This document shows, in pieces, positions 1 to 64,000 of a stretch of 64,000 nt of DNA. A program made the translations under genes and the position numbers. The notes beneath the pieces are model-generated. The model had not been told where the DNA came from. It saw nothing but the letters and a program-made list of their open reading frames with translations, and ran no database searches. Every line of letters starts with the position of its first letter. Within the stretch, counting starts at the first letter, position 1. The stretch is from Desulfurococcales archaeon (GTDB lineage: Archaea > Thermoproteota > Thermoprotei_A > Sulfolobales > Fervidicoccaceae), in contig WYEQ01000012.1 in NCBI GenBank assembly GCA_009904015.1, positions 155,188-219,187 on the forward strand. Reading direction: 5' to 3'.

Positions 1-487
1 CTCCTCCGCTTAGCTCGTGTGGGTATTTCGTTAGATGATCGAGGTTTAGGCCAACGTTCTCCAGGAGTACAGCTGCTTTTTCTGCTACCTCCTCCTCGGT
101 TAACCCATTGTTTCTGACTCTTATTGCTTCGGCCAGAGTATCATATATCATCATTCTTGGATTAAGGCTGGTGTCTGGATTCTGGAATATCGCTTGTATC
201 TTGAATCTAAGCTCTTTGTTCTTAGATAGGACGTTGCCATTGTACAGGTCTATGCCTCTGTATATTACCCTTCCTTCATCGGGAGGCAACAAGCCAGCGA
301 TGATTCTTCCCAGAGTAGTTTTCCCAGAACCACTCTCGCCTACCAAAGCTATGGTTTCTCCTTTACGAATCGTTAATGAAACATCATCAACAGCTCGAAC
401 GTACAGTTTCTTGCCTCTCAGTCCAAGGGAAAGAGGGAAATACTTCTTGACTCTCTCGAGGATAAGTATGCTCTCATCGCTACCCAT
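1..487 (-). CDS. Peptide ABC transporter ATP-binding protein, DppF/OppF type (partial)
   Basis: About 162 N-terminal residues are visible and the gene runs off the window start. Reading the minus strand from ATG at 487 gives an ABC nucleotide-binding domain with Walker A GESGSGKT near residues 50-57, a Q-loop (IFQNPDTSLNP) and the beginning of the LSGG signature at the window edge. It is the second ATPase of a DppBCDF-type importer; its ATG lies inside the last codons of the upstream ATPase gene (8 bp overlap), so the two are translationally coupled. It would hydrolyse ATP on the cytoplasmic face to drive peptide uptake. The substrate is inferred from family and operon only. The C-terminal oligopeptide-type extension cannot be checked. 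Confidence 0.88.
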   Translation of the reverse strand, partial: MGSDESILILERVKKYFPLSLGLRGKKLYVRAVDDVSLTIRKGETIALVGESGSGKTTLGRIIAGLLPPDEGRVIYRGIDLYNGNVLSKNKELRFKIQAIFQNPDTSLNPRMMIYDTLAEAIRVRNNGLTEEEVAEKAAVLLENVGLNLDHLTKYPHELSGG

Positions 488-1451
488 CGTTTCCCCCCTC
501 GTTAAAGAGGTGACAAGCAACCAGTCTACCATCCACCTGCTTTAGCGGAGGCTCAATTTTTCTGCACTTTTCATAGGCAAATGGGCATCTAGGGGCAAAT
601 CTGCATCCAGGAGGTGGAGATATAAGGCTCGGTATGCTTCCGGGTATGCTCTTGAGCTTTGCCTTTCTCTCATACCTTACGCTCTCAAGCAATCCACGAG
701 TATATGGATGAAGCGGGTTATTTCTTATGTGGTGGGAGCTTCCAAGCTCAACTATCTTGCCAGCATACATAACCATAATTCTATCAGCTATCTCTAGAAG
801 AAGCGGTAAGTCATGAGTTATAAATATCATTGAAGAGCCAAGCTCTTTCTTTAGTTCTAAGAGGAGCTCTACGACCTCTGCCTGAACAGTTACATCGAGA
901 GCGCTCGTAGGCTCATCAGCTATTATAAGTTCAGGCTTGTTAGCTATAGCTATTGATGTCAGTACTCTCTGTTTCATTCCTCCGCTGAGCTGGAATGGAT
1001 AGTTGACCGCCCTTCTAGGCGCATCAGCTATTCTGACCATTTTTAGTAGCTCAATGGCTTTGTGGATGTAGTGCTTGGGGCTACCACCGTTATGTGCTTC
1101 TACGGCCTCAGCTACCTGGAACCCAACTGTGTAGACGGGGTTTAAATAGGAGTTAGGGTCCTGAAAGATAACGCTTATTTCCTTGCCTCTGATTTTTCTC
1201 CATTCCGATTCGCTAAGCTCAAGAAGATTTTTTCCTTTGAAGAGGATTTGGCCTCCAACGATTCTGCCTGGTGGTCTTATTAGACCAGCTATGGCTTGTC
1301 CTAGGGTTGATTTTCCAGAGCCGCTCTCTCCAGCTATACCTAAAACTTCGCCTTTGTATAGCTGGAAAGATACGTTGTCAACTGCTTTTACTACTCCGTT
1401 CCCCAGCTCGTAGTACACCTTTAGGTTTCTGACATCAAGTACTATACTCAT
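480..1451 (-). CDS. Peptide ABC transporter ATP-binding protein, DppD/OppD type
   Basis: 323 residues from ATG at 1451, two bases after the permease stop. Walker A GESGSGKS at about 41-48, signature LSGGMKQR at about 155-162, Walker B LIIADEP near 175-181, and the C-terminal Cys-containing oligopeptide-family extension (CRFAPRCPF) near 285-295, which separates DppD/F-like ATPases from other ABC ATPases. The open frame extends 57 codons upstream, but that stretch overlaps the permease gene and has no ABC homology, so ATG 1451 is taken. It powers import of di- or oligopeptides together with the neighbouring permeases and second ATPase. No binding-protein gene lies next to it in this window. Confidence 0.92.
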   Translation of the reverse strand: MSIVLDVRNLKVYYELGNGVVKAVDNVSFQLYKGEVLGIAGESGSGKSTLGQAIAGLIRPPGRIVGGQILFKGKNLLELSESEWRKIRGKEISVIFQDPNSYLNPVYTVGFQVAEAVEAHNGGSPKHYIHKAIELLKMVRIADAPRRAVNYPFQLSGGMKQRVLTSIAIANKPELIIADEPTSALDVTVQAEVVELLLELKKELGSSMIFITHDLPLLLEIADRIMVMYAGKIVELGSSHHIRNNPLHPYTRGLLESVRYERKAKLKSIPGSIPSLISPPPGCRFAPRCPFAYEKCRKIEPPLKQVDGRLVACHLFNEGGNDG

Positions 1452-1453
1452 CG

Positions 1454-2365
1454 TTATCCCCTTCTTAGCAATCCTCTTAGTTTGGGGTCTAGAGCCTCTC
1501 TTAATCCGTCTCCAAGGAGGTTGAAAGCAAGTGAGGTTATGAATATAAAGATTCCAGGTATCACGACTATGTGCGGTGCACTGAAGAAATAGATTCTGCC
1601 TCCACCGATCATTGTTCCCCACTCAGGCTTGGGAGGAGGAACGCCTAGGCCTAGGAAGCCCAGTGCTGACGCGAGGAGTATGCTTAGGCCCATGTAATAG
1701 GACATTTGAACTATTACTACGCTCATAGTGTTTGGTAGGACATGCTTAACCATTATCTTGTAACTGCTTAGTCCTATCAGCTTAGCAGCCGTAATGTAGT
1801 CCTCGTTAACTATCTGTAGCACTGTTCCTCTCACAAGTCTCGCGTATACTGGGAAGGTGGTTATAGATATGGCGAGAATAAGGCTTTTCACCCCTTGTCC
1901 AACAGCGGCAACAAGAGCTATTGCCAAGAGTATTGTTGGGAAAGCAAGCATGATGTCGACTATTCTCATGATTACTGTATCGACTTTTCCGCCGTTATAC
2001 CCCGCGAGTATGCCTAGAGCCACGCCTATGAGCGCTCCGAGCGTGACGCTTATGAAGCTTATCCCAAGAGTGTATCTCCCTCCATACATTATTCTGCTAA
2101 GTATATCTCTCCCAAGCTCATCTGTGCCTAGGGGGTGGCTAAGGCTTGGAGGCTGCCTAGCAATAGCTAGGTTGAACTGGAAAGGATTGTATGGCGTGTA
2201 GATAAAAGATACCAAGCTCATCGCGCATAGTGCAATTATGATGTAAAGGGAGGCCAAGGCCCATTTGTTCTTCCTTAATGTTTCTAGGAGCTCTCTTCTT
2301 CTCTTTGTTTTTTCCTGTTTTATCTGTGATAAAACGTTATTGTATCTGGTATTAGCTAGCTCCAT
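1454..2365 (-). CDS. Peptide ABC transporter permease, DppC/OppC type
   Basis: 303 residues. An N-terminal cytoplasmic tail rich in Lys and Arg is followed by a first membrane segment at about 33-55, then a large outside loop containing the family-typical PLGTDELGRD motif (about 97-106) and a five-segment permease domain. The cytoplasmic coupling loop is seen as AAKLIGLSSYKIMVKHVLPN, the EAA-like motif that docks on the ATPase. The gene overlaps the DppB gene by 10 bp and ends 2 bp before the DppD start, which places it in one operon with both. It forms the heterodimeric membrane channel with DppB. Confidence 0.93.
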   Translation of the reverse strand: MELANTRYNNVLSQIKQEKTKRRRELLETLRKNKWALASLYIIIALCAMSLVSFIYTPYNPFQFNLAIARQPPSLSHPLGTDELGRDILSRIMYGGRYTLGISFISVTLGALIGVALGILAGYNGGKVDTVIMRIVDIMLAFPTILLAIALVAAVGQGVKSLILAISITTFPVYARLVRGTVLQIVNEDYITAAKLIGLSSYKIMVKHVLPNTMSVVIVQMSYYMGLSILLASALGFLGLGVPPPKPEWGTMIGGGRIYFFSAPHIVVIPGIFIFITSLAFNLLGDGLREALDPKLRGLLRRG

Positions 2366-3291
2366 GTCCTTGACCTCACCCTTGGGTCTATTAATCCATA
2401 AATGAAATCCACAGCGAGGTTTACTATAACGAATGCTAGAACTATGAAAAGAATTATCCCTTGGGCAAGGGGGTAGTCCCTGTAAAATATGCTATCGATG
2501 AGCAGGCTTCCTATCCCGGGCCATGCGAACACGGTTTCCGTTATGACCGCTCCGCCTAACAGGCTTCCTATTTGGAGGCCCATTATCGTTACAATGGGAA
2601 TCATTGATACTCTTAACACGTGTCTTCTAAGCACCTTGCCATTATCGAGGCCTTTTGCAACAGCTGTTGTGACGTGATTCATGGATGCAGCCTCCATAAC
2701 CGAGCTCCTGGTTATTCTCGTTAAGTTACCCATTAGTAGTAGCGCTAACGTGAAGCTGGGTAGAATTAAATGTTTCCAGCTCCCGGCACCAAAGCTAGGG
2801 AGCCATTTAAGCTTGGCGCTGAAAATGTAGATAAATATCAATGCTAACCAGAAAATCGGGAGAGATGCCCCGAACAGACTAATAGCGCTAATGAACCTTG
2901 ATAAAGTTGAGTTAGGTTTTAGAGCTGAGTATACGCCTAGGGGAAGCGCGAGAGCTACAGCAATCGCCTCAGCCGCTACGGCTAACAGAACTGTATAGGG
3001 TAGCCTGGCGAGTATTTCGTTTATCACTGGTGTACCATATTTGATTGACTTCCCGAAATCCCCTTTGAACACACACTTGACGTACTCTATGAACTGTATG
3101 TACAGTGGTTTATCGAGCCCGAGCATCTTCCTGATGTTCTCGATATCCTCCCAAGACGCCTCGGGCCCAGCTATTAGTCTTGCAGGGTCGCCTGGGAGTA
3201 TTCTCATGATTAGGAAAACTACTAGGAGAGCTCCTATCAGAGTAACGAAAGCCTGAAAGGCTCTTTTAGCTATAAATTTTCCCAGGCTCAA
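2356..3291 (-). CDS. Peptide ABC transporter permease, DppB/OppB type
   Basis: 311 residues with six predicted membrane segments. The N-terminal motif RILPGDPARLIAGPEA and the C-terminal ETVFAWPGIGSLLIDSI block are diagnostic of DppB-type permeases. The coupling loop carries an EAA-like sequence around VAKGLDNGKVLRRHVLR. It is the first gene of the transporter operon. The start is TTG at 3291, preceded by a GAGGAG Shine-Dalgarno-like sequence at a spacing of about 7 nt and a TATA-like box near 3338. No alternative ATG fits the conserved N-terminus. Confidence 0.92.
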   Translation of the reverse strand: MSLGKFIAKRAFQAFVTLIGALLVVFLIMRILPGDPARLIAGPEASWEDIENIRKMLGLDKPLYIQFIEYVKCVFKGDFGKSIKYGTPVINEILARLPYTVLLAVAAEAIAVALALPLGVYSALKPNSTLSRFISAISLFGASLPIFWLALIFIYIFSAKLKWLPSFGAGSWKHLILPSFTLALLLMGNLTRITRSSVMEAASMNHVTTAVAKGLDNGKVLRRHVLRVSMIPIVTIMGLQIGSLLGGAVITETVFAWPGIGSLLIDSIFYRDYPLAQGIILFIVLAFVIVNLAVDFIYGLIDPRVRSRTWS

Positions 3292-3332
3292 CCCACAGCT
3301 CCTCAGTGGGAATAGTAGATTTGTGACAAAGG

Positions 3333-3344
3333 ATTATAAATATT
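3333..3344 (-). promoter_or_regulatory. TATA-like promoter of the peptide transporter operon
   Basis: On the minus strand an AT-rich box, AATATTTATAATCC, is centred near 3338. A transcript starting about 26 nt downstream would have a leader of roughly 20 nt that includes the GAGGAG element in front of the TTG start at 3291. A second TATA-like box (TTTATATAG) at 3362-3371 could drive a longer leader. Called from spacing only. Confidence 0.5.
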
Positions 3345-3418
3345 CCTTCACGAGTAGAACACTATATAAACTTTTGATATATTTTTTAATTATAAATAAG
3401 AATTTTAGATAATAAATC

Positions 3419-3737
3419 GGAGGTCCGGCTATAACCCACCTTCAGTACTACAGCGGTATTAGGCTTAGCGGGCTTGAAGCCGGCTTGGCCCCGAATTCAT
3501 CGCCGGCTTCCCTTTCTCCGCGGGGGACGGCCGTTTCATCGATTCCCACCGTGTCATCAACCGCTTATCGGCCATGTTGCCAGGCCTACCGGTATCATCT
3601 ACATTCACGGTGGGCCGTGCCGTTTCTGTGCCGTTGCCACGGGTTTCCCCGTGCTCCTTTCGGAGCCCCGCCCGGGGCTGGAGGATGGTGTTTCCCCAGG
3701 CTCCTCAAGGGAGCCCGTAACCGCTAGCCGGACCTCC
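3419..3737 (-). ncRNA. rnpB: RNase P RNA (archaeal type)
   Basis: A 319-nt GC-rich block in AT-rich surroundings with no credible protein. Its ends pair perfectly (GGAGGTCCGGCTA with TAGCCGGACCTCC), forming P1. Read on the minus strand it has a CR-I-like GGAAACACCATCC near the 5' end that can pair with a CR-V-like CTGAAGGTGGGTTATAG near the 3' end to make P4, which matches the universal RNase P layout. A GGGGAAACCC hairpin followed by GGCAACGGCACAGAAAC resembles the P9 and CR-II/III region. A TATA-like AT-rich box lies about 20-30 nt before 3737. SRP RNA was considered but its conserved S-domain motif is absent. The RNA is the catalytic subunit that trims tRNA 5' ends. Confidence 0.82.
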
Positions 3738-3794
3738 AAATATATAATTTTATTTGATGAAACTTATTTTCTTAGTGCTCCCGGTGTCTGAATT

Positions 3795-4346
3795 TTGACT
3801 AGCTTCGATGAGTGCTTAGGCATCAGGCTGTATGTTTACAGAATGCATGAGGATAGCCCAGAGAAGAGCACGGCGATGAAGCTTGTAAGGATGGGCTTAG
3901 CAAGCAGGTATACGTATAGGAAAGTCCCAAGCGACATCGTGATTTTAGACCCATTCTCTACAATAGTTATTCATAAGGAGGACAATCCCAAGGGGATATT
4001 GGTTGTTGATAGGTCATGGAATAAACTGCTTGAGGATAAAAGATTATCGACTATTACTGGAGGTATCCGTAGGAGACTCCCAGCGTTAAAGGCTGCTAAC
4101 CCTATTAATTACTCAAAGCTTTTTATGCTTAGTAGCGCTGAGGCTTTAGCCGCTTCTCTGTATCTCATTGGTTGCGAATCCAGGGCTCGCCAGTTGCTGG
4201 GGGTTTTCAAATGGGGAGAAGAGTTTTTTAGACTGAACAACGAGCTTTTAAATAGCTACTCGGAGGCTTCCACAAGAGAAGAGTTACTAGCTATTGAAAA
4301 AAGGTTCTTGGAGAAGTTCTATGAGGGTTCTGGCCAGGATAATTAG
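3795..4346 (+). CDS. tsr3: 18S/16S rRNA aminocarboxypropyltransferase Tsr3
   Basis: 183 residues, the usual archaeal length. The sequence carries family blocks RLYVYRMHEDSPEKSTAMKL near the N-terminus, GILVVDRSW in the middle, LPALKAANPINYSKL and LSSAEALAASLYLIG towards the C-terminus, then FKWGEEF. Tsr3 (DUF367/RLI-like) transfers an aminocarboxypropyl group from SAM to a hypermodified pseudouridine in small-subunit rRNA. The TTG start at 3795 is the first possible start after an in-frame stop and is needed because the conserved RLYVYRM block begins 11 residues later. The 3' end overlaps the next gene by 26 bp, so the pair is likely cotranscribed. Confidence 0.93.
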   Translation: MTSFDECLGIRLYVYRMHEDSPEKSTAMKLVRMGLASRYTYRKVPSDIVILDPFSTIVIHKEDNPKGILVVDRSWNKLLEDKRLSTITGGIRRRLPALKAANPINYSKLFMLSSAEALAASLYLIGCESRARQLLGVFKWGEEFFRLNNELLNSYSEASTREELLAIEKRFLEKFYEGSGQDN

Positions 4347-5271
4347 CGGGAGCAGGCTTCATCTCGGCTTCTACAACATTAACTATGGAGGCATTAGGTA
4401 CGGTGGAGTTGGACTATATATACAGAATCCGAGAGTCGTGCTAGAGGCAAGAGAAGGAGAAGGATTACTCATTGGTTTTCCGGAGGAAATTGTGGCTCAA
4501 GCCAATAAGATTATTGAATCAATATGTACCTCTAGAAGAAATTTCTCACTAGTTGTTAGAGAGAGTCCTCCTATTCACACAGGCCTAGGTGTTTCTACAC
4601 AGATATTGTTGTCTACAGCTAAGCTGGCTTCAGTTCTATGTGACAGGAATCTAAGCTTTAAAGAGCTGGTCAAAATCACTGGTAGGGGGAGATACTCAGG
4701 CATCGGTATCCATGCTTTCCGCGTCGGTGGCTTCGTCGTTGATGGCGGAACAACGATTAGCGAGGATTACCCGCCATTGATTTTCAGAGTGGATTTTCCA
4801 AGTGACTGGAAGATAGCTCTGGTTATACCAAAAGGTCTGAGAGGACTAAGAGACAACGAAGAATCAGTAGTGCTTGATGTGCTGCCTTCCAGGGTGAGCG
4901 AGGAGAAAAGCAGAGAGCTGATATCGATTGCATTCACCATGATAATTAGAGGAGTATCGACAAGAAACTTCGATATGTTTGTGTATGGAGTAGAGCTTCT
5001 TCAAAGAAAAGTAGGGGAATTATTTTCGGTTTATCAAGGCGATATATTCTCGACTCGTGAGACAGGCTTAGCCGTAGATATTCTAAGAAAAGCCGGGTTC
5101 AAGGGAACAGGGCAGAGCAGCTGGGGACCAGTGGCTTACGGATTCGCTCTTACATCAAGTTTTGATGAAAAAATAAAAAAGCTGAAAAACATAATTGAGA
5201 AAGAAAACCTGGACTTCGACTTAATAGCAACCACCGCTAGGAATAAAGGAGCACTACTGAGGAGATACTAG
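4321..5271 (+). CDS. Beta-ribofuranosylaminobenzene 5'-phosphate synthase-like GHMP protein
   Basis: 316 residues from ATG at 4321, inside the 3' end of tsr3. The N-terminal block RIISGSRLHLGFYNINYGG and the glycine-rich PPIHTGLGVSTQILLS motif place it in the GHMP superfamily close to beta-RFAP synthase, which joins 4-hydroxybenzoate (or pABA) to PRPP in the first dedicated step of methanopterin-type pterin synthesis. The internal block GRGRYSGIGIHAFRVGGFVVDGG and the C-terminal GQSSWGPVAYGF are family-like. A RimK-type ligase at 18426, a family that includes the pterin glutamate ligases, is compatible with such a pathway but does not prove it. An upstream GTG at 4294 is possible but adds residues without homology. 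Confidence 0.75.
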   Translation: MRVLARIISGSRLHLGFYNINYGGIRYGGVGLYIQNPRVVLEAREGEGLLIGFPEEIVAQANKIIESICTSRRNFSLVVRESPPIHTGLGVSTQILLSTAKLASVLCDRNLSFKELVKITGRGRYSGIGIHAFRVGGFVVDGGTTISEDYPPLIFRVDFPSDWKIALVIPKGLRGLRDNEESVVLDVLPSRVSEEKSRELISIAFTMIIRGVSTRNFDMFVYGVELLQRKVGELFSVYQGDIFSTRETGLAVDILRKAGFKGTGQSSWGPVAYGFALTSSFDEKIKKLKNIIEKENLDFDLIATTARNKGALLRRY

Positions 5272-5352
5272 TGAACCCGGTGCCATTTTATCTTGAGACC
5301 AAATACTATTATTAGCTTCCTGCAATATGATATGACCTCGAATTCTAAAGAC

Positions 5353-5602
5353 GTTACAACCGAAAGCTCCACCTTTTAAGGCAGGGATGAAACATAAGAG
5401 CTTTTCTTGTTTTAATTGAGAACCGTGGTTGCCCCTAGGCACGTGGATGCGGGGAGCACAACCACTCATACAAGCAGTGATGGGGGGTCTCTGGTCACCC
5501 CGACTGCCCCTCAAACGACATATGTAGACCCGAATAGATAAGGAGAACAAATGAAGCCTCTAAAGGGCGAGGGGTCGTCCCTTTAGGGCGGAGAGGAGGT
5601 CA
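5353..5602 (+). mobile_element. Relic of an IS200/IS605 tnpB 3' end with omega-RNA-like hairpins (copy 1)
   Basis: This fills most of the 387-bp gap between genes at 5272-5658. It matches a second copy at 37062-37319 over its whole length. A reading frame near 5500-5545 gives PTAPQTTYVDPNR then a stop, which resembles the C-terminal tail of TnpB proteins (PTAPQMxDVNPxRW); no other part of a transposase remains. Two hairpins stand out: 5425-5435 pairing with 5451-5465, and a terminal one, CTAAAGGGCGA (5560-5570) pairing with TCG and CCCTTTAG (5575-5586), followed by GGAGAGGAGGTCA, the kind of end seen at IS605-family right ends. The whole is interpreted as a dead element end. Confidence 0.6.
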
Positions 5603-5658
5603 TTTCGAACACCTAAACTATAAATATCGTTGTGACATATTATAATGTGGGGTAAGAG

Positions 5659-5907
5659 ATGCCCGCGGCAATTGTACTAATAAATGCGGAAATAGGGAGC
5701 GAGGAGGAGGTATTCAACGAGATAAGCAAGGTTGAGGGGATTAAGGAGGCCTACATAGTATACGGGGTCTACGACATAATAGCCAAGATAGAAGCGGAGA
5801 CTATGGAGAAGCTGAAGGAAACAATAGCAAATAAGATAAGAAAGCTACCTAAAGTAAGGTCAACCTTAACAATGATTATCGTGGAGGGCAAAGAGTTTAA
5901 GCAGTGA
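5659..5907 (+). CDS. Stand-alone AsnC/Lrp ligand-binding (RAM) domain protein
   Basis: 82 residues forming only the beta-alpha-beta-beta-alpha-beta RAM fold: AAIVLINAEIGSEEEVFNEI, then GVYDIIAKIEAETMEKLKETI and a final beta strand TLTMIIVEG. There is no helix-turn-helix, so it cannot bind DNA alone; such proteins (SRAM type) are thought to bind amino acids and modulate full-length Lrp partners or enzymes. ATG at 5659 follows GTAAGAG. Its stop overlaps the GTG start of tiaS by 4 bases (GTGA), so the two are coupled. A TATA-like box ATAAATATCG lies about 30 nt upstream. Confidence 0.85.
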   Translation: MPAAIVLINAEIGSEEEVFNEISKVEGIKEAYIVYGVYDIIAKIEAETMEKLKETIANKIRKLPKVRSTLTMIIVEGKEFKQ

Positions 5908-7256
5908 AGACTTTTGTTGTTGGCGTGGATAGTGTAGACTCGCTTTATGGGGGGTGCACAACTCACTTTACTGTTTTTTTAATCAAAAAACTTCTTCTTC
6001 AAGGCTACGAACTAATGGATTTGCCGCACCTAGTTAGGCTCAACCAATTCATCCCTTGGAAGACGAGAGGAAACGCTTCAGTAGGATTCATCGTTAAGAC
6101 CGAGAAGGATGATGTATCAAGCCACGATTTAGTCAAATTAATTAAGATTAGCCTTGAGAGCTACGGTGGAGATGTGATTGGTAGAGAGCCAGGCATAGCT
6201 GTTCTCGAAGCAAACGAAGAGAAATCTTCATGGATTCAGAGACTGTATCTTTTCTATAAAAAAGCAGTGCACGACTACGTTGCTTCCACATACTTCGAAA
6301 GCAACGTTGCTAGCAACGAAATCTCTTTCTGGGGAGGAAGGGGAGTTTTAGGGGCGGTTGCAGCGATTGGCTACACTCTACAGACTCTCCCACACACATT
6401 TGAGCTAATAGCATATAGAAAACCAGAGAATATGGGAAAGGAAAGAGCAATTATTGATGAAAGCATAAAAAACATCGAGACAAAGAGCGCGGGCGCACTA
6501 TTCAATAATTATAACTATAATGAGGAAAAAGCGGTGGCGGCTCCAAGAGGACCTGACCCAGTTCTACTGGGTCTAAGAGGCGTTGATCCTTACATGATGA
6601 TTGATTTAGCCAAGGAAATTGAGCTAGGAGAGGAGCCTGATGCCTGGATGATCTTCGCTACTAATCAGCACCTTGACGAGCACTTTAGGCTCCTTAAGGT
6701 CAACGAACTGAGAACGTATTCATCGGGATATATTGAGGGAGTGGTAGAGGAGAACCCACATGTATACAGGAAAGGGCATGTAGCTGTTAAACTGAGAGAT
6801 GACACGGGAGCGGTGGCCGTCTATTTTTTCTCACCATCTAAACCTATGAATAAAATCGCGATGAATCTACGGAGAGGGGATTATATAGGGGTTCTAGGAG
6901 GAGCAAAACCCTCAGGTGAAACCCTAGTTTTCGAGGCGCACAAACTATGGGTTTATGAGTCCCCTGTGGATATACAGATAATTAACCCGCCATGCCCTGT
7001 ATGTGGTCATAGGCTAAAGTCTGATGGTATAAGAGGCATGAAGTGTTCGAGCTGTGGATACAGCACTCCATTCAAGTACAAGACTGTGGAGATGAAAAAT
7101 CGGAGAGATTATTTAAAAGGTGTTTATACTCCATTGCCGGGCAGAATCAATCACTTAGTTAGGCCTTCCTGGATTGATATATCTGTGAAAGAAGCATCAT
7201 ACAGCCCGGAAATCCTGATTCAAAAATTATTAATGCTGAGCAACTATTTCGTTTAA
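5904..7256 (+). CDS. tiaS: tRNA(Ile2) 2-agmatinylcytidine synthetase TiaS
   Basis: 450 residues. TiaS modifies C34 of tRNA-Ile(CAU) with agmatine, using ATP, so that it reads AUA instead of AUG; it is essential in archaea. Visible blocks: N-terminal GVDSVDSLYGGCTTHFT (the kinase-like domain), LVRLNQFIPWKTRGNASV, then GRGVLGAVAAIGY, an OB-fold region around 280-350 and a C-terminal zinc ribbon with Cys pairs at CPVCG and CSSCG (about residues 364-389). GTG start at 5904 overlaps the preceding stop. Confidence 0.95.
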   Translation: MKTFVVGVDSVDSLYGGCTTHFTVFLIKKLLLQGYELMDLPHLVRLNQFIPWKTRGNASVGFIVKTEKDDVSSHDLVKLIKISLESYGGDVIGREPGIAVLEANEEKSSWIQRLYLFYKKAVHDYVASTYFESNVASNEISFWGGRGVLGAVAAIGYTLQTLPHTFELIAYRKPENMGKERAIIDESIKNIETKSAGALFNNYNYNEEKAVAAPRGPDPVLLGLRGVDPYMMIDLAKEIELGEEPDAWMIFATNQHLDEHFRLLKVNELRTYSSGYIEGVVEENPHVYRKGHVAVKLRDDTGAVAVYFFSPSKPMNKIAMNLRRGDYIGVLGGAKPSGETLVFEAHKLWVYESPVDIQIINPPCPVCGHRLKSDGIRGMKCSSCGYSTPFKYKTVEMKNRRDYLKGVYTPLPGRINHLVRPSWIDISVKEASYSPEILIQKLLMLSNYFV

Positions 7257-7308
7257 TATTTTTTAATCCCTGAATCACAGTTAATGAAAGAAGCTAATGG
7301 TGGTGTTT

Positions 7309-7524
7309 TTGGGCAAAGTAAGAACAGCACTAGTTAAGAGAACAGCGAAGAAACTCCTCTCGGCTTATCCAGATTACTTCAATGATGATTTTGAGCATAA
7401 CAAGAAGGTGGTAAGAGCCATAGTTGATATTCCAAGCAAGAAGGTTAAAAACCAAATAGCTGGTTACATCACAAGACTAGTTAAGATACACAAGAAACAA
7501 GGAAAACCATTAACATCCCTATAA
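7309..7524 (+). CDS. rps17e: 30S ribosomal protein S17e
   Basis: 71 residues from TTG at 7309, giving the family-typical start MGKVRTALVKRTAKKLL. The sequence continues PDYFNDDFEHNKKVVRAIVDIPSKK and ends IKKQGKP-like (VKIHKKQGKP), all conserved in archaeal and eukaryotic S17e. An ATG at 7297 would add four residues (MVVF) not seen in the family; the GGTGGTG between ATG and TTG (7299-7305) is better read as a Shine-Dalgarno sequence for the TTG. The same arrangement is found at the pilin at 54819 and RIO2 at 47351. Confidence 0.93.
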   Translation: MGKVRTALVKRTAKKLLSAYPDYFNDDFEHNKKVVRAIVDIPSKKVKNQIAGYITRLVKIHKKQGKPLTSL

Positions 7525-7627
7525 TGTCATAGAACATTTTAATCTCATTTTTAGGTTATCAGTGAGAATGCTAGCAAGGCATGTTTATTTTAAGGTTGAA
7601 AAAAGATTTTTTCAAGAGTGAATCCCG

Positions 7628-7882
7628 ATGCCTATTGTCAAGTACATCGCTAATTTAAAAACGAGAGTAGGGGTGGACCAGGAGAAGATTGAAGCTAGGA
7701 CTCTACGTGAAGTTATCTCCAAGGTCTCAGAGAAGGTGACTGACTTAGTTGATTTCGATGGAAAAACAACAGGACTCTACGTGATATTGGTAAACGATGT
7801 GGATCACAGGCTTCTAGGAGAAGAATATATACTTGGGGATAATGATGTAATCACAATTCTTCCAGTAATCCATGGTGGATAA
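7628..7882 (+). CDS. Ubiquitin-like MoaD/ThiS-family protein (possible SAMP)
   Basis: 84 residues ending in a Gly-Gly dipeptide (PVIHGG), the hallmark of MoaD, ThiS, Urm1 and archaeal SAMP proteins that are activated as C-terminal adenylates. The beta-grasp fold is suggested by VKYIANLKTRVG at the start and LGDNDVITILPVIHGG at the end. Roles range from sulfur carriage for molybdopterin or thiolated tRNA to protein conjugation; the sequence does not decide between them. No E1-like activating enzyme is near. It ends 2 bp before the phosphoribosyltransferase start, so the two are probably cotranscribed. Confidence 0.82.
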   Translation: MPIVKYIANLKTRVGVDQEKIEARTLREVISKVSEKVTDLVDFDGKTTGLYVILVNDVDHRLLGEEYILGDNDVITILPVIHGG

Positions 7883-7884
7883 AG

Positions 7885-8496
7885 ATGAATGATACAAGGT
7901 TCTTAACTGTTACTTGGAATGATATTCAGCAAGCGTTGTTTCACATAGCTGAACAGATAAATCACTCGGGAGTCAATGTTCAGGTGGTCGTTGGGGTGCT
8001 CCGTGGAGGGTGGATTCCCGCCAGGATTATTTCAGATTTGCTCGGCGTAAGCGAGGTTGGAGCTATAGAGATAAAGTTCTATAAAGGTATCGGGGAAAGA
8101 GGAGAGAGACCTGTTATTACGCAGCCATTAATCACCGATGTGAGAGGAAAAGAAGTTTTAATAATAGATGATGTCGCTGATACAGGCAAGTCTATTCAGA
8201 CAGCAACCACAGTTGTTGGTCTTCATGGAGCGAAAACGATACGCACAGCAACCCTCTACATAAAGCCTTGGAGCACGATTAAACCAGATTTTTACTACGC
8301 AGAAACTGATAGATGGATTGTCTTTCCATGGGAGCTAAGAGAAATAATTGAAGAGTACATAAAAGCTACCTATAAGGTTCTGCCAAGAGTAACCGATGAT
8401 TTATCCAGAATCACTGATGATATAGCAGTGCGTTTTGGTCTACCCAGAGAAACAGTTACGAGAATACTTAAGCTTTTGTTATCCAGCTCAAAGTGA
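7885..8496 (+). CDS. Purine-type phosphoribosyltransferase
   Basis: 203 residues. The PRPP-binding motif is VLIIDDVADTGKS at about 92-104, and the N-terminal VVGVLRGGWIPARIISDLL gives the pyrophosphate loop. These are typical of archaeal hypoxanthine/xanthine/guanine phosphoribosyltransferases, which salvage purine bases with PRPP. About 40 C-terminal residues after the catalytic domain (VTDDLSRITDDIAVRFGLPRE) look helical and could be a small extra domain. The base specificity cannot be told from sequence alone. The stop overlaps the next reading frame. Confidence 0.85.
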   Translation: MNDTRFLTVTWNDIQQALFHIAEQINHSGVNVQVVVGVLRGGWIPARIISDLLGVSEVGAIEIKFYKGIGERGERPVITQPLITDVRGKEVLIIDDVADTGKSIQTATTVVGLHGAKTIRTATLYIKPWSTIKPDFYYAETDRWIVFPWELREIIEEYIKATYKVLPRVTDDLSRITDDIAVRFGLPRETVTRILKLLLSSSK

Positions 8497-8501
8497 TAAT
8501 A

Positions 8502-8981
8502 ATGATTAGTCAACAGGCATCAACGATAAGAAAAATAATCATTGATGCTGAGCCAATATGCGTTGTTATGACCAAGGATCACCTAGGTCTGGAAAAGTTT
8601 CTTGAGGTTGACACATATTTTGCTTATAGCTCTAATCACCTAGCAAAAGCGGTTGAGGCCACGCTTTATTCTTTTAGAAAAGGCGAGAGTCTCCGTAACC
8701 TGAAGTACGAGCTTTACAGAAGGCTTATGGGCATAAGGGAGCTAAGGAAACTCCCTCTTGATAAAATAGGTAAAGAGGATTGCAACATATATGTATTGAG
8801 TTGCGATGAGCTAGGTTCTATAGGGTTAAGCGAGCTTACAGAATGCGGTTATGGTGCCGAAAAAATTCTTTATTTACTAAGAGAGCTATCACGGTATCTT
8901 GAAGTAGACGAAGAAAGGGTCGAAAACTACTTGTTATCAATGGTTGAGGCCACAAAGTTCAACAAATGGCTGGTTAGCTAG
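8502..8981 (+). CDS. Conserved-looking protein of unknown function
   Basis: 159 residues from ATG at 8502; a GTG at 8493 overlapping the previous stop is an alternative start. No known domain was recognised. The protein is mixed alpha/beta at the start (IRKIIIDAEPICVVMTKDHLG) and mostly helical afterwards, with a Cys pair at DCNIYVLSCDE and a third Cys at TECGYG. It lacks membrane segments or a signal peptide. It sits directly downstream of the phosphoribosyltransferase with overlapping ends, which suggests cotranscription but says little about its job. Confidence 0.6.
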   Translation: MISQQASTIRKIIIDAEPICVVMTKDHLGLEKFLEVDTYFAYSSNHLAKAVEATLYSFRKGESLRNLKYELYRRLMGIRELRKLPLDKIGKEDCNIYVLSCDELGSIGLSELTECGYGAEKILYLLRELSRYLEVDEERVENYLLSMVEATKFNKWLVS

Positions 8982-9029
8982 AATTATTAAGAAATCTCTG
9001 ATGCTAAAAAATTTTGTTGGAAAAAACCC

Positions 9030-9161
9030 TTACTCTTCTTCCTCCCACCACTCTTCCTCTTCTTCCTCCTCTCCCCAGAGTTCTTCCTCTTCTTCTTCTT
9101 CCTCCCACCACTCCTCTTCTTCTTCCCAGAACTCATCTTCCTCGAAGGACAAACTCCTCAC
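9030..9161 (-). CDS. Tiny Glu/Trp-rich acidic protein, probably with a frameshifted N-terminus
   Basis: The pyrimidine-rich tract here encodes, on the minus strand, 43 residues of which 27 are Glu and 6 Trp: FEEDEFW followed by Glu runs of 5, 8, 7 and 4 separated by WW, LWG and WW, then TAA. The in-phase start is GTG at 9161. Just upstream an ATG at 9190 opens MSQKKG..., but it runs into TGA after ten codons. One extra A in the A7 run at 9177-9183 would join both into a 53-residue protein starting MSQKKGNNRGVRSLSFEEDE. A TATA box at 9221-9229 is correctly placed for ATG 9190. The function is unknown. Confidence 0.55.
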   Translation of the reverse strand: MRSLSFEEDEFWEEEEEWWEEEEEEEELWGEEEEEEEWWEEEE

Positions 9162-9220
9162 ACCCCGATTATTCCCTTTTTTTGAGACATAAATATTGGT
9201 ATCGGTTCCTCCAAAAAAAG

Positions 9221-9229
9221 ATTTTTATA
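9221..9229 (-). promoter_or_regulatory. TATA box of the Glu/Trp protein gene
   Basis: TATAAAAAT on the minus strand, centred about 36 nt before the ATG at 9190. A transcript starting some 26 nt downstream would have a leader of about 10 nt. This supports ATG 9190, rather than GTG 9161, as the natural start of the small acidic protein gene. Confidence 0.55.
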
Positions 9230-9258
9230 CATTATAATGTGGCTTCATAATGGTAATG

Positions 9259-10248
9259 CTACCCGTACTTGGTTAGTCCTAAACCTTCAACCAGTATTTT
9301 TTCTAGTTCTTCGAGGTCTTCTCTTGATAGCTCGTTCAGCGGGACTCTAACTCTTCCTCCTCTTAAACCGAGGGCATTCATTGCTGCTTTTATAACGCTT
9401 ATAGAAACATAGCTCGAGGTGTATGGTGGTGGTAGAATAGTTGTTGTTGGTCCATATTTTAACTCCATTTTTGAGAAAAACCTCTCAAGCAACCAAATCT
9501 TTTCTCTAATCTCATCAATTTTGTCAAAGTTCCTGGTCAAACCAGCTTCGAGAAGCTCAGATGTCATTTGTGGAGCAAAGTTTGATAGCCCAGAAGCAAA
9601 TCCTGCAACGCCTAAGTGAAAGGTAGCGCTGTACCACCACTCTCCTCTTCCTTGCCATATAGCGAGCATATCACCCGCTGTCTTAAGTTGCGAGTAGAGC
9701 GTTGGCACTGAGGGCGTGTTTTCCTTAACTCCCACCACGTTGTCATGCTTTTCAGCCAGGGCACGAAGAAGATGCGGCTTCATGTATATCTTCGATACAT
9801 CTGGGTTATTGTAGACTACTACTCCAATGTTGATTTTCTTAGCGATCTCGCTGTAGTAGTTTAGAAGACCGTTCTCGTTTGGGACGATATATGATGGAAG
9901 AACAATCATCACGCCACTAGCTCCAAGGCTTTCTGCTTTCTTGGTTTTCAAGAGAGCTTTGTGAACGCTTGGCTCTATTATCCCGGGTATAACAGGGAAT
10001 GAGGAGCCCGCCTCCTCTATTGTTATATCCACTATTCTCTCCCATTCATTTTCGGTGAGTGCGTATCCCTCACCAGTTGTTCCTCCTGGAGTAAGAACGA
10101 ACGGCTTGTTCTTTGCTTTTTCTTTTATGAACTTAACAAGCTCTCTGTAAGCATCATAGTCGACTTCGCTGTTTTCCTTGAATGGCGTTACAAGAACGCA
10201 TTGAACGATGCCCTTCTTCAAGAAACTCCGTAACTGGTTGATATCCAA
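9259..10248 (-). CDS. Dihydrodipicolinate synthase/N-acetylneuraminate lyase family protein
   Basis: 329 residues with a TIM-barrel DapA-family layout: GGTTGEGYALTENEW at about 54-68, the Tyr-containing VVYNNPDVSK near 146-155 and the Schiff-base Lys in VVGVKENTPS near 172-181. Family members make or cleave bonds of pyruvate-derived keto acids. The position next to a tripartite carboxylate transporter, rather than near lysine genes, suggests a catabolic aldolase or dehydratase. The substrate cannot be assigned. The start is TTG at 10248 after a GGGAGATGATG stretch; the gene is divergent from tctC. Confidence 0.85.
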   Translation of the reverse strand: MDINQLRSFLKKGIVQCVLVTPFKENSEVDYDAYRELVKFIKEKAKNKPFVLTPGGTTGEGYALTENEWERIVDITIEEAGSSFPVIPGIIEPSVHKALLKTKKAESLGASGVMIVLPSYIVPNENGLLNYYSEIAKKINIGVVVYNNPDVSKIYMKPHLLRALAEKHDNVVGVKENTPSVPTLYSQLKTAGDMLAIWQGRGEWWYSATFHLGVAGFASGLSNFAPQMTSELLEAGLTRNFDKIDEIREKIWLLERFFSKMELKYGPTTTILPPPYTSSYVSISVIKAAMNALGLRGGRVRVPLNELSREDLEELEKILVEGLGLTKYG

Positions 10249-10311
10249 GCTGACATCATCTCCCTATTATTTTCTAGATTGAGATACAAAAAAAGCATAT
10301 CGAAATAAAGA

Positions 10312-10322
10312 ATTTTTATAAG
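10312..10322 (+). promoter_or_regulatory. TATA box of the tctCBA operon
   Basis: AATTTTTATAAG centred near 10317 puts a transcript start near 10343 and a short leader containing GGTGA in front of the TTG start at 10355. Part of the divergent intergenic region shared with the DapA-family gene. Confidence 0.5.
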
Positions 10323-10354
10323 TGATTTTAAATAATTAATTCTGGTGAAACATT

Positions 10355-11347
10355 TTGTCTAGAACCACTCTCGCGCTAGCCATAATCTTAATAATAATAA
10401 TTGTTGGGGTAGCAGCATACTATGCGCTGGGGCCAAGCAGAGTAGCCGCCTCGTACCCACAGAAGCCAATAACGATTTACGTGCCTTGGTCGGCTGGAGG
10501 TGGAACTGACCTCACAACAAGGCAGGTTGCAGCGTATCTTCAGCAGAAATTTGGTGTTGAGATAAACGTGCTGAACAAAGTTGCTGGCGGCGGAGCAGCT
10601 ACATTTTATGCTGGCGCTACAGCTCCGCCTGATGGCTATACATTAACTGCTATTACCATAGAGCTGAGCATATTCCCGCACCTTGGAACATCGAACGTTA
10701 CATACCAGAACTTCGAGCCTATCGCGATGCTGATATGCAACCCAGCCGTCGTGGCAGTTAGAGCGGATGCCCCGTGGAAGACTCTCAATGAACTCCTTGA
10801 TTACATCAAAGCTCATCCAGGAGAACTTAAGGCTTCAGGAACAGCGAAAGCTGGAGTATGGGATATGGCCCGCATAGGGTTACTACAGGCAGCTGGCATC
10901 GACCCCAATGCGCTGCCCTGGGTTCCGAGCACTGGAGCTGCACCCGCTATTCAGGAGCTATTGGCAGGAGGCGTACAGGTGGTTATCGCTGGTAGCGGCG
11001 AGATTAAGCCATACAAAGACTTAGGCCAGTTAAGGGCGTTAGCCATCATGAGTGACACGAGGATTAAAGGCCTCGATGACGTGCCAACGCTCAAGGAGCT
11101 TGGATACAACTTCGCTATTTGTGGATGGGCAGGGTTAGCAGCTCCCAAGGGAACGCCTCAGCCAATAGTAAACAAGCTAGCTGAGGCTGTGAAAGAGGCC
11201 TACAACTCACAGCAGTTCCAGCAGTTCCTAGACAACAGAAGCTTCGTCGGTAAGCTTATGCTGACCGATGACTTCAAGAAGTACTTAGTCAATGAGTACG
11301 ACCTGATGAAGACGCTGCTCGAAAAAGCAGGTTACATTGGAAAGTAA
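10355..11347 (+). CDS. tctC: Tripartite tricarboxylate transporter substrate-binding protein TctC (Bug family)
   Basis: 330 residues. One N-terminal hydrophobic segment (residues about 4-24) works as signal or membrane anchor. Then comes the Bug-family domain: YPQKPITIYVPWSAGGGTDLTTR, GAAAFY-like TFYAGATAPPDGYTL, and in the second half LDDVPTLKELGYNFAICGWAGLAAPKGTP, all diagnostic of TctC proteins. It binds a carboxylate outside the cell and delivers it to TctAB, driven by the ion gradient. TTG start. The full three-gene set is preserved. Such transporters are common in proteobacteria and scarce in archaea as far as I know, so transfer is possible. Confidence 0.93.
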   Translation: MSRTTLALAIILIIIIVGVAAYYALGPSRVAASYPQKPITIYVPWSAGGGTDLTTRQVAAYLQQKFGVEINVLNKVAGGGAATFYAGATAPPDGYTLTAITIELSIFPHLGTSNVTYQNFEPIAMLICNPAVVAVRADAPWKTLNELLDYIKAHPGELKASGTAKAGVWDMARIGLLQAAGIDPNALPWVPSTGAAPAIQELLAGGVQVVIAGSGEIKPYKDLGQLRALAIMSDTRIKGLDDVPTLKELGYNFAICGWAGLAAPKGTPQPIVNKLAEAVKEAYNSQQFQQFLDNRSFVGKLMLTDDFKKYLVNEYDLMKTLLEKAGYIGK

Positions 11348-11407
11348 GCTATAAATTATAAGTTAAATAAAAACTAAATATTTTTTTAAATTAATTTATT
11401 AAGCGTG

Positions 11408-11896
11408 ATGGCTTTGAGCAGCGATTTCAAACCTGGTTCTTTCGTTTTCGCTCTATGTGCTCTGATAGTATCTGCGCTATGGGTTAGAGAATCGCTAAGA
11501 ATAAATACCCTGGGCATCGAATGGGGTGGTCCAAGGCTTTTTCCACTAGCCATATCTGTGCTAACATTAATCAATACTTTACTGATAGTTGTTCTTGAGT
11601 CAAAAGGTTTCTACAGATATATCCGGGGAACAAGTCTTCGAGGCATAATTGAGTTTAAGTGGAAAGAAATCGCTACAACAGTTGTCTTATTGATACTCGT
11701 GGTTCTCTATGCCGTAGTCATAAAGAGCATAGGGTTTGTTTTAGCGACGGTTATAATCACATTGTACTCCAGCTTGGTTTTCAAAGCAAAGCTCATAGAT
11801 GCAGTGATGGTTTCACTAATAATATCCATTGGGCTAACCTTCCTCTTCAAAATAGTTCTAAAAGTCCCGCTTCCCGAGGGGATACTTGGATGGTAG
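11408..11896 (+). CDS. tctB: Tripartite tricarboxylate transporter small membrane protein TctB
   Basis: 162 residues with four predicted membrane segments (about 12-27, 38-58, 78-100, 104-150 as a close pair). It lies between tctC and tctA and has the length and hydropathy of TctB; the loop GIEWGGPRLFPLAISVL matches the family's typical GPxxFP block. A GTG three bases upstream of the ATG is possible. It ends seven bases into tctA, implying coupled translation. TctB is the poorly conserved partner of the TctA channel. Confidence 0.88.
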   Translation: MALSSDFKPGSFVFALCALIVSALWVRESLRINTLGIEWGGPRLFPLAISVLTLINTLLIVVLESKGFYRYIRGTSLRGIIEFKWKEIATTVVLLILVVLYAVVIKSIGFVLATVIITLYSSLVFKAKLIDAVMVSLIISIGLTFLFKIVLKVPLPEGILGW

Positions 11897-13380
11897 ACAT
11901 AGCAGCGTTGTTTTCAAACGTATTTTCCCTAAAGTTAATAGTGGTAATGATAATCACGGCTTTATACGGATTATTTATTGGCGCTATGCCCGGCTTGACG
12001 GCCACAATGGCCGCTGCTCTCCTGGTTCCATTTGCTTTCTGGCTTGACCCAACATCAGCTTTAGCTATGATTATTGTTATGGATGTGCTAGCTATATGGG
12101 CGGGAGACGTGCCCGCCACGTTTGTCAGAATACCTGGGACTCCCGCATCAGCCGCGTACGCTGATGACATGTATGAGTTAACAAAGAAGGGGAGGGGCCA
12201 GTTAGCCCTAAGCATATCCCTGATGGCATCGACTCTTGGTGGCATAGTGGGAGTAATAGCCCTGATTCTCTTCTCCCCCCAGCTTGCAAGGCTAGCAATG
12301 AACTTTTGTAGTAGCGAGTTTTTCTGGCTGGTTGTTTTCGGCTTAGTCAACGGGGTATTAGCGGTGAGAGGCTCGTTAGCCAAGAGGGTCTTCTCGCTTC
12401 TGCTGGGAATACTTATATCGCTGATAGGCTTTGACCCCGTGTTTTTTTCATCAAGGCTAACCTTTGGTAGACCCGAGTTGCTTGGGGGACTCAGCTACAT
12501 CCCCATACTTATAGGGGTTTTCGGCATGTCAGAGGTTATCAAGAGAACGTACTACAAAGCTAAGGGAATAACAGTCGAGCTACCCAAAACAGAGTACAAA
12601 CTAAAAGAACTATTCTTAGGAGGACTGATGACAATCAAGAAGCATTTCAGCAGATTCCTAAGCGGATCATTTATAGGCATCATAATAGGTGCACTGCCTG
12701 GAGCTGGCGCAGATATAGCGGCTTGGCTGAGCTATAACATTTCGTATAGATTCTCAAAAAAGAAGGAAGAATACGGAAAAGGATCTGAGGAAGGAATACT
12801 GACAGCTACGTCAGCGAATAACGCATCGCTGAGCGGAGCTTGGATCCCCTCTCTTGTTTTCGGTATACCGGGTGACTCGGTGACAGCCATAGTTCTGGCA
12901 GTAATGATGATGAAGGGAATAATACCTGGCCCTAGGCTCTTCGTTGAGCACGGCGACCTGGTATACACGCTTTTCATTGTTTTCCTAGTAGCAAATATCC
13001 TGATTATCCCACTGGGACTTCTAACCATTAAGTTATTGGGAAAACTCTTCCTTAGAACCCCTGATTACATATTGGTTCCGGCAATACTAGCTTTCTGTAT
13101 TGTTGGTTCCTACGCTGTTGATTACAGCTTCTTTGATGTGTTGGTAATGTTGCTGTTCGGTATAATCGGGTTCTTCATGCAGAGGTACGGTTACCCCTAC
13201 GCCCCAATGATTCTTGGAGTAATACTTGGGAAGATGCTTGAAACATACTTCGTTATGACGTACATGAAGGGCGGAGTAATAGCGTTTTTCAACAGGCCAA
13301 TATCTCTAGTTATAGTTGGATTAATAGTGCTTGTCGTCATTGCTCCAAGCATTAGTAAAAGGTTGTTGAGGAAAAGTTAA
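11890..13380 (+). CDS. tctA: Tripartite tricarboxylate transporter large permease TctA
   Basis: 496 residues from ATG at 11890 (the open frame upstream is the shadow of tctB). Eleven to twelve membrane segments. Family signatures: GLFIGAMPGLTATMAAALLVPF near the N-terminus, the loop IPGTPASAAYADDMYELTKKG, a repeat-like second glycine motif GIIIGALPGAGADIAAWLSY near 262-281, and ASANNASLSGAWIPSLVFGIPGDS. The two glycine-rich motifs reflect the internal duplication known in TctA. This is the ion-coupled transport subunit. Its last four bases overlap the convergent PfkB gene. Confidence 0.94.
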   Translation: MVDIAALFSNVFSLKLIVVMIITALYGLFIGAMPGLTATMAAALLVPFAFWLDPTSALAMIIVMDVLAIWAGDVPATFVRIPGTPASAAYADDMYELTKKGRGQLALSISLMASTLGGIVGVIALILFSPQLARLAMNFCSSEFFWLVVFGLVNGVLAVRGSLAKRVFSLLLGILISLIGFDPVFFSSRLTFGRPELLGGLSYIPILIGVFGMSEVIKRTYYKAKGITVELPKTEYKLKELFLGGLMTIKKHFSRFLSGSFIGIIIGALPGAGADIAAWLSYNISYRFSKKKEEYGKGSEEGILTATSANNASLSGAWIPSLVFGIPGDSVTAIVLAVMMMKGIIPGPRLFVEHGDLVYTLFIVFLVANILIIPLGLLTIKLLGKLFLRTPDYILVPAILAFCIVGSYAVDYSFFDVLVMLLFGIIGFFMQRYGYPYAPMILGVILGKMLETYFVMTYMKGGVIAFFNRPISLVIVGLIVLVVIAPSISKRLLRKS

Positions 13381-14333
13381 ATTATTTTTAAATTATGTTT
13401 TTCTAGGAATAATCTGAGTTCATTTCTTCTTGGCATGCCCGTCTGGGCGCCAAGCTTTAAGCACTTCAGTGCGGCGGCAGCATTCGCTAGAAGCGCGGAT
13501 TCCTCGGGGGATCGCTCCTCAATTATGTGGAACAACGTGAACGCGGCGTTAAAAGCGTCCCCTGCCCCCGTGGTGTCGACAGGCTTAATCTTGAATGCAG
13601 GGATAACAACTGTTCTGTCGTCATAGGCAACTAAACATCCCCTTTCACCTAAGGTTATAACAACGGTTTTTGGGCCCAGCCCTAGCAGTTTTCTTGCACC
13701 CTCGTCAGGTGTTACTTCCCCGAACAGAGACTTTAGCGACAACTTGTTCGGGAGTAGCAAATCTACATTCCTGAGGAGCTCTAGCACCTGTTCCTTCCCA
13801 TAGCTCACTATGGCATGGCTTTCGAGGTCGAGGGAAACAGTTAATCCTTTCTCCCTGGCTTTTTTAGCTACTGCGAGAGCAGTTTCGAGACGAGTAGCGC
13901 TTAAATGAACATGAGCAACTTTATTCATAAGCTCCTCTATTTCTTTGTTATCGAAGTAGCTTGGCTCGGGTATGTTTGTTCTCAGCCCGGGGTCTTGGAG
14001 AATTCTCTTTGTGCCTTCCCTATCCACGATAATGAAGTTTATTGCTGTTGCTTTGTCTTTGTGAACAAACATGTAGTCGGTCTTCACGCCTTCATCTTTC
14101 ATGTGGTTTACGAGGTAGTCCCCCCATTCATCTTTACCAACTCCGCCAATGAAGTATATGTCTCCTCCAAGCCTGGCTACGCCAACCGAGTAATTGGCTA
14201 TTACTCCTCCCGGAAAGTGGCTTGACTCAAGATAGTATAGTTTTTCATCGGCCTCCGGGAACCTCTCAACAGTCAGGACCCAATCAACACATATTTCTCC
14301 TACACTCATGATGATTTTTGCCATGCACATCAC
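13377..14333 (-). CDS. PfkB-family carbohydrate kinase
   Basis: 318 residues. N-terminal FPGGVIANYSVGVARLGG and GGVGKDEWGDYL are the ribokinase-family sugar-binding region; the C-terminal PVDTTGAGDAFNAAF motif carries the catalytic Asp and anion hole. It phosphorylates a sugar or nucleoside with ATP; the substrate is not evident. Its start overlaps the stop of the upstream hexuloisomerase-like gene by 4 bases, so both are made from one transcript, and the product is probably a sugar phosphate handled by that isomerase. Convergent with tctA. Confidence 0.88.
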   Translation of the reverse strand: MMCMAKIIMSVGEICVDWVLTVERFPEADEKLYYLESSHFPGGVIANYSVGVARLGGDIYFIGGVGKDEWGDYLVNHMKDEGVKTDYMFVHKDKATAINFIIVDREGTKRILQDPGLRTNIPEPSYFDNKEIEELMNKVAHVHLSATRLETALAVAKKAREKGLTVSLDLESHAIVSYGKEQVLELLRNVDLLLPNKLSLKSLFGEVTPDEGARKLLGLGPKTVVITLGERGCLVAYDDRTVVIPAFKIKPVDTTGAGDAFNAAFTLFHIIEERSPEESALLANAAAALKCLKLGAQTGMPRRNELRLFLEKHNLKII

Positions 14334-14881
14334 TCCACATTAGCATGTCTCTCCGCTATGACCGATTCATCTATGCCTAGCTTCTCCATTATCAGAGCGG
14401 CAATAGAGTCAAGAATGGCTAAGCATGCTGTGTCAAAAAGCGATGTGAAGGGAGCGTAGCTCTTTTTTTCCATGAGCTTTGTTTTACCACTCACCTGTAA
14501 TACTATGTCTGATAAGCGGGCGAGGCTGCTATCAGGTCTTGTTGTAACGGAGATAACAAGCGCTCCTACTTTCTTTGCTTTATCGCCAATGGCAACCGTA
14601 CTCGTTGTTTCCCCGCTACCAGATACCAAGAGGACTATGTTGCCTGGCTTAACAGACGGATTAATCGTTTCGCCTATGACGTATGACTCTATCCCTATAT
14701 GCATTAGTCTTTGAGCAAAAGCCTTAGCTACGAGCCCAGACCTTCCTGCACCGTATACAAAAACTCTCTTTCTAGCTATAATCTCATCGGCTATTTTTTC
14801 AATTACTTGCATATCAACGGTTTCCGAGTTTACCTTTAGGTTGTCAATGATTTCCTGTATAGACAAGATAAACGCGTTCAT
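14330..14881 (-). CDS. hxlB: 6-phospho-3-hexuloisomerase (SIS domain)
   Basis: 183 residues, the usual length. One SIS domain: VFVYGAGRSGLVAKAFAQRLMHIG at about 39-62, LLVSGSGETTSTV around 84-96, and the C-terminal ESVIAERHANVE tail shared with PHI enzymes. PHI interconverts hexulose 6-phosphate and fructose 6-phosphate; in archaea the reverse ribulose monophosphate route supplies ribulose 5-phosphate and releases formaldehyde. The HPS partner is not in this window. Linked to the PfkB kinase by overlapping codons and followed upstream by rpiA, which also handles pentose phosphates. Confidence 0.88.
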   Translation of the reverse strand: MNAFILSIQEIIDNLKVNSETVDMQVIEKIADEIIARKRVFVYGAGRSGLVAKAFAQRLMHIGIESYVIGETINPSVKPGNIVLLVSGSGETTSTVAIGDKAKKVGALVISVTTRPDSSLARLSDIVLQVSGKTKLMEKKSYAPFTSLFDTACLAILDSIAALIMEKLGIDESVIAERHANVE

Positions 14882-14946
14882 GGCGCATCAATACTATCTA
14901 TGTGATGCCTTCAAAAAAAGTTTAGCTGATAATTAATTATGGAGGG

Positions 14947-15660
14947 CTAGCGTTTCCTGTATACCTGGACTTCTTGTGGGTAACCTACTATCAGTATATC
15001 GACGAGGTCTAAGAAAAGACCTGTCTCAACAATACCTGTTATCCTCTTGAGTGTATCTTCGAGTTCTCTAGGAGATTTGCTCCACTGGGATGCATCTAAA
15101 TCAAGTATAGCTCCACCAGTATCCGAGATAACCGGTAATCTCTTGCCGCTCGCTGGTTCCCTCTCTACAGCTCTTAGCCCAAGAAAAGATAGCTTCTTTT
15201 TCACTATTGATACAGCTTCTGGGATTACCTCTAGAGGAATAGGCTTGCCCAAGAGATTATTAATTAATTTTCCTTGGTCAATAGCTATTATAACCTTCTT
15301 CGAGGCTGATGCTAATAATTTCTCTGTTGTGAGCGCCGCGCCGCCCCCCTTTATTAGCTCTAGGTTTCTCGTGGCGTAATCAGCGCTATCTATATATACA
15401 TCCAGTTCATCGATGCTGGCTGGATGAACGCTTCTAATACCAAGTGTTTTCAAGAAAAGCATTGTTTCAAAGCTGGAAGACACGAAAGTTTTCGCCTTAA
15501 TGCTTTTTATATCTAGACACGTAACAAGTCTTTTAATGGTTCTGCCAGTGCCGATACCTATTGTGTCTCCCTCTTCAAGGATGTTTATATCTTTCAGATA
15601 GTTACATATGTTCTGTATACTTGCCTCCCAATCCATTCCCCAATTCATTCTGCTTCCCAT
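14947..15660 (-). CDS. rpiA: Ribose-5-phosphate isomerase A
   Basis: 237 residues from ATG at 15660; a longer frame to 15720 exists, but a TATA-like box (TTATATTTTAA on the minus strand, about 15685-15695) places the transcript start near 15670. Motifs: GIGTGRT for the GTGxT phosphate loop, DSADYATRN in place of the usual DGADE, and KGGGAALTTEKL for KGGGGALxREK. Both Asp, the Lys and the Glu that carry out catalysis in RpiA are retained despite the changed neighbours. It interconverts ribose 5-phosphate and ribulose 5-phosphate. Confidence 0.85.
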   Translation of the reverse strand: MGSRMNWGMDWEASIQNICNYLKDINILEEGDTIGIGTGRTIKRLVTCLDIKSIKAKTFVSSSFETMLFLKTLGIRSVHPASIDELDVYIDSADYATRNLELIKGGGAALTTEKLLASASKKVIIAIDQGKLINNLLGKPIPLEVIPEAVSIVKKKLSFLGLRAVEREPASGKRLPVISDTGGAILDLDASQWSKSPRELEDTLKRITGIVETGLFLDLVDILIVGYPQEVQVYRKR

Positions 15661-15721
15661 CAATTGTAGCTCTCTTCCAAAAATTAAAATATAAGTTTTT
15701 GATGTAAAGCTTGAAAACAAT

Positions 15722-15755
15722 CAAGCCTTGCCCCTCAGGGCGGGCAGAAGGCCAG
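15722..15755 (+). repeat. Possible fourth scrap of the tnpB-end relic family
   Basis: CAAGCCTTGCCCCTCAGGGC and the next bases GGGCAGAAGG resemble the 5' part of the relic at 37062 (AAAGCCTAGCTTTTCAGGGC then GGGGATGAA). The match is short and GC-rich, so it could be chance. It lies just upstream of rpiA. Confidence 0.3.
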
Positions 15756-15866
15756 ATTTAAGGCAAACGATACCTTCCTCGTTTTAGCCAGCATTCAAAG
15801 TCATGTTTATTAAATTTGTTTTTTATACATAACAAAAGCGAAATAAAATTAATGGTGGTTAGCGAT

Positions 15867-16118
15867 ATGCCAGAAGAAATTCTTTACGCCAATTTGGATG
15901 ACCTTTTAGCTAAGCTTAAAAAACTTGTGGAGAGAAGCGAGGAATGCAGAATTAAGGTCAACAAAGATAACGTTAAGCTAAAAGTGAGAACAAAGAGAAA
16001 ACTATATACAGCTGTTCTAACATCGGAGAAATCAGGCGTTCCCAAGGAAGCCTTAGCTGATAAAGCCAAGGAGCTGGCTTCCTCTGCAGGTTGCAAAAAC
16101 ATAGTAGAGATTCAATAA
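15867..16118 (+). CDS. rpl38e: Ribosomal protein L38e
   Basis: 83 residues from ATG at 15867, giving MPEEILYANLDDLLAKLKKL. The conserved core ECRIKVNKDNVKLKVRTKRKLYTAVL matches archaeal and eukaryotic L38e, a small large-subunit protein found mainly in Thermoproteota among archaea. GGTGGT at 15854-15859 is well placed for this ATG; an ATG at 15852 would give a leaderless variant, since the TATA-like TTTTATACAT at 15821-15830 puts the transcript start near 15851. The C-terminal stretch after KSGVPKEALADKAKELASSAGC is longer than in most L38e. Confidence 0.85.
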   Translation: MPEEILYANLDDLLAKLKKLVERSEECRIKVNKDNVKLKVRTKRKLYTAVLTSEKSGVPKEALADKAKELASSAGCKNIVEIQ

Positions 16119-16173
16119 CCAAGATACCCATATGGATGAAGTGATACAGTTATTCACAGCAATGTGTCGTCAG

Positions 16174-17448
16174 CTACAGGGTGATCGTATCACCGGTTGA
16201 AGGAATAATTGGCTTTATGCCAAGCTCTTTTTCCACCTTATCAGCGAAAACTCTCTGAATCTCTTCTTCACCGTGAACTAGAATAACTGTCTGCACACTA
16301 CTTATTCTCTTAAGTATGTTTATCAAGCTCGTTGAATCTGCATGGCTCGAGAAATCAAACCACTCCACTCTGCTCTCTAGTTTTGGTATCTCGCTTGTTC
16401 CTCCTTTCTCAAGTATCTCTCTCCCAGGCGTTCCCTCTGCCTGGTAGCTAACAAGGAAAACAGCGTTTCTTTTTTCTTTACCAATCTTTCTAAGATAATA
16501 TCTTGAAGGCCCTCCTTTTAGCATGCCAGCGCTTGCAACTATAACGCCAGGAGTTTTCCACGCCTTCCTCCTGTCTTGCCATCCACGCACGAAGAGGTAC
16601 TCCTCCATCGCTTTTTCTAAGAGCTCAGGCCTTCTAAGGAACTTTCTGTGCATTAGAGAGATTTCACTCGCTCTTCTAATCATGCCGTCAACCCTCACTG
16701 GGTAAACATCGTTGTCTATGAGAATGGATAGTATTTCCTGTCCTCTACCGATACTGAATGATGGCACTAGAACCACACCGTTGTTTTCAATGACTTCCCT
16801 AACTGCATCGATAAATCTTTTCTCAACATCTATTCTTGGCGGATGGTCAGTCGAGCCATAAGTACTCTCAATAATGACGATGTCGGCTTTCAATCCATCT
16901 ATCTTTGCTGGCCCAACAAGCTTTGTCTCCATAAGGTTCACGTCGCTCGTGTAGAGTATTCTTGTCGAGTCAACATCTACTATTGTTCCAATACTTCCTT
17001 GTATGTGACCTGAATCAAAGAAGCTTAGCAAGAATTGACCTGCGCTGACAGTCTGGCCGTGCTCGACTGGCTGTATGTTATCGATTAGCTTATTCACTTC
17101 CTCTATCTCGAAGTCCAAGTAGTAACCTGAGAGCTTTAGAAAATCCTCTAGCATTAGCCTAGCAGCGTCCCTGGTTAATTCGGTGGCAAACGCTTTGATA
17201 TTCTTACTAACGTATAGAAGAGGAGCTGCTCCTATGTGGTCTAAATGAGTGTGCGTTAAGACAAGAGCCTCAACATCCTTGGGGGCAATTGGAAGCGGCA
17301 TCACTGGATTATCTTTTTCATCAAAGTTGACTCCATAGTCCAGCAGGACGTATTTCCCATTTCTACCAACAGCTATAGCTGCTCTTCCCACCTCTTTGCC
17401 ACTGCCAAGTATCTTAATCTCTATATTGTTGCCGCTCACTTTTGTCAT
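16174..17448 (-). CDS. Beta-CASP metallo-beta-lactamase ribonuclease, aCPSF2 type
   Basis: 424 residues. Metallo-beta-lactamase motifs: HTHLDHIG (about 61-68), an aspartate in LYTSDVNLMET and the His in ILVHGEEE near the end; the beta-CASP insert includes ESTYGSTDHPPR and GMLKGGPSRYYL, and SSHAD near 365 completes the site. There is no N-terminal KH domain, which separates it from aCPSF1 and points to the shorter aCPSF2 group. These enzymes cut or trim RNA, with a role in 3'-end processing or decay. Single gene, convergent with L38e and divergent from nac. Confidence 0.85.
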   Translation of the reverse strand: MTKVSGNNIEIKILGSGKEVGRAAIAVGRNGKYVLLDYGVNFDEKDNPVMPLPIAPKDVEALVLTHTHLDHIGAAPLLYVSKNIKAFATELTRDAARLMLEDFLKLSGYYLDFEIEEVNKLIDNIQPVEHGQTVSAGQFLLSFFDSGHIQGSIGTIVDVDSTRILYTSDVNLMETKLVGPAKIDGLKADIVIIESTYGSTDHPPRIDVEKRFIDAVREVIENNGVVLVPSFSIGRGQEILSILIDNDVYPVRVDGMIRRASEISLMHRKFLRRPELLEKAMEEYLFVRGWQDRRKAWKTPGVIVASAGMLKGGPSRYYLRKIGKEKRNAVFLVSYQAEGTPGREILEKGGTSEIPKLESRVEWFDFSSHADSTSLINILKRISSVQTVILVHGEEEIQRVFADKVEKELGIKPIIPSTGDTITL

Positions 17449-17542
17449 ACCTACTAATCACTTGGTTAATTTAGAAATTTAATCGTTATTCCTCAGCTAA
17501 ATTAATTTTTGGATAAACACATCTAAACACAGGGGAGGCGTT

Positions 17543-17914
17543 TTGTTCAAGATTAACCCTAGGGAAATGAAGAAAATGATGAAACGCATGGGCATAGAAA
17601 TGGATATCGAAGAGCTTAGCGACGCGGAGAGAGTAGTAATAGAGAGGTCAAGCGGCGTACGTCTTCTGATCGATAACCCGCAGGTGACCGTTATGAGAAT
17701 GAAGGGACAAACAATCATACAAGTAGTAGGGGAAATCAAAGAGGAAATTCAAGAGATGAAAGAAGAAGAACAGGTTGAAATTAAGCAGGAAGACGTCGAG
17801 TTAGTCGCCCTGGAAGCCGGAGTAAGCCTAGAGGAGGCTAGACAAGCACTGTTACTCACAAAAGGCGATCTTGCTCAGGCAATACTGCTTTTGCAGTCAA
17901 AGAGAAAAACCTAG
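17543..17914 (+). CDS. nac: Nascent polypeptide-associated complex protein
   Basis: 123 residues. N-terminal INPREMKKMMKRMGIEMDIEEL is the archaeal NAC hallmark; then a NAC beta-barrel (VVIERSSGVRLLIDNPQVTVMRMKG), an acidic linker and a C-terminal UBA domain (VELVALEAGVSLEEARQALL). It binds ribosomes and emerging chains as a homodimer. TTG start at 17543, after GGGGAGG. The gene is followed within 64 bp by the GNAT gene in the same direction. Confidence 0.94.
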   Translation: MFKINPREMKKMMKRMGIEMDIEELSDAERVVIERSSGVRLLIDNPQVTVMRMKGQTIIQVVGEIKEEIQEMKEEEQVEIKQEDVELVALEAGVSLEEARQALLLTKGDLAQAILLLQSKRKT

Positions 17915-17977
17915 GCATCGAGTATATATATTTGTTTTTAAGGATTAGTTAGTAGTATACATTCACAGGAACCGAAA

Positions 17978-18334
17978 ATGTCAGGCGAAGTTAAGCTTAA
18001 GAGGCTGGATGGATTAATAGTTGCTCTCACAGGACCCGGAGAAAAGCCTTTTCTGAGATACGAGATCGTTAGGCCTCTTGGAATACTAAGAATATTATCC
18101 ACGTATGTGCCACCCGAGCAAAGGGGACGAGGTTTAGCAGAGCTTCTAGTCAGAGAAGCAATAAAAATAGCTAGGGAAGAAAACTTAAAGATTGAGCCAG
18201 TGTGTAGCTACGCTCTATATTACTTCATCAAGTACAAGCAGGAAAGGGATATTCTTGCCGACTGGTTACAAGAAAAAACGGAGGATGAGCTGAACGCACT
18301 CTATCGATACGTAATCTCATTGGAAAAGAAGTAA
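17978..18334 (+). CDS. Small GNAT-like acetyltransferase (YjdJ type)
   Basis: 118 residues. The short GNAT core is visible: ILSTYVPPEQRGRGLAELLVREAIKIA, with the acetyl-CoA loop QRGRGLA, then IEPVCSYALYYFIKY. Together they match the small single-domain N-acetyltransferases found in bacteria and archaea whose substrates are not known. A C-terminal helical stretch of about 30 residues is extra. A TATA-like sequence lies within the 60-bp gap upstream, so it may have its own promoter. Confidence 0.75.
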   Translation: MSGEVKLKRLDGLIVALTGPGEKPFLRYEIVRPLGILRILSTYVPPEQRGRGLAELLVREAIKIAREENLKIEPVCSYALYYFIKYKQERDILADWLQEKTEDELNALYRYVISLEKK

Positions 18335-18425
18335 TTGAATAACGAAAACCAAAAGCATAGGCTTACTTCTAATGTTAACATAGTATTTCAGTGCTCGTCA
18401 ACCATAATGAACAAAGTGGCATATC

Positions 18426-19319
18426 TTACCGTTTGAGCTTCCTTAGAATTTTTTCAACAAGTATCCTTGAGGGATCTATTCCTAACTGCAAAGCCCCTTT
18501 CCAGTTTGGAGACGCGTTAACCTCCAATACAAATGTTCCCTCATTTGTCTCCATTATATCTACCCCAGCGTAGAACAGCCCTATGCTTTCCGTGGATTTA
18601 ATCGCTATATTTAAAATCTCCTCGCTTGGTTTGGCCTCAACTACCTTTCCTCCCTGCGCGACATTTGTTTTAAAGGAGCCTTCTCGCGCTACTCTGTAGT
18701 AGCTAGCAACGGGTTCCCCATCTATAACTAATACTCTAAGGTCTCTGTTGTACTTTTTCTCGTAGTATTTTTGTATCAATAGAGGCTGGTACCACGCTAA
18801 GAGCTGTCTGTATATGTTGTACGCGATATCCACGTTATCGATAAGCATTACTCCTCTCCCAAGACTACCTATTATAGGCTTGACAATTACTTTGCCCCAC
18901 TTCTCCGTGTAGTGAAGAGCAGCATCTATGTTCACCGTTACTATTGTCTCCGGCACCCTAACTCCGTTCTTCATAAGGGTAATCATAGTCCTAAGCTTAT
19001 CTCTGGCCTTGATAAGCCCTTCATATGGATTAACAACCAAAGTTCCTTTTTCCTCAAGGGCTTTTACCATATCGAACCTCAGGTTATACTCCTCTATGCT
19101 CTGAGGGCCTCCTACCCCCCTCACAATAGCAACATCTGCATCTAGGGGTATACTCCTAACGAATATCTTCTCCTCTCCATTCTCTATCATAACGTTAAGG
19201 TCCTGTAAGCGAACGTACTTAGCTTGTAAACCCAGCTCTCGGGCGCTCTTTATGATTTGAAGAGCCGTACGCGGCGGTGTACCCGCTGTGTGAAGAACGA
19301 TTAATCTCGCGTTTCCCAT
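18426..19319 (-). CDS. RimK-type ATP-grasp alpha-L-glutamate ligase
   Basis: 297 residues from ATG at 19319 (an ATG at 19331 adds four residues). ATP-grasp signatures: VIVKPIIGSLGRGVMLID near 130-150, NRDLRVLVIDGEPVASYYR, and the metal-binding VDIMETNEGTFVLEVNASPNWKG near the end. The family includes RimK, LysX and the MptN/CofF ligases that add glutamate to archaeal pterins or F420. With a beta-RFAP synthase-like gene 14 kb away a pterin glutamate ligase is attractive, but this is inference. It starts 15 bp after the methyltransferase stop, probably in one operon. Confidence 0.82.
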   Translation of the reverse strand: MGNARLIVLHTAGTPPRTALQIIKSARELGLQAKYVRLQDLNVMIENGEEKIFVRSIPLDADVAIVRGVGGPQSIEEYNLRFDMVKALEEKGTLVVNPYEGLIKARDKLRTMITLMKNGVRVPETIVTVNIDAALHYTEKWGKVIVKPIIGSLGRGVMLIDNVDIAYNIYRQLLAWYQPLLIQKYYEKKYNRDLRVLVIDGEPVASYYRVAREGSFKTNVAQGGKVVEAKPSEEILNIAIKSTESIGLFYAGVDIMETNEGTFVLEVNASPNWKGALQLGIDPSRILVEKILRKLKR

Positions 19320-19333
19320 ACTAGACCACACAT

Positions 19334-20515
19334 TTACTCAACTCTAAACAGATATCCCTTTAGATACCTAAGCTGCTCATCTATTATTCTTGTATATGAA
19401 CACGAGTTTATAGGTGAATTGTGAAATAGAAGCCTTATACCGAAACCGTTGTTCGCGGCTTCTTTTTTAATCATTTCGAGTAACTCATTTTCTTTTAGAT
19501 AGTAGCTGCAGCTACTTATGTAAACCAGGCCCCCTGGCTCTACCAATTTTAATACGCTTTCAATTAGCTTGGCGTACGCCCTAACTCCTTTATTATAATG
19601 AGACTTTGATGTAATAAAAGCCGGTGGGTCAGCTATTACTAAGTCGAATTTTCTCCGTTTTGCTATTAAGCTGTCACAAATCTTTTCTACTCTTCCTCTT
19701 ATTAGCTCGTATGAATCTAAGCTATTTAACCGCATATTCTCGAGGGCTATTTTAATAGCTGTAGGGCTTTCTTCAACCATAACTGAGTTTACAGCTCCTG
19801 ATAAAAGCGCATGGACAGTGAAGGAGCCATTATATGAGAATAAATCCAGCACTCTATAGCCATCAAGCTTCATCATGGATATTTTTTCCCTGATTGGTCG
19901 CTGGTCAAGGTAGAAACCTGTCTTCTGTCCCAGCTTGAAATCGACGACTAAATTGGCTTTGCCTTCCCTGATTATTTCTTTCTCTTCACCTCCACCTATA
20001 AGAAAGGCTCTCTCAACAGGCAAACCGAACTCTTTCCGACCTCTTTGGTCGTTCTTCAAGTATACTCTTTGTGAGATGCCTTCATCAACTATGATTTTTG
20101 CAAGCCTCATCTTATTTGAGTCCCAGCCAATACTCGATGATTGTATAACACTGGTTTTTCCATAAACATCAATTATTAGCCCAGGCATACCATCGCTATC
20201 AGCGTATACCAGGCGGTATCCAGCATAAGCTTTCTCGCCCATCAAAGTTCGTAGTTTGTATGCCCTTTGGATTCTCCATCGCATTATTTCTTCTAAAGTG
20301 TCAGGCGGTCCCTCAGATAAATATGCAAGTACTCTGAGGCCTATCGGACCTATTCTTTCGTAAAATCCATACCCCACGTGCTCTCCTTTAAAGAGAATCT
20401 TGACGAACGATCCCGACGGGACCGTTGAGTCCGCCTTTATCCATTTTGAATATATGGTGTATACTTTATCCCTTAAGCTTCTCTCCGCCTCACTTTTTAT
20501 CTCGACAGTATGCAA
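19334..20515 (-). CDS. PUA-domain class I RNA methyltransferase (RlmI-like, COG1092)
   Basis: 393 residues. The N-terminal third (about 1-80) is PUA-like, including ADSTVPSGSFVKILF and GYGFYERIGPIGLRVL. Then a RlmI-type domain with TGFYLDQRPIREK and the SAM-binding motif VLDLFSYNGSFTVHAL near 220-236, and DLVIADPPAFI for the catalytic motif IV. RlmI homologues make 5-methylcytosine in 23S rRNA; the archaeal target is not known. It precedes the ATP-grasp ligase with 14 bases between, on the same strand. Confidence 0.83.
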   Translation of the reverse strand: MHTVEIKSEAERSLRDKVYTIYSKWIKADSTVPSGSFVKILFKGEHVGYGFYERIGPIGLRVLAYLSEGPPDTLEEIMRWRIQRAYKLRTLMGEKAYAGYRLVYADSDGMPGLIIDVYGKTSVIQSSSIGWDSNKMRLAKIIVDEGISQRVYLKNDQRGRKEFGLPVERAFLIGGGEEKEIIREGKANLVVDFKLGQKTGFYLDQRPIREKISMMKLDGYRVLDLFSYNGSFTVHALLSGAVNSVMVEESPTAIKIALENMRLNSLDSYELIRGRVEKICDSLIAKRRKFDLVIADPPAFITSKSHYNKGVRAYAKLIESVLKLVEPGGLVYISSCSYYLKENELLEMIKKEAANNGFGIRLLFHNSPINSCSYTRIIDEQLRYLKGYLFRVE

Positions 20516-20587
20516 TAGACACCAACCCTAAGAAGCATCAAACAAATTCATGACAGGTTAATTATTCATTGAGATAATAAGACTGAG

Positions 20588-22996
20588 CTACCTCTTTGGC
20601 TTGAAAAAGTCAGCCAGCGTTTTCTGACCGCCAGCTGATACGCCTTTAAGGGTTTGCTCGGATACGCCGAAGTACGATAATATCCTTAGAGCCGCCGGTA
20701 TTATCTGGTGGTCAACGTAGTAATCCACGTCTATTTTATCAATGCTCGCCTCGAAGTAGGGGACCGCCCTATCACCTATTCCTCCGGTTCCCTTAACTAT
20801 CACGTACCCCACCTTGTCCCCGGGACCTATCTTTATCCCGGCCTTCATATATCTCTTAGCCACCTTTACGTGTGGAGCTTCAACTTCATATTCATTCAGG
20901 TTCTTAGTAATGGTCTTCCATATAACAAGCTTCTCCAACTCTACTTTTCCTTCTCTAAGCAATTTTATCAAATCCTTGACGTACTCAATGGCCTTACCAA
21001 CGGATCCCTCCATGAGCACTATTTTCGCGACGTTTACCTGGACTTCCTTAGCTATATCAGTCCAGTCTCCTCTTACCGCTTCAAATCCAACCATGTCTAT
21101 TGAGCCGTCAATCGTCAGTCCAGCATACCTTTTCTTAGCCTCCGTGAAGAAAACTCTCCTGTATATCTTATCTATTTTTACCTCGAATCCAAGCTCCTTA
21201 TCTATCCATTCTATGAGCTTACCTATTTTATCTTGGTCATAACTGGTGAAGAGGCTGTCTGTATCGCCATATATGACCTCGAGTCCCAGTTCCTTTGCTT
21301 TTTGAATAGCTCTAAGAATAGTGTGTCTTCCCCAGGCAGTAACTGCTTCCGCGCACTCTCTGCAATACCACCTGGCAGCAGCCCAACCCATGTACCCATA
21401 AGCAGCGTTTGCCAGGACCTTCATTGCTTTTTGACGTGCATCTAGAACTTCGTATTCAGGTGTGTCCTTCGGTATGCTCTTCATCTGTTCTCTTATCGCT
21501 CTTCTAGCTTTTAGTAGTGATTCTAGGACGCTCTTGAAGAATCCCGGAGGCTCGGCTCTGAACCTGTGGCCAACATCGGGCGCTATGTTTACTTTCGCGC
21601 TCTCCGTTGGTTCACGAATAAGCGTGTCTGGGCCAACATTGTATTTTATCATAATGGAGGGATACATGCTAGTGAAGTCCAGCACAGCAACATTCTCGTG
21701 TACCCCTGGTTTTGGAGTAAGGACTATTGCCCCTTTGTAAGGCTCAGCCTCTCTCTCAATCCTGTTGGGCACAAGCTCATTATGCTTATATGCCTGTCTC
21801 ATTAAGTAAAACTCTAGCCTGAACCCAACGCTAGCAGCCATTATTTGGTCGAGAGGGATGCCCGTCAAGCTCGTTAGCTGTATACCGTATGGGAGAAACT
21901 TCTCCGCTAGCCCATAGGTTGATTTCACGTCATCCAAGTTGTATTTCAGCACCTTTCTTCTAGATTCTCCGCCCTCATCCCATAGCTTCGGTATCATGAA
22001 CCAATCAAGATTTGTTCTCTCGCTTTTCTTCATAACGCCGAAGTAATCGGCGACTTCATCGAGAGTTTTCATCTTTATCTCGGGGACTTCCTCAGCGAAG
22101 TTGTATATGTCTAGGCTTAACCTGCCAGGAATGCTGATATGGCCTAGAACACTTGTTGTTGGTGGAGAATTAACTCTTCTTCCAATATCAAGAACTATTC
22201 CATGCATACTGCTTCTCTGAACAAGGTAAGGCCAGTCAAACTGGTTGCTGTTGTAACCAACAATTATATCTGGGTCCTTCGAACGAATGTACTCGATGAA
22301 CTTGATTATTAAGTCCTTGTCGTTTTTGTCCTGAGAGACAAATTGTACTGCTTCGTCCTTATCTATTACGCCAATGATTATAACTGGGTCACGGCTAGGA
22401 TTAGGCGTTCCATAAGCGTTATATACCTCTATGTCGATAGCCATCAAGCTTAGGTCACGCAAAGTAACTGTTCCCGGCACTTCCTTCAAATTTCCGACTA
22501 GGAAATAGGTCTTTGAAACACGGTATCCTGGAAGATTAGCCTCTTCTACATCGGCAGTGTACCACCTAAATGGCTTCAGGTCCTTATCAATAAGGTATCT
22601 CAGAGAGAACCTGACATCGGCTTCCAAAACCTCTTTTACATAAGGCAGCTCCTTTACCTCTTCTCTGTACTCCCTCACAGCTTCAGGTATCACGGTTGTA
22701 ACTTTGAGAGCTTTGACAGGTTTACCGAAGTACTTTTTCTCAACGATATCGACCGAAATAATGGGTGACCTAGGCTTGCTTAATCCATAAATCCTCTTTA
22801 TTAGCTCGCCGATTCTCTCCTCGCTCCCCTGCTCCGGCAAAACATAGAAGTATGGCCTAAAGCTTCTGTCTATTATTACGATTGGCTCTCCTTTCTCGTT
22901 TTTGCACCAAAGAATAATCCATGGCTCTTTGCCAACAACTTCGTACGTATTATCTAGGAGAAGGAACTTTAAGTTCTCTATAGGCATGTTGCTCAA
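20588..22996 (-). CDS. B-family DNA polymerase with C-terminal PIP box
   Basis: 802 residues. The exonuclease domain shows LMAIDIEVY (Exo I), VGYNSNQFDWPYL (Exo II) and YNLDDVKSTYG (Exo III), so proofreading is intact. Polymerase motifs: VLDFTSMYPSIM (A), KVLANAAYGYMGW (B), IYGDTDSLF (C), KKRYAGL after it. The last residues QKTLADFF form a PCNA-interacting PIP box. At this length it fits the shorter archaeal B-type groups (PolB3-like) at least as well as PolB1; I could not decide. It is a replicative or repair polymerase. Monocistronic by position. Confidence 0.93.
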   Translation of the reverse strand: MSNMPIENLKFLLLDNTYEVVGKEPWIILWCKNEKGEPIVIIDRSFRPYFYVLPEQGSEERIGELIKRIYGLSKPRSPIISVDIVEKKYFGKPVKALKVTTVIPEAVREYREEVKELPYVKEVLEADVRFSLRYLIDKDLKPFRWYTADVEEANLPGYRVSKTYFLVGNLKEVPGTVTLRDLSLMAIDIEVYNAYGTPNPSRDPVIIIGVIDKDEAVQFVSQDKNDKDLIIKFIEYIRSKDPDIIVGYNSNQFDWPYLVQRSSMHGIVLDIGRRVNSPPTTSVLGHISIPGRLSLDIYNFAEEVPEIKMKTLDEVADYFGVMKKSERTNLDWFMIPKLWDEGGESRRKVLKYNLDDVKSTYGLAEKFLPYGIQLTSLTGIPLDQIMAASVGFRLEFYLMRQAYKHNELVPNRIEREAEPYKGAIVLTPKPGVHENVAVLDFTSMYPSIMIKYNVGPDTLIREPTESAKVNIAPDVGHRFRAEPPGFFKSVLESLLKARRAIREQMKSIPKDTPEYEVLDARQKAMKVLANAAYGYMGWAAARWYCRECAEAVTAWGRHTILRAIQKAKELGLEVIYGDTDSLFTSYDQDKIGKLIEWIDKELGFEVKIDKIYRRVFFTEAKKRYAGLTIDGSIDMVGFEAVRGDWTDIAKEVQVNVAKIVLMEGSVGKAIEYVKDLIKLLREGKVELEKLVIWKTITKNLNEYEVEAPHVKVAKRYMKAGIKIGPGDKVGYVIVKGTGGIGDRAVPYFEASIDKIDVDYYVDHQIIPAALRILSYFGVSEQTLKGVSAGGQKTLADFFKPKR

Positions 22997-23081
22997 ATAA
23001 GATAGTTAGTTTTTCATGAATATTAAAATATTCATTATCTTAAAACAAGATAATTAAAAAAAGGTAAGGTGAAGAGCAGAA

Positions 23082-23969
23082 ATGCTTAAGAAATTATTCT
23101 TCACAACGCTTTTGGTAATATTTACTTTGATTTCAGCGCATTTGTTAATAGAAACAAGCGCTCAGGTCGAGGAGCCAATAGTTGTGAACATAGATACACT
23201 TGGACTCGCATTTATTCAGATAAACGGAACCTTCATTGGCAGCGAGTATCTACAGTGTATTGGAGAGCCACTATACATATATTCGTTTTACCCATCTGAC
23301 CTGGTCACGTATTTAGACTTGGAATCAAAAACCATTCTTCTTATGGCGACGAGCGACCAGCCAGTTAATTATAATTTGACCTATGTTTCTCTTGTCGCGA
23401 AGCCCGTTGATACAAACTCTTGGGTATCGCAATTATACGTACCTACCACCACATTGTTCATTCTGCCTGAGGGCTCTGTGGTAAAGCAGGTGAACCCACC
23501 GCCACGAGAGACCTATAAGATTGGTAACAAAATAGCTATCCTGGTAAATCCGGGCAACATAACGATAAGCTATGTGCTGCCTTCCGCCCAGCCACCTCCC
23601 GTTACCTCTCCTGCCGTCACCTCCCCCTTCACCAGCACCACTGCCCAGCCAGCGACGCCTAAAACGACATACATAGCTATAGTGCTAGTGATCGTGGCTC
23701 TAGCCATAGCAGTTTACTATTTGGTATCTAGGAAGAGAACATCAAAAGGAATAAGTGATATAGAAGCTTACCTGGATGATAGGGACCGGGCAATAATCAA
23801 TTACTTAAAGGAGAAAGGCTCAGCCACACCGACAGAACTGATGGAAGCAACCGGAATTCCTAAATCAGCATTCTATAGAAGAATAAGCAGGCTGGAGAAG
23901 CTTGGAATCATAGAGATAGTTGATTTAGGCATGAAGAAGGTTTATCGATTGAAAGAAAAGCCAAGCTGA
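23082..23969 (+). CDS. Membrane-spanning protein with cytoplasmic winged-helix domain
   Basis: 295 residues. Signal peptide at about 1-27, an extracellular domain of about 150 residues, a Pro/Thr/Ser-rich linker (about 165-190), a membrane segment TTYIAIVLVIVALAIAVYYL (about 193-212) and a cytoplasmic winged-helix DNA-binding domain (RDRAIINYLKEKGSATPTELMEATGIPK, then RRISRLEKLGIIEIVD). This order suggests a one-component regulator that senses something outside. ATG 23082 follows GGTGAAGAG. The neighbouring secreted protein at 24110 could be a target or partner, but this is inference. Confidence 0.75.
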   Translation: MLKKLFFTTLLVIFTLISAHLLIETSAQVEEPIVVNIDTLGLAFIQINGTFIGSEYLQCIGEPLYIYSFYPSDLVTYLDLESKTILLMATSDQPVNYNLTYVSLVAKPVDTNSWVSQLYVPTTTLFILPEGSVVKQVNPPPRETYKIGNKIAILVNPGNITISYVLPSAQPPPVTSPAVTSPFTSTTAQPATPKTTYIAIVLVIVALAIAVYYLVSRKRTSKGISDIEAYLDDRDRAIINYLKEKGSATPTELMEATGIPKSAFYRRISRLEKLGIIEIVDLGMKKVYRLKEKPS

Positions 23970-24109
23970 TTTTATAATTTAAAGTCTTTTTCCCATTTAG
24001 TAGGTTTGCTTGGGGCAAATAGTTTTTAGTCCCGCCTTTTTCCCGAAGAAGGTCCGGGGATTTATACTAAAAGCAGTTTTGACATATTTGATTAACGGCG
24101 AGAGGCGTG

Positions 24110-25447
24110 ATGGCAAGGAAAGAATGGATAAAGATAGCGTCTATCCTAATGGTCTTAGTTATAGGTCTCTCGGCATTACCGCTAGTATCTTTTGCTGAGA
24201 CAACAAGTAACAGCTCAGACCAGGCTACCAATCAACAAAACGTTGTTGGTGTTGTCAATGATTGGGTTAACAGACTAAAGGAAACGATAAAAACATCAGC
24301 AATGATTAGTGAACAGAACAAAGAGAAGCTGATGTCCCAGCTGGACACAGCTTTGCAACTAGCCAATAAAGGTGACATACAAGGAGCAATAAGAGAGATA
24401 ATAAACGTTACAAGGCAATATACAGTTATGGTTAACGAGCAAGCTAGAGAAAGAATAAGGCAGACAGTAGAAGAAAAAGTAAAAGCTATACAACAAATAA
24501 GAGACTTAATACCACCTGAGGCGCAAGAGCTAATCAAAAACGCTAACAAAACCCTGGATGAAATAGGGAAGGGAAAAATTAATCCAGAGGAAATACACAA
24601 GGTCGTGAAACCTATCACCATTACTAAGAGAGAGGTAGAAAAAAGCCAACAAGTCTGCTGGAACATTGTTAAACAAATTGCAACAGACGAGGAGAGCAGG
24701 GAGTACCTAGGCAACATGACGGGTACCTATATCCCCACGGGGGTCACAGCACTACTTTATCCAGCACAGAAGCTTATTGAAAACGTAAAGTTTATGGCTC
24801 AGAGGATGGGCAACCAGGACATCCTAAATATAACGTCGTTGCTCGAGGAGAGTATAAGCTTAATTAAACAAGCAGTAGCGAAGTTTGGGCAGGGAGACTA
24901 TGAGGGATTCAACACTACGATTAGCCTAGCTAAGGAGAAACTTGACCAAGCAAAAGAGCTAATAGTGAAGCCAACAAGCAAGAAAATGGGAACAATGAGC
25001 CTATACAACATGTTGCTAACAGCATCAAGGATGATTGAGCTAACAATAATGAATGTTGAAAAAGTCCTGGGAGGAATACTGAATGAGAACAAAGTGATGG
25101 TTAAAGGGGTGGTGCTGCAGTACAATAACACCACTAACGAGCTTGTTGTTCTAGGCTCAATGCACGTAGTGGTTAAGAGCCCTGAAAATAAGCTCAGGTC
25201 AGCAGGCTTCGCTCCAGTAATAGGTAGCTGGACCGTCAAGATAACAAACGAAACTAAGATAAATGGTAATCTAACAGAAACTGCGATAGTGTTGGTCATC
25301 GGCAAATCCAAGGTTGATAATGGAAAGATAATAGTTATAGCCGACGAGATATACGCCAACAACATCCAAAAGCTATCGGAAGTAGAAAATGAAGTAGAGG
25401 AAACAGCTCCTCAGCAAGCATCAGCGATAATAGGTATAAACGCTTAA
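24110..25447 (+). CDS. Secreted helical protein of unknown function
   Basis: 445 residues from ATG at 24110 (a GTG three bases upstream is possible). A signal peptide at about 1-30 (SILMVLVIGLSALPLVSFAE) is followed by about 300 residues of mostly amphipathic helix rich in Lys, Glu and Gln, with several predicted coiled-coil stretches, and a C-terminal beta-rich part of about 90 residues (NKVMVKGVVLQYNNTTNELVV and onward). No transmembrane segment at the end. No family was recognised. It may be a surface or envelope protein. The 137-bp gap before it holds no other gene I can support. Confidence 0.65.
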   Translation: MARKEWIKIASILMVLVIGLSALPLVSFAETTSNSSDQATNQQNVVGVVNDWVNRLKETIKTSAMISEQNKEKLMSQLDTALQLANKGDIQGAIREIINVTRQYTVMVNEQARERIRQTVEEKVKAIQQIRDLIPPEAQELIKNANKTLDEIGKGKINPEEIHKVVKPITITKREVEKSQQVCWNIVKQIATDEESREYLGNMTGTYIPTGVTALLYPAQKLIENVKFMAQRMGNQDILNITSLLEESISLIKQAVAKFGQGDYEGFNTTISLAKEKLDQAKELIVKPTSKKMGTMSLYNMLLTASRMIELTIMNVEKVLGGILNENKVMVKGVVLQYNNTTNELVVLGSMHVVVKSPENKLRSAGFAPVIGSWTVKITNETKINGNLTETAIVLVIGKSKVDNGKIIVIADEIYANNIQKLSEVENEVEETAPQQASAIIGINA

Positions 25448-25779
25448 AAGCTTTTTTTCAACAAAACCTTTAATTTAATTGTTTTTTGTTTTTTCTCGAT
25501 CTCAATGCTGTTCTTATAGTACTTTTTCTTAATCCTTAGCAAACCAATAACTCCTTTGTTTTTGGATAAAATAGCTAGTTCATAATCGCTTATCGGAACA
25601 ATAGTGACTTCATAAACGTCTACATCCAAGTCGAAGTATAAATATATTGAAAGCTCACCTGTGATGTGGTTGAACTCGTAAGACAAATCGATTAAACTGT
25701 TCTCAAATGAGCCGTTAGCTTCACTGGCCTCCTGTTTCTGGGTTCCAAAAATCTTCTTTATGAAATCTATAAATAGCAA
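25444..25779 (-). CDS. Small unknown protein downstream of the CBS cluster
   Basis: 111 residues: a Lys/Glu-rich start (FIDFIKKIFGTQKQEASEANG), then a beta-rich middle (ITGELSIYLYFDLDVDVYEVTIVPISDYELAIL) and a Lys-rich end. No known domain. It begins 10 bases after the stop of the quad-CBS gene at 25790 on the same strand, so it is probably the last gene of that operon. Its 3' end overlaps the convergent secreted-protein gene by 4 bases. Confidence 0.55.
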   Translation of the reverse strand: MLFIDFIKKIFGTQKQEASEANGSFENSLIDLSYEFNHITGELSIYLYFDLDVDVYEVTIVPISDYELAILSKNKGVIGLLRIKKKYYKNSIEIEKKQKTIKLKVLLKKSF

Positions 25780-25789
25780 GTTTCTACAC

Positions 25790-26635
25790 CTAAATATTCA
25801 TTGATGATAATTTTTCGATAATATGATGCTTGGTTACCAGCCCCACGAGTCTTTCTCCTCCCTCAATCACAGGTAAGCCTCCTATTCTGTTCTCGAGCAT
25901 TACCTCAGCGGCTCTGCCAAGGTCATCGTCAGGCATAGTTGTAATAGGATTGGGCGTCATTATATCAATAGCTACTGGAACAATATAAAACCTGACTCCA
26001 CCAGTCTTGCCCTTAGGCAAAACGGAGTCTCTTTTCACGAATGGTTTATCAAGCATTTTTGGAGGAATCTGCACAAAAGCTATATCCTTCTTGGTTATTA
26101 TTCCCACCAGTGATTCTCCATCTACAACAAGAGTCTTCATGTAGGGCTTGGTCTCCATGGATTCTATTATTTTTCTGAGAGATGAGTACGGAGATACCCT
26201 TGGCGGGTCAATGTCCATTGCCTGCCCCACTGTGTAAATATCACCGGCGTTCTCAGCGTATGCTCTCAGGGCATCTGTCCTTGTGAAGATGCCTACCAGC
26301 ACTCCTTCGTCATTAACTACCGGTAAACCTCCAATGTTGTATTTCAGCATTATTTGGCAAGCTTCCTTGAGGCTTGTTTCTTCCTTTACAGTCACAGGGT
26401 TAGGAGTCATCACATCCTTAACTAATATATCAATAAGCGGCTTGTAGTATAGCTCAGGTAGACTAACAGAATACATGATATCGGTCAAAGTAATAATCCC
26501 TTTGACAAGACCATCCTCAACTACAACCAGTCTCCCGATACCATATCTAAGCATGGTGTTTCTGGCATGCATCAGCGTATCGTTGGGGGATATGGTGACT
26601 ACGTTTTCAGTCATATATTCTTTTACCAAAAGCAT
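25790..26635 (-). CDS. Four-CBS-domain protein
   Basis: 281 residues with four CBS motifs and no other domain. Repeats start at about residues 7 (YMTENVVTISPNDTL), 70 (VMTPNPVTVKEETSL), 135 (AMDIDPPRVSPYSSL) and 216 (IMTPNPITTMPDDDL), each followed by a G(R/G)LPVV-type strand and VGI(I/F)T helix. CBS pairs bind adenine nucleotides such as AMP, ATP or SAM; with no enzyme domain the protein is likely a nucleotide-sensing subunit. It starts 4 bases after the next CBS gene stops, in one operon. Confidence 0.85.
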   Translation of the reverse strand: MLLVKEYMTENVVTISPNDTLMHARNTMLRYGIGRLVVVEDGLVKGIITLTDIMYSVSLPELYYKPLIDILVKDVMTPNPVTVKEETSLKEACQIMLKYNIGGLPVVNDEGVLVGIFTRTDALRAYAENAGDIYTVGQAMDIDPPRVSPYSSLRKIIESMETKPYMKTLVVDGESLVGIITKKDIAFVQIPPKMLDKPFVKRDSVLPKGKTGGVRFYIVPVAIDIMTPNPITTMPDDDLGRAAEVMLENRIGGLPVIEGGERLVGLVTKHHIIEKLSSMNI

Positions 26636-26639
26636 CTTT

Positions 26640-27569
26640 TCACTCCCCTGACATTAGTGATAAGAAGACATCGTACTCAGTTAAAATACCAACCGGTTCG
26701 TCGCCTTTAGTAATCAAGGCGAAACCATAATTTTTGTCGAGCATTAGCTCAAGAGCTTGTTCAAGAATTGTGTCCTCGCTTACCACCAGCATGTCTGTTC
26801 TAACCAGCTCCCCAACACTGATCATCAGTGACTCCTCAAGCGAGCCTTTTAGAGAATTTTTAATTGCCTGCCCACTAGTGAAATAGTTAATTATGGCTCT
26901 GTAATCAACATATCCTATTATTTGGTCTGCCTCGTTTTTCACGAAGATGAACCTTAACCCAGAGTTACTCATCTGCTTTATTGTTTCTCTCAGAGTTGAT
27001 GAATAGCTCGCTAGTGGGATAAAACCTATCGTTGCATCCTTCACTTTTCGGCCTATCTTCAGTCCTCTTAAATACCTAAGAACGTCATGAACGCTTATCA
27101 CCCCAATGGGACGCTCTTCGTTATCAACAACGGGTACCAAATCAATTTGCTCAGATAGGAACAATCCTACTACCTTGTCGAGCTTATCAGTTATTCTCAC
27201 GAAGGGGAAACCCTTTCTACCGATTTCCCCAATAGATATGTTGATAGCCTTGTTTATGTCCCCATCGAAGCGGTTAAGCACTATATCGTACAGCTCACCG
27301 CCACCCAGGTAGTTCAGGACATCCTCGACTAGCAAAACTCCCCAGTACTTATCCCTGGGCTCCTTCACAACCACGCTCCTGACCTTCTTCTCACTCATAA
27401 TCTTCAGTGCTTCTATTAATGGAAGAGTTTTGCTACCAGTGACGGGAGGCTTTGAGGAAACTCTCTCAGCATCACCCTCGTTTACATACTTAGATGATGA
27501 GAAAGAAGGTTTCCCATCGCTTCTCAATACTCTGTAATGGTCTACTCTTCTAGGAGATCTGAAGCTCAT
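26640..27569 (-). CDS. Four-CBS-domain protein with an N-terminal extension
   Basis: 309 residues from ATG at 27569, preceded by GGGTGG; a GTG at 27578 would overlap the previous stop. After about 50 N-terminal residues rich in Ser, Arg and Lys come four divergent CBS modules; the clearest are at about 150-170 (IDLVPVVDNEERPIGVISVHDV) and at the C-terminus (VRTDMLVVSEDTILEQALELM, then GILTEYDV). The lower similarity of modules one and three suggests that nucleotide binding may have been lost in some. Part of the same operon as its neighbours. Confidence 0.8.
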   Translation of the reverse strand: MSFRSPRRVDHYRVLRSDGKPSFSSSKYVNEGDAERVSSKPPVTGSKTLPLIEALKIMSEKKVRSVVVKEPRDKYWGVLLVEDVLNYLGGGELYDIVLNRFDGDINKAINISIGEIGRKGFPFVRITDKLDKVVGLFLSEQIDLVPVVDNEERPIGVISVHDVLRYLRGLKIGRKVKDATIGFIPLASYSSTLRETIKQMSNSGLRFIFVKNEADQIIGYVDYRAIINYFTSGQAIKNSLKGSLEESLMISVGELVRTDMLVVSEDTILEQALELMLDKNYGFALITKGDEPVGILTEYDVFLSLMSGE

Positions 27570-27571
27570 CT

Positions 27572-28384
27572 CTACCACCCTAGAAGGCCTCTGAGCACAT
27601 CTGCTCTATCAATAATACCAATCAAACTCTTGGCTTCATCTGTGACAACCAGCCTGCCAATGTTTCTTCTAACCATTATTTCACCTGCTAGTTCGATAGG
27701 GTCCTTTGGCAACACAGTTATCACGGGCCTGTTCATGACCTCCTTCACAGGTATTCTTAGTGGTTCGCTTTCTGATTCTAGCCTAATTCTTGCTTTTCCC
27801 TTTGAGAGTATATCATACTGGGTAATTATCCCAACAACCTTGTTTTTCTCATTCACTACCGGCAGCCCACCATACCTGTGCTTGAGCATCAAGTACCAAA
27901 CCTTTGTTAAGAGGTCATCTTGCTTAACAAATACCACGTCTCTGCTCATGACTTCCTCAACTTTAACAGTGTTTTTGTCGCTGGTTGAGCGGTGATATAG
28001 TAACCACATAATGATATTTTCTAGCCCAAGCATTCCTTGATACTCTTCTCCCTTTACCACTGGAACATACCACTCATCTTTGCTGAGCATTTGCTTAGTT
28101 GCAAGAACAACATCTAGGTTTTCGTCGAAGATGAGAGGAGGCTGAGTCATTATATCTTTAACCTTTAGCTCGCTCTTCGTTGAAGTCACACTAAGAATCT
28201 CTAATCTCGTTACTATCCCCAACAACCTTCTCTCATATTTATTATTGATGACGGGCAGTACACGAGCCCCCGTAACCCTCATTATTTCTCTTGCTCTAGT
28301 CACCTTGTAGTTAGGCTCTAAAAAAGGAGTTTTGACATCCATTATGTAAGAAACAGATATGTTCTGAACCAGCAATAACACCAT
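27572..28384 (-). CDS. Four-CBS-domain protein
   Basis: 270 residues from ATG at 28384, the position where a leaderless transcript from the TATA box at 28407-28414 should begin; an upstream start at 28438 lies before that box. CBS modules begin near residues 11 (YIMDVKTPFLEPNYKV), 74 (IMTQPPLIFDENLDV), 135 (VMSRDVVFVKQDDLL) and 205 (VMNRPVITVLPKDPI). It is the first gene of the CBS operon 28384-25444. Strong similarity in organisation to the gene at 25790, suggesting duplication. Confidence 0.82.
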   Translation of the reverse strand: MVLLLVQNISVSYIMDVKTPFLEPNYKVTRAREIMRVTGARVLPVINNKYERRLLGIVTRLEILSVTSTKSELKVKDIMTQPPLIFDENLDVVLATKQMLSKDEWYVPVVKGEEYQGMLGLENIIMWLLYHRSTSDKNTVKVEEVMSRDVVFVKQDDLLTKVWYLMLKHRYGGLPVVNEKNKVVGIITQYDILSKGKARIRLESESEPLRIPVKEVMNRPVITVLPKDPIELAGEIMVRRNIGRLVVTDEAKSLIGIIDRADVLRGLLGW

Positions 28385-28406
28385 ATAATAAATTGAATAG
28401 GTTTCG

Positions 28407-28414
28407 ATATAAAG
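28407..28414 (-). promoter_or_regulatory. TATA box of the CBS operon
   Basis: CTTTATAT on the minus strand, centred near 28410. Twenty-six bases downstream is 28384, the first base of an in-frame ATG, so the operon mRNA is predicted to be leaderless. Confidence 0.6.
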
Positions 28415-28476
28415 ATTTCCTAATAAGACACATTCCAAGATTTTTTATGAATAAATTACGTAATTAATTCTTACAA

Positions 28477-28899
28477 TTATCTTTTTCTTATTCTGAGTAG
28501 CTCCAGAAACTCTGGAGCCAAAGAAATAACGTCTCCCTCAGCAACGATACCCACAAGCCTACCGTTTTCCACCACAGGCAGGTGACCTATATTTTTCTCC
28601 TTCATTAAGTTAGCTGCTGCTGACACGCTGGTATCAGGAGAAACAACGATGACGGGCTTGGACATAATATCTTTTGCTTTCAGCGTCCTAACATCTAAGT
28701 TCTTAGCCAAAACCTTCTCAATAAGGTCTCTCTCCGTTATTATCCCTAAAACTTCTCTTTTATCGCCGATCACCACGACGCTTCCGATCTTATTCTGAAT
28801 CATTATGTTTATGACTGTTGATAGAGGAGTTTCTGGGGATACGTACTTTACGTCAGTTACCATTATATCTCTTATTAGGAGATACTCTCCTCGGCTCAT
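28477..28899 (-). CDS. Two-CBS-domain protein
   Basis: 140 residues: one Bateman pair. Module one runs DIMVTDVKYVSPETPLSTVINIMI to ITERDLIEKVL, module two from DIMSKPVIVVSPDTSVSAAANLM to GRLVGIVAEGDVISL. ATG 28899 lies 31 bases after the rqcH stop at 28930 on the same strand. The 92-base gap after it holds the promoter of the quad-CBS operon, so this gene may belong to the rqcH transcript instead. Family function: nucleotide-binding regulatory dimer. Confidence 0.85.
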   Translation of the reverse strand: MSRGEYLLIRDIMVTDVKYVSPETPLSTVINIMIQNKIGSVVVIGDKREVLGIITERDLIEKVLAKNLDVRTLKAKDIMSKPVIVVSPDTSVSAAANLMKEKNIGHLPVVENGRLVGIVAEGDVISLAPEFLELLRIRKR

Positions 28900-28929
28900 T
28901 TTGCCGTCTCCTCAAACAAGATTAGGTGT

Positions 28930-30816
28930 TTAAACTATAAATTTAATTTTCGATGGGCCTGGGACCAGCTTTTCGATTTCGGACTGTGATGGTATGTAAC
29001 GATAATTCACTTCTCTTAGCCTTTTTCTTATTCTCTTGGCTATTTTGCTGGGGGGGTTCTCACCAGGAAGCAAGTAGCCTAGCAGGTCTCCTCGTTGCTT
29101 AACAGAGTCCTCTGAGCCTATAGTGAACCTAGCATAGCCCTCCATAATCTCCACGCCGAAGGCCAGCTGCAATGGAACATTCTTTACATAGTTCTTTTTT
29201 CCATATATCATGAAACTCCCAGTAACTATGTACTCGCCTGAGGGAGGCGTCTTCGAGACTTGCTCTCCAGTTACATAAAAAACATCTATTGAGGCTAACC
29301 CAGCTTTCCATGCCTTACTAAAACACGCAGCTATGACGGAAGCATCGTGGATGTCTTCTGTTTTTGGTTCCACTCCCGGCGTGATTTTTAGTATCGTGGC
29401 CGCAGCGCCCTGTATATCCGCATGGAAGAAGAGGTCGTTCTTTTCCAGGTATTTCCTGACCAGGCTTTCGTTTTGCTGGGAGTCCCGACCAGCTATTATT
29501 AGTAGCTTGTTACGAGTAAAGCTCCACACATATCTTTCGTACCAGTAGGTTTTTCTAAAGCCCATTAAGACCTCGCTCGTTCTTTTCTCCAGCTCTATTT
29601 TTTGTTCTTTTATTTTGTTTTCCAGGTCAGCTATCGCTTGCAAGGCTTTTTCGTGCTTTTGTTTATACTTTTTGTACTGGTCGTAGTATTGAGTAACTAG
29701 CTCTTTTGCAGTGAGCCTTACGTCTAGCACTACCTCCAAGTCATTTATCTTAATGGTGATTTTCCCCTCGTTGGGCTGCGTCTTTATTATGCCTTTGCAC
29801 TTGTGAATGAGAGATTCCCAGCCTTCCTTGCTTATTTCTTCTTTAGCACAGTCGAGTACTTCTTCTACCCATTCTCTGTTCAATAATATAGAATCAGCCA
29901 TTCTCTTGTACTCCATAGCTTTCTCCAAGTACCCCTCAGCCCTTCTCTTTTCACTTTCAATAGTTTTCGCAAGCTTGTCTATCGCCTCCTGCAGTCTTCT
30001 TGTTTCAGCAGATACCATGAGCTCGCTCATCAATTTGTAGAAATAGACATCGATTGCCTTATCCAGATTTTCCATTTCCGTAACGACGAGGCCCATTTTC
30101 TCCAGAAACGTTGGTCTGAAAGGCGAGAAGTAAACAGGCTTATCGTCTTGATAAACGATGTAGCCTTTTCCAGCTTCAATGGCCTCGCTTATCACGTTCC
30201 ATAAGCTAACACATAAATCGTCTCCTCTGCTTCTGGCCTCAAGCAACAAGTCTCTTGGAAAAACCTTCAGGACCTCCGGGTTACCGATGCAATCACTCTT
30301 GCTCGGCATAGCCCCTGCAAGAGGTGGATATTGGTACGGTATGCCAATGGATATTTTTCTATCTTTCATCTCTTTGTACTCGGATGAGTATTTAATCACG
30401 TTTTTTTCATCAGTAATGATGAGCTCTCCTCTGGGTAAAAGCTCAACTATGATTTTGAATCCATCATGAAGAACTATCTCCAGGAGTCTATCGAAGCCCA
30501 CCTGCCTCACATCAATGATCTTTTTATCGCGAATCAGCTGTCTCATCCTTGTTACCTCAGGCGAAGCGGAGGATTTATCCACAATTTTCATCTCGGTAAA
30601 ATGCACTCTCACTGCTGGTTGCAAAAGAACGTCGGTTACCCCGTAACCACGCGTTCTCAGCTTTATTAGGAAAATTTTTTCGCTGGGCAAGAGGAAGACG
30701 TTATCTATGTAGCTACCGGTCACTTTTTCATAATTGGATGATATCCAGGCCTTTAGGTCAAGAGCAGTAAAAGCTTTTTTTGGGAGTTGAATTTCTTTGA
30801 TTACTGGTTGAGACAT
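28930..30816 (-). CDS. rqcH: RqcH/NEMF-type ribosome rescue factor (NFACT family)
   Basis: 628 residues. The N-terminal NFACT-N domain shows KAFTALDLKAWIS and LPSEKIFLIKLRTRGYGV; the middle has a long coiled coil (about 270-400, AIDKLAKTIESEKRRAEGYLEKA); the C-terminal NFACT-R (DUF814) domain shows KTYWYERYVWSFTRNKLLIIAGRDSQQNE and FFHADIQGAAATIL. In bacteria and archaea such proteins bind stalled 50S subunits and add Ala tails to the stuck chain. No NFACT-C is visible. Its start codon is one base from the divergent ATG at 30818. Confidence 0.92.
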   Translation of the reverse strand: MSQPVIKEIQLPKKAFTALDLKAWISSNYEKVTGSYIDNVFLLPSEKIFLIKLRTRGYGVTDVLLQPAVRVHFTEMKIVDKSSASPEVTRMRQLIRDKKIIDVRQVGFDRLLEIVLHDGFKIIVELLPRGELIITDEKNVIKYSSEYKEMKDRKISIGIPYQYPPLAGAMPSKSDCIGNPEVLKVFPRDLLLEARSRGDDLCVSLWNVISEAIEAGKGYIVYQDDKPVYFSPFRPTFLEKMGLVVTEMENLDKAIDVYFYKLMSELMVSAETRRLQEAIDKLAKTIESEKRRAEGYLEKAMEYKRMADSILLNREWVEEVLDCAKEEISKEGWESLIHKCKGIIKTQPNEGKITIKINDLEVVLDVRLTAKELVTQYYDQYKKYKQKHEKALQAIADLENKIKEQKIELEKRTSEVLMGFRKTYWYERYVWSFTRNKLLIIAGRDSQQNESLVRKYLEKNDLFFHADIQGAAATILKITPGVEPKTEDIHDASVIAACFSKAWKAGLASIDVFYVTGEQVSKTPPSGEYIVTGSFMIYGKKNYVKNVPLQLAFGVEIMEGYARFTIGSEDSVKQRGDLLGYLLPGENPPSKIAKRIRKRLREVNYRYIPSQSEIEKLVPGPSKIKFIV

Positions 30817-30817
30817 A

Positions 30818-31108
30818 ATGCATCTACCATTCGTGACTCCGCAGGGAAAGCTACTGTTGGCGAAGGGGTTAGCAGGAGTGTTAACAGGCCTTCTAGCTTC
30901 ATATCTTTATCCTTCGCGTTTAAATGGTTTCCAAACATTCTATCTAGTCGTGGTTATATATGTGTTGGTATCCATGGCTCTTACTGGGTTAGCTAGAAAA
31001 GCTAACCCACCGGTAGCTGTTGGTCTTTATGCTATGATTAAGGGGATAATGACGTTCTTCTTCTCAATGTATCTAACTATGCTAAGCGTATATATCTATG
31101 CGTCATGA
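30818..31108 (+). CDS. Small membrane protein, possibly EMC6-like
   Basis: 96 residues with three hydrophobic segments (about 14-31, 40-59, 69-93). The middle (FQTFYLVVVIYVLVSMALTG) and the last segment (YAMIKGIMTFFFSMYLTMLS) have a spacing similar to the insertase-associated EMC6 family, but the likeness is from memory and weak. The ATG is separated by a single base from the divergent rqcH start, so its promoter must lie inside the rqcH coding sequence. GTG at 30833 is an alternative start. Confidence 0.55.
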   Translation: MHLPFVTPQGKLLLAKGLAGVLTGLLASYLYPSRLNGFQTFYLVVVIYVLVSMALTGLARKANPPVAVGLYAMIKGIMTFFFSMYLTMLSVYIYAS

Positions 31109-31159
31109 GCTCCTGGACTGAATTGTTCTGGCTAAGAACTCTACCTTAAAGAACAAAAA

Positions 31160-31747
31160 TCATTTATACTGTATCGGTCCAGGTTTTTCGATTCCACAAC
31201 AAATATCGGCTCCAGCTCTCCAGAGCTCCATGCACGAGTCGTTGAGAAAGTCTTGTTCAGCTTTGCTTACGGTTTTCTCGTGCATAGTAATGATGATTTT
31301 GCCTCCCTTTTTACATACGTTGTATAGATTCGTAGTAGCTTTTCTTAGTAGTTCGCCCAGCCCTCCTAGCACCGTTATGCTCAGTACTATGTTGAACGAG
31401 TCTTCTCTGAATGGAATACTGGTTATATCTCCTATGACTGCATCTATTTTTTCGCTGGGCTTCGTCTCTTGGTACGGTTTTTTTATGAGCTTGCTTATAT
31501 CAAGAGCAACTATCCAGTAATTATCGCTGTTTTTAAGGGATAAAACTAGTTTCTCAAATAGCAACGTCCCCGCACCTGCATCTAGCATTCTCTTATTGCT
31601 AAAGTCAACTTTTCTCAGGAGCTCTAAATGCTTTAATGTCTGTTCATAGCCATATAATTCATCGTAGACCTCGGTTAAAACATCATAGGTGCTCTTGATT
31701 GTGCTTAGAGACTCAGTTGTCGTTTTTCCCTGAGAAGAATCTTTCAA
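31160..31747 (-). CDS. Class I SAM-dependent methyltransferase
   Basis: 195 residues from TTG at 31747; the open frame extends to 31813, but that part lies inside nucS. A GGGGGAG sequence sits about 6 bases before this TTG. Motif I is MLDAGAGTLLFEKLVL; motif II region IVALDISKLI; then DAVIGDITSIPFREDSFNIVLSI, as in small-molecule or tRNA methyltransferases of the UbiE type. The C-terminal FLNDSCMELWRAGADICC is Cys-containing. The substrate cannot be inferred. It overlaps nucS by 35 bases. Confidence 0.72.
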   Translation of the reverse strand: MKDSSQGKTTTESLSTIKSTYDVLTEVYDELYGYEQTLKHLELLRKVDFSNKRMLDAGAGTLLFEKLVLSLKNSDNYWIVALDISKLIKKPYQETKPSEKIDAVIGDITSIPFREDSFNIVLSITVLGGLGELLRKATTNLYNVCKKGGKIIITMHEKTVSKAEQDFLNDSCMELWRAGADICCGIEKPGPIQYK

Positions 31748-32525
31748 GGGATTTCTCCCCCGTTCTCTTCTCTTCAATGTACTTCGCATAAATCTCCTTT
31801 GGGTTAATCTCAACCCTCTTTATTCCCAACTTCTCCGCGAGCATAGCTGCCTCTCTACTGAAGCCAACGGATACCAATATGCCTCTTACCTTCATGTTTC
31901 TTCTTTGCGCCTCAAGCAAATATTTGTACAACTGCACTACGGACCCCACACCAGCTTTCTCATCTTTAACCTCAATAAGGACATCGTTATTCATTTTATC
32001 CTTAGCATAGAAATCAACATAGAAATCACCTATTCTGTATTCCCGCTCTACTATTCTGAGCCCTTCTTCAACCAGTGATGGTTCTTTCTCGATGATGTTC
32101 TTTAGCTCTTCTTCATCCACATACATCGTGAACTCACCTGCATCACTTAATCCAAAGCCAACAATAACGATGTAAACATCCTCGAAGACAACGCGAAGAA
32201 TTTCTCTAGGGCTAGCTCTAACTGAAACAAGCTCTAGCCCTCTACCTCCCGTGACTCTAATAGTTATTCTCGCTGAGCCTGGCTGCCAGTTGACTGGAGC
32301 GAAACCTACAGGTCTATGCACAAGAACAGACCCATCCTGCTTAACGATTACTATTCGGTCCCCGCTCTCAAGCCTACTCTTGCCCCTACCCTCGTAGTCC
32401 ACACTGCATCTCCCAATAATAACTAGGAGGTGTTTCTTGTCTAGAGCGTTTTTTATCGTTGCCGCGAGCTTATCAGCCTCACTGCCCGTCGCGATATCTA
32501 TCTTCTTCAAGTCATCGACGACCAT
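31713..32525 (-). CDS. nucS: Mismatch-specific endonuclease NucS (EndoMS)
   Basis: 270 residues from ATG at 32525 (TTG at 32531 is possible). N-terminal domain: CSVDYEGRGKSRLESGDRIVIVKQDGSVLVHR and PVNWQPGSARITIR, a typical NucS start; C-terminal RecB-like nuclease: YVDFYAKDKMNNDVLIEVKDEKAGVGSVVQL with the catalytic Asp, Glu and Lys. The last residues include KSLERFF, a PIP-like motif for PCNA. NucS cuts double-stranded DNA at mismatches and serves as the mismatch repair nuclease in lineages without MutS/MutL, or removes flaps. Confidence 0.93.
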   Translation of the reverse strand: MVVDDLKKIDIATGSEADKLAATIKNALDKKHLLVIIGRCSVDYEGRGKSRLESGDRIVIVKQDGSVLVHRPVGFAPVNWQPGSARITIRVTGGRGLELVSVRASPREILRVVFEDVYIVIVGFGLSDAGEFTMYVDEEELKNIIEKEPSLVEEGLRIVEREYRIGDFYVDFYAKDKMNNDVLIEVKDEKAGVGSVVQLYKYLLEAQRRNMKVRGILVSVGFSREAAMLAEKLGIKRVEINPKEIYAKYIEEKRTGEKSLERFFSGKNDN

Positions 32526-32607
32526 AAACAATTTTCTTGTTTATCCACAAGTTATTTTTTGATAAGCTGATGCTAATTAAAACAACACCGTCAATAAGGG
32601 AGAAAAA

Positions 32608-33213
32608 GTGTTAATAGTTATTGAGCACCTTGAGCCGGAACTATCAAAATGGTTGCTCATCGAGTATAAACACGCAGCGCAAATCGCTAGGGGGAACCTG
32701 CTAATAACCAATGTTTGTGACAAAAACGAGGTAGCTATTCTAGAAAAAATAGCTAGAACAAGATGCGAGAGCGCCTCTCAGCTTTTCCCAAGAGCGATTG
32801 TGCTGGATCCCTCCTCAACGGAGCTTCTATCTCCATCTGATAAAGAGATATCCGATGTATTTGTCATTGGGGGAATACTGGGAGATCACCCTCCGAGAGG
32901 CAGGACGAAGGTTTTGCTAACAAGCAAGTTCAGTAACCCTGTTGCCAGGAGCCTTGGTGATGGTCAGTACAGCATTGATGGGGCTGTTTATGTTACGTAC
33001 AAAGTTGTATTTGAGGGCTTGAGGCTGAGCGATATTCCGTACGTCGATGGAGTCAAGATTCTAAGCAGAAAAGGGTTTTTTGAGCACGAGATTTACTTAC
33101 CATTCAGGTACCCTCTCATTGATGGCAAACCCTTGATTCATCCCGAGCTACTCGATTATTTGAAAGGAAGGATAGTTGTTGATGAGCAGAGGTTGCTGAA
33201 CAAAGAGGAATAA
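32608..33213 (+). CDS. Putative SPOUT-type RNA methyltransferase (DUF431/COG2428)
   Basis: 201 residues. The block FVIGGILGDHPPRGRTKVLLTSKF near 90-115 and the C-terminal GVKILSRKGFFEHEIYLPFRYPL are typical of the archaeal DUF431 proteins, which are predicted SAM-dependent RNA methyltransferases. The GGILGDHPPRGR loop is at the position of a trefoil knot. The RNA target is not known. GTG start at 32608 after GGGAGAAAAA. Divergent from nucS; LSm follows in the same direction 61 bases away. Confidence 0.82.
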   Translation: MLIVIEHLEPELSKWLLIEYKHAAQIARGNLLITNVCDKNEVAILEKIARTRCESASQLFPRAIVLDPSSTELLSPSDKEISDVFVIGGILGDHPPRGRTKVLLTSKFSNPVARSLGDGQYSIDGAVYVTYKVVFEGLRLSDIPYVDGVKILSRKGFFEHEIYLPFRYPLIDGKPLIHPELLDYLKGRIVVDEQRLLNKEE

Positions 33214-33274
33214 ATTTAAAATCTTCGGTGATACTGTAAAGTAAAGTAGCGCTTAGAAACTGCTGGTGAAAAGA

Positions 33275-33526
33275 TTGTCGTCTAAGAACGCCCCCCCACT
33301 GAAGTACCTGAAAGACGCTAAGGGAAACACTGTTTTAGTTAAGCTAAAAGACGGTGAGGAGTTCGTAGGCATACTTGATTTCTCGGACAGCACAATGAAC
33401 GTTGTTCTGAAGGACTGCCTGGAGCTAAAGGAAAGAACAGGCGAGCTGAAAACAAGATACGGAACTATATTTATCAGGGGAAGCAACATTCTGTTCATAA
33501 GCCTAAATTACACGCACGTTGAGTAG
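33275..33526 (+). CDS. LSm/Sm-like RNA-binding protein
   Basis: 83 residues from TTG at 33275, with GGTGA about 5 bases ahead; a GTG at 33266 is the alternative. Sm1 motif: GNTVLVKLKDGEEFVGILDFSDSTMNVVL; Sm2 motif: TIFIRGSNILFISL. The Asp/Asn pair of the RNA-binding pocket is replaced in part (MNVVL retains Asn). Archaeal Sm-like proteins form heptamer rings that bind U-rich RNA. It stands 61 bases after the DUF431 gene. Confidence 0.9.
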   Translation: MSSKNAPPLKYLKDAKGNTVLVKLKDGEEFVGILDFSDSTMNVVLKDCLELKERTGELKTRYGTIFIRGSNILFISLNYTHVE

Positions 33527-33721
33527 CTCTCAGAGAAATCATCGGCTTCTCCTAACTCAGTTCTCCATAAATGCGCATTCATTCTTTTCGATAAGATAGA
33601 AAACAACAAAGAATTGTTAATGCATTCTCGGTAAAAAGGGAAAATACATTTAAATGTGGTTTTTAACTAAAGCTTAAGCATTGATACTAAAAACTAAATG
33701 AACTGATTGCAGGTGAGCTAA

Positions 33722-34942
33722 ATGAGCAGAAACATAATTGTGGAATACACACCTTGGGATACTCCAGATAAGCTCGCAGTTGAGCTCGTAGAGAGGAAGG
33801 GTCTCGGTCACCCAGATTTTATTGCTGACTCAGCCAGCGAGGAGAGCAGTGTTCAGCTTTCACAGTATTACCTTCGACAATACGGGAGAATTCTTCACCA
33901 CAACCTTGACAAAACCTTGCTTGTAGGTGGTCAGGCCCAGCCAAGATTCGGTGGAGGAGTGGTCCAGCACCCGATATACATGCTTGTATCAGGGAGAGCC
34001 ACCACAGAAGTAACACTTAGTGATGGAGGCGTTGAGCAGGTACCCATAGGACCGATTGTAATAAAGGCGGTTAAAGACTGGATAAAAAGAAGCTTTAGGT
34101 TCCTGGACCCAGAAGAACACGTGATTGTTGATTATAAAATCGGGAAAGGTAGCGTTGACCTAAGAGGCATATTCGACCTCGGAACAGACGTGCCGCTCGC
34201 TAATGACACAAGCTTCGGGGTTGGATTTTATCCATACACAACCCTCGAGAACCTTGTTTTAACAACGGAAAGAACGCTTAACTCGCCTGAATTCAAAGCA
34301 AAAGTACCGGAGCTCGGCGAGGACATCAAGGTAATGGGGCTGAGGCAGGGAAACAAAATCAAACTAACTATCGCCGGAGCATTTATTAGCTCCCTAGTAA
34401 GTGACGTGGACCATTATGTATCAGTGAAGACAGAGGTTATAGAAAAAATAAAGGATCTTGCGGCCAGAATAGTACCGGAATACGATGTCGAGGTATTCAT
34501 GAACACAGGGGACAAGCCAGATAAGGGTATAGTTTACCTCACAGTAACGGGGACAAGCGCTGAGCACGGTGATGATGGCGCTACAGGTAGGGGTAATAGA
34601 GCTAATGGACTTATAACACCCATGCGCCCAATGAGCTTGGAGGCAACAGCCGGCAAAAACCCAGTCAGCCATGTCGGTAAGATATACAATGTAGTTGCGT
34701 TCATTGCCAGTAAAAGAATATACGAGGAATCCGGAGGGGAGGCCCCAATCTCAGTTCACTTGTTAAGCCAAATTGGGAAGCCGATCGATCACCCCCTTAT
34801 AGCTAATGTGAAAATTTACAGCAAGACTCCCGGCCAGCAGAGCTCTTTGGCTAGGCTGGCACAGGAGATACTTGAAGAAGAGCTAACCAACATTAAGAAA
34901 TACACGGGATTAATAATAGAAAGAAAGGCTCCTCTCTACTAA
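33722..34942 (+). CDS. metK: S-adenosylmethionine synthetase, archaeal type
   Basis: 406 residues. The archaeal MAT family is distinguished from MetK of bacteria by blocks such as [18 protein letters not shown] near the N-terminus, [31 protein letters not shown] and [23 protein letters not shown]. It makes SAM from methionine and ATP. The ATG is preceded by GCAGGTGAGCTAA, a good Shine-Dalgarno. Monocistronic, with a TATA-like run (ACATTTAAAT) some 70 bases before the start. Confidence 0.95.
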
Positions 34943-34978
34943 AACCAATTTGTTTTTCTGAGCTAGTAGCTTAACTAA

Positions 34979-36973
34979 TCATGTAGCCTCCTTCTTCCTC
35001 GAGCCTTCTTTGTATTCCATTAGTAGCTTTAGAATCTTTGTTCTTTCCTTTTCAATTTTCGTTTCGCGCGCATATTCAGCTTCTTTCTCTAGCGTGTTGA
35101 TTACTTTGGGGTCACAGACTAATAACTCATTGTTTATTAATTCACAGTTGTATTGACTTTTAGCATCGCATAAGACGCCGACTCCCTCTTCCAGGAAGCT
35201 CCCTTTTAGGCTTTGCTCGCATTCATAGATGGTTATTATACTCTTGATTCCGGTCTCAACCAAAATACTTGAGTTGAGGTCAGCGAGCTTTTCAGCAAAA
35301 CAATAATTAACTTTAGCTTCCTTAAGCTTTTCCTCAAGGAAGCCTTTAATAACGGCATCGCATCTGGGAATAACAATTTTCCTGTTCAGGGATAGCTCCT
35401 TAATTGTATCCAAAAAGAAGCTCTTTATTGACCTCTCGGCTTGAAGCTCCTCTTCAACTTCCCTTAATTTAGTTGATATGGTGGAGAGAGCGTTGTAAAG
35501 CGACTCAATTCTCCGGTCGCTGGAAATGATTGATTCTTGGCTAGATAATTTCTTGTTGAGCTCTTCTTCCAGTCTTCTTATCTCTTCTTCTTTCTTTTGA
35601 ATTTGCTTGTATAGAAGCTCCTTCTCTAGTTTTAGCTTCTCTATCACCTCAATCAGTGTTTTGGAGCTTTTTTCTTGTCTAGTCAGAGGCGCTGATGGGA
35701 CAATTGCCTCCTCCGTGAGTATCATTTCGTTTATTAATTCTTCCACAGCATCAGCAATGCTTTTTCCTTCCACAACTTTTAGCTGTACCTTCTTTATAGG
35801 TATGTTTAGACCTGTTTTTCTCAGGTACTCCTCGGTTTCCAGGAGTTTTCTTCTTATCTCTCTATAAGCAATGTATGCTGCAGCGAGTGCATCGCGCGAA
35901 TGACTATCCTTTATCACTATGTTCTGTGTGCTTGAGTACATACTTGCTATTTCTCTTTTTAGGCGAGTCTCTACCTCCTCGTAGGGGGTGAAAATCTTCG
36001 CGTTTAGGCTAGATGCAAGCTTTCTAACGGCTTCAGGAACAGGGTGAACATCAGTAGCAATTATAACGGGCTTACCGTATTTACTGATTAAATCTGTTAT
36101 CTCGGCCCTGCTGGCCTCCCTCACAGTGTCTATGTATAGAACCTTTCCCTCGATACTCATTATAGCTAGGCCGAAGTTGTATCCAGGGTCTACACCAACA
36201 ATGATTGGTTGCTCATCCTCTTCTTTCTCCTCTAATGAGAGTATCCTTATTACTGGTTTCAATTCTATTATGGCGTCTTGGTACTCTCGCTGGGAAACTA
36301 GTTTTTTCACCTCGTTTATTGGAGCGTAAATAATGAATACAGCTTTTTCTAGTCCACCAATGCTTCTTTTGTAATAAACCTCGTATTCTAGTCCACCATT
36401 CTTTAGGCTTGATTGGATCTCGCTTGATAGCTGCTTTATCACGCTTCTTATTTTTCTTTTGTACCTATTACTGCTCATGCCCCCTTTGCCTTCAACCCTT
36501 GCTTTCCTAATCACGAGCTTTGTTATCTCGTTCTTCGAGAAGACTGGTTTTCCTACCCCATTCTTAGCTAGGATAGCCAGGATATAAGCAGTTTGCATGG
36601 AGGAAGGCTTCCGAGCGTCATCGATGAGCTTATGTTCTTGAGCCATATCTATTAGCTTACGTGGATGCCCTTCTTCACCTACGTTTATCCATACTAGGCT
36701 GGTCTCAGGCGGCAGTAGCTCACCTATCTTCATTAACAACTTCTTGTTGGATGCAAGCTCTTGCAAACTATCAACAGCTATGACGCTAGGCTTGATTTCC
36801 CAGGTTATCCTAAAGAGCCTGGCAAGCGATATCTTGTTTAACTCCTTGATGTAATCACCATTACATAAAATAACAGCTGAATACAAGGGGCTTTTTACTC
36901 TTGATTGGGGAGACCCCGATACAAGGTCCACTCCTATTACGCATTCTTTCATGGAACTTTCGCTTGGCCCCAC
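34979..36973 (-). CDS. DUF460 RNase H-like protein with coiled coil (COG2433)
   Basis: 664 residues. Two RNase H-like parts are visible: the first near the N-terminus (VIGVDLVSGSPQS, and IAVDSLQEL), the second from about 250 (IIVGVDPGYNFGLAIMSIEG, IIATDVHPVPEAV, and SHSRDALAAAYIAYREI), matching the DUF460 core. From about 415 to 510 lies a long coiled coil (LIEVIEKLKLEKELLYKQIQ). Such archaeal proteins are predicted nucleases with unproven activity. GTG at 36973 fits a leaderless message from a TATA-like box near 37001; an ATG at 36952 is an alternative. Confidence 0.8.
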   Translation of the reverse strand: MGPSESSMKECVIGVDLVSGSPQSRVKSPLYSAVILCNGDYIKELNKISLARLFRITWEIKPSVIAVDSLQELASNKKLLMKIGELLPPETSLVWINVGEEGHPRKLIDMAQEHKLIDDARKPSSMQTAYILAILAKNGVGKPVFSKNEITKLVIRKARVEGKGGMSSNRYKRKIRSVIKQLSSEIQSSLKNGGLEYEVYYKRSIGGLEKAVFIIYAPINEVKKLVSQREYQDAIIELKPVIRILSLEEKEEDEQPIIVGVDPGYNFGLAIMSIEGKVLYIDTVREASRAEITDLISKYGKPVIIATDVHPVPEAVRKLASSLNAKIFTPYEEVETRLKREIASMYSSTQNIVIKDSHSRDALAAAYIAYREIRRKLLETEEYLRKTGLNIPIKKVQLKVVEGKSIADAVEELINEMILTEEAIVPSAPLTRQEKSSKTLIEVIEKLKLEKELLYKQIQKKEEEIRRLEEELNKKLSSQESIISSDRRIESLYNALSTISTKLREVEEELQAERSIKSFFLDTIKELSLNRKIVIPRCDAVIKGFLEEKLKEAKVNYCFAEKLADLNSSILVETGIKSIITIYECEQSLKGSFLEEGVGVLCDAKSQYNCELINNELLVCDPKVINTLEKEAEYARETKIEKERTKILKLLMEYKEGSRKKEAT

Positions 36974-37061
36974 GATATAACCTCGAAGATCCTGATAAAT
37001 AAGGTGTGTGAGTCGTGCTCTAATACTAACTTAGTTGTTGTTTACTTAATAAACATAAAAA

Positions 37062-37319
37062 GTTACAACTGAAAGCCTAGCTTTTCAGGGCGGGGATGAA
37101 ATATAAATGCTTTTCTTGTTTTAATAGAGAATCGTGGTTCCCCCAAACCAGCGTGGGGGTGCGGGGAGCACAACCACTCATGCCATGCAAGCTAAGATGG
37201 GGGGATATCTGGCCACACCGACTGCTCCTCAAATGGAAGATGTAAATCCGAGTAGATGAGAGGAACCAATGAAGCCCCTAAAGAGAGCCCACGTTCCCAC
37301 TGGGCGTGGAGAAAGTCAG
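37062..37319 (+). mobile_element. Relic of an IS200/IS605 tnpB 3' end with omega-RNA-like hairpins (copy 2)
   Basis: This occupies most of the 369-base gap 36974-37342. It aligns with copy 1 at 5353-5602 from GTTACAACTGAAAGC at its left end to GAAAGTCAG at its right end. A frame near 37225-37265 gives PTAPQMEDVNPSR and then a stop, like a TnpB tail. The main hairpin GTGGTT plus CCCC (37134-37144) pairs with GGGG and AACCAC (37163-37177); the terminal stem here is GCCCA/TGGGC, different in sequence from copy 1 but at the same place. No transposase gene is left. Confidence 0.6.
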
Positions 37320-37342
37320 TATTGGTTAAGAAGCCATTGAGT

Positions 37343-38950
37343 TCACAGTAGTTTTTCCAATATACCCACACTTATTGAGAAATAAATAAAGGACCCCGTT
37401 ATATCAACGAGCGTTGTAATCATGGCTGCGGACATAGTTGCTGGGTCTATTTTCGCTTTGTAGGCTATGAATACGAGGAGTGCTCCTATGACGCTTGAAA
37501 GCGTAAGGGTTACTATCATTGATGAAGCTACGCTTATCCCAACAATAGTTGCGAAGTGCATTGACTTATCAGCGATTGTTGATATTAAAAAGGATATCGC
37601 GAGCACTATAGGGAATGAGGATAAGCCGATTAGCATCCCTACTAGGAGCTCCTTTTTTATTGCCTTTGGAACATCTTTAAGCGTTATGTGCCCAAGGCTA
37701 AAGGACCTTAAAAGAAGAGAAGCTGCCTGGCTACCGATGTTTCCACCACTATCAATTACTATCGGCAAAAAAGCTGCCAGTATAGCGTACTTCGCTATTT
37801 TATCTTCAAACGATGCTACTATTGATGCAGTAAAGAAATCCACAAGGATCAGGGCCAGTATCCAGGGAGCTCTGGCTTTGTATAGAGATAGGATGGGGGC
37901 AATCAAGTAATTATCAATGTAACCTCTGACGATTTTTCCAAGACCAGCCAAGGTCTCCTCGAGAGACTCCTCCTTGATTACATCCACTATGTCATCTATT
38001 GTAACCACGCCCAGCATCCTGCCTTTCTCATCTACAACCGGTACTTTCGTGAGGTCGAACTTCATCAACACCTCCGCTACTTCTTTCTGATCAGCATTAC
38101 TATTTACAACGACAAAGTCCTTCCTCATGACCTTTATAACCGGTTTGCTTGGATCTTCCTTAACGAGCCGAGAGAGAGTGACCAGACCTATTAATCTGCC
38201 ATCAGCATCGACGACGTATGCCTCATCCCATATCTCGTATTTACCTGAAATTAGCTCCTCCAAAGCAGTGCCCACCGTTGTCTCGGGAGACACCATGAGG
38301 ACTCTCGTCGTCATAAGCCCTCCAGCCGTATCTGGCTTGTACTTCAGCAAGTTCTCGATAACCTTTCTTTTCTCCTTCGATAAAAGCTTAAGCACGTTCT
38401 TACGGGCCGAATCATCAAGGGACTGAACTACGTCAACCAGGTCGTCAGGGTCAAGGTGCTCCAAGCAAAAGGCCAGGTCCGAAGGCGTAATGCTACTTGC
38501 TATTTCCCTTACTATTTCTATAGGAGCATATGCAAGGATTTCAGCCAAGATGTGCAGAGACAAAACCTTGTATATCCTTTTTCTAACGTTTTCATCGAGC
38601 TTCGATAAAACAAGCACTCTTTCCTCTGGGTGAAGGTACTTAAACAAGCTATTAGCGATCTCCGGGCTAATAGAGAGCGGATCAACTAGGTAATCAAAAG
38701 ATTCAGGAGCGAGTCGAAGAATATCGTAGTCCTCATCGGGATCGGCAAGCACTTCATCGAGCTTCTCTTTTATATATTCCTGGCTTTCTTCAGGTAAATC
38801 TGCTACCAATATTATCTTGGATAACCCATCCTCGACGTAGGAAAAGTTAAACAAGATGTTTCCGCCCGAGTCACTGATTATTTCATATATCCTCTTCAGA
38901 GTTCCAGCTCTATCCTTCGCTTTAATCAGCACCATGCTCTTTATAATCAC
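37343..38950 (-). CDS. mgtE: MgtE-type Mg2+ transporter with N-terminal ACT-like domain
   Basis: 535 residues. Residues about 5-75 look like an ACT domain (KAKDRAGTLKRIYEIISDSGGNILF). Then the MgtE N-domain (about 85-215, LFKYLHPEERVLVLSKL and onward), a CBS pair (about 216-335, TTRVLMVSPETTVGTALEEL and KDFVVVNSNADQKEV), and five membrane segments with the pore signature FLPIVIDSGGNIGSQAASLL near 400. MgtE N and CBS domains close the channel when internal Mg2+ is high. The extra ACT domain is unusual and would add amino acid or other ligand control. GTG start after GGTGGAG. Confidence 0.9.
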   Translation of the reverse strand: MIIKSMVLIKAKDRAGTLKRIYEIISDSGGNILFNFSYVEDGLSKIILVADLPEESQEYIKEKLDEVLADPDEDYDILRLAPESFDYLVDPLSISPEIANSLFKYLHPEERVLVLSKLDENVRKRIYKVLSLHILAEILAYAPIEIVREIASSITPSDLAFCLEHLDPDDLVDVVQSLDDSARKNVLKLLSKEKRKVIENLLKYKPDTAGGLMTTRVLMVSPETTVGTALEELISGKYEIWDEAYVVDADGRLIGLVTLSRLVKEDPSKPVIKVMRKDFVVVNSNADQKEVAEVLMKFDLTKVPVVDEKGRMLGVVTIDDIVDVIKEESLEETLAGLGKIVRGYIDNYLIAPILSLYKARAPWILALILVDFFTASIVASFEDKIAKYAILAAFLPIVIDSGGNIGSQAASLLLRSFSLGHITLKDVPKAIKKELLVGMLIGLSSFPIVLAISFLISTIADKSMHFATIVGISVASSMIVTLTLSSVIGALLVFIAYKAKIDPATMSAAMITTLVDITGSFIYFSISVGILEKLL

Positions 38951-39039
38951 GGTTCTCCACCCGTTATCTTCAATTAACCATTTTCTAAAATAACCATATA
39001 TACGGCTTTTTTCACCATCGATTAATGGTTAGTTGATAG

Positions 39040-40875
39040 TTGAAAAAAGCTTTAGTTTGCTTAGTGCTCATCATGGTTACGTTAAGCTTCGCTAGCCAAG
39101 CCATCTCTAGTAATGTTGCCTCAGAGATAATAATCCGTGTTCCAGCAGTTTATGATTCTTCAGGGGAGGTATTCGAAATCACTGTTAGAGAGAACGTTAA
39201 TGAAACACTGATTGTACAGGGACCAGGAACCATCGATAATGATACTCTCGCGTCAATCTGGTCATCCATATTTATTGCCAATATTCTCTCCAGCTCCCCC
39301 TATTGGAAATCAGGATTCACGATTGTTTTCCCAAGTCAAATTAAGAGCATCGGCGGCCCGAGCGCTAGCCTGGGCTTAACTATAGCTATTCTTAAGCTTA
39401 TTAACAACGATAATGTAAACACGCTATACAACTACTCCATCACAGGGGCAGTTAACATCAATGGATTAACAACAGCTGTTGGAGGCGTAGAAGCAAAACT
39501 GAACGCTACCATAAAGATGGGTCTAAAAGGCATGGTTCTTCCAATAAGCAACCTAGTCGAAGTAGAGTCTCAAGCAAGTAACGTTGTTCCCGTGGCAAGT
39601 ATTTATGAGCTCTACATAATGTCTCAGGGCTATGGTCTTAACTCCACGTTTATCAAGAGGCCCGTAACTGAGTACCCAGGGGATATAAGGGACTATCTGG
39701 ATAACGTTTACTGGTACTTCAGGAATAAGACAAACGTTGAGCTAGATATCGTTAAGACATACATTAAATACGCCGATGAGGCGTATCTTCAAGGCAAAAT
39801 GTACGCGGCCTCCAGCTTGGCGTTCACAGCGTATACCAGATATCTGCAGACCTTGTACTCAAATATGAACATAACCGAGCTTCACGCTAGGTACGAATCT
39901 CTCAAAGAAAAGTCTTCTATTCTCAGAGAAAAACTCGTGGAGTTAGAAAAACAGAAAGTCAGCTCAAAACTCGTAGGCCTATACGACGTAGAGTTGCTCT
40001 CATTAGGGGAATCGAGATTGTGGATGTGCATGAATCTACTAACCAGTTTTGAGCAATCCAATTTTACAGATAAAAACACATTGGCCCAAGCAGATGCACG
40101 TTGCCTAACAGCAGAATTCTGGATAAACGCGGCTAACACCAGTTTTGCTTCGCAACCATTAATTGATAGTGAAAGGATGAATGATTACATAAACATGTAT
40201 ATTTTCTATCTGGATAAATATGTGTGGTACGTCGAGTCGCTCATAACCAAGCTAAACGCGACTAACGAGCTATCGCAATACTTGTTGACTCTAAAAAGTA
40301 CTTATCAGCTAATCACCGAGAACAAGGAGGCATGGAGCCTTCCATTGAAGCTCGGATTAACAACAGAACTAGCGCAGGACATAGCTATTTTTATGGACGC
40401 GTTCAACACTGAGACCGACTACCTGCTTGATAAGTACATAGCTGAGGAGTACAGAACGTGGTATATGCTCTACTCAAGGGCTAATCTTTATCAACTAGAC
40501 TCAATTGTTTCCAACTTATACCTAGAGTACTCTGAGTTCATGAAAGATAAAGACCCATTAATAGCGTATCAAATGGCTAGCCAAGCAGTTGTTTCGCTTT
40601 ACCCTATAATCATGTATACGAAAACATTTTCAAGCGAGCAACCTTCCGAATCATTGCTAATCGAGAAAAAAACGGTGAATACACTATTGAGTTGGGCAGC
40701 CTTAATGTTAATCATCTTTATTTCATCTTTTCTTGCTGGACTTGTGTTTGGAAAGCGTGCGCAAAAGGAGAGGCAGCTAGGGGAAACAGAGAGCCGACAA
40801 TGCCTACAGAGCATATTCAATCATAGATTCCGGGGTCTCCACGTGAATAGTGAGGATAAGGAAACTAGTCAATAA
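39040..40875 (+). CDS. Exported, membrane-anchored Lon-like (S16) serine protease
   Basis: 611 residues. Signal peptide at about 1-23, then an S16 proteolytic domain: SIGGPSASLGLTIAIL with catalytic Ser108, and TTAVGGVEAKLNATIKMG with Lys153, at the spacing (45 residues) close to that of Lon (43). A domain of about 330 mostly helical residues follows, then one membrane segment near 547-569 (WAALMLIIFISSFLAGLVFG) and a short basic tail. There is no AAA+ ATPase, so it should act outside the cell without ATP. TTG start. Its tail overlaps the convergent UDG gene by 11 bases. Confidence 0.78.
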   Translation: MKKALVCLVLIMVTLSFASQAISSNVASEIIIRVPAVYDSSGEVFEITVRENVNETLIVQGPGTIDNDTLASIWSSIFIANILSSSPYWKSGFTIVFPSQIKSIGGPSASLGLTIAILKLINNDNVNTLYNYSITGAVNINGLTTAVGGVEAKLNATIKMGLKGMVLPISNLVEVESQASNVVPVASIYELYIMSQGYGLNSTFIKRPVTEYPGDIRDYLDNVYWYFRNKTNVELDIVKTYIKYADEAYLQGKMYAASSLAFTAYTRYLQTLYSNMNITELHARYESLKEKSSILREKLVELEKQKVSSKLVGLYDVELLSLGESRLWMCMNLLTSFEQSNFTDKNTLAQADARCLTAEFWINAANTSFASQPLIDSERMNDYINMYIFYLDKYVWYVESLITKLNATNELSQYLLTLKSTYQLITENKEAWSLPLKLGLTTELAQDIAIFMDAFNTETDYLLDKYIAEEYRTWYMLYSRANLYQLDSIVSNLYLEYSEFMKDKDPLIAYQMASQAVVSLYPIIMYTKTFSSEQPSESLLIEKKTVNTLLSWAALMLIIFISSFLAGLVFGKRAQKERQLGETESRQCLQSIFNHRFRGLHVNSEDKETSQ

Positions 40876-41488
40876 AAGGAGTCTCTAATTCGATTACAGC
40901 CCTCTTGATGTCTTCTTGGAGATTTCTTACTAAGGAGGGGTTTCTCAGACATGCGGCGGGATGATACGTCGGTACAACCTTTATCACTAGATTATCTATT
41001 CGAAAAGTTAAAGTTCTGTCTCTGACTTCCTTTAGTTTCACGTTATTGTAATTGAGTATATCGTCTTTGTTTTTGAGAACTCCTATTAAGCTCAGCGCTT
41101 GCAGACCTGTTGCCCCGAGAGTAACTATTACCTTGGGCTTCAATAATTCGAGTTCTTTTTTCAAGTACGCTGAGCATGCGATAACCTCGTTTTTATAAGG
41201 CTTTCTGTTGTTGGGAGGCCTGCACTTAACGCTATTTGTAATGAATAAATCTTCTCTTGATAACCCGTTTCTCCTAAGAATATCATCTAGTAGTTTTCCC
41301 GCTTTACCGGTGAATGGTCTTCCGAGAGCATCCTCCGTTCTCCCGGGGGCCTCGCCTAGCAGTAGTATGGGGCGCTTGTATCCTCCCTCTCCAACAACCA
41401 CCCGTTTCCTGGATTTTTGGAGTGGGCACTTGGAGCAGTTCCTGATTTCTTGATAGAACGAATATAGTTCTCCTAGCTTTTCACTCAT
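40865..41488 (-). CDS. Family 4 (type IV) uracil-DNA glycosylase
   Basis: 207 residues. Cys residues of the 4Fe-4S cluster: NCSKCPLQKSRK near 17-28 with the third and fourth at KCRPP and IACSAYL. Catalytic motif GEAPGRTEDALGRPFTGKAGKLLDDIL and the C-terminal VVPTYHPAACLRN are as in thermostable family 4 UDGs. It removes uracil from DNA, a frequent lesion at high temperature, to start base excision repair. Starts with ATG 41488; overlaps the DPM1-like gene upstream by 8 bases. Confidence 0.94.
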   Translation of the reverse strand: MSEKLGELYSFYQEIRNCSKCPLQKSRKRVVVGEGGYKRPILLLGEAPGRTEDALGRPFTGKAGKLLDDILRRNGLSREDLFITNSVKCRPPNNRKPYKNEVIACSAYLKKELELLKPKVIVTLGATGLQALSLIGVLKNKDDILNYNNVKLKEVRDRTLTFRIDNLVIKVVPTYHPAACLRNPSLVRNLQEDIKRAVIELETPFID

Positions 41489-42584
41489 ACCTACCTACTC
41501 TCTCCCAAACATAATGTTCGCTGAGCGTGTAGTTAGCAAGAAAACCTAATAATATTCCTAATAGGTTTGCTACCAATGGGTTTAGTCTGAGTAAATGGGT
41601 TAGAAGAAGCAGCGTAGCATAGTTTATGAAAGCGCCTATAGCAGTAGCTACGTGATATTTAGCCAGCCTGGTCAGAACGGTTCCCTTAGCCCTCTCTTTC
41701 CTAAAGGTCACAAGACTGTTCAGGGCAAAGTTGCTGAGTATGCTTGTCTCTATTGCCAATAAACCTGATAAGTAAACAGGTAAAGCTACTTTGTAGTGAG
41801 CAAGCCACAGAACACCCTCATTAACAAAAATGCCGCTTATTCCCACGGCCATGAACTTTAGAATTCTGTACTCATTCAAGCTGAGAATATGCAGAAGATA
41901 ATCAAGTATTTCCTTTAAACCAAGCTTGCTTTCCCCGTAAGCTCTCTTACCAAAAACTATTGGTACCTCCCTGACTTTATCTTTGGAGTACTTGCCCTTA
42001 ACCATTATCTCCAGTAAAATCTTGAACCCTTTGGGATTCATTAGGTCAAGCCTACCCTCGATGACAGTTCTCCTAAGAGCAAAAAACCCACTCATCGGGT
42101 CTGATAGCACCCTGATTTGAGGAACAAGGAGTTTTCCTATCAGTGCCGCTCCCTTCGAGAAAATTTTTCTCGCGAAGCTAAGCCCCTCATCTCTTCCTCC
42201 CTTAATGAACCTGGAGGCGACAACTATCTCAGCTCCTTTCTCCAGTTCCAGGTACATTTCCTTAATTTTTTCCGGCGGGTGTTGCAAATCAGCGTCCATA
42301 ACTACGAGATAATCGCCGGAGGATGCTTTGAAACCATCTATAACCGCCGTTGCTAATCCTCTTTTCCCTTCTCTTACGATTACTTTGAGATTATTATCAA
42401 TACCGATACCCCTGGCCGTCTCTTTGGCAACAGTAGCGGTGTTATCCGGGCTGTTGTCATCAACAATAATAATCTCGTAGCTCTTGCTAGTTATATCCTC
42501 AAGCACTTTTTTCAGAGCCGGGAGTAGTAGCTTGATGTTTTCGGCCTCATTATATGTGGGGAGCACAACGCTTATCTTGGTCAT
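41481..42584 (-). CDS. DPM1-type glycosyltransferase fused to a GtrA-like membrane domain
   Basis: 367 residues from ATG at 42584. The N-terminal 230 residues are a GT2 dolichol-phosphate mannosyltransferase-like domain: ISVVLPTYNEAENIKLLLPAL, IIIVDDNSPDNT, VMDADLQHPPEKI (the metal site) and SDPMSGFFALRR. The C-terminal part has four membrane segments of the GtrA type (about 243-360). Enzymes of this order move a sugar from a nucleotide donor to a polyprenyl phosphate and flip it; in archaea this supports protein N-glycosylation or surface glycans. Confidence 0.9.
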   Translation of the reverse strand: MTKISVVLPTYNEAENIKLLLPALKKVLEDITSKSYEIIIVDDNSPDNTATVAKETARGIGIDNNLKVIVREGKRGLATAVIDGFKASSGDYLVVMDADLQHPPEKIKEMYLELEKGAEIVVASRFIKGGRDEGLSFARKIFSKGAALIGKLLVPQIRVLSDPMSGFFALRRTVIEGRLDLMNPKGFKILLEIMVKGKYSKDKVREVPIVFGKRAYGESKLGLKEILDYLLHILSLNEYRILKFMAVGISGIFVNEGVLWLAHYKVALPVYLSGLLAIETSILSNFALNSLVTFRKERAKGTVLTRLAKYHVATAIGAFINYATLLLLTHLLRLNPLVANLLGILLGFLANYTLSEHYVWERVGRYE

Positions 42585-42684
42585 CTTTCCCAACACGAAA
42601 CCAAGTTGTGAACGAATATTTTTTATTATAGACGGAATAATATAACCTCATTGCAAGTGCTTCAACAATGACTCGGGAGCCCGG

Positions 42685-44382
42685 ATGCCTTATAAAAAGC
42701 ATTCTCGCTTTGCAAAGCTGATGTACATAGGTAGCGCTTTGTCCATGGTTATTGGGATTTCTAGCTTAATCATAATATCCGTGGGTGTTTTCTCGCTGAG
42801 CATAGATACGGCTGGTTTATTGAGGGAGGGGTACTCAGTCTTCTATGTATTAATGCCGGTTGCGTTGATTTTAACTGGTACGGTCATCATCTTGATTAGC
42901 TTGCTGAGAGAAAGCCTGACCCTGCTAGCCTGTTCTGTTTCATTCTTTATGGCTGGGTTACTCATGGGGAAGATGGAAAAAATTTTTTCTCTATACTCGT
43001 CGGAAACGGTGGTTTTTGTTTTCCTGGGTATAGGTATTTTGCTTATAGGTGTAGCTTTTTATAAGTTATTGTATAGAGAGGCCGTTATTGGCGTTATCGA
43101 CGCGCTGGGTACAGTGGCTTTTCTATGGTTTCTTGTCCCGCTCATTCATTCATTACCACTTGTATTGCTTCTAAAAATACCGCTCTTGGATGCTTTTTTC
43201 GAATCGGTCATGGGGTTTACTGGGACAGGACTCACAGTGTTCACAGGGGCTATTGACCATAAAGGTATTTATATACCAAGCGTAGACGAGCTCTCAATGC
43301 CTATCCTATTGTGGCGGAGCATTATACAGTGGGTGGGCGGAATAGGCGTAGTAGTGATGAGCATGGCTATTATTGCTCAGCCCTCTATCGGCTTGGTTAT
43401 TCTAGCAGAGGTTGAGGGAAGGCTTGAGAAGCTCGAGCCAACCATCAAGAAAACAGCCATTCAGATGTTTAAGCTCTACATAGTCCTAACTATTATCTCA
43501 TTTGCTTTGTTTTATATAGCTGGTCTAGGGCCTTTCGAAGCGTTGTGTCAGGCATTTACTGGAATAAGCACGGCAGGCTTCTCGACACGTAGTGATAGCT
43601 TCGCGTCGATGAGCTTAGCTGTCAAAATTGCTGGCATAATTGTAATGATTCTCGGTGCATCGAACTTCCATGACATGTATATAGCTAGAAAGAGGCCCTG
43701 GGCCTTCCTCCGCTCGGTGGAACTAAGAGCAATGTTAATCACGATTACGTTGGCTTTGCTGTCCTCGTTCGGACTGTTCAGATTGCACGAGAAATACAGT
43801 CTTATAGACATATTATTCCAGATAACGAGTGCCTTAACAACAACGGGCTGGCAGAGCGTGAACTTATCTGCTTCGCCAATAGAGTTTAAGGTATTATTAA
43901 TTACTCTTATTTTTGTGGGTGGAAGCATTTTTTCAACGGCCGGTAGCGTCAAGATACTTAGGTACATCGCTTTGTTTAAGTATATACGCGAAGAAATCAA
44001 CAAGATGGGGAAGCCTAGAGGCTACCAGACAATGTACAGTGTTGGGAGGTACAGCTTCTCCCCTGATAGTGTTGGCAGAGCAGCTCTCGTTATGTTCCTC
44101 TACTTCTTTACGTATCAAGTGGGATTAGCAATTGCTTTTAAGATGGCAGGCCAAACCTACAGAATAGATAATCTTTTCTTCGAGGTCGCAAGCGCTCTCG
44201 GAAACATTGGGCTGAGCACGGGCGTCGCGGGCGCATCGTTACCGGCGGGACTAAAACTAGAATTTATCGTGTTATCAATCATGGGGAGACTGGAGATCTT
44301 TCCGTTAATAATCCTGTTTTACAAACTATTAACTTTCAGACCATCGAGAAAGAGAATTATTAAACAACCAGCTGTTTCCTAA
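42685..44382 (+). CDS. Potassium uptake transporter, TrkH/KtrB type
   Basis: 565 residues. All four pore loops are recognisable: GFTGTGLTVFTG near 176-187, FTGISTAGFSTRSD near 290-303, ITSALTTTGWQSVN near 380-393, and ASALGNIGLSTG near 503-514, so the K+ filter glycines are kept. About 130 N-terminal residues add four membrane segments before the core, more than in most KtrB. No TrkA or KtrA gene is adjacent. The ATG at 42685 has GGGAG about 5 bases before it. Confidence 0.9.
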   Translation: MPYKKHSRFAKLMYIGSALSMVIGISSLIIISVGVFSLSIDTAGLLREGYSVFYVLMPVALILTGTVIILISLLRESLTLLACSVSFFMAGLLMGKMEKIFSLYSSETVVFVFLGIGILLIGVAFYKLLYREAVIGVIDALGTVAFLWFLVPLIHSLPLVLLLKIPLLDAFFESVMGFTGTGLTVFTGAIDHKGIYIPSVDELSMPILLWRSIIQWVGGIGVVVMSMAIIAQPSIGLVILAEVEGRLEKLEPTIKKTAIQMFKLYIVLTIISFALFYIAGLGPFEALCQAFTGISTAGFSTRSDSFASMSLAVKIAGIIVMILGASNFHDMYIARKRPWAFLRSVELRAMLITITLALLSSFGLFRLHEKYSLIDILFQITSALTTTGWQSVNLSASPIEFKVLLITLIFVGGSIFSTAGSVKILRYIALFKYIREEINKMGKPRGYQTMYSVGRYSFSPDSVGRAALVMFLYFFTYQVGLAIAFKMAGQTYRIDNLFFEVASALGNIGLSTGVAGASLPAGLKLEFIVLSIMGRLEIFPLIILFYKLLTFRPSRKRIIKQPAVS

Positions 44383-44392
44383 GGTAGCTATT

Positions 44393-44497
44393 CACGTGGG
44401 GGAAGTTCCGCCCCTCTCCTAACTGCCCAGCAAATGGAAGATGTAAATCCTGATAGATGCGAGAAACCATTATTTCTTAAGGGCATAGAGGAGGTCA
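44393..44497 (+). mobile_element. Partial relic of an IS200/IS605 tnpB 3' end (copy 3)
   Basis: Only the 3' part of the family is left. Bases 44418-44465 give LTAQQMEDVNPDRCEKP in one frame, the least decayed TnpB-like tail of the three copies, ending with GAGGAGGTCA as in copy 1. The left hairpin of the other copies is absent and the terminal hairpin is degraded. The relic lies 10 bases after the K+ transporter stop and 11 before the phosphoesterase stop. Confidence 0.5.
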
Positions 44498-44508
44498 GAT
44501 TGCATAAG

Positions 44509-45255
44509 TTAACTGATAAGCATCAATTTAGATAAGCGCGGAAACTCCAATGTGATTTTTCCATACTCAACGACATATGGAACGGATTCTCCAATAATGC
44601 CTTGCTCCTTTATTAATGGCGATAAGTACTGGTTTTCATCAAGTGTTACGGGGTTTCCTGTTTGGTAGTGACCTGCGGCTGGCAGAACAATTGCTGTTGA
44701 ACCGTTTCGTAGGGGTGTTAGTAAAAAGCAGGGGAATTTGAGTACTCCTCCAAGCTCATCTGGTATTCTAAGCGAGGGGTGCTCATGCCCTACTACGATG
44801 TACTTGTATCTTAGGGCTTCCTCCTCATAGGTATGCCCGTGAAGAGCCACGGTTTCAGGGTTTAACTCTAGCTTCTCGACTATTGGTATATCAAATCTAC
44901 TTGTAACAATGCTTATGTAATTATCGTGATTACCTCTTACTAGAATTATCTCTTTGAAGTAATCCTTGGCCACCGAGAGAAGCTTTGTAGATTCCTCTCG
45001 CTCCTGAAGCGTTAGTTTCTCGAAGACATGCTTGAGGTCCCCGTTGATAATTAGCTTCTCCGCGTTCGTTATCTTGAATAAATTAGTCACTAAATCTATA
45101 GCTTTTTTAAGCTGAACTCTAGGTAGGTAAATTCCCTCGCTTGCTACGGCTGACTCGAATCCAAGATGCAAATCACTGATAACAACTGCCCTCATGCTTT
45201 TCACATATAAGGCTGGATAGCCCACGGGTAAATACAAATCACGAGTTATTCTCAT
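44509..45255 (-). CDS. Metallophosphoesterase (COG1407 family)
   Basis: 248 residues. Calcineurin-like motifs: VISDLHLGFE at about 30-39, LIINGDLKH near 85-93, LVRGNHDNY near 121-129, VALHGHTYEE and VVGHEHPSLR near 170-185. These provide the two-metal site of the Mre11-like superfamily. COG1407 proteins are found beside DNA helicases or alone in archaea; their substrate is not settled. ATG 45255 is kept because COG1407 proteins have a short segment ahead of the first motif. Confidence 0.85.
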   Translation of the reverse strand: MRITRDLYLPVGYPALYVKSMRAVVISDLHLGFESAVASEGIYLPRVQLKKAIDLVTNLFKITNAEKLIINGDLKHVFEKLTLQEREESTKLLSVAKDYFKEIILVRGNHDNYISIVTSRFDIPIVEKLELNPETVALHGHTYEEEALRYKYIVVGHEHPSLRIPDELGGVLKFPCFLLTPLRNGSTAIVLPAAGHYQTGNPVTLDENQYLSPLIKEQGIIGESVPYVVEYGKITLEFPRLSKLMLIS

Positions 45256-45369
45256 TTCCTAGCATAGCTCCTCTATGCATAGCTTTCTAAAAATATGTTA
45301 AATCAAGGTAATTAAGAAAACATATTTATGCAGAGCAAAGGCTTATTGGGTCGTCTATGCATTTCTAAA

Positions 45370-45440
45370 TAATGAAATGATGACGTGGGCAGCAACGTGA
45401 CCTCCAGTGGAATGATGACCCTAGTCTCACTCTGATCGAT
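45370..45440 (+). ncRNA. Candidate C/D box sRNA
   Basis: C box ATGATGA at 45377-45383, a D'-like GTGA at 45397-45400, C' box ATGATGA at 45412-45418 and D box CTGA at 45432-45435. Both guide spacers are 13 bases, near the archaeal norm of about 12. A TATA-like CATATTTATG lies about 45 bases ahead. The RNA would guide 2'-O-methylation of rRNA or tRNA; targets were not searched. The D' box deviates from CUGA at one base. Confidence 0.5.
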
Positions 45441-45456
45441 AAATTCGTGATTGGTT

Positions 45457-45900
45457 ATGCAAATGGTTATTGACGGATGCATAGTAATGCTTGATGTAGA
45501 TTTCATGGAGGAAATGGTTAGGGAAAAAGGACTGCCGGAATACAAGCCTAACTTAGCAACAGGTTTTCTAACGAGAGCCGTGGAGAGCTTAGCTATAAAG
45601 CACAACGGCGTGGTAATCTTCGGACTTGATTATGAAAGGGGCACAGAGGAGGCGGTTCTGGAGTTCCCGTTGACAAGTTGTGATGAGCTAAGAAAAGACT
45701 TGGACCAGATTCATAACGAGCTCGCACGAATGGGCTTTTCTATCAGCATAGTGTGTCTCAATGGATATGTCCTCGGTAAGAAAGCCAACACTAGGGAGGA
45801 AGCTTACAAAGGAACTCCATGGAGAAAAAAGGCTTACCAAGAACTGCTAAGAATGAAAAGGAAACACCACGCATTTAGAGAGGAAAATTCACCCAACTAA
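45457..45900 (+). CDS. Unknown protein
   Basis: 147 residues from ATG at 45457; TTG 45451 and ATG 45463 are alternatives. The N-terminal half resembles an alpha/beta fold (VIDGCIVMLDVDFMEEMV, then NGVVIFGLDYERGTEEAVLEF), the C-terminus is Lys/Arg-rich (TPWRKKAYQELLRMKRK), suggesting nucleic acid contact. I do not recognise a family. It stands alone, directly after the C/D box sRNA candidate. Confidence 0.6.
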   Translation: MQMVIDGCIVMLDVDFMEEMVREKGLPEYKPNLATGFLTRAVESLAIKHNGVVIFGLDYERGTEEAVLEFPLTSCDELRKDLDQIHNELARMGFSISIVCLNGYVLGKKANTREEAYKGTPWRKKAYQELLRMKRKHHAFREENSPN

Positions 45901-45987
45901 TCTGTTTTGATGGAATGAAGCAAGAAACTATCAGTTATAGTCACAATCTATTATTAAGGCAAAAATACCGTGTTCTAGCCTAGAGGA

Positions 45988-46683
45988 TTAATCAGGGTAA
46001 ATAATGCTTCCATAAAATCCCTTGTTTAGCGCCTTCTCTACGTTGGAGGGGTCATCCCCCCTAACTATTATAATTTTTATTTTGCTTCGCTCAGCTATTG
46101 TTAGGCTTATTTGGTCCAGGAGCTCATATCTACCAGCGTAGGAGAGCTGTTGCTTCAGTAGCTCCTTTACCTCTGAGAGCCTCACTTCTCTTAATAGCTT
46201 CGCGTCGGGGTATTTCTCTGGGTCCTTGTCGTATACTCCATCTATCTTTGATGCATTTATGATTATGTTGCTTCCTGTTATTTCAGCTACTATTGCTGAG
46301 ACAGCGTTTGTTGATTGCCCGGGCTGGAGTCCTCCCATAACGACTATCCTCTCCGATGGGTCGTTTGATAGTTTAATTATATCCTCGATACTGCTGGGAA
46401 CAGGCAAAACAGCATTGCTTCCAATAGAGGTTGCTAGCAGAGTAGCGTTTAGCCTGGTCACCATTATCCCAAGCATATCGAGAAACGACTCGTTTGCTCC
46501 ATTAAGCCTCGCAGCATCTATGTACTGCCTGGCAACCTTTCCTCCTCCCACCACAACGAATGGTCTTATTCCCTTGTTTACCCACAGATCTCTTAGCATA
46601 TCAGCGTAACTTTTAATAAGAGCAGGGTTATCCGGCTGAACGTAGTTACCGCTTATCTTGATGACAACGGGCTTTCTTTGCAA
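45988..46683 (-). CDS. pyrH: Uridylate (UMP) kinase, archaeal PyrH
   Basis: 231 residues. Amino acid kinase fold motifs: VIKISGNYV at the start, FVVVGGGKVARQYIDAAR near 42-59, VVMGGLQPGQSTNAVSAIVAEITGSNIIINASKIDGVYDKDP near 113-155. This matches archaeal UMP kinase, which phosphorylates UMP to UDP with ATP. ATG start at 46683. A TATA-like box on the minus strand near 46724 and a palindrome at 46768-46785 lie upstream. Confidence 0.92.
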   Translation of the reverse strand: MQRKPVVIKISGNYVQPDNPALIKSYADMLRDLWVNKGIRPFVVVGGGKVARQYIDAARLNGANESFLDMLGIMVTRLNATLLATSIGSNAVLPVPSSIEDIIKLSNDPSERIVVMGGLQPGQSTNAVSAIVAEITGSNIIINASKIDGVYDKDPEKYPDAKLLREVRLSEVKELLKQQLSYAGRYELLDQISLTIAERSKIKIIIVRGDDPSNVEKALNKGFYGSIIYPD

Positions 46684-46767
46684 AAACCAGCACCAATTTT
46701 TTTGAGCCTCGCTAAGTTAAAATAATTTTTCTGCTGCAAGAGTAGTAGCTAGTTCGTTGTGTCAACG

Positions 46768-46785
46768 TGAAATAAGTTTATTTCA
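46768..46785. promoter_or_regulatory. Perfect palindrome upstream of pyrH
   Basis: TGAAATAA, two bases (GT), then TTATTTCA: 8-base arms without mismatch, in the 196-base gap between the ArsR-type gene and pyrH. It is about 45 bases upstream of the likely pyrH TATA box. It could be an operator or, less likely, a hairpin at the end of the ArsR transcript. Confidence 0.35.
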
Positions 46786-46879
46786 ACTGGCTAGAATAGC
46801 GTCCCTCTAGATTGTTTCCGCCTTCACTCTTATGTTAAATAGCCATTACGCCAAAAATCATGGTGAGCTCTTGGTTAGC

Positions 46880-47239
46880 TTAAGCTTGTTCTTCGCATTC
46901 TAGATATATCCTTATTTCTCTTATATCAGAAGTGCATACTTTCTTCACTCCTCTCTGGCCAGGCTTATATATGGTTTTTATCAGCCCCGCGTTCTCCAGC
47001 TTCTTTATCTGAGCGCTAGCGTTGGCTTTGCTCTGCTTGATAAGCTTTGATATATCTCCTACATCAACCTCTTTTTTGTAGACATGTCTTAGGATTTGTA
47101 TCCTGGTTTCGTTTGAAAGCGCATCCGCAACCCTGTATATATAGTCAGGGCCGCATACGTGTAGGACGCCTTCAACTTCGTATATTCCTATTCGGGGCTT
47201 TTCCTCTCTTTTTTCCTGTGTGGTGCTCGCTGTATTCAA
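46880..47239 (-). CDS. ArsR-family winged-helix regulator
   Basis: 119 residues. The HTH region is YIYRVADALSNETRIQILRHVYKKEVDVGDISKLIKQSKANASAQIKKLENAGLIKTI, printed here only in part: ALSNETRIQILRHV and SKANASAQIKKLENAGLI. The C-terminus has Cys residues at VCTSDIR and YLECEE, and another at LHVCGPDY before the HTH, so metal or redox sensing is possible. A palindrome at 47265-47280 overlaps its probable TATA region, consistent with autoregulation. Divergent from RIO2. Confidence 0.85.
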   Translation of the reverse strand: MNTASTTQEKREEKPRIGIYEVEGVLHVCGPDYIYRVADALSNETRIQILRHVYKKEVDVGDISKLIKQSKANASAQIKKLENAGLIKTIYKPGQRGVKKVCTSDIREIRIYLECEEQA

Positions 47240-47264
47240 AAATACCCCCCATTATGATTTATCT

Positions 47265-47280
47265 ATTTTACAAGTAAAAT
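47265..47280. promoter_or_regulatory. Palindromic operator candidate of the ArsR gene
   Basis: ATTTTAC, AA, GTAAAAT: perfect 7-base arms in the divergent region between the ArsR gene and RIO2. Its centre (47272) is about where the TATA box of a short-leader ArsR transcript should be, so a bound repressor would block TBP. Confidence 0.45.
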
Positions 47281-47350
47281 TATTTGCAAAAACATATATA
47301 TTTTTTATGATATTAAAGGTGAATATAAGAAACAGTTTGTGTGGTGTTAA

Positions 47351-48253
47351 TTGAAGTACAGCTTGGGTGAGGCATATAAGTCCCTTGATGATGATGACAA
47401 GAGGATATTGCTGGCCGTGGAGTCAGGCTTATCCAGCTATCTGTACGTGCCAGTGAGGGTTATAGCTAAAAAAACCAGAATACCGGCCAAAAAGCTCAAC
47501 GAGCGTCTGGACAACCTCGTGGCGAAGAGGCTTGTTAGCAGAAGGCTGGGGGCAGAGGTAGGCTACACCTTGACGACTTTTGGTCTAGATGTTTTGGCTC
47601 TCGAGTCTCTGGTCAACAGGGGGCTTATTCAAGCTGTTGGTGACCGAGTCAATGTGGGGAAAGAGTCCGATATATATGAGGCTATCTCTCCAAGCGGGTC
47701 CAGGCTGGCGCTGAAGTTTTATAGAATTGGTAGAACAAGCTTTAGGCAGACGGCCCGCCTAAGGCCTTACATAACTGAGAGGGAAATACACACTTGGCTG
47801 GATGAATCAAAGCTAAGCGCGCAGAGGGAGTTCAAGGCTCTGGTAGAGCTAAGCAGGCTAACCGAGTATGTGCCAAAGCCTGTTGGCTATAGCAGGCACG
47901 CTGTGCTAATAGAATACGTGGAGGGACAAGAGCTGTACAGAACAAAAACGCTGAATGACCCCAAGGCTTTCCTTGACGGAATTCTTCAGGTAATAGATGT
48001 AGCTTACAACAAGGTGGGCATAGTGCACGGGGATTTAAGCGAATACAACGTTATTGTGGCTTATCCGGACGAGAAGCCCGTAATAATTGACTGGCCCCAG
48101 TATGTCTACAAGGATCATCCGATGGCTCTCAGGCTGCTCGAGAGGGACGTTAAATACATTGCCAGGTACTTCGAGAAAACCTTCAAAGTCAAAATAGACG
48201 TTGATGAGGTCATCAAGAGAATAACTACTAAGGAAAGCGTATCTACGAGCTAA
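47351..48253 (+). CDS. rio2: RIO2 serine kinase
   Basis: 300 residues. The N-terminal 90 residues are the winged helix of RIO2 (YKSLDDDDKRILLAVESGL). Kinase motifs: NVGKESDIYEA as P-loop, LALKFYRIGRTSFRQT with the ATP-binding Lys and the flexible loop, VHGDLSEYNVIV as catalytic loop and IIDWPQYV as metal-binding Asp. RIO2 acts in small ribosomal subunit maturation. TTG start at 47351, four bases after GTGGTG; a TATA box ACATATATATTTT at 47292-47304 puts the transcript start near 47324. Confidence 0.95.
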   Translation: MKYSLGEAYKSLDDDDKRILLAVESGLSSYLYVPVRVIAKKTRIPAKKLNERLDNLVAKRLVSRRLGAEVGYTLTTFGLDVLALESLVNRGLIQAVGDRVNVGKESDIYEAISPSGSRLALKFYRIGRTSFRQTARLRPYITEREIHTWLDESKLSAQREFKALVELSRLTEYVPKPVGYSRHAVLIEYVEGQELYRTKTLNDPKAFLDGILQVIDVAYNKVGIVHGDLSEYNVIVAYPDEKPVIIDWPQYVYKDHPMALRLLERDVKYIARYFEKTFKVKIDVDEVIKRITTKESVSTS

Positions 48254-48290
48254 AAAATATAACGCGTTTTTGAAACAAATAATTAGAGGG

Positions 48291-48366
48291 GGGCCGGTAG
48301 CTCAGCTGGAAGAGCGCTGCCCTCGCACGGCAGAGGCCCCGGGTTCAAATCCCGGCCGGTCCACCA
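48291..48366 (+). tRNA. tRNA-Ala(CGC)
   Basis: Complete cloverleaf without intron: acceptor GGGCCGG paired with CCGGTCC, D-arm GCTCAGCTGGAAGAGC, anticodon stem CTGCC/GGCAG with loop CTCGCAC (anticodon CGC, reading GCG Ala codons), T-arm CCGGG-TTCAAAT-CCCGG, discriminator A and an encoded CCA at 48364-48366. The AT-rich AAAAAATATAAC at 48252-48263 is a possible promoter. Confidence 0.96.
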
Positions 48367-48467
48367 ATCTTCACTTATCTCAATGTTGTTCCTGTATTAA
48401 GCTGCTTGCTCCTAGTTTCGCTAAGATAACGTGCTGTATGGCTTTTGGTGCCCGTGTTTCCATTAGA

Positions 48468-48479
48468 TATTTTTATAAG
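48468..48479 (+). promoter_or_regulatory. TATA box of the siderophore/cobalamin-type ABC operon
   Basis: TATTTTTATAAG centred near 48474 predicts transcription starting close to 48500, the first base of the palindrome listed next. Confidence 0.6.
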
Positions 48480-48499
48480 CCCGTATGAACCTTCTTTTC

Positions 48500-48520
48500 T
48501 GTTGGACATCTTGTCCAACA
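48500..48520. promoter_or_regulatory. Palindromic operator candidate at the ABC operon transcript start
   Basis: TGTTGGACA, TCT, TGTCCAACA: perfect 9-base arms. It overlaps the predicted start of transcription and ends just before the GAGGGG Shine-Dalgarno and ATG at 48532. Such a site would allow a dimeric repressor to shut off the uptake operon when the nutrient is plentiful; a DtxR-like metalloregulator is a reasonable guess but not shown. Confidence 0.6.
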
Positions 48521-48531
48521 GAGGGGTCATT

Positions 48532-49599
48532 ATGGAGAAGCCGTTGTTGAGAATACTCGTTGTCACATTAGTAATAGTAGCGCTGGCATCATCCAGCATG
48601 ATTTTTGCTCAGGTCGTCGTCACGGATTCAGTAGGGCAGACAATAACTTTGGCTGAGAGGCCCTCAAGAATAGTAGTGTTGTCACCAAGCATAACCGAGT
48701 TCCTAGCTTACATAGGCGAGCTCGACAGAGTTGTGGGGGCTGATTCGCAGTCAATGAGTATTGTCTGGCTCATGAATGCCTCAGCGTTGCTCAGGGAGAG
48801 GGGTGTTGTGGATGTTGGTGGGTACTGGTGGAGCGCCGTTAACGTGGAGAAAATCCTTGAGCTGAAGCCTGACTTGGTGCTAGCTGATAAGGGGGCTCAT
48901 CTGCCTCTCAGAAAAATTTTTGAGGATTACAACCTCACAGTGATATACCTCAACGGCGGCTCGTCATCAAGCATAAATGACGTGCTAAGCGACATGAATA
49001 TCATAGCTACCGTGTTCGGCAAAAACAACTATGTCGATAAGTTTGCCGATGAGGTTCAATCAGCATTTCTAATTGCTCAGAAAGAACTCATGAGCAGTAC
49101 TCCCAGAAAGGTGCTAGTTGTTGTCGGCGTGTACAACGGGATATGGGTGGCGGGGAGAGGCACGTTTATCGATGACGTGTTATCAAGGCTTGGGCTTGAA
49201 AACGCAGCGAGAACCTACTCGTGGAGTGCGGTTAACATAGAGAAAATCCTTGAATGGAGCCCTGACATCGTACTGGTAACCCCCATGGGAATAGATGAAA
49301 AAGTGCTGAAGGAAAGCGGTCTTAGCATGCTGGAGGGGAGGATCCATCTCCTAAACGAGACTGAGGCCGACATAATGCTTAGGCCAGGGCCACTTATAGC
49401 TCAAGCTCCAAGCGTGATTATTAAGTACGTCGAGTTATCTCAAGCCAAAGCTCCTGTTCCAACGGCCAGCGCAACTACTACCACGAGCACAGCTGGCCCC
49501 ACGGGCAGTCATTTATCTTTACCGACGATATTGACTGTAGCTCTAATCTTCTTTGTTCTTGGAGCCCTCATAGGTAGATACGCGTGGAGGATAAAATGA
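48532..49599 (+). CDS. Siderophore/cobalamin-type ABC transporter binding protein, membrane-anchored
   Basis: 355 residues from ATG at 48532 after GAGGGGTC. Signal peptide at about 1-28. The TroA/BtuF-like domain shows PSRIVVLSPSITEFLAYIG, then KILELKPDLVLADKG, and in the second lobe KILEWSPDIVLVTPMG. A Thr/Pro-rich linker (about 305-325) and a C-terminal membrane segment (PTILTVALIFFVLGALIGRY) anchor it, a common arrangement in Thermoproteota. The substrate may be a metal chelate or cobalamin; not decided. Confidence 0.9.
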   Translation: MEKPLLRILVVTLVIVALASSSMIFAQVVVTDSVGQTITLAERPSRIVVLSPSITEFLAYIGELDRVVGADSQSMSIVWLMNASALLRERGVVDVGGYWWSAVNVEKILELKPDLVLADKGAHLPLRKIFEDYNLTVIYLNGGSSSSINDVLSDMNIIATVFGKNNYVDKFADEVQSAFLIAQKELMSSTPRKVLVVVGVYNGIWVAGRGTFIDDVLSRLGLENAARTYSWSAVNIEKILEWSPDIVLVTPMGIDEKVLKESGLSMLEGRIHLLNETEADIMLRPGPLIAQAPSVIIKYVELSQAKAPVPTASATTTTSTAGPTGSHLSLPTILTVALIFFVLGALIGRYAWRIK

Positions 49600-50546
49600 G
49601 CTTAACCAAGCCTAGCTTGCTAATAACAATACTTGTTTTTTATCTCCTTATCTTAAGCTTTATCTATGCACTGGACTATGCCTCAATCCAACAAGAAGTC
49701 CTCCGTGAATACAGAGCCTACAGAATAGCCTACGCGCTAATAGCTGGAGGGATACTCGGGGCCTGCGGTGTTTTTCTCCAATCATCCCTTAGAAACCCCC
49801 TTGTCGATCACTATGTTCTCGGGATAGGTAGCGGCGCTTTGTTTGCTTTTTACTTGTCTTATCTTGTTTTTATGGGAGGAGTTGCTCTGCCCAGCATCAT
49901 GAGCATCGCGGGGGGTTTATTATCGCTTTTCCTAACCATAGGTGTAGCGGAAAAGATGTCTGGAAGCGAGGTTTCATACGTTCTATCGGGGCTAGCTATT
50001 AACTCCTTGTTCTCGGGGTTCTCAATGATGCTTTCATACATCGTTGTGAAGGTCAATCCTTACGCTTCTTTTTACCTGGTCGGAAGCTTTGTCCTGGCCA
50101 CCAAAGACAAGCTTCCCTTGCTTATCCTTCCCCTAGCGCTGGTCGTCACGGGATACATCTTTCTTGCTAAGCCCCTTAACGCCATTATGATAGGGGATTT
50201 ACATGCAAAGCAGGTTGGCTATGACCCAAGGCTAACCAGGCTTGCATCAGTAATTATGGGGGGCGTGGCTTCTAGTATTGTTGTGTCATTATTCGGCCTG
50301 CTTGGATTCATAGGATTGGTTTCCCCCCATATATCAAGGCTTTTGTTGAGAACAGGTGATAACAGGTTGGTTATACCAGCCTCATTCGCCATTGGCTCAA
50401 TGGTTGTTTACTCAACGGATTTGTTATCCAGGAAGCTCTTAGCCAGCTTTGTCGGCGAGGTTCCAGCTGGGGCAATAGCATCAATGATAGGGGCGCCCTT
50501 CTTCCTCATTGTACTGTTAACAAGGCTTAAGGGGAGAGCGAGTTGA
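49596..50546 (+). CDS. FecCD-family ABC transporter permease
   Basis: 316 residues from ATG at 49596, overlapping the binding-protein stop as ATGA, with GGAGG about 6 bases ahead. FecCD signatures: AGGILGACGVFLQSSLRNPLVDHYVLGIGSGALF near 50-85 (shown in part: RNPLVDHYVLGIGSGALF), and LFGLLGFIGLVSPHISRLLL near 235-255. Eight to ten membrane segments. Dimer forming the transport path for iron-chelate, cobalamin or related compounds. Confidence 0.93.
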   Translation: MSLTKPSLLITILVFYLLILSFIYALDYASIQQEVLREYRAYRIAYALIAGGILGACGVFLQSSLRNPLVDHYVLGIGSGALFAFYLSYLVFMGGVALPSIMSIAGGLLSLFLTIGVAEKMSGSEVSYVLSGLAINSLFSGFSMMLSYIVVKVNPYASFYLVGSFVLATKDKLPLLILPLALVVTGYIFLAKPLNAIMIGDLHAKQVGYDPRLTRLASVIMGGVASSIVVSLFGLLGFIGLVSPHISRLLLRTGDNRLVIPASFAIGSMVVYSTDLLSRKLLASFVGEVPAGAIASMIGAPFFLIVLLTRLKGRAS

Positions 50547-51313
50547 AAATAACCTCTTTAATAGTGGATTATCCTGGAGGCATCTTTAAGCTAGGCGAGA
50601 TTGACTTAGTTATCCCGAAGAGAAAAGTAACTTGTCTGCTAGGCCCCAACGGTTCAGGCAAGACAACCCTGCTTAGAGCTATCAGTGGCCTAGTAGACAA
50701 GAAAGGGGCAATCTATATCGACGGAAAAGGCGATGTATTACTAACGACTAGGCTAGCGAGGAAAATAACAAGCTACGTAGACCAGGCGCCAGACACGGAT
50801 CCCCTTCTGAATATTAAGGTAATAGACTACCTCCTCACAGCTAGGTACACGGAGTCAGGCTCATTTTTTGACCGCGAGAAAGACTACGAGGAGGTCAGGA
50901 GAATAGCTGATAAGCTGGGAATAACAAGCATACTGGAGAGAAAGATAAGCGAGCTGAGCGGAGGCGAAGCCAAGAAAGTCATGTTAGCTTTCGGAATGTG
51001 TAAAAACCCATTGTACTACCTGCTCGATGAGCCCGACGCGCACGTGGATATGGGCTTCAAGCCTGAGCTAGCTAGGCTAGTAAGGGAGATAAGCAAAAAC
51101 GCAACTGTTATCATGGCTACGCACGACCCTATATTCGCTCAGCTTACATGCGATTATTACGTAGTCTTGTCCAGAGGAAAAATAGTTTTCCACGGTGATA
51201 GGGAAAGCCTGCTGAGCTCACCCCAAATTCTCGCAAACGTCTTCGGTGTATCCTTCAGAAAAACAAGAATTGATGGCATAGGCGAAATTCTGCTACCGGT
51301 TTACTCCTACTAG
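50543..51313 (+). CDS. ABC transporter ATP-binding protein, FecE/BtuD type
   Basis: 256 residues. Walker A GPNGSGKTT at about 33-41, Q-loop TSYVDQAPD, signature SELSGGEAKKVMLAF near 138-152, Walker B LYYLLDEPDAHVD near 158-170, and the switch His in ATHDPIF. TTG start overlapping the permease stop (TTGA), with GGGGAG 6 bases upstream. Completes the binding protein-permease-ATPase operon. Confidence 0.93.
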   Translation: MKITSLIVDYPGGIFKLGEIDLVIPKRKVTCLLGPNGSGKTTLLRAISGLVDKKGAIYIDGKGDVLLTTRLARKITSYVDQAPDTDPLLNIKVIDYLLTARYTESGSFFDREKDYEEVRRIADKLGITSILERKISELSGGEAKKVMLAFGMCKNPLYYLLDEPDAHVDMGFKPELARLVREISKNATVIMATHDPIFAQLTCDYYVVLSRGKIVFHGDRESLLSSPQILANVFGVSFRKTRIDGIGEILLPVYSY

Positions 51314-51383
51314 ATTCTCTAATAAATCCTTGAGTAAACAGTACAACTATTAGCCTTATCTTTTAAAGAAGAAAAATGAACTG

Positions 51384-51980
51384 CTACATGCGAGACTGTT
51401 CACAGAGGATGGCTAGGGCGTTTATGAGTGCTGCCTCACCGATTAGCTCTTTGTAGCTCCTCCACAAGGTGAACAAGCTGTTGTCGGGTACAGTGGCGCT
51501 TGAAACCTTGTTTATGTATAACTCGGATAGCTGCTGGGGCAAACCAGGTATTCTATACTCATTGTTGATTTTCAATCCTATTATCTCAAAAGAGCCAGGC
51601 GTTTTAAGCTGAATTACAACTAGGTCTCTTAAATAAACAATTCTTGACTCAGCAATGCTTAACAGCTCGTTGTGTAGAGGGTGGATATATATGAGGGTTT
51701 TGTCATCTATTCTTGTCCGCGTAACTTTCAGTTTGTTCAGGGTGCTCATAAGCGATTGCGCGCACTCTTTGCTTTGGTTAAGACACTTCTTCTCAAGTGA
51801 CTCCTTTATGCTTCTAACACGTCTCTCCGTAAGCCCGGTTAGTCTAGATAAAGCTACTCTTCCATAACCCTCCCTTAATGCCCCGATAGCTATGGCCAGA
51901 GCCTCCGCCGGCTCCCCCCACAAATCCCCTAGTATTTTTTTCATCGCTGCCAGGTCGGAGCAACCTATCATTGGCTGCAC
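51384..51980 (-). CDS. Possible transcriptional regulator with N-terminal helix-turn-helix
   Basis: 198 residues. Residues about 28-60 (AIAIGALREGYGRVALSRLTGLTERRVRSIKESL, quoted as GYGRVALSRLTGLTERRV) look like a winged-helix recognition unit. The remainder is alpha/beta with IVYLRDLVVIQLK and a Cys near each end. No family was recognised. It is convergent with the ABC operon at 48532 and could in principle control it, but nothing shows this. A TATA-like TTAATAAAC near 52010 serves ATG 51980 or 51971. Confidence 0.55.
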   Translation of the reverse strand: MQPMIGCSDLAAMKKILGDLWGEPAEALAIAIGALREGYGRVALSRLTGLTERRVRSIKESLEKKCLNQSKECAQSLMSTLNKLKVTRTRIDDKTLIYIHPLHNELLSIAESRIVYLRDLVVIQLKTPGSFEIIGLKINNEYRIPGLPQQLSELYINKVSSATVPDNSLFTLWRSYKELIGEAALINALAILCEQSRM

Positions 51981-52035
51981 TCATCTATTATAATGCGTTG
52001 CACTTGTTTATTAACTATGATGAAGAACAAATAAC

Positions 52036-52104
52036 TCGTACCGATGACTGGGATGCTAAGTGCTGAGATGTACAGGCATGATGAGGAACACACGCGCTGA
52101 GGTC
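52036..52104 (+). ncRNA. Candidate C/D box sRNA
   Basis: C-like CCGATGA at 52041-52047, D' CTGA at 52062-52065, C' ATGATGA at 52078-52084 and D CTGA at 52097-52100. The second guide spacer is exactly 12 bases (GGAACACACGCG), the first is 14. A TATA-like TTTATTAACT near 52010 agrees with a start near 52036. The C box differs from RUGAUGA at two positions, which lowers confidence. Confidence 0.42.
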
Positions 52105-52169
52105 TCAGCATCTGTTTTTAAGCCACAATGAACCTTATTTTTAAACCGTGGTTAGGGTAGGGAAGCGCT

Positions 52170-52541
52170 TTGGAAATCATCACTAAGCTGTGCGGCGAGG
52201 ATAAGGCCAGACTTATAAGTGGGTTTGTGGCTGAGTGCGTAATGCTCAGAAGCGAGTGGGCTTTGCTAGCGGAGAAAGGGAGTGGAGTCATACTGGTTTT
52301 AAGCTACGCGGAGGATGAGCCGGTTATCGATAGAATCATACCCGTGGCCATAGCGTCAGCGAATGAGAGCTGGGAGTCCATTGGCAAGATGATAAGTAAT
52401 TGCCTCTCTCCACGCATAATAAAAAAAGAGGACATAGTGATTAGCATGTGCGATGACGCAGTTATTCCTTATGAGGAGTTGAGAAGCCTGGTCTGCGGCA
52501 TCGAGAACCCGGTGGTGCTATGCACGCATGAGTGGTACTGA
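52170..52541 (+). CDS. Unknown protein overlapping xpb
   Basis: 123 residues with TTG start at 52170. Alpha/beta: SEWALLAEKGSGVILVLSYAEDEPVIDRIIPVAI, quoted in part (GVILVLSYAEDEP), and IVISMCDDAVIPYEEL later. Cys residues at KLCGE, AECVML, SNCLS, MCDD, LVCGI and VLCTH are many for a 123-residue protein. No family was recognised. Its 3' end overlaps the start of the XPB helicase by 14 bases, suggesting a two-gene operon. Confidence 0.55.
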   Translation: MEIITKLCGEDKARLISGFVAECVMLRSEWALLAEKGSGVILVLSYAEDEPVIDRIIPVAIASANESWESIGKMISNCLSPRIIKKEDIVISMCDDAVIPYEELRSLVCGIENPVVLCTHEWY

Positions 52542-54162
52542 GGGGAAAGGCCGGATTAGGTTCAGGATTAAGGGGTGGTTGTCAAGGGAGGACTTCGAGG
52601 AGCTACTCCAGTTCAGCAGGTATCTTGGCAGAATAGATGATGAGAGCTTATTCGAGGTTGACTTGGACAAGGCCAACAGAAACAACGTTGGCTTGGAGGA
52701 CATCATCAATAAGCTCGAGGATCTCGGAATATCGACACAGGTTATCGAGGCCCTCAGGAACATTCAGCGAAATGAAGCTGAGGAGGCCGAGCTTCTCCTC
52801 GAGGGAAACGTCTTTCTCCTAAAGCCAAGAACATATCTTGGGGAGAGAATCAGCGGGCTGAAAGACCTCATGAAGTACGATAGGAACAGGAAATGCTTTG
52901 TTATTCAGCCGGGGCTTGTGTGGAGAGTCGTGGAGAAGCTTAGAGAGCTTGGAGTAAACGTTGTTGATAAAAGTGGCGTGCCCTTCACCGTTCCTCTTCC
53001 TAGCAGAATTAGTTTTAGGGGAGAGCTTAGAGATTATCAAAAAGAAGCGCTTGAAGCATTCAGAAGCCATGGCTACAGGGGAATAATCGCTCTCCCCACA
53101 GGAGCTGGGAAAACCATTATCGCTATAGCAGCTCTCGCTGAGCTCGGTGTAAGAACGCTCATAGTTGCCTTTACGAAGGAGCAGCTTCATCAATGGGTGG
53201 AGAAGATAAAGGAGCTAACTGATGCCCCGGGTGGAAGCATAGCTACCTTTTACAGCGAGGAGAAAAAGCTCGCTCCAATAACGGTTACTACTTACCAAAC
53301 AGCATATAGGCATATCCACGAGTTCGCTTTTCGCTTTACGTTTCTAGTCGTGGACGAGGTTCATCATTTACCGGCGGATAAGTTCAGGGCAATAGCCCTC
53401 GGCATGTATGCCCCGTACAGGATGGGTTTGAGCGCAACAGTGGTTAGGGAGGATGGAAGACACGTAGAGCTCTTCCCTCTCATGGGCGGGGTTATCTACA
53501 GCAAATCACCGGATGAGCTTGCCGAGAAGGGCTACCTGGCCAGGTACATCTCAAAGATAATCAAGGTTGAGCTAAAGCCTGATGAAAAGAAAAGGTTCGA
53601 GGAGCTGAGAAAGCTCTACAGAAGCCTGGCTGGAGGCTTAACTTTTCAGGAGCTCGTGAACAGAGCCTCGAGGGGTGATAGGGAAGCGGCCCTAGCCCTC
53701 AAGGTCCACAGCGAGATGCTACAGCTAATACACCGCTCGAAGTCCAAGGCAGAGGCAGTCAAGAAGATAGTTGAGGAGGAGCTTAAAAACAACTCAAAGA
53801 TACTCGTCTTCACACAGTACGTGGAGCAGGCCAGGGAGCTGGGGGAGATGCTCGGGGCACCAGTCCTCACGGGGGAGACAGACACGAGGGAGAGAAAAAG
53901 GATACTCGAGGAGTTCAGGAGCACTCCAAGAGGAGTACTAGTTCTAACCACGGTGGGCGACGAGGGGCTCGATATACCTGATGTCAATGTTGGAATAATA
54001 GTCGCCGGCACGGGCAGCAGGAGGCAGTACATTCAAAGGCTCGGCAGGCTCCTGAGGCCAGGAACAAACAAGGTGGCGAGGCTATACGAGATAGTGACCA
54101 GGGGGACAGGGGAGGAAAGCCTGGCGAGAAGACGAAGAACAGCGAGCCTAGACCTGGAATGA
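52528..54162 (+). CDS. xpb: DNA repair helicase XPB (Rad25 type)
   Basis: 544 residues. An N-terminal damage-recognition domain of about 150 residues precedes helicase motifs: LRDYQKEALEAF (Q-like), PTGAGKTI (I), VTTYQTAY (Ic), VVDEVHHLP (II), LSATVVREDG (III), then in the second lobe VFTQYVEQARELGEML, TTVGDEGLDIPDVNVGI (V) and RLGRLLRPG (VI). The RED residues (REDGRH) are present. Archaeal XPB often works with the nuclease Bax1; no Bax1-like gene is next to it here. Role: DNA strand opening in repair or transcription. Confidence 0.93.
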   Translation: MSGTEGKGRIRFRIKGWLSREDFEELLQFSRYLGRIDDESLFEVDLDKANRNNVGLEDIINKLEDLGISTQVIEALRNIQRNEAEEAELLLEGNVFLLKPRTYLGERISGLKDLMKYDRNRKCFVIQPGLVWRVVEKLRELGVNVVDKSGVPFTVPLPSRISFRGELRDYQKEALEAFRSHGYRGIIALPTGAGKTIIAIAALAELGVRTLIVAFTKEQLHQWVEKIKELTDAPGGSIATFYSEEKKLAPITVTTYQTAYRHIHEFAFRFTFLVVDEVHHLPADKFRAIALGMYAPYRMGLSATVVREDGRHVELFPLMGGVIYSKSPDELAEKGYLARYISKIIKVELKPDEKKRFEELRKLYRSLAGGLTFQELVNRASRGDREAALALKVHSEMLQLIHRSKSKAEAVKKIVEEELKNNSKILVFTQYVEQARELGEMLGAPVLTGETDTRERKRILEEFRSTPRGVLVLTTVGDEGLDIPDVNVGIIVAGTGSRRQYIQRLGRLLRPGTNKVARLYEIVTRGTGEESLARRRRTASLDLE

Positions 54163-54243
54163 AGCAGTCTAAACAGTAGTTTTTTAATTAACAAAAAATA
54201 TATACTCTTGGTTAAAAAAGACACTATTGGTGATGGTGTCATC

Positions 54244-54690
54244 ATGATGCCTGCAAGCAGAAAAGCCGTGAGCCCCCTAATAGCCACGTTGCTACTGGTA
54301 CTAATAAGCATCGCGGCGGCATCCCTAATATACGTCTTCGTCACAGGCTACATAAGCGGATCAGCTGGGCAGAGACCAACTGCTCAATCACAAATAGTAA
54401 TCGAGGCGGCATCACTAGATGCAACAAACGCAAACGTCACTGTGTATGTGAGAAACGTTGGGCAACAGGAGATTCCTTCGGGGAACTGGAGTATATACCT
54501 GTACGATTTAAATGGAAACATGGTCGGATATAATGTAACTTATAATGAAAAATCTTTGGGGCCAGGCTCGCTATTACAAATAAATGCAATAGTGTCCAAC
54601 ACGACGACGATAGCTCATGGAAGCTATTATGATGTCAAGGTTGTTTCGCCTGTCGGGACATTCGATGTTGTGAGGGTTAAGGCATCGTAA
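54244..54690 (+). CDS. Type IV pilin-like secreted subunit
   Basis: 148 residues from ATG at 54244, supported by GGTGATGGTG just upstream and a TATA box AAAAATATATAC at 54194-54205. A short basic leader (MMPASRKAV) followed by SPLIATLLLVLISIAAASLIYVF is the archaeal pilin N-terminus; the rest is a beta-rich head with several NxT/S sites (NANVTV, NVTYN, SNTTT). Pilin-like subunits assemble into surface fibres after cleavage by PibD. A paralogous gene follows at 54819. Confidence 0.83.
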   Translation: MMPASRKAVSPLIATLLLVLISIAAASLIYVFVTGYISGSAGQRPTAQSQIVIEAASLDATNANVTVYVRNVGQQEIPSGNWSIYLYDLNGNMVGYNVTYNEKSLGPGSLLQINAIVSNTTTIAHGSYYDVKVVSPVGTFDVVRVKAS

Positions 54691-54818
54691 TAGCCTTGAG
54701 GATTTTGTTTATATTTTTATGTATTTTTTCTACTTGTTATAACCAAGTCAAAATGTTTTTATATATCCGGTTACCTCTTTTTTAATGTATCTCTTATTAT
54801 TTTGGAGTGGTGGTGTGC

Positions 54819-55235
54819 TTGGGTAAGAGAAGAGGGGTCAGCCCCTTAGTAGCGACGCTGTTGTTAATACTCATAAGCATCGCTGCCTCCACCCTTGTAT
54901 ACCTCGTCGTCAGTGGGTACTTGACTGGCAACGTGGCCACAGCGAAGGTCGGGAACACACAGATAGTCATTGACGCTGCGAGTTGCCAGGCCAACAAGTG
55001 CACTGTTTATGTCAGGAACGTGGGCTCGGAGGACATCCCTGAGGGACAGTGGGCTTTATCTATATACAGTGGTGATAGGCTTGTAGATACATCAATAGCG
55101 AATTACTCGCTGAGGTCAGGGCAGATTAACATGCTTGATTTCAGCTTCGCGGCATCCATCGGCTCAGGCTCATACAAGTTAAAGCTAACCACGCCCACAG
55201 GGAGCTTCGCTACGATACAGGTAAAGATACCATAG
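54819..55235 (+). CDS. Type IV pilin-like secreted subunit (paralogue)
   Basis: 138 residues from TTG at 54819, giving MGKRRGVSPLVATLLLILIS; GTG codons upstream belong to a GGTGGTG Shine-Dalgarno. The head domain (GNTQIVIDAASCQANKCTVYVRNVGSEDIPEG, quoted as CTVYVRNVGSEDIPEG) is clearly related to the previous gene's VTVYVRNVGQQEIPSG, so the two arose by duplication. Here a Cys pair (SCQANKC) may form a disulfide. TATA box TTTTTATATATCCGG near 54765. Confidence 0.84.
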   Translation: MGKRRGVSPLVATLLLILISIAASTLVYLVVSGYLTGNVATAKVGNTQIVIDAASCQANKCTVYVRNVGSEDIPEGQWALSIYSGDRLVDTSIANYSLRSGQINMLDFSFAASIGSGSYKLKLTTPTGSFATIQVKIP

Positions 55236-55280
55236 TTCTTGTATCTTTTATTTATGTACGGATACCTTCATTCTCGGGCA

Positions 55281-55321
55281 GGGAGAGCGCTGGTTAACTT
55301 AGGGCAAGCCTCCCCTCTCCC
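55281..55321. other. Long-loop hairpin between pilin and formamidase genes
   Basis: GGGAGAG at 55281-55287 pairs with CTCTCCC at 55315-55321; the 27-base loop holds a smaller weak stem. It may end the pilin transcript or be an unrelated RNA structure. No T-run follows directly. Confidence 0.3.
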
Positions 55322-55398
55322 GCGCTAAATTTATTAAAATTTATAAACCTTCTCGAGAAACAATTTTTCTTATCCCCTAAGCGTGGAGGGGGAGAACA

Positions 55399-56307
55399 GT
55401 GGGGAGAGTGGTAATCAGTGAGGAGAACACGTTCTTCGCGTTTGACCCATCAATAAGTCCAGCGGCAACAGTTGATCCAGGCGACACCGTGGTCTTCCAC
55501 ACCAAGGACTGCTTCTCAAACCAGCTCTTAAGCGAGGAGCAATTGGTGACAACGATCGATTTCTCCAGGGTTAACCCGGCTACGGGACCAGTCTACGTAA
55601 GAGGAGCCGAGCCGGGGGACTCGTTGCTCGTGGATATACTATCGATAGAGACCGCTGATAGAGGCTTCATCGTGACAGCCCCCGGCGCGGGTGCTCTGGG
55701 CGACTTTGTTAAGCAAGCCAAGACGCGTGCATGCTATGTTCGCGAGGGAAACGTGGAGTTCCGCGGATTAACTCTGAAGGCCAACAAAATGATAGGCGTG
55801 ATAGGAGTAGCGACATCAGAGAGAACGCCTACTGGGACCCCGGGTAGGCATGGAGGCAACCTGGATACAAAGCTAATAACCGTGGGCTCAAGGGTGATCC
55901 TCCCAGTAGAGTTCACGGGAGCCTTACTGGGTATTGGGGATCTTCACGCAACAATGGGTGATGGGGAAATATGCGTTGCTGCATGCGAAGTGCCCGGTAA
56001 GGTTGAGGCTAAGGTCGGTGTTGCCAAAGGGCTAAGGGTTCCATGGCCAGTAGTTGAGACAGCCGATGCGTTCTACATCCTGGTGTCCCACGAGGATTTA
56101 AGCCAAGCTGTCAAGGAGGCATCAATGGTAGCGGTCCAGGTGCTTGAAAAGGGGCTTGGGCTCGAGTGGCACGATGCCTACATGCTCGCGAGCCTAGCTG
56201 TTGACCTGCAGATAAGCCAGGTCGTTGACCCGAGGAAAACGGTCAGGGCGAGGATCCCCAAGAGCCTTGTAAGCTGGGAGAAGTTAACTAAAGCTTTCTC
56301 GAGGTGA
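55399..56307 (+). CDS. Acetamidase/formamidase family amidohydrolase
   Basis: 302 residues. Family blocks: AFDPSISPAATVDPGDTVVFHTKDC near the N-terminus, VNPATGPVYVRGAEPGDSLLVDI, GRHGGNLDTKLITVGSRVILPV near 155-175, and HATMGDGEICVAACEVPG with the catalytic Glu region near 185-200. It releases ammonia from formamide or acetamide; the fold is that of FmdA/AmdA. GTG start at 55399 after GGAGGGGGAG. It overlaps the amino acid permease gene by 4 bases, so the substrate or product is likely moved by that permease. Confidence 0.92.
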   Translation: MGRVVISEENTFFAFDPSISPAATVDPGDTVVFHTKDCFSNQLLSEEQLVTTIDFSRVNPATGPVYVRGAEPGDSLLVDILSIETADRGFIVTAPGAGALGDFVKQAKTRACYVREGNVEFRGLTLKANKMIGVIGVATSERTPTGTPGRHGGNLDTKLITVGSRVILPVEFTGALLGIGDLHATMGDGEICVAACEVPGKVEAKVGVAKGLRVPWPVVETADAFYILVSHEDLSQAVKEASMVAVQVLEKGLGLEWHDAYMLASLAVDLQISQVVDPRKTVRARIPKSLVSWEKLTKAFSR

Positions 56308-57641
56308 GCAACGTGAGCCAGGAAGGTGCTGTTGGAAACGAGGAAGTAAAGACGGAGCTTAAACGAGTGCTCCGAATGAGGGATCTAATAGCGTTTGCCA
56401 TAATGACGATGGTTCCTATAGCTCCTATGGGCATATACGGGATAGTTGCTCAGCTCAGCCATGGCCATGCCCCGCTTGCCTACGCGATAGGAGCTGTAGC
56501 GATGTTCTTCACTGCTTGGACCTACGGCCAGTTCGTCTGGAGGTACCCAGAGGCGGGCTCAGCGTATGCATATGTAAGGGAGACTCTTGGACCGCACATA
56601 GGCTTCATAGCTGGGTGGACGATTCTTCTGGATTACGTATTGATACCAGCGCTGGTCATACTGGTATCAGCTCTATGGCTACAGGAGCTAACGGGGATAT
56701 CCATGGTTATCTTCGCAATTCTGTTTATTCTCTTCGCAACAGTGATGAACCTTCTAGGAGTAGAGATGACCGCGAGGAGCTCAATGGCCCTCTTCATATT
56801 CGAGACATTCGTGCTGGTTGTATTCGTCGCTGTCTCGGCGTACCATGTTTGGGTTGACCCCAACCTGAGCTTCACGTTAAAGCCGTTCTACAACCCCAGT
56901 GACTTTAGCTGGAGCTTCATTATTGCCGGAACATCGGTTGCTGTCCTAAGCTTCCTCGGCTTCGACATAATGACGACCCTTGCTGAGGAGACCATACAGG
57001 CAAGAAAGGTTGTGAGCAGAGCGGTCATACTGGTTATCCCAACCATAGCTCTCTTCTTCATTGCCCAGACATACCTCGCGGCAGTGGTCGAGCCCGGCTA
57101 TAACTTCGAGAACCCTGATGTGGCCTTCTACTATATAGCTGAGAAGGCCGGGGGAAAAGCCGTGCAAATGCTATGCCTCTTAGGAACGGTCCTAGCATGG
57201 GGAGTGGGAGACACGCTGGCTGCACAGGCAGGCATCGCAAGGATCCTCTACAGCATGGGCAGGCAAGGCCATATTCCAAAGGTCTTCGCTAAGGTGCATC
57301 CAAAGTACAAGACGCCTTACGTATCAACAATATTCGTAGCATTAATAACAGCTCCACTAATAGTGTTGCTGTCCCTCAAGGACCTTTCATCCCTCGTGAA
57401 CTTCGGTGCGCTAACAACATTCCTGATGATGCATATAGCGCTTATCTATAGGTTCGTGAAGATTGAGAAGAAACATATTTATGCTGTTATGCCAGCGATC
57501 GGCTTCCTAGTAACGGGGGCTGTCTGGTACGGCCTTGACATACTCGCAAAAGAGCTGGGACTAGCGTGGATAGCAGTTGGAATACTATACTTAGCATACA
57601 TAACTCGCGGATTTAAGGTAAAAACAGTGCTTCCTGTCTGA
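56304..57641 (+). CDS. APC-superfamily amino acid/amine permease
   Basis: 445 residues with 12 predicted membrane segments. The N-terminal GIYGIVAQLSHGHAPLAYAIG and WRYPEAGSAYAYVRETLGPHIGF motifs (the latter is the substrate-binding loop region) and FLGFDIMTTLAEETIQARKVV are typical of APC transporters. GTG start overlapping the formamidase stop (GTGA). Its joint operon with the amidase suggests uptake of a small amide, amine or amino acid. Confidence 0.92.
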   Translation: MSNVSQEGAVGNEEVKTELKRVLRMRDLIAFAIMTMVPIAPMGIYGIVAQLSHGHAPLAYAIGAVAMFFTAWTYGQFVWRYPEAGSAYAYVRETLGPHIGFIAGWTILLDYVLIPALVILVSALWLQELTGISMVIFAILFILFATVMNLLGVEMTARSSMALFIFETFVLVVFVAVSAYHVWVDPNLSFTLKPFYNPSDFSWSFIIAGTSVAVLSFLGFDIMTTLAEETIQARKVVSRAVILVIPTIALFFIAQTYLAAVVEPGYNFENPDVAFYYIAEKAGGKAVQMLCLLGTVLAWGVGDTLAAQAGIARILYSMGRQGHIPKVFAKVHPKYKTPYVSTIFVALITAPLIVLLSLKDLSSLVNFGALTTFLMMHIALIYRFVKIEKKHIYAVMPAIGFLVTGAVWYGLDILAKELGLAWIAVGILYLAYITRGFKVKTVLPV

Positions 57642-57685
57642 AGCCTCTTTTATAAATCTTTTTTATTTTATTTTATTAGCTGTGG

Positions 57686-58513
57686 ATGAACATCTTGGTT
57701 TTAAACATCGCCGCTTTAGTCGCTATAGGCCTGGGAGCGGGGTTTCTAGGCAGTTTATCCGGGCTTGGAGGAGCATCCATCATAACCCCCATACTTGTTG
57801 GCCTGGGAGTCCCAGTTAAAACGGCCATAGCGAACAGCGTGGTAACGATAGTCGCTACATCGGCCGGCTCAAGCGCGTCATACCTCAGAGACCACTACAC
57901 GAACATCAGAGCAGCTATGTACCTCGAGTTATTCACCATTATGGGCGGCATCATCGGCGCGTCTATAGCTGTTCTTGTTCCATCATGGATACTGTACTTC
58001 TTCTTCGCTTTCTTCTTATTAGCATCACTGCTCACTAGAGAAAAAATAAAGCCGAAGAAAAAAAGGAGCATGGATAAGCTAACGGTTATCCTGAAGATAC
58101 ATGGAAGATACTGGGAAAATGGGCGCTTAAGGGAGTACGGGGGCAGGAATACCGCTATTGGAGGGCCCCTAATGATTATAGCCGGCTTAGCCGCGGGCGC
58201 GCTTGGCATTGGAGCTGGCGCCTTCAAGACAGCTATCATGGAGGGAGTCATCGGGCTCCCTGTTAAGGTCTCAACAGCTACGTCAAACTTCATTATTGGA
58301 ATGACGGGGCTAGCAGCAGCCACCGTTTATGTTAAGACAGGGCTCGTGGACCCATTCATTGTTGGGCCACTAATACTGGGCACGAGTATAGGGAGCATTA
58401 TAGGTTCAAGAATACTTGGGAAAATAAGCGACAAGAAGGCTAAGATGGTATCGGTAGCCCTCACGCTTTACATAGTTCTGCAGATGCTCATAAAGGGGGT
58501 GCAGGCAATATGA
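57686..58513 (+). CDS. TauE/SafE-family membrane transporter
   Basis: 275 residues with eight predicted membrane segments and the duplicated glycine-rich motif: GAGFLGSLSGLGGASIITPIL at the first half, and GLAAGALGIGAGAFKTAIM at the second. TauE/SafE proteins move sulfonates, sulfite or organic acids. The stop overlaps the ATG of the DUF1634 gene (ATGA), the usual partner of this family. A TATA-like run lies in the 44-base gap before it. Confidence 0.92.
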   Translation: MNILVLNIAALVAIGLGAGFLGSLSGLGGASIITPILVGLGVPVKTAIANSVVTIVATSAGSSASYLRDHYTNIRAAMYLELFTIMGGIIGASIAVLVPSWILYFFFAFFLLASLLTREKIKPKKKRSMDKLTVILKIHGRYWENGRLREYGGRNTAIGGPLMIIAGLAAGALGIGAGAFKTAIMEGVIGLPVKVSTATSNFIIGMTGLAAATVYVKTGLVDPFIVGPLILGTSIGSIIGSRILGKISDKKAKMVSVALTLYIVLQMLIKGVQAI

Positions 58514-58863
58514 ACGCTAAGTACGATTTGGAGAAAATAATAAGTCTGTTGCTGATTTCCTGCGTCTCAGCGGGGCTCATCCTAATAGTGGCAGGCCTCA
58601 CGCTTTCCGGAGGCAAGGTTGCAAACAGCGAGGAGTATATTCCTAGTAGCTTGATTGATTGGGTTGCCCACGGCGTTTCCAACGGTACCCCCAGGGCATT
58701 GGTCTCGTTGGGCGTGGCGTTCATTTTGCTCACTCCTTTTTTGAGAACGGTTTTCTCCCTTGTATGGTTTATTCTTAACAAGGACCGAGTTTACATTGCT
58801 ATAACAGGCGCTGTGGCAATAGTTCTTTTATTAGCAATATTTGGATTCATATCGGTTTTCTAA
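58510..58863 (+). CDS. DUF1634 membrane protein
   Basis: 117 residues with three membrane segments (about 14-34, 62-85, 95-115). DUF1634 genes are regularly found next to TauE/SafE permeases in archaea and bacteria, and the arrangement here is the same. Motifs: LLISCVSAGLILIVAGLTLS and SLGVAFILLTPFLRTV. Likely an accessory subunit of the exporter. Convergent overlap of four bases with the DUF401 gene. Confidence 0.85.
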   Translation: MNAKYDLEKIISLLLISCVSAGLILIVAGLTLSGGKVANSEEYIPSSLIDWVAHGVSNGTPRALVSLGVAFILLTPFLRTVFSLVWFILNKDRVYIAITGAVAIVLLLAIFGFISVF

Positions 58864-60074
58864 GACCACACAAAGCTGTACATGAGAAGTGCAAGTAGAA
58901 GGGATGCCCCGGTCAGCGGGACAAGGTACTTGTATCCATCGGTTAGGCTCGTCTTGAAGTACTGTGAGGAGTACACATAGCATAGGTGAAGGGGAGAGCC
59001 GAGGTAACCTATAAAAGATGAGGCGTAGGCCAGGTCGGCCACCCCCCTCGTAATGCCGATAATGCTTTGAATCATTGGCGCGGCTATAGCGATGCCAGCA
59101 GTAGGCGCCCCGCTTACAAAGGAGAACAGCACAGTTAATGATAGTACCACTAGGCTACCCGGTATGCTCGACCTATTCATCAAATCAATTAGTGGCTCCA
59201 GGTTCATTAATGTGAACGAGAACCTGTACAGCATGACCTCCAGTGATATTAGTGATAGCTCCCATATTCTTTTATCCTTGAATGAGCTCTTGATAACGCT
59301 GAGCGGGGCTTTCTCAACAAGAATAAAGACTAGAGCCCCTATAATCACGGCTATGGTCATTGATAATCTATCGATAGGCACGTGCTTGTCTATTGGGGTC
59401 AACGTGAACGACAGGAACACAGCGGTTATTATTGGGCTTAAGTCTTTTAGTAACGATTTAACGTTAGATGAACCCTTATTCGCGCTCCATTTGAGCCCAA
59501 CTATTGGTAAGCCGAGAATAAACATCAATGCTGCCAAGGGAAGCTGGTCCACGATTAATTGAGCCATGTTAATATTGAAGAGAGAGCTTGTCAGTATGAT
59601 TACAGGGCTTAGAGGATAAATGTATACAAAGATGTGCCTGTACCATATGTTTACTATGTTTCGCTTCAGCTTGCTTAGCCCAGCCTGCTCGCCCACGCTA
59701 TCAATGATTGGCGCTGACATCAGTGCTCCTCCTGCAACAGGCAGTAAACCAATTACTCCTGGTACTATGGTGAGAGTCAAGAAATTGCTTTTGAGAGTCT
59801 TTGAGAGCTCTTTTCCCAGCCTATCCACGATTAGCAGGGAGCTGTACAGGGAGACCAGCCATGAAACAGAGAAGACATTTAGAACAAGACCCCACGTAGA
59901 TCCGCTCAGCAAAGTTTTCTTGACAACCACGGATAAAAAGCTTCCACCACCATATAGAAGAGAGGATGCTAAGGGCACAACGATAAGTGTGATGTAGAGA
60001 GGGAGCCTGATGGAGAGCAGGATCACGAGCGTTATTATTGAGAAAAGAGTAACGCTAATAGCATCCAAGCTCAT
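58860..60074 (-). CDS. DUF401-family membrane permease
   Basis: 404 residues from ATG at 60074, which has GGAGGAG four bases upstream; an ATG at 60092 is possible. Ten or more membrane segments. The core GVIGLLPVAGGALMSAPIIDSV and WYRHIFVYIYPLSPVIIL blocks match DUF401 (ion transporter superfamily) proteins; a second glycine-proline-rich block is SFVSGAPTAGIAIAAPMI. Substrates are not known; a carboxylate or ion gradient-driven transport is likely from the superfamily. Confidence 0.87.
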   Translation of the reverse strand: MSLDAISVTLFSIITLVILLSIRLPLYITLIVVPLASSLLYGGGSFLSVVVKKTLLSGSTWGLVLNVFSVSWLVSLYSSLLIVDRLGKELSKTLKSNFLTLTIVPGVIGLLPVAGGALMSAPIIDSVGEQAGLSKLKRNIVNIWYRHIFVYIYPLSPVIILTSSLFNINMAQLIVDQLPLAALMFILGLPIVGLKWSANKGSSNVKSLLKDLSPIITAVFLSFTLTPIDKHVPIDRLSMTIAVIIGALVFILVEKAPLSVIKSSFKDKRIWELSLISLEVMLYRFSFTLMNLEPLIDLMNRSSIPGSLVVLSLTVLFSFVSGAPTAGIAIAAPMIQSIIGITRGVADLAYASSFIGYLGSPLHLCYVYSSQYFKTSLTDGYKYLVPLTGASLLLALLMYSFVWS

Positions 60075-60124
60075 CAAACTCCTCCGTGGCATCTGTTATT
60101 GCAGAGGAGATATTTCCTTAGTTT

Positions 60125-60523
60125 TCAATAAGCCTTAATTATGATTTCCTCGCAGAAATCAGTGTAAGGACGGATATGGCTGTAGTTTCTATAAAAAACA
60201 AGCGTAGGGTTTAGCCTAAGTAAAATAAACTTGCATACAGGCTCGGAGACCTCCCTGCACATAACCCTCGTGTCTATCCCTAGTCTCATAGCTGTTTTCA
60301 AAATAGGGCAGGGGTTCCTTGCCCTCGTGATAAGCAAGTTATCCGTCAACCTGACCACCTCTAAGTCTTTTTTATCAATACGGAGAAAGTCATAGTAGAA
60401 AAGCTCAAGCACGTCTCTCATGGTCTCCGCTTTTCTTCTTTTTATAAATAACCATAGAAACGCGTCTATATAGAAAACAATTTTCGCTAATAAAATCACA
60501 GCTTTTTCTTTCAAAACCGACAT
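60125..60523 (-). CDS. Small protein with conserved-looking Cys pattern, unknown
   Basis: 132 residues from ATG at 60523. A TATA box AATATATATT near 60564 gives a transcript start near 60538, which excludes the longer frame to 60556. One membrane-like segment at the start (VILLAKIVFYIDAFLWLF) then a globular part with RARNPCPILKTAMRLGI, VMCREVSEPVCKFIL and YTDFCEEIII. The four Cys resemble a redox or metal site; a link to ATC-hydrolase-like domains is a guess. Confidence 0.55.
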   Translation of the reverse strand: MSVLKEKAVILLAKIVFYIDAFLWLFIKRRKAETMRDVLELFYYDFLRIDKKDLEVVRLTDNLLITRARNPCPILKTAMRLGIDTRVMCREVSEPVCKFILLRLNPTLVFYRNYSHIRPYTDFCEEIIIKAY

Positions 60524-60614
60524 TTTCGGGGAGCCGATTCCAACAGAAATCAGCAATAATATATATTTCCCACAAGAAATAATTTAACTATACGCATCAC
60601 AATGACTATATTCG

Positions 60615-60920
60615 GTGAAGAAGGTGAGTAGAGACCAGCTAGTTGGTTGGGGATTACTCGTCTTATCCACCATAGTAATAATCGTGTATGGATACATTCT
60701 GTATGGAACAAGCTATGATATAGCTTTACTAAAGCTCACAGGAATGTTAGCCATCATTGGCGTGTTCGGGATTTTGGGGTGGATTGGATACACACTAGCC
60801 ACCACGCCTCCTCCAAAACCTATTGAGACGATAGAAAAAGAAATAGAAGAAGAATTAAAAAAGCTTGAGCAAGAAACATCCGCTCAGCAGCGGAGCAACC
60901 AGGAAGAAAAGAAACAATGA
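60615..60920 (+). CDS. Small membrane protein of unknown function
   Basis: 101 residues. Two membrane segments (about 10-30 and 39-60) separated by a short loop, followed by a charged coiled tail (IETIEKEIEEELKKLEQET). GTG start at 60615; GTG at 60624 also possible. An AT-rich box near 60587 would give an almost leaderless mRNA. No family recognised. Confidence 0.6.
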   Translation: MKKVSRDQLVGWGLLVLSTIVIIVYGYILYGTSYDIALLKLTGMLAIIGVFGILGWIGYTLATTPPPKPIETIEKEIEEELKKLEQETSAQQRSNQEEKKQ

Positions 60921-60983
60921 AAGTCAGACGAGAAAAGTATCTTCACGGAGAGCTCTCTGCAAACCGTCGTTTCATCATCCAAT
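60920..60983 (-). ncRNA. Candidate C/D box sRNA
   Basis: On the minus strand: C box ATGATGA (60972-60978), 12-base spacer AACGACGGTTTG, D'-like CAGA (60956-60959), C' GTGAAGA (60940-60946), 12-base spacer TACTTTTCTCGT and D box CTGA (60924-60927). Both spacers are exactly the archaeal length. D' and C' each differ from consensus at one base. An AT-rich box (TTAAAATTTTTTA) lies about 26 bases before the expected start. Confidence 0.5.
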
Positions 60984-61101
60984 AAATTGCTTTGTTTTAT
61001 CAACAATAAAAAATTTTAAGTAAAATGCCATTCGTATCAAGCGCGACGATAGTTTATTAAAGCATGATGAGCCTTTGCTAGATATGAATTGTGATGAGAA
61101 T

Positions 61102-61914
61102 ATGAATACGGCGAATATTGGTATAATAGGGGTTGGCAAGCTGGGCTTCTCGCTTGTTCAGGGGCTAGTTAAATCTGGCTATCCAGTAAGCAGCATTCAC
61201 GTCTTCGATAAATCAAAGAGCATGTTAGATAGGGCCGCGGAATTAGGGTTGAAAATCTGCGGTAGCCTCGAGGAGCTTGTCTCGTTATCAAACATAATTA
61301 TTATTTCGGTTAGACCAAATGATGTTGAAGGTGTTGCCAGGGAGCTAGCGAAAATCAGGGTGGAAGGCAAGAAGGTTGTCTCAACAGCAGCTTTTGTTTC
61401 TCTCAGAGCTCTTGAGGAGCTTATAGGCACCCCAAGTGTTTACAGGGCTATGCCAAATATTGCCGCCGAGGTCAACAGCTCATTCACGGCTCTAAGCCCA
61501 CCAAACAGAAAAGATATCGGTATCGAAAAGATTTTTACCTACATCGGTGTTGTTGAGTGGGTTGACGAGCAGGTTCTCGATGCATTAACAATAACGTCCT
61601 CCTCAACCCCCGCCGTCGTAGCTGAGCTCATGGACGCATTTGTGCTGGCATCCCTACGCGCGGGAGTACCTCTAGATGTAGCAATGAGGTCCGTAGCTAT
61701 GGTTTTCCAGGGCATCGGTAAACTAGCTGAGCAAAAGGAGCTCTGGAGCATACGAAACACAGTTGCCACTCCTGGCGGTACAACGGTGAGGCTACTACAA
61801 AAGATTTATGAGCACGGTGTTAAAGAAAGGCTACTATCAGCTTTGGTTGAGGCCTATGAGGAGTTTTCGAAGAAGCTGAGTGAGTACAGAGAAAAAGAAT
61901 CAAAAAAAGAATAA
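61102..61914 (+). CDS. proC: Pyrroline-5-carboxylate reductase
   Basis: 270 residues from ATG at 61102; TTG 61075 and ATG 61084 would extend it by a few residues without homology. Motifs: IGIIGVGKLGFSLVQGL (NAD(P) fold), IIISVRPNDVEGV, RAMPNIAAEVNSSFTAL and the C-terminal VATPGGTTVRLLQKI. This is the last step of proline synthesis, from pyrroline-5-carboxylate. Single gene, followed by a convergent SDR gene. Confidence 0.9.
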   Translation: MNTANIGIIGVGKLGFSLVQGLVKSGYPVSSIHVFDKSKSMLDRAAELGLKICGSLEELVSLSNIIIISVRPNDVEGVARELAKIRVEGKKVVSTAAFVSLRALEELIGTPSVYRAMPNIAAEVNSSFTALSPPNRKDIGIEKIFTYIGVVEWVDEQVLDALTITSSSTPAVVAELMDAFVLASLRAGVPLDVAMRSVAMVFQGIGKLAEQKELWSIRNTVATPGGTTVRLLQKIYEHGVKERLLSALVEAYEEFSKKLSEYREKESKKE

Positions 61915-61933
61915 TTGTTATATACTCAGAGCA

Positions 61934-62677
61934 TCACTGAGCCGTGTAGCCTCCATCAGCTACAATTAGAGCACCTGTTATGAAGCTCGCCTCATCCGAG
62001 GCTAGGAAGGCCACTACAGCCGCTATGTCTGATGGGAGGCCCATTCTGCCGACGGGGATTGCTTTGACCGTTGCCTCAAGAGCCTGAGGGGTGATTATTG
62101 CCTTTGTGCCCGGAGTCTCTATTGGTCCCGGCGCCACAGCGTTAACAGTTATGTTGAACCTAGCTAGTTCCAGTGCCAGCGCTCTTGTAAAGCCAACTAT
62201 AGCCGCTTTGCTCGCGCAGTAGTGTGTTAGAGCCGGGAACCCAACGATCGCGGCTATAGACGATATGTTGATGATTCGACCATAATTGTTCTTAACCATT
62301 ATTGGGGCAACAGCCTTCGTGAAGTAGAACGTTCCCTTAACATTAACGTTCATCACCTTGTCCCACTCCTCCTCAGTCATCTCAAGAAACGGCTTGAACG
62401 GATAGATCCCGGCGTTGTTCACCAGTATATCTATTTTTCCGAAGTTCTTCAAGGTCTCGGATACCGCCTTCTCAACATCTTGTTTATTGGTGACATCTCC
62501 CTTAAAGGCAAGCACCTTGACGCCGAGCTTCCTTATCTCCTCAGCCGTCTCGAACACCTTATCTGACAGGTCGAATAATACTGTGCTTGCTCCTTCACTA
62601 GCTAACCTGTATGCTATTTCCCTGCCTATGCCCATGGCGCTTCCGGTAACGAGAGCAACCTTGCCGGAGAACCTCAT
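61934..62677 (-). CDS. Short-chain dehydrogenase/reductase (FabG-like)
   Basis: 247 residues from ATG at 62677, with a GTG at 62686 as alternative. Motifs: VALVTGSAMGIGREIA (cofactor), DVTNKQDVEKAV, ILVNNAGIYPF, catalytic INISSIAAIVGF with Ser and HYCASKAAIVG with Tyr and Lys, then the C-terminal SFITGALIVADGGYTA. A classical SDR using NAD(P)H with unknown substrate. A TATA-like TTTATACAAA near 62726 predicts a leader of about 23 bases. Confidence 0.9.
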   Translation of the reverse strand: MRFSGKVALVTGSAMGIGREIAYRLASEGASTVLFDLSDKVFETAEEIRKLGVKVLAFKGDVTNKQDVEKAVSETLKNFGKIDILVNNAGIYPFKPFLEMTEEEWDKVMNVNVKGTFYFTKAVAPIMVKNNYGRIINISSIAAIVGFPALTHYCASKAAIVGFTRALALELARFNITVNAVAPGPIETPGTKAIITPQALEATVKAIPVGRMGLPSDIAAVVAFLASDEASFITGALIVADGGYTAQ

Positions 62678-62763
62678 TTTTCCCACAACAATAACTAATT
62701 AGAATCAAAGAAAAAAAGGTTTGTATAAAGCCTCCACGGAGTATCAGCAAGTTCGTTGGAAAA

Positions 62764-63816
62764 TTAAGACGGCAAAGTAGTGTTGAATGGTACCCGTATT
62801 TCTCCTCTGGCCACTTTATCGCTTATTTCTCTTGCTTTGTCATTTACTTCCTGTGGAACGTTCTTCAGTGGGAACAACACATAGACGTCTTTGCCGTACT
62901 GTAGCTTGTAGTAGCCTTTGGTGTTCCCTTTAGCTATTTCCTTAATGACGTATTTCAGAGCACTGCTGAAGTCATATATATAGCTGGTTATAACGTTGTT
63001 AGGAGCCATGTTGCTTTTATCGGTATATTTAACCGTGACCAGCACTTTTGTGGATGCTGATTGTACAGCCTCAAAAACACCATACACACCTAGGTTAACG
63101 CTACACAAAATAACGTCGGCGCCGGAGGCTATGAGTGTTTCAGCCATGCTTCTTGCCTTGACAGGGTCGTTGAAGTCCCCTACCCATAGGTACTTGAGCT
63201 GAACGTTCGGGTTAACATCTTTTATAGCCATCAAAACAGCGTTGACCTCCGCTTTGCTGAAGGGCAAGTCAACGCCTCCCAAATAGCCTATCACGCCCGT
63301 CTTCGTAACCATAGCGGCTATCGCGCCCAACACATAGAAACCGGGCGGGAAGTTCCTGTCAATCACCCACACATTATTGGACTGATTCTGCAACGGCGAG
63401 TCCGTCTCGATTATGAACACGACGTTTGGATTTTGCTCAGCCAGCTTCAGGGCTGCAGCGTTGAACTGTGCCCCGTGGGTCCATATAACATTGTATCCAA
63501 GAGAGATGTATTCCTGTATTACCCTCTCGGCATCTGGAACGGCCACCCTCTCCGAATATGCAGTTTTTATGCCTAGCTCGCTCTCGACGGCCTTTAAAGC
63601 CGTGTATCCAAGCGTGTTGTAATCAGCATCCTGAATTGTCCCTGGGAATATGGCGGCTAACCTGATTTCCTTCGCTACAGTTGTAGTAATAGTGGTTGTA
63701 GCCTGGGTAGTGGTAGTCGCTTGCTGCGATGGGCGTGTAGTAACCAATGCTATACCGATTATGACAAGTACAACCACTATTCCAACAATAATGTATGAAG
63801 TCTTCAATGCTTTCAC
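62764..63816 (-). CDS. BMP-family ABC transporter substrate-binding protein
   Basis: 350 residues. An N-terminal membrane segment (SYIIVGIVVVLVIIGIALVT) and a Thr-rich linker (about 32-48) anchor it outside. Domain blocks: IRLAAIFPGTIQDADYNTLGYTAL, VIWTHGAQFNAAALKLAEQNPNVVF, GVIGYLGGVDLPFSKAEVNAVL, all typical of the PnrA/Med (basic membrane protein) family, which binds nucleosides or related compounds. The divergent ATPase fragment at 63925 is its probable partner. Confidence 0.88.
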   Translation of the reverse strand: MKALKTSYIIVGIVVVLVIIGIALVTTRPSQQATTTTQATTTITTTVAKEIRLAAIFPGTIQDADYNTLGYTALKAVESELGIKTAYSERVAVPDAERVIQEYISLGYNVIWTHGAQFNAAALKLAEQNPNVVFIIETDSPLQNQSNNVWVIDRNFPPGFYVLGAIAAMVTKTGVIGYLGGVDLPFSKAEVNAVLMAIKDVNPNVQLKYLWVGDFNDPVKARSMAETLIASGADVILCSVNLGVYGVFEAVQSASTKVLVTVKYTDKSNMAPNNVITSYIYDFSSALKYVIKEIAKGNTKGYYKLQYGKDVYVLFPLKNVPQEVNDKAREISDKVARGEIRVPFNTTLPS

Positions 63817-63890
63817 ACTCTATCTGTTATACTGTTTGTTTTTAATATTTAAATATTATGAATATGTATCGTCTGTGTATTTATTATAAG

Positions 63891-63899
63891 TTTATATAC
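63891..63899 (+). promoter_or_regulatory. TATA box of the divergent ABC ATPase gene
   Basis: TTTATATAC centred at about 63895 predicts a transcript start near 63921, four bases ahead of the ATG at 63925, so the message is nearly leaderless. The BMP gene on the other strand has its own AT-rich box near 63850. Confidence 0.55.
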
Positions 63900-63924
63900 T
63901 TATTTTGCAATCTTTGTTAATTAC

Positions 63925-64000
63925 ATGGTGATTTTTCTGAGGATAGAGCTCATCGATATATCAAAGAGCTTCGGTGATGTGAAGGCGCTTGACCACGTAA
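63925..64000 (+). CDS. ABC transporter ATP-binding protein, N-terminal fragment
   Basis: Only 25 codons lie inside the window: MVIFLRIELIDISKSFGDVK, then ALDHV. The block ISKSFGDVKALDHV is a typical first strand and A-loop of an ABC ATPase. Next to the BMP-family binding protein it would be the ATPase of a nucleoside/BMP-type importer; permeases are expected outside the window. The Walker A motif is not reached. Confidence 0.7.
   Translation, partial: MVIFLRIELIDISKSFGDVKALDHV

Follow-up and report, generated by a model that had tools for sequence, protein, structure and literature searches.

The genome of this Desulfurococcales archaeon carries at least 22 full-length copies of an element of about 250 bases that has lost its nuclease gene and retained the guide-RNA end of that gene. 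We estimate a probability of about 70% that this is a non-autonomous transposable element of the IS200/IS605 type that serves as a stand-alone omega-RNA gene, borrowing both TnpA and TnpB. It is a known kind of element to which an unusual and widely conserved part, a 5′ hairpin, has been added. The anatomy of the element is well supported. Judging from sequence, the family probably functions as RNA; for the copies in the window (the whole stretch of 64,000 nucleotides analysed here) this is uncertain.

Anatomy of the element

The window lies within contig C11 of a 1.33-Mb genome (37 contigs, 92% complete). Positions 5300-5650, used as a query, matched 32 places in this genome, with E-values of copies down to 6e-77. 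Copies were fetched with their flanks and then aligned; the 22 that aligned end to end displayed identities of 71-85%, with more than 20% divergence in some. They share one layout: a TTAC target, a left-end (LE) hairpin, a TATA-like box, a GTGGTT hairpin, a TnpB-tail scaffold, a right-end (RE) hairpin and a terminal GTCA(G) (Table 1). Their flanks are unrelated to each other, and the right flanks all differ. The order of blocks that the sequence-only reading had claimed for copies 1 and 2 is present in both, far beyond chance, and no intact tnpB lies inside the window, as it had also stated. Copy 1 spans positions 5358-5603 (5354-5603 with its target) and copy 2 spans 37067-37319. Both are intergenic, and their covariance-model E-values were 5e-50 and 9e-42, respectively. 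The Rfam families detected at gathering threshold within the window were RNase P and one tRNA, with no others.

Table 1 Features of the element in window coordinates, with related loci elsewhere
Feature	Position	Strand	Remark
TTAC target, presumed TAM, left junction of copy 1	5354..5357	+	Seen in the majority of the 22 copies, altered at one base in the others
Left end (LE), AACCGAAAG and near-terminal hairpin CTCCACC..GGCAGGG	5358..5389	+	Same LE in tnpB-bearing elements of relatives
TATA-like box CATAAGAG	5393..5400	+	About 32 nt upstream of the hairpin; conserved position; intact-copy consensus YTTATAAR
5′ hairpin GTGGTTGCCCC...GGGGAGCACAACCAC	5425..5465	+	51-copy alignment, several genera; lowest change rate of all segments
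TnpB C-tail / omega-RNA scaffold core (GGGG..CCCC, CTGGTC, P2 CCCCTCA..TAAGGAG)	5482..5550	+	Homology to intact tnpB 3′ ends
Right end (RE), terminal hairpin and GGAGGTCA end	5558..5602	+	Alignment of copies
Predicted guide region, flanking DNA	5604..5623	+	By analogy with TnpB omega-RNAs; matches its own locus alone
Copy 2, TTAC target and full-length element	37063..37319	+	5′ hairpin at 37134-37177
Copy 3, decayed and truncated, scaffold/RE part only	44346..44498	+	Covariance model 37.6 bits, E 1.4e-9
43-bp elements in the host genome (G000), examples	C26:49397-49434; C23:139196-139233; C4:25778-25815	-; -; +	
Sub-threshold HgcC (RF00062) matches	L070:2577-2710; L136:390-522; L150	-; +; 	

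The 5′ hairpin measures 41-44 nt and pairs GTGGTTG-CCCC with GGGG-CAACCAC. Full-length short copies display it as GTGGTTG-CCCC-TAAGC..GGATGC-GGGG-NNNG-CAACCAC, between the TATA box and the scaffold. In a related genus (G094/G123/G177), 13/13 fresh copies have YTTATAA at a constant position. Copy 1 carries a T to C change in this box (CATAAG), and the final G of its GTCAG end is a T at 5603 (GTCAT). The distance from TATA box to hairpin is 49-54 nt in the fresh copies and, by deletion, about 30-32 nt in most host-genome copies, so that under the usual archaeal TATA-to-start spacing the latter would start transcription at the hairpin itself. A conserved TGATGATGAG / GGTGATGAG box was observed between TATA box and hairpin (L022:686-964, L026, L021; L130-L142), near the predicted transcript start; it is deleted from most host-genome copies. 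A C/D-box reading of a TGATGA motif in this interval yielded no consistent D box by eye.

The scaffold core is homologous to the 3′ ends of intact tnpB genes of relatives and to the relics L040 and L044 of the host genome. The TnpB-tail segment that had been described as a frame is indeed there; the frame is not kept, as single-base indels in the G run before TCTCTGG shift it between copies, which rules out coding.

Affiliation with known systems

The element displays near-terminal palindromes (the LE and RE hairpins), a fixed left target motif without target duplication, and no transposase, together with an autonomous element that has the same ends (L210, in G094). These are the features of PATEs and of non-autonomous IS200/IS605 elements. 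Its homology to the 3′ end and RE of intact tnpB genes (L070, L187) is that of a TnpB omega-RNA. A classical MITE was ruled out, since terminal inverted repeats and target duplication are both absent from the flank-inclusive alignment.

The PATEs of Haloquadratum are the closest described kind; among them are 52-bp terminal-only forms and a member that retains a remnant of the TnpB C-terminus (PMC3119063). PATEs, HqIRS71 among them, and the present element alike possess IS605-type near-terminal palindromes and lack terminal inverted repeats and a transposase; HqIRS71 also carries a partial TnpB C-terminal region with broken frames, as the present element does (PMC3119063). Unlike PATEs, our element has a dedicated 5′ hairpin and a promoter ahead of the omega-RNA scaffold, conserved across families, and the PATE host belongs to a different order of archaea. 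Terminal-only forms occur here as well, as 43-bp single-hairpin elements TTAC-AACTGAAAGCCTCGCCCTTTAGGGCGGGGAGGAGGTCAG in which the left end is fused to the right end. They were found at 12 places in the host genome (including L031, L036 and L038) and in 15 of 59 genomes searched, with 0 matches for a reversed control pattern. They resemble the terminal-only PATEs and may be mobile or products of in-place deletion.

Meanwhile, Staphylothermus marinus harbours 14 copies of a MITE of about 260 nt, which are like the present element in size, copy number, related host group and similarity to the region upstream of transposase ORFs; this likeness is drawn from the published description, which makes no omega-RNA link (PMC2678158). 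SisTnpB1, an archaeal TnpB, works with an omega-RNA that has two RE hairpins and a guide of 20 nt (PMC10640517). The omega-RNAs of SisTnpB1 and ISDra2 share with our element a scaffold that overlaps the tnpB 3′ end and RE hairpins, a guide taken from the flank, and a T-rich target motif 5′ of the LE. In contrast to both, the present element has no tnpB gene and has an extra 5′ hairpin, and its target is TTAC rather than the TTTAA/TTTAT of S. islandicus. TnpB is able to cut the omega-RNA out of its own mRNA (PMC10278001); therefore, a gene-less copy would need a promoter of its own.

Autonomous relatives and proposed mechanism

The autonomous element L210 (1786 bp) encodes a TnpA of 142 aa (Y1, PF01797, E 1e-40) and a TnpB of 443 aa within the same TTAC, LE, RE and GTCAG. 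The same LE occurs in TnpB-only elements of relatives, two of which enclose a TnpB of 386-423 aa between the same ends (L070, L187) and two of which have an interrupted or shortened tnpB (L084, L098). The full TnpB with the same 3′ end that the sequence-only reading proposed to look for is thus present in relatives. In an alignment of the L187 TnpB to a solved Cas12f that took in the RuvC and zinc regions, the RuvC D, E and D positions were all occupied, and catalytically intact TnpB genes with these ends occur among the relatives. A small Zn-ribbon-like ORF with two CPxC motifs was observed between left end and tnpB on the minus strand of L070 (~3925-3810) and L084 (~1680-1550).

Neither an intact cognate TnpB nor a Y1 TnpA was found in the 92%-complete host genome. 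Its relics of the cognate tnpB type are a C-terminal fragment (L040) and a copy with stops (L044), and the full TnpB at C26 is part of an IS607-type element with a resolvase. Because the partner proteins were not found, the host-genome copies are probably stranded, without power and slowly decaying.

Based on these features, we propose that the TTAC target, LE and RE hairpins and GTCAG ends would let the element be mobilised by the Y1 TnpA of an autonomous relative. A promoter inherited from the left end of the tnpB element would place the transcript start at the 5′ hairpin or about 20 nt upstream, and the RNA would extend across the TnpB omega-RNA scaffold into flanking DNA, taking its guide from the first 16-20 nt there. 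The empty donor site would next be cleaved by TnpB provided in trans, favouring retention of the copy. The sequences themselves show the anatomy, the copy number, the ends in common with autonomous TnpA/TnpB elements, the stronger conservation of hairpin and scaffold, and the occurrence in relatives; transcription, TnpB binding and homing are steps that we infer. Provided that they are transcribed, the elements would live as gene-less parasites on RNA-guided nucleases, keeping only the guide RNA and borrowing transposase and nuclease, and they would allow one to ask, in a natural setting, whether a solo omega-RNA can secure retention in trans. The conserved 5′ hairpin would then be a candidate stabilising module for thermostable TnpB RNAs.

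Distribution of the 5′ hairpin

Searching relatives for the block, as had been suggested along with the whole-genome search, revealed short elements with the 5′ hairpin in five GTDB families: G002 and G006 (f1, the family of the host), G125 (f2), G038/G062 (f3), G040 (f5) and G094/G123/G177 (f9). The version in G002 has diverged strongly and, on its own, adopts a different fold. The hairpin was absent from every tnpB-bearing element inspected (L040, L070, L084, L098, L187). Closely similar copies sit in different flanks in G094/G177, which suggests recent movement. Where the GTGGTT hairpin would lie, the short elements of G044 (L085, L088-L091) carry another one, GCAACCCTTCGTGAACGAGGGGTTG. In L079 and L080 (G040), the RE hairpin loop has an insert with AATGATGACCTGA, as it does in the TnpB element L098. 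The pattern GGATGCGGGGAGCGCRRCCAC gave one match across genome contigs, in Saccharopolyspora, which we take as chance; the hairpin pattern had no match in viral contigs, and a search of plasmid and phage DNA returned nothing beyond short scaffold matches in TnpB regions of Sulfolobus and Acidianus.

Differential conservation of the segments

Among host-genome copies, changes per site on terminal branches were lowest in the 5′ strand of the hairpin (0.021), followed by the GGGG-AGCG side (0.034). The 3′ strand of the hairpin changed at 0.071, largely in ways that keep the pairing; rates were 0.04-0.085 in the scaffold core, 0.075 in the spacer, 0.072 in the linker, 0.118 in the LE hairpin and 0.098 in the RE hairpin. 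Hairpin and scaffold changed less than the ends (Fisher P=2e-4). As terminal branches also span time before insertion, any selection may have operated in the mobile lineage and not in the copies now resident. The 13 fresh copies ranked the segments in the same way, with 0.014 in the hairpin 5′ strand, 0.009 in its loop and 0.019 in the core, and with 0.167 in the linker, 0.128 between TATA box and hairpin, 0.054 in the LE hairpin and 0.051 in the RE hairpin.

An orthologous insertion shared by two species (L134 in G177 and L140 in G094, same site, flanks 96-97% identical) again had the 5′ hairpin as its best-conserved segment, with 0/44 positions changed vs 13/96 in LE and promoter. The whole element differs more than its flanks at this site (22/281 vs 18/524), so exchange between copies may have occurred there. 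This roughly twofold excess involves variants present in other copies and may reflect conversion or re-insertion at the site. The claim of a guide-like unit rather than random debris is borne out by these data, as the same compact architecture of ends, promoter, dedicated 5′ hairpin and omega-RNA scaffold recurs in many genomes and the conservation of hairpin and scaffold exceeds that of the transposon ends.

Stems, covariation and guides

The sequence-only reading saw compensating change in the terminal stem, CTAAAGGG/CCCTTTAG in copy 1 and GCCCA/TGGGC in copy 2. This was ruled out, as the two stems join different alignment columns: where copy 1 has its stem, copy 2 has CTAAAGAG and TTCCCACTG, which remain unpaired, and the hairpin of copy 2 is a different one, built from columns next to them. 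Events counted along a tree of the 22 copies comprised 17 that broke and 4 that kept pairing in the RE stem (6.3 kept expected by chance), and 17 breaking vs 6 keeping in P2, neither better than chance. Random decay of stems, named beforehand as evidence against a kept RNA, thus describes P2 and RE in the host genome; the lower 5′ hairpin had 12 events kept vs 6 broken (P=0.08).

Column-based covariation among the host's own 22 copies was at the shuffled level. With the 13 copies from relatives added (35 copies), we counted 18 double-change cells vs 9.3 in shuffled alignments, a value reached in 1/500 shuffles; this measure is inflated by the relatedness of the copies and serves as supporting evidence only. 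The signal lies mainly at P2 (U-A against G-C). Within the hairpin, 51 copies give a weak covariation signal, since the sequence hardly varies. Fold stability of copies 1 and 2 is not exceptional (z about -1).

The 20 nt after each of the 22 copies, compared with the host genome, matched only their own locus; other matches were at chance level (best E 0.73). Trans targets, as second sites next to a TAM, were thus rejected, none exceeding chance in the host genome. Guides that match only their own flank fit a transposon re-targeting its own empty site, and not a repurposed regulator.

Alternative explanations

Ordinary debris is the rival with most in its favour, although we consider it unlikely. 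The element would have arisen from a tnpB element by internal deletion and spread under a past TnpA, and would now decay neutrally, its omega-RNA part and hairpin functionless. The missing partners in the host genome and the chance-level decay of P2 and RE are as this predicts; simple deletion derivatives exist (L092), and the 43-bp terminal-only versions are common. Against this, the ends have accumulated more changes than hairpin and scaffold, whether counted on terminal branches, in fresh copies or in the orthologous pair, and the same hairpin, which does not come from tnpB, is kept across five families. The stand-alone omega-RNA gene is our preferred reading. Continued use, as had been suggested, is plausible within the family and in relatives whose TnpB is intact; it is uncertain for copy 1, whose TATA-like box and end are mutated, in a host genome where no intact cognate TnpB or TnpA was found and the P2 and RE stems decay at random.

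The hairpin might instead act as single-stranded DNA, for example in handling by TnpA. IS605 transposition uses single-stranded DNA of one strand, in which a G-T wobble would be tolerated like G-U in RNA. Autonomous and TnpB-only elements with the same ends, however, do without the hairpin, as do the 43-bp versions (though these may arise by in-place deletion), and we regard a DNA role as very improbable. Slighter still is the chance that the host has taken over the guide RNA for regulation (TldR-like or antisense) and keeps it at fixed genomic places: copies 1 and 2 are intergenic and the more diverged copies may be old, but 0/22 guides have a second genomic target beyond chance, and all of them differ.

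Possible relation to HgcC RNAs

A broader and more tentative proposal is that these elements represent a lineage-wide class of separately transcribed omega-RNAs in hyperthermophilic archaea, with the 5′ hairpin (GGUUGCCCCUAAGC..GGAUGCGGG..GCAACC) as a module that protects the 5′ end or binds protein, so that an element without genes could hijack TnpB in trans and secure its own retention, and with HgcC in the same group. The HgcC model (RF00062) scored 48.0 bits on the scaffold of L070, 45.6 on L136 and 43.0 in the host genome, below the gathering score of 50. The match takes in the whole model over the scaffold and about 13 nt beyond the RE, leaving the 5′ hairpin outside. In T. kodakarensis, five HgcC RNAs are expressed, 3/5 from transposase genes and 2/5 not (PMC4247193). 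HgcC function was described as unresolved in 2017 (PMC5732400), and the link, if true, would give a function to this archaeal RNA family. The sequence likeness suggests that HgcC RNAs are related to TnpB omega-RNAs and may themselves be such RNAs, as a lead and not as family membership. Many weak HgcC matches in the wider phylum were terminal-only hairpins or chance, and HgcC was rejected there as a test of association with TnpB. Among 30 HgcC loci fetched there, a tnpB ended at the match in 2, and one more was a solo copy of our own element, matching in its tail.

Follow-up and report, generated by a model that had tools for sequence, protein, structure and literature searches.

What does it mean when the minus strand of an archaeal DNA tract reads as glutamate and tryptophan almost from end to end? 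Is it a gene, and if it is, what could such a peptide do? The tract lies in a stretch of 64,000 nucleotides (the window, hereafter) from contig WYEQ01000012.1 of a 1.33 Mb archaeal genome. The original prediction held that the tract only looks like low-complexity DNA and in fact encodes a charged, aromatic peptide, with a probable frameshift near its start. Two-letter ORFs of low complexity are easily overlooked in gene prediction, and search tools mask them.

The gene and its start

The minus-strand translation, (RS)LSFEEDEFWEEEEEWWEEEEEEEELWGEEEEEEEWWEEEE*, has 40 residues, of which 27 are Glu and 6 Trp, with two WW pairs. EEWWEE matches the window twice, while 0.00 matches are expected from 100 shuffles. 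The frame is open from 9224 down to the stop at 9030-9032 (-). By itself this openness proves nothing, since the tract is almost pure purine and the other two frames of the purine-rich strand are open as well. Conservation is therefore the deciding evidence.

There are two in-frame starts, GTG at 9161 and TTG at 9152. Based on the sequence and its homologues, we prefer TTG, which gives the Glu/Trp (EW) microprotein gene MSFEEDEFWEEEEEWWEEEEEEEELWGEEEEEEEWWEEEE at 9030-9152 (-), 40 amino acids long. With this start the protein begins MSFEED..., resembling MSFEEEEWWEE... of the relatives, and a ribosome-binding site, GGGGTG (9161-9166, -), stands 8 nt before it, in agreement with the enrichment of GGTG in relatives and within the 6-10 nt that separate GGTG from the start in most relatives possessing it. 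The 43 residues originally proposed do match the GTG start (9159-9161, -), but that start appears less likely, because GGTG would overlap GTG.

The original prediction also listed an A7 run at 9177-9183 (-), TATA-like DNA and, in a different frame, the ATG at 9190; all of these are indeed present. We disagree with what was made of them. A frameshift in the A7 run, or a start controlled by slippage there, is rejected: the run lies upstream of the TTG start, the EW frame already comes with a start codon and a ribosome-binding site, and no shift is required in relatives. Nor is ATG 9190 a good candidate for the gene start. It overlaps the TATA-like AATATTTA (9190-9197, -), which is found at -45 to -38 from TTG, where the TATA-like hexamers of relatives peak (-45 to -36). 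Hence ATG 9190 probably belongs to promoter DNA, and the frameshift proposal becomes unnecessary. The succession of AATATTTA at 9197-9190, GGGGTG at 9166-9161 and TTG at 9152 is the layout seen in relatives. A second TATA-like element, TATAAAAA, is located at 9222-9229 (-), that is -77 to -70. A ten-codon ORF does run from ATG 9190 (9158-9190, -), its TGA overlapping the alternative GTG; it is probably there by chance.

Distribution and selection

The open frame was sought in relatives and was found there with the Glu/Trp order kept, so the original prediction survived the test it had set itself. EEWWEEE occurs in 89 of the 214 genomes of the host's order, never at more than one locus in a genome and often twice within the ORF; the reversed pattern, as a control, has 0 matches in these 214 genomes. 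When 84,980 prokaryote species were scanned with a 24-base pattern for EEWWEEEE, 75 matches were returned. All are archaeal and all are stand-alone Glu/Trp ORFs of about 24-45 residues, from Ignisphaera, Pyrodictium, Pyrolobus, Staphylothermus, Zestosphaera, Fervidicoccus, unnamed Desulfurococcales and, in one case, a contig labelled Njordarchaeota. A pattern with a single Trp finds the same ORF in families without WW; it matched 38 of 80 genomes sampled across the phylum, a few of the 38 being something other than the EW ORF (e.g. L259, L260). The Sulfolobaceae form, for example MIEEDWEDIEEEDWEDIEEEDWEEEEW, was revealed by inspection of the ABCE1 locus and not by a pattern, and in 11 of 12 genomes (whose assignment to this family is inferred) it lies directly upstream of ABCE1. 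Searching with a neighbouring protein against genome contigs retrieved no relatives; it was pattern searching that succeeded. The scan of a virus collection gave 4 matches, none of them an EW gene. Judged from these genomes, the EW micro-gene is a single-copy gene conserved through the phylum Thermoproteota, and its product measures about 25-50 amino acids, nearly all of them Glu apart from spaced Trp or WW. The contig labelled Candidatus Njordarchaeota (L167) shows the complete Thermoproteota gene order, EW gene included, which is either a binning error or a genuine case from outside the phylum.

We gathered 159 distinct coding sequences through Glu/Trp patterns or acidic content. Their overall composition, 70% Glu and 17% Trp, is partly a product of searching by pattern and acidity, and the members are related, so that counts among them are not independent. 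The median length is 28 amino acids and the median net charge -19.

Differences between related pairs fall on codon positions 1, 2 and 3 in the proportion 108/83/431, and outside the codons of the search patterns in the proportion 67/46/189. GGTG is present within the last 22 nt before the start in 83 of the 159 (24 expected), mostly at a spacing of 6-10 nt. Third positions vary most, and both starts and ribosome-binding sites are conserved, so that purifying selection acts on the peptide itself; selection for such a peptide was originally proposed. A reading of the tract as a basic K/R/G peptide was also considered and fails the codon-position test, for in that reading the sites that change fastest would not be third positions.

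One could still argue for low-complexity DNA or for a sequencing error in the A7 run, given a purine-rich tract open in every frame. Conservation, third-position bias, starts, ribosome-binding sites, single copy number and synteny refute this, and in our opinion its probability is close to nil. The EW tract is almost certainly a real gene.

The claim of regular Trp spacing is correct in that the spacing is non-random, with an excess at 5, 9, 10 and 13 residues and a depletion at 2-4, but it is not fixed. This fits aromatic docking points with acidic spacers between them rather than a one-sided helix. An amphipathic helix was rejected as an account of the spacing, since the excess is not at 3, 4, 7 and 11. 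AlphaFold2 predicts a single long continuous helix (pLDDT 94). It tends to draw helices for acidic sequences, and such a helix neither favours nor excludes docking.

No match to the EW peptide was found in Pfam, NCBIfam or PDB, and no description of such a Glu/Trp microprotein in the open-access literature (subscription literature was outside the search). Relative to these sources the family is new. An overlooked two-letter ORF turns out to be a conserved gene, present in the majority of families in its archaeal order and through a phylum, and this widens the notion of what a protein gene is.

Gene neighbourhood and a possible partner

The EW gene belongs to a conserved island with the order S17e, MoaD, phosphoribosyltransferase, Cgi121, EW, TFS, ABCE1 and FBPase, and with the thermosome gene at one end. 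For ABCE1, S17e, TFS, MoaD, thermosome and FBPase the names come from the sequences themselves, and clustering relied on profiles made in this analysis. Cgi121 was identified by NCBIfam NF011465, with an E-value of 9e-24 in an orthologue and only 0.028 for the copy in the window. Part of the island is retained here: a MoaD/ThiS-like protein (7628-7882, +), the phosphoribosyltransferase (7885-8496, +; Pfam PF00156, 4e-24, and synteny) and, convergent with the EW gene, the probable KEOPS subunit Cgi121 (8493-8981, +; the weak NF011465 hit and synteny). Upstream of the EW gene is a dihydrodipicolinate synthase family gene (9259-10248, -; Pfam PF00701, 2.6e-42), which was found beside the EW gene in none of the relatives examined. 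Rfam recognizes only a tRNA and an RNase P RNA in the window, the latter being archaeal (3420-3736, -; RF00373, 186 bits).

Among the 159 genes, 125 adjoin ABCE1 and/or Cgi121. ABCE1 is the most widespread neighbour. Directly upstream of it on the same strand lie 83 genes, some of them 40-90 nt away, and outside the class ABCE1 follows on the same strand, at a distance of up to about 1.2 kb, at 20 of 39 loci. In several lineages, including that of the window, the EW gene does not adjoin ABCE1, which in the window genome is on another contig. Lineages where the EW gene has moved share no single recurrent neighbour. At four loci from one family of the order (L218, L220, L221 and L091) the moved ORF stands tail to tail with a candidate MtaB-like methylthiotransferase, near a CdvB/Snf7-like gene, both of which we take to be such from reading their sequences. 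The substrate of such an MtaB-like enzyme is t6A tRNA, which KEOPS produces.

Does the arrangement upstream of ABCE1 mean that the ORF is a cis-acting leader? Acidic runs would destabilise the translating ribosome (intrinsic ribosome destabilisation, IRD), and the ORF would sense the state of the ribosome and tune the downstream abce1 (or tfs-abce1). Acidic nascent chains do destabilise ribosomes, and mgtL is a leader of this kind (PMC11282234, PMC9718836); the same-strand genes just described are arranged as such a role requires. However, 34 of the 159 are encoded on the other strand from Cgi121, still inside the island, and others are elsewhere, while the kind of peptide remains unchanged. 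These opposite-strand cases speak against a purely cis role. Spaced Trp residues are also not known to be required for ribosome destabilisation. TATA-like DNA in the gap between the EW gene and ABCE1 is no commoner than chance, which speaks neither for nor against an operon or a separate ABCE1 promoter. Altogether we consider a leader improbable.

An inversion inside a conserved island that leaves the same kind of peptide in place suggests, on the contrary, a product acting in trans. We favour, tentatively and at a little less than an even chance, the idea that the EW peptide serves ABCE1 or ribosome recycling in this manner. It would be a polyacid whose Trp "stickers", spaced by Glu, dock into a pocket of the partner, and the partner would most likely be ABCE1, or ABCE1 on the 30S subunit. 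The peptide may then be an accessory of ribosome recycling, and its action would resemble that of the acidic N-terminal motif of eukaryotic eIF3j, which is centred on Trp.

Adjacency alone is not function, as the island also holds Cgi121, TFS, S17e and the thermosome gene. The peptide could instead bind another basic or nucleic-acid-binding partner (RNA polymerase/TFS, KEOPS/Cgi121, ribosomal or chromatin proteins), either mimicking a nucleic acid or acting as a chaperone, its linkage to ABCE1 being nothing but inherited gene order. The strong negative charge would suit such a role; Cgi121 is a neighbour in 89 of 159 cases, and TFS intervenes before ABCE1 in several lineages. On the other hand, Cgi121 and TFS are each less widely adjacent than ABCE1, and in Sulfolobaceae the ORF remains directly upstream of ABCE1. 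This explanation seems to us unlikely.

ABCE1 is common to archaea and eukaryotes, and its archaeal accessory factors are little known. The EW peptide is a clear candidate for such a missing ABCE1 partner.

Comparison with known systems

One close parallel is eIF3j/Hcr1, which directly binds ABCE1/Rli1 and aids recycling (PMC5737393, PMC7196836). The acidic motif of eIF3j docks through one conserved Trp, although into eIF3b rather than ABCE1 (PMC2824034), and an acidic run with conserved Trp is likewise seen in EW peptides, in an alignment of 32 relatives. The role of eIF3j as a partner of ABCE1/Rli1 in recycling would be a second likeness, the binding of ABCE1 by EW peptides being presumed. 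There are differences too: in eIF3j the motif is inside a larger multidomain protein and has one key Trp, whereas EW peptides stand alone and the window protein has several. Pfam, NCBIfam and PDB gave no match that would indicate homology to eIF3j/Hcr1. The parallel is one of composition and of a shared presumed partner, not of homology.

To our knowledge, eukaryotes are known to have an acidic-Trp co-factor of ABCE1 only within eIF3j. It is possible, though we hold it doubtful, that these stand-alone Glu/Trp microproteins are an unrecognised, phylum-wide ribosome-recycling factor, corresponding in archaea to the co-factor borne by eIF3j, whether through analogy or through distant descent.

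Lto1, the second known helper of eukaryotic ABCE1/Rli1 that relies on a Trp motif, suggests a different connection with ABCE1. Rli1 is delivered to the Fe-S machinery through the C-terminal Trp of Lto1, and the eukaryotic signal is [LIM]-[DES]-[WF]-COO- (PMC10623007, PMC4523923). By this model the C-terminal Glu-Trp of EW peptides would recruit a CIA-like machine of archaea, so that ABCE1 receives its two [4Fe-4S] clusters in the way that yeast Rli1/ABCE1 is served by Lto1. The EW gene does adjoin the gene of an Fe-S protein, and of the 159 sequences 129 end in W and 9 in F (138 together), usually with E just before. But position -3 is Glu/Asp and not [LIM], internal Trp residues are conserved as well, the deca-GX3 domain of Lto1 is lacking, and 20 sequences end in Glu, including the window protein with its EEEE. 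The authors of the motif further report that it is absent from archaeal homologues of CIA clients. In our opinion an Fe-S maturation adaptor is distinctly unlikely.

Two further systems bear comparison. IRD leaders such as mgtL are also short ORFs, often upstream of a gene, and an acidic run near the N-terminus is found in EW peptides too. They differ in length and composition and in the conserved Trp, and a leader is upstream of the regulated gene on its strand, whereas the orientation of the EW gene relative to ABCE1 is not conserved (83 upstream, 34 on the opposite strand). LysW proteins are small and acidic, as EW peptides are, but their N-terminal zinc ribbon is absent from the window protein and from typical EW members. 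The ribbon is present only at an exceptional, distant locus (L252/L291, G282:C3 at about 44.5 kb), where a LysW-type zinc ribbon (PF21344, 6.5e-7) is followed by a long Glu/Trp C-terminal tail in the style of the microprotein. Zinc-finger-like proteins with Glu/Trp tails are encoded in two distant genomes (L245, L246; L284, L285), which suggests that the EW stretch also occurs as a fused tail.
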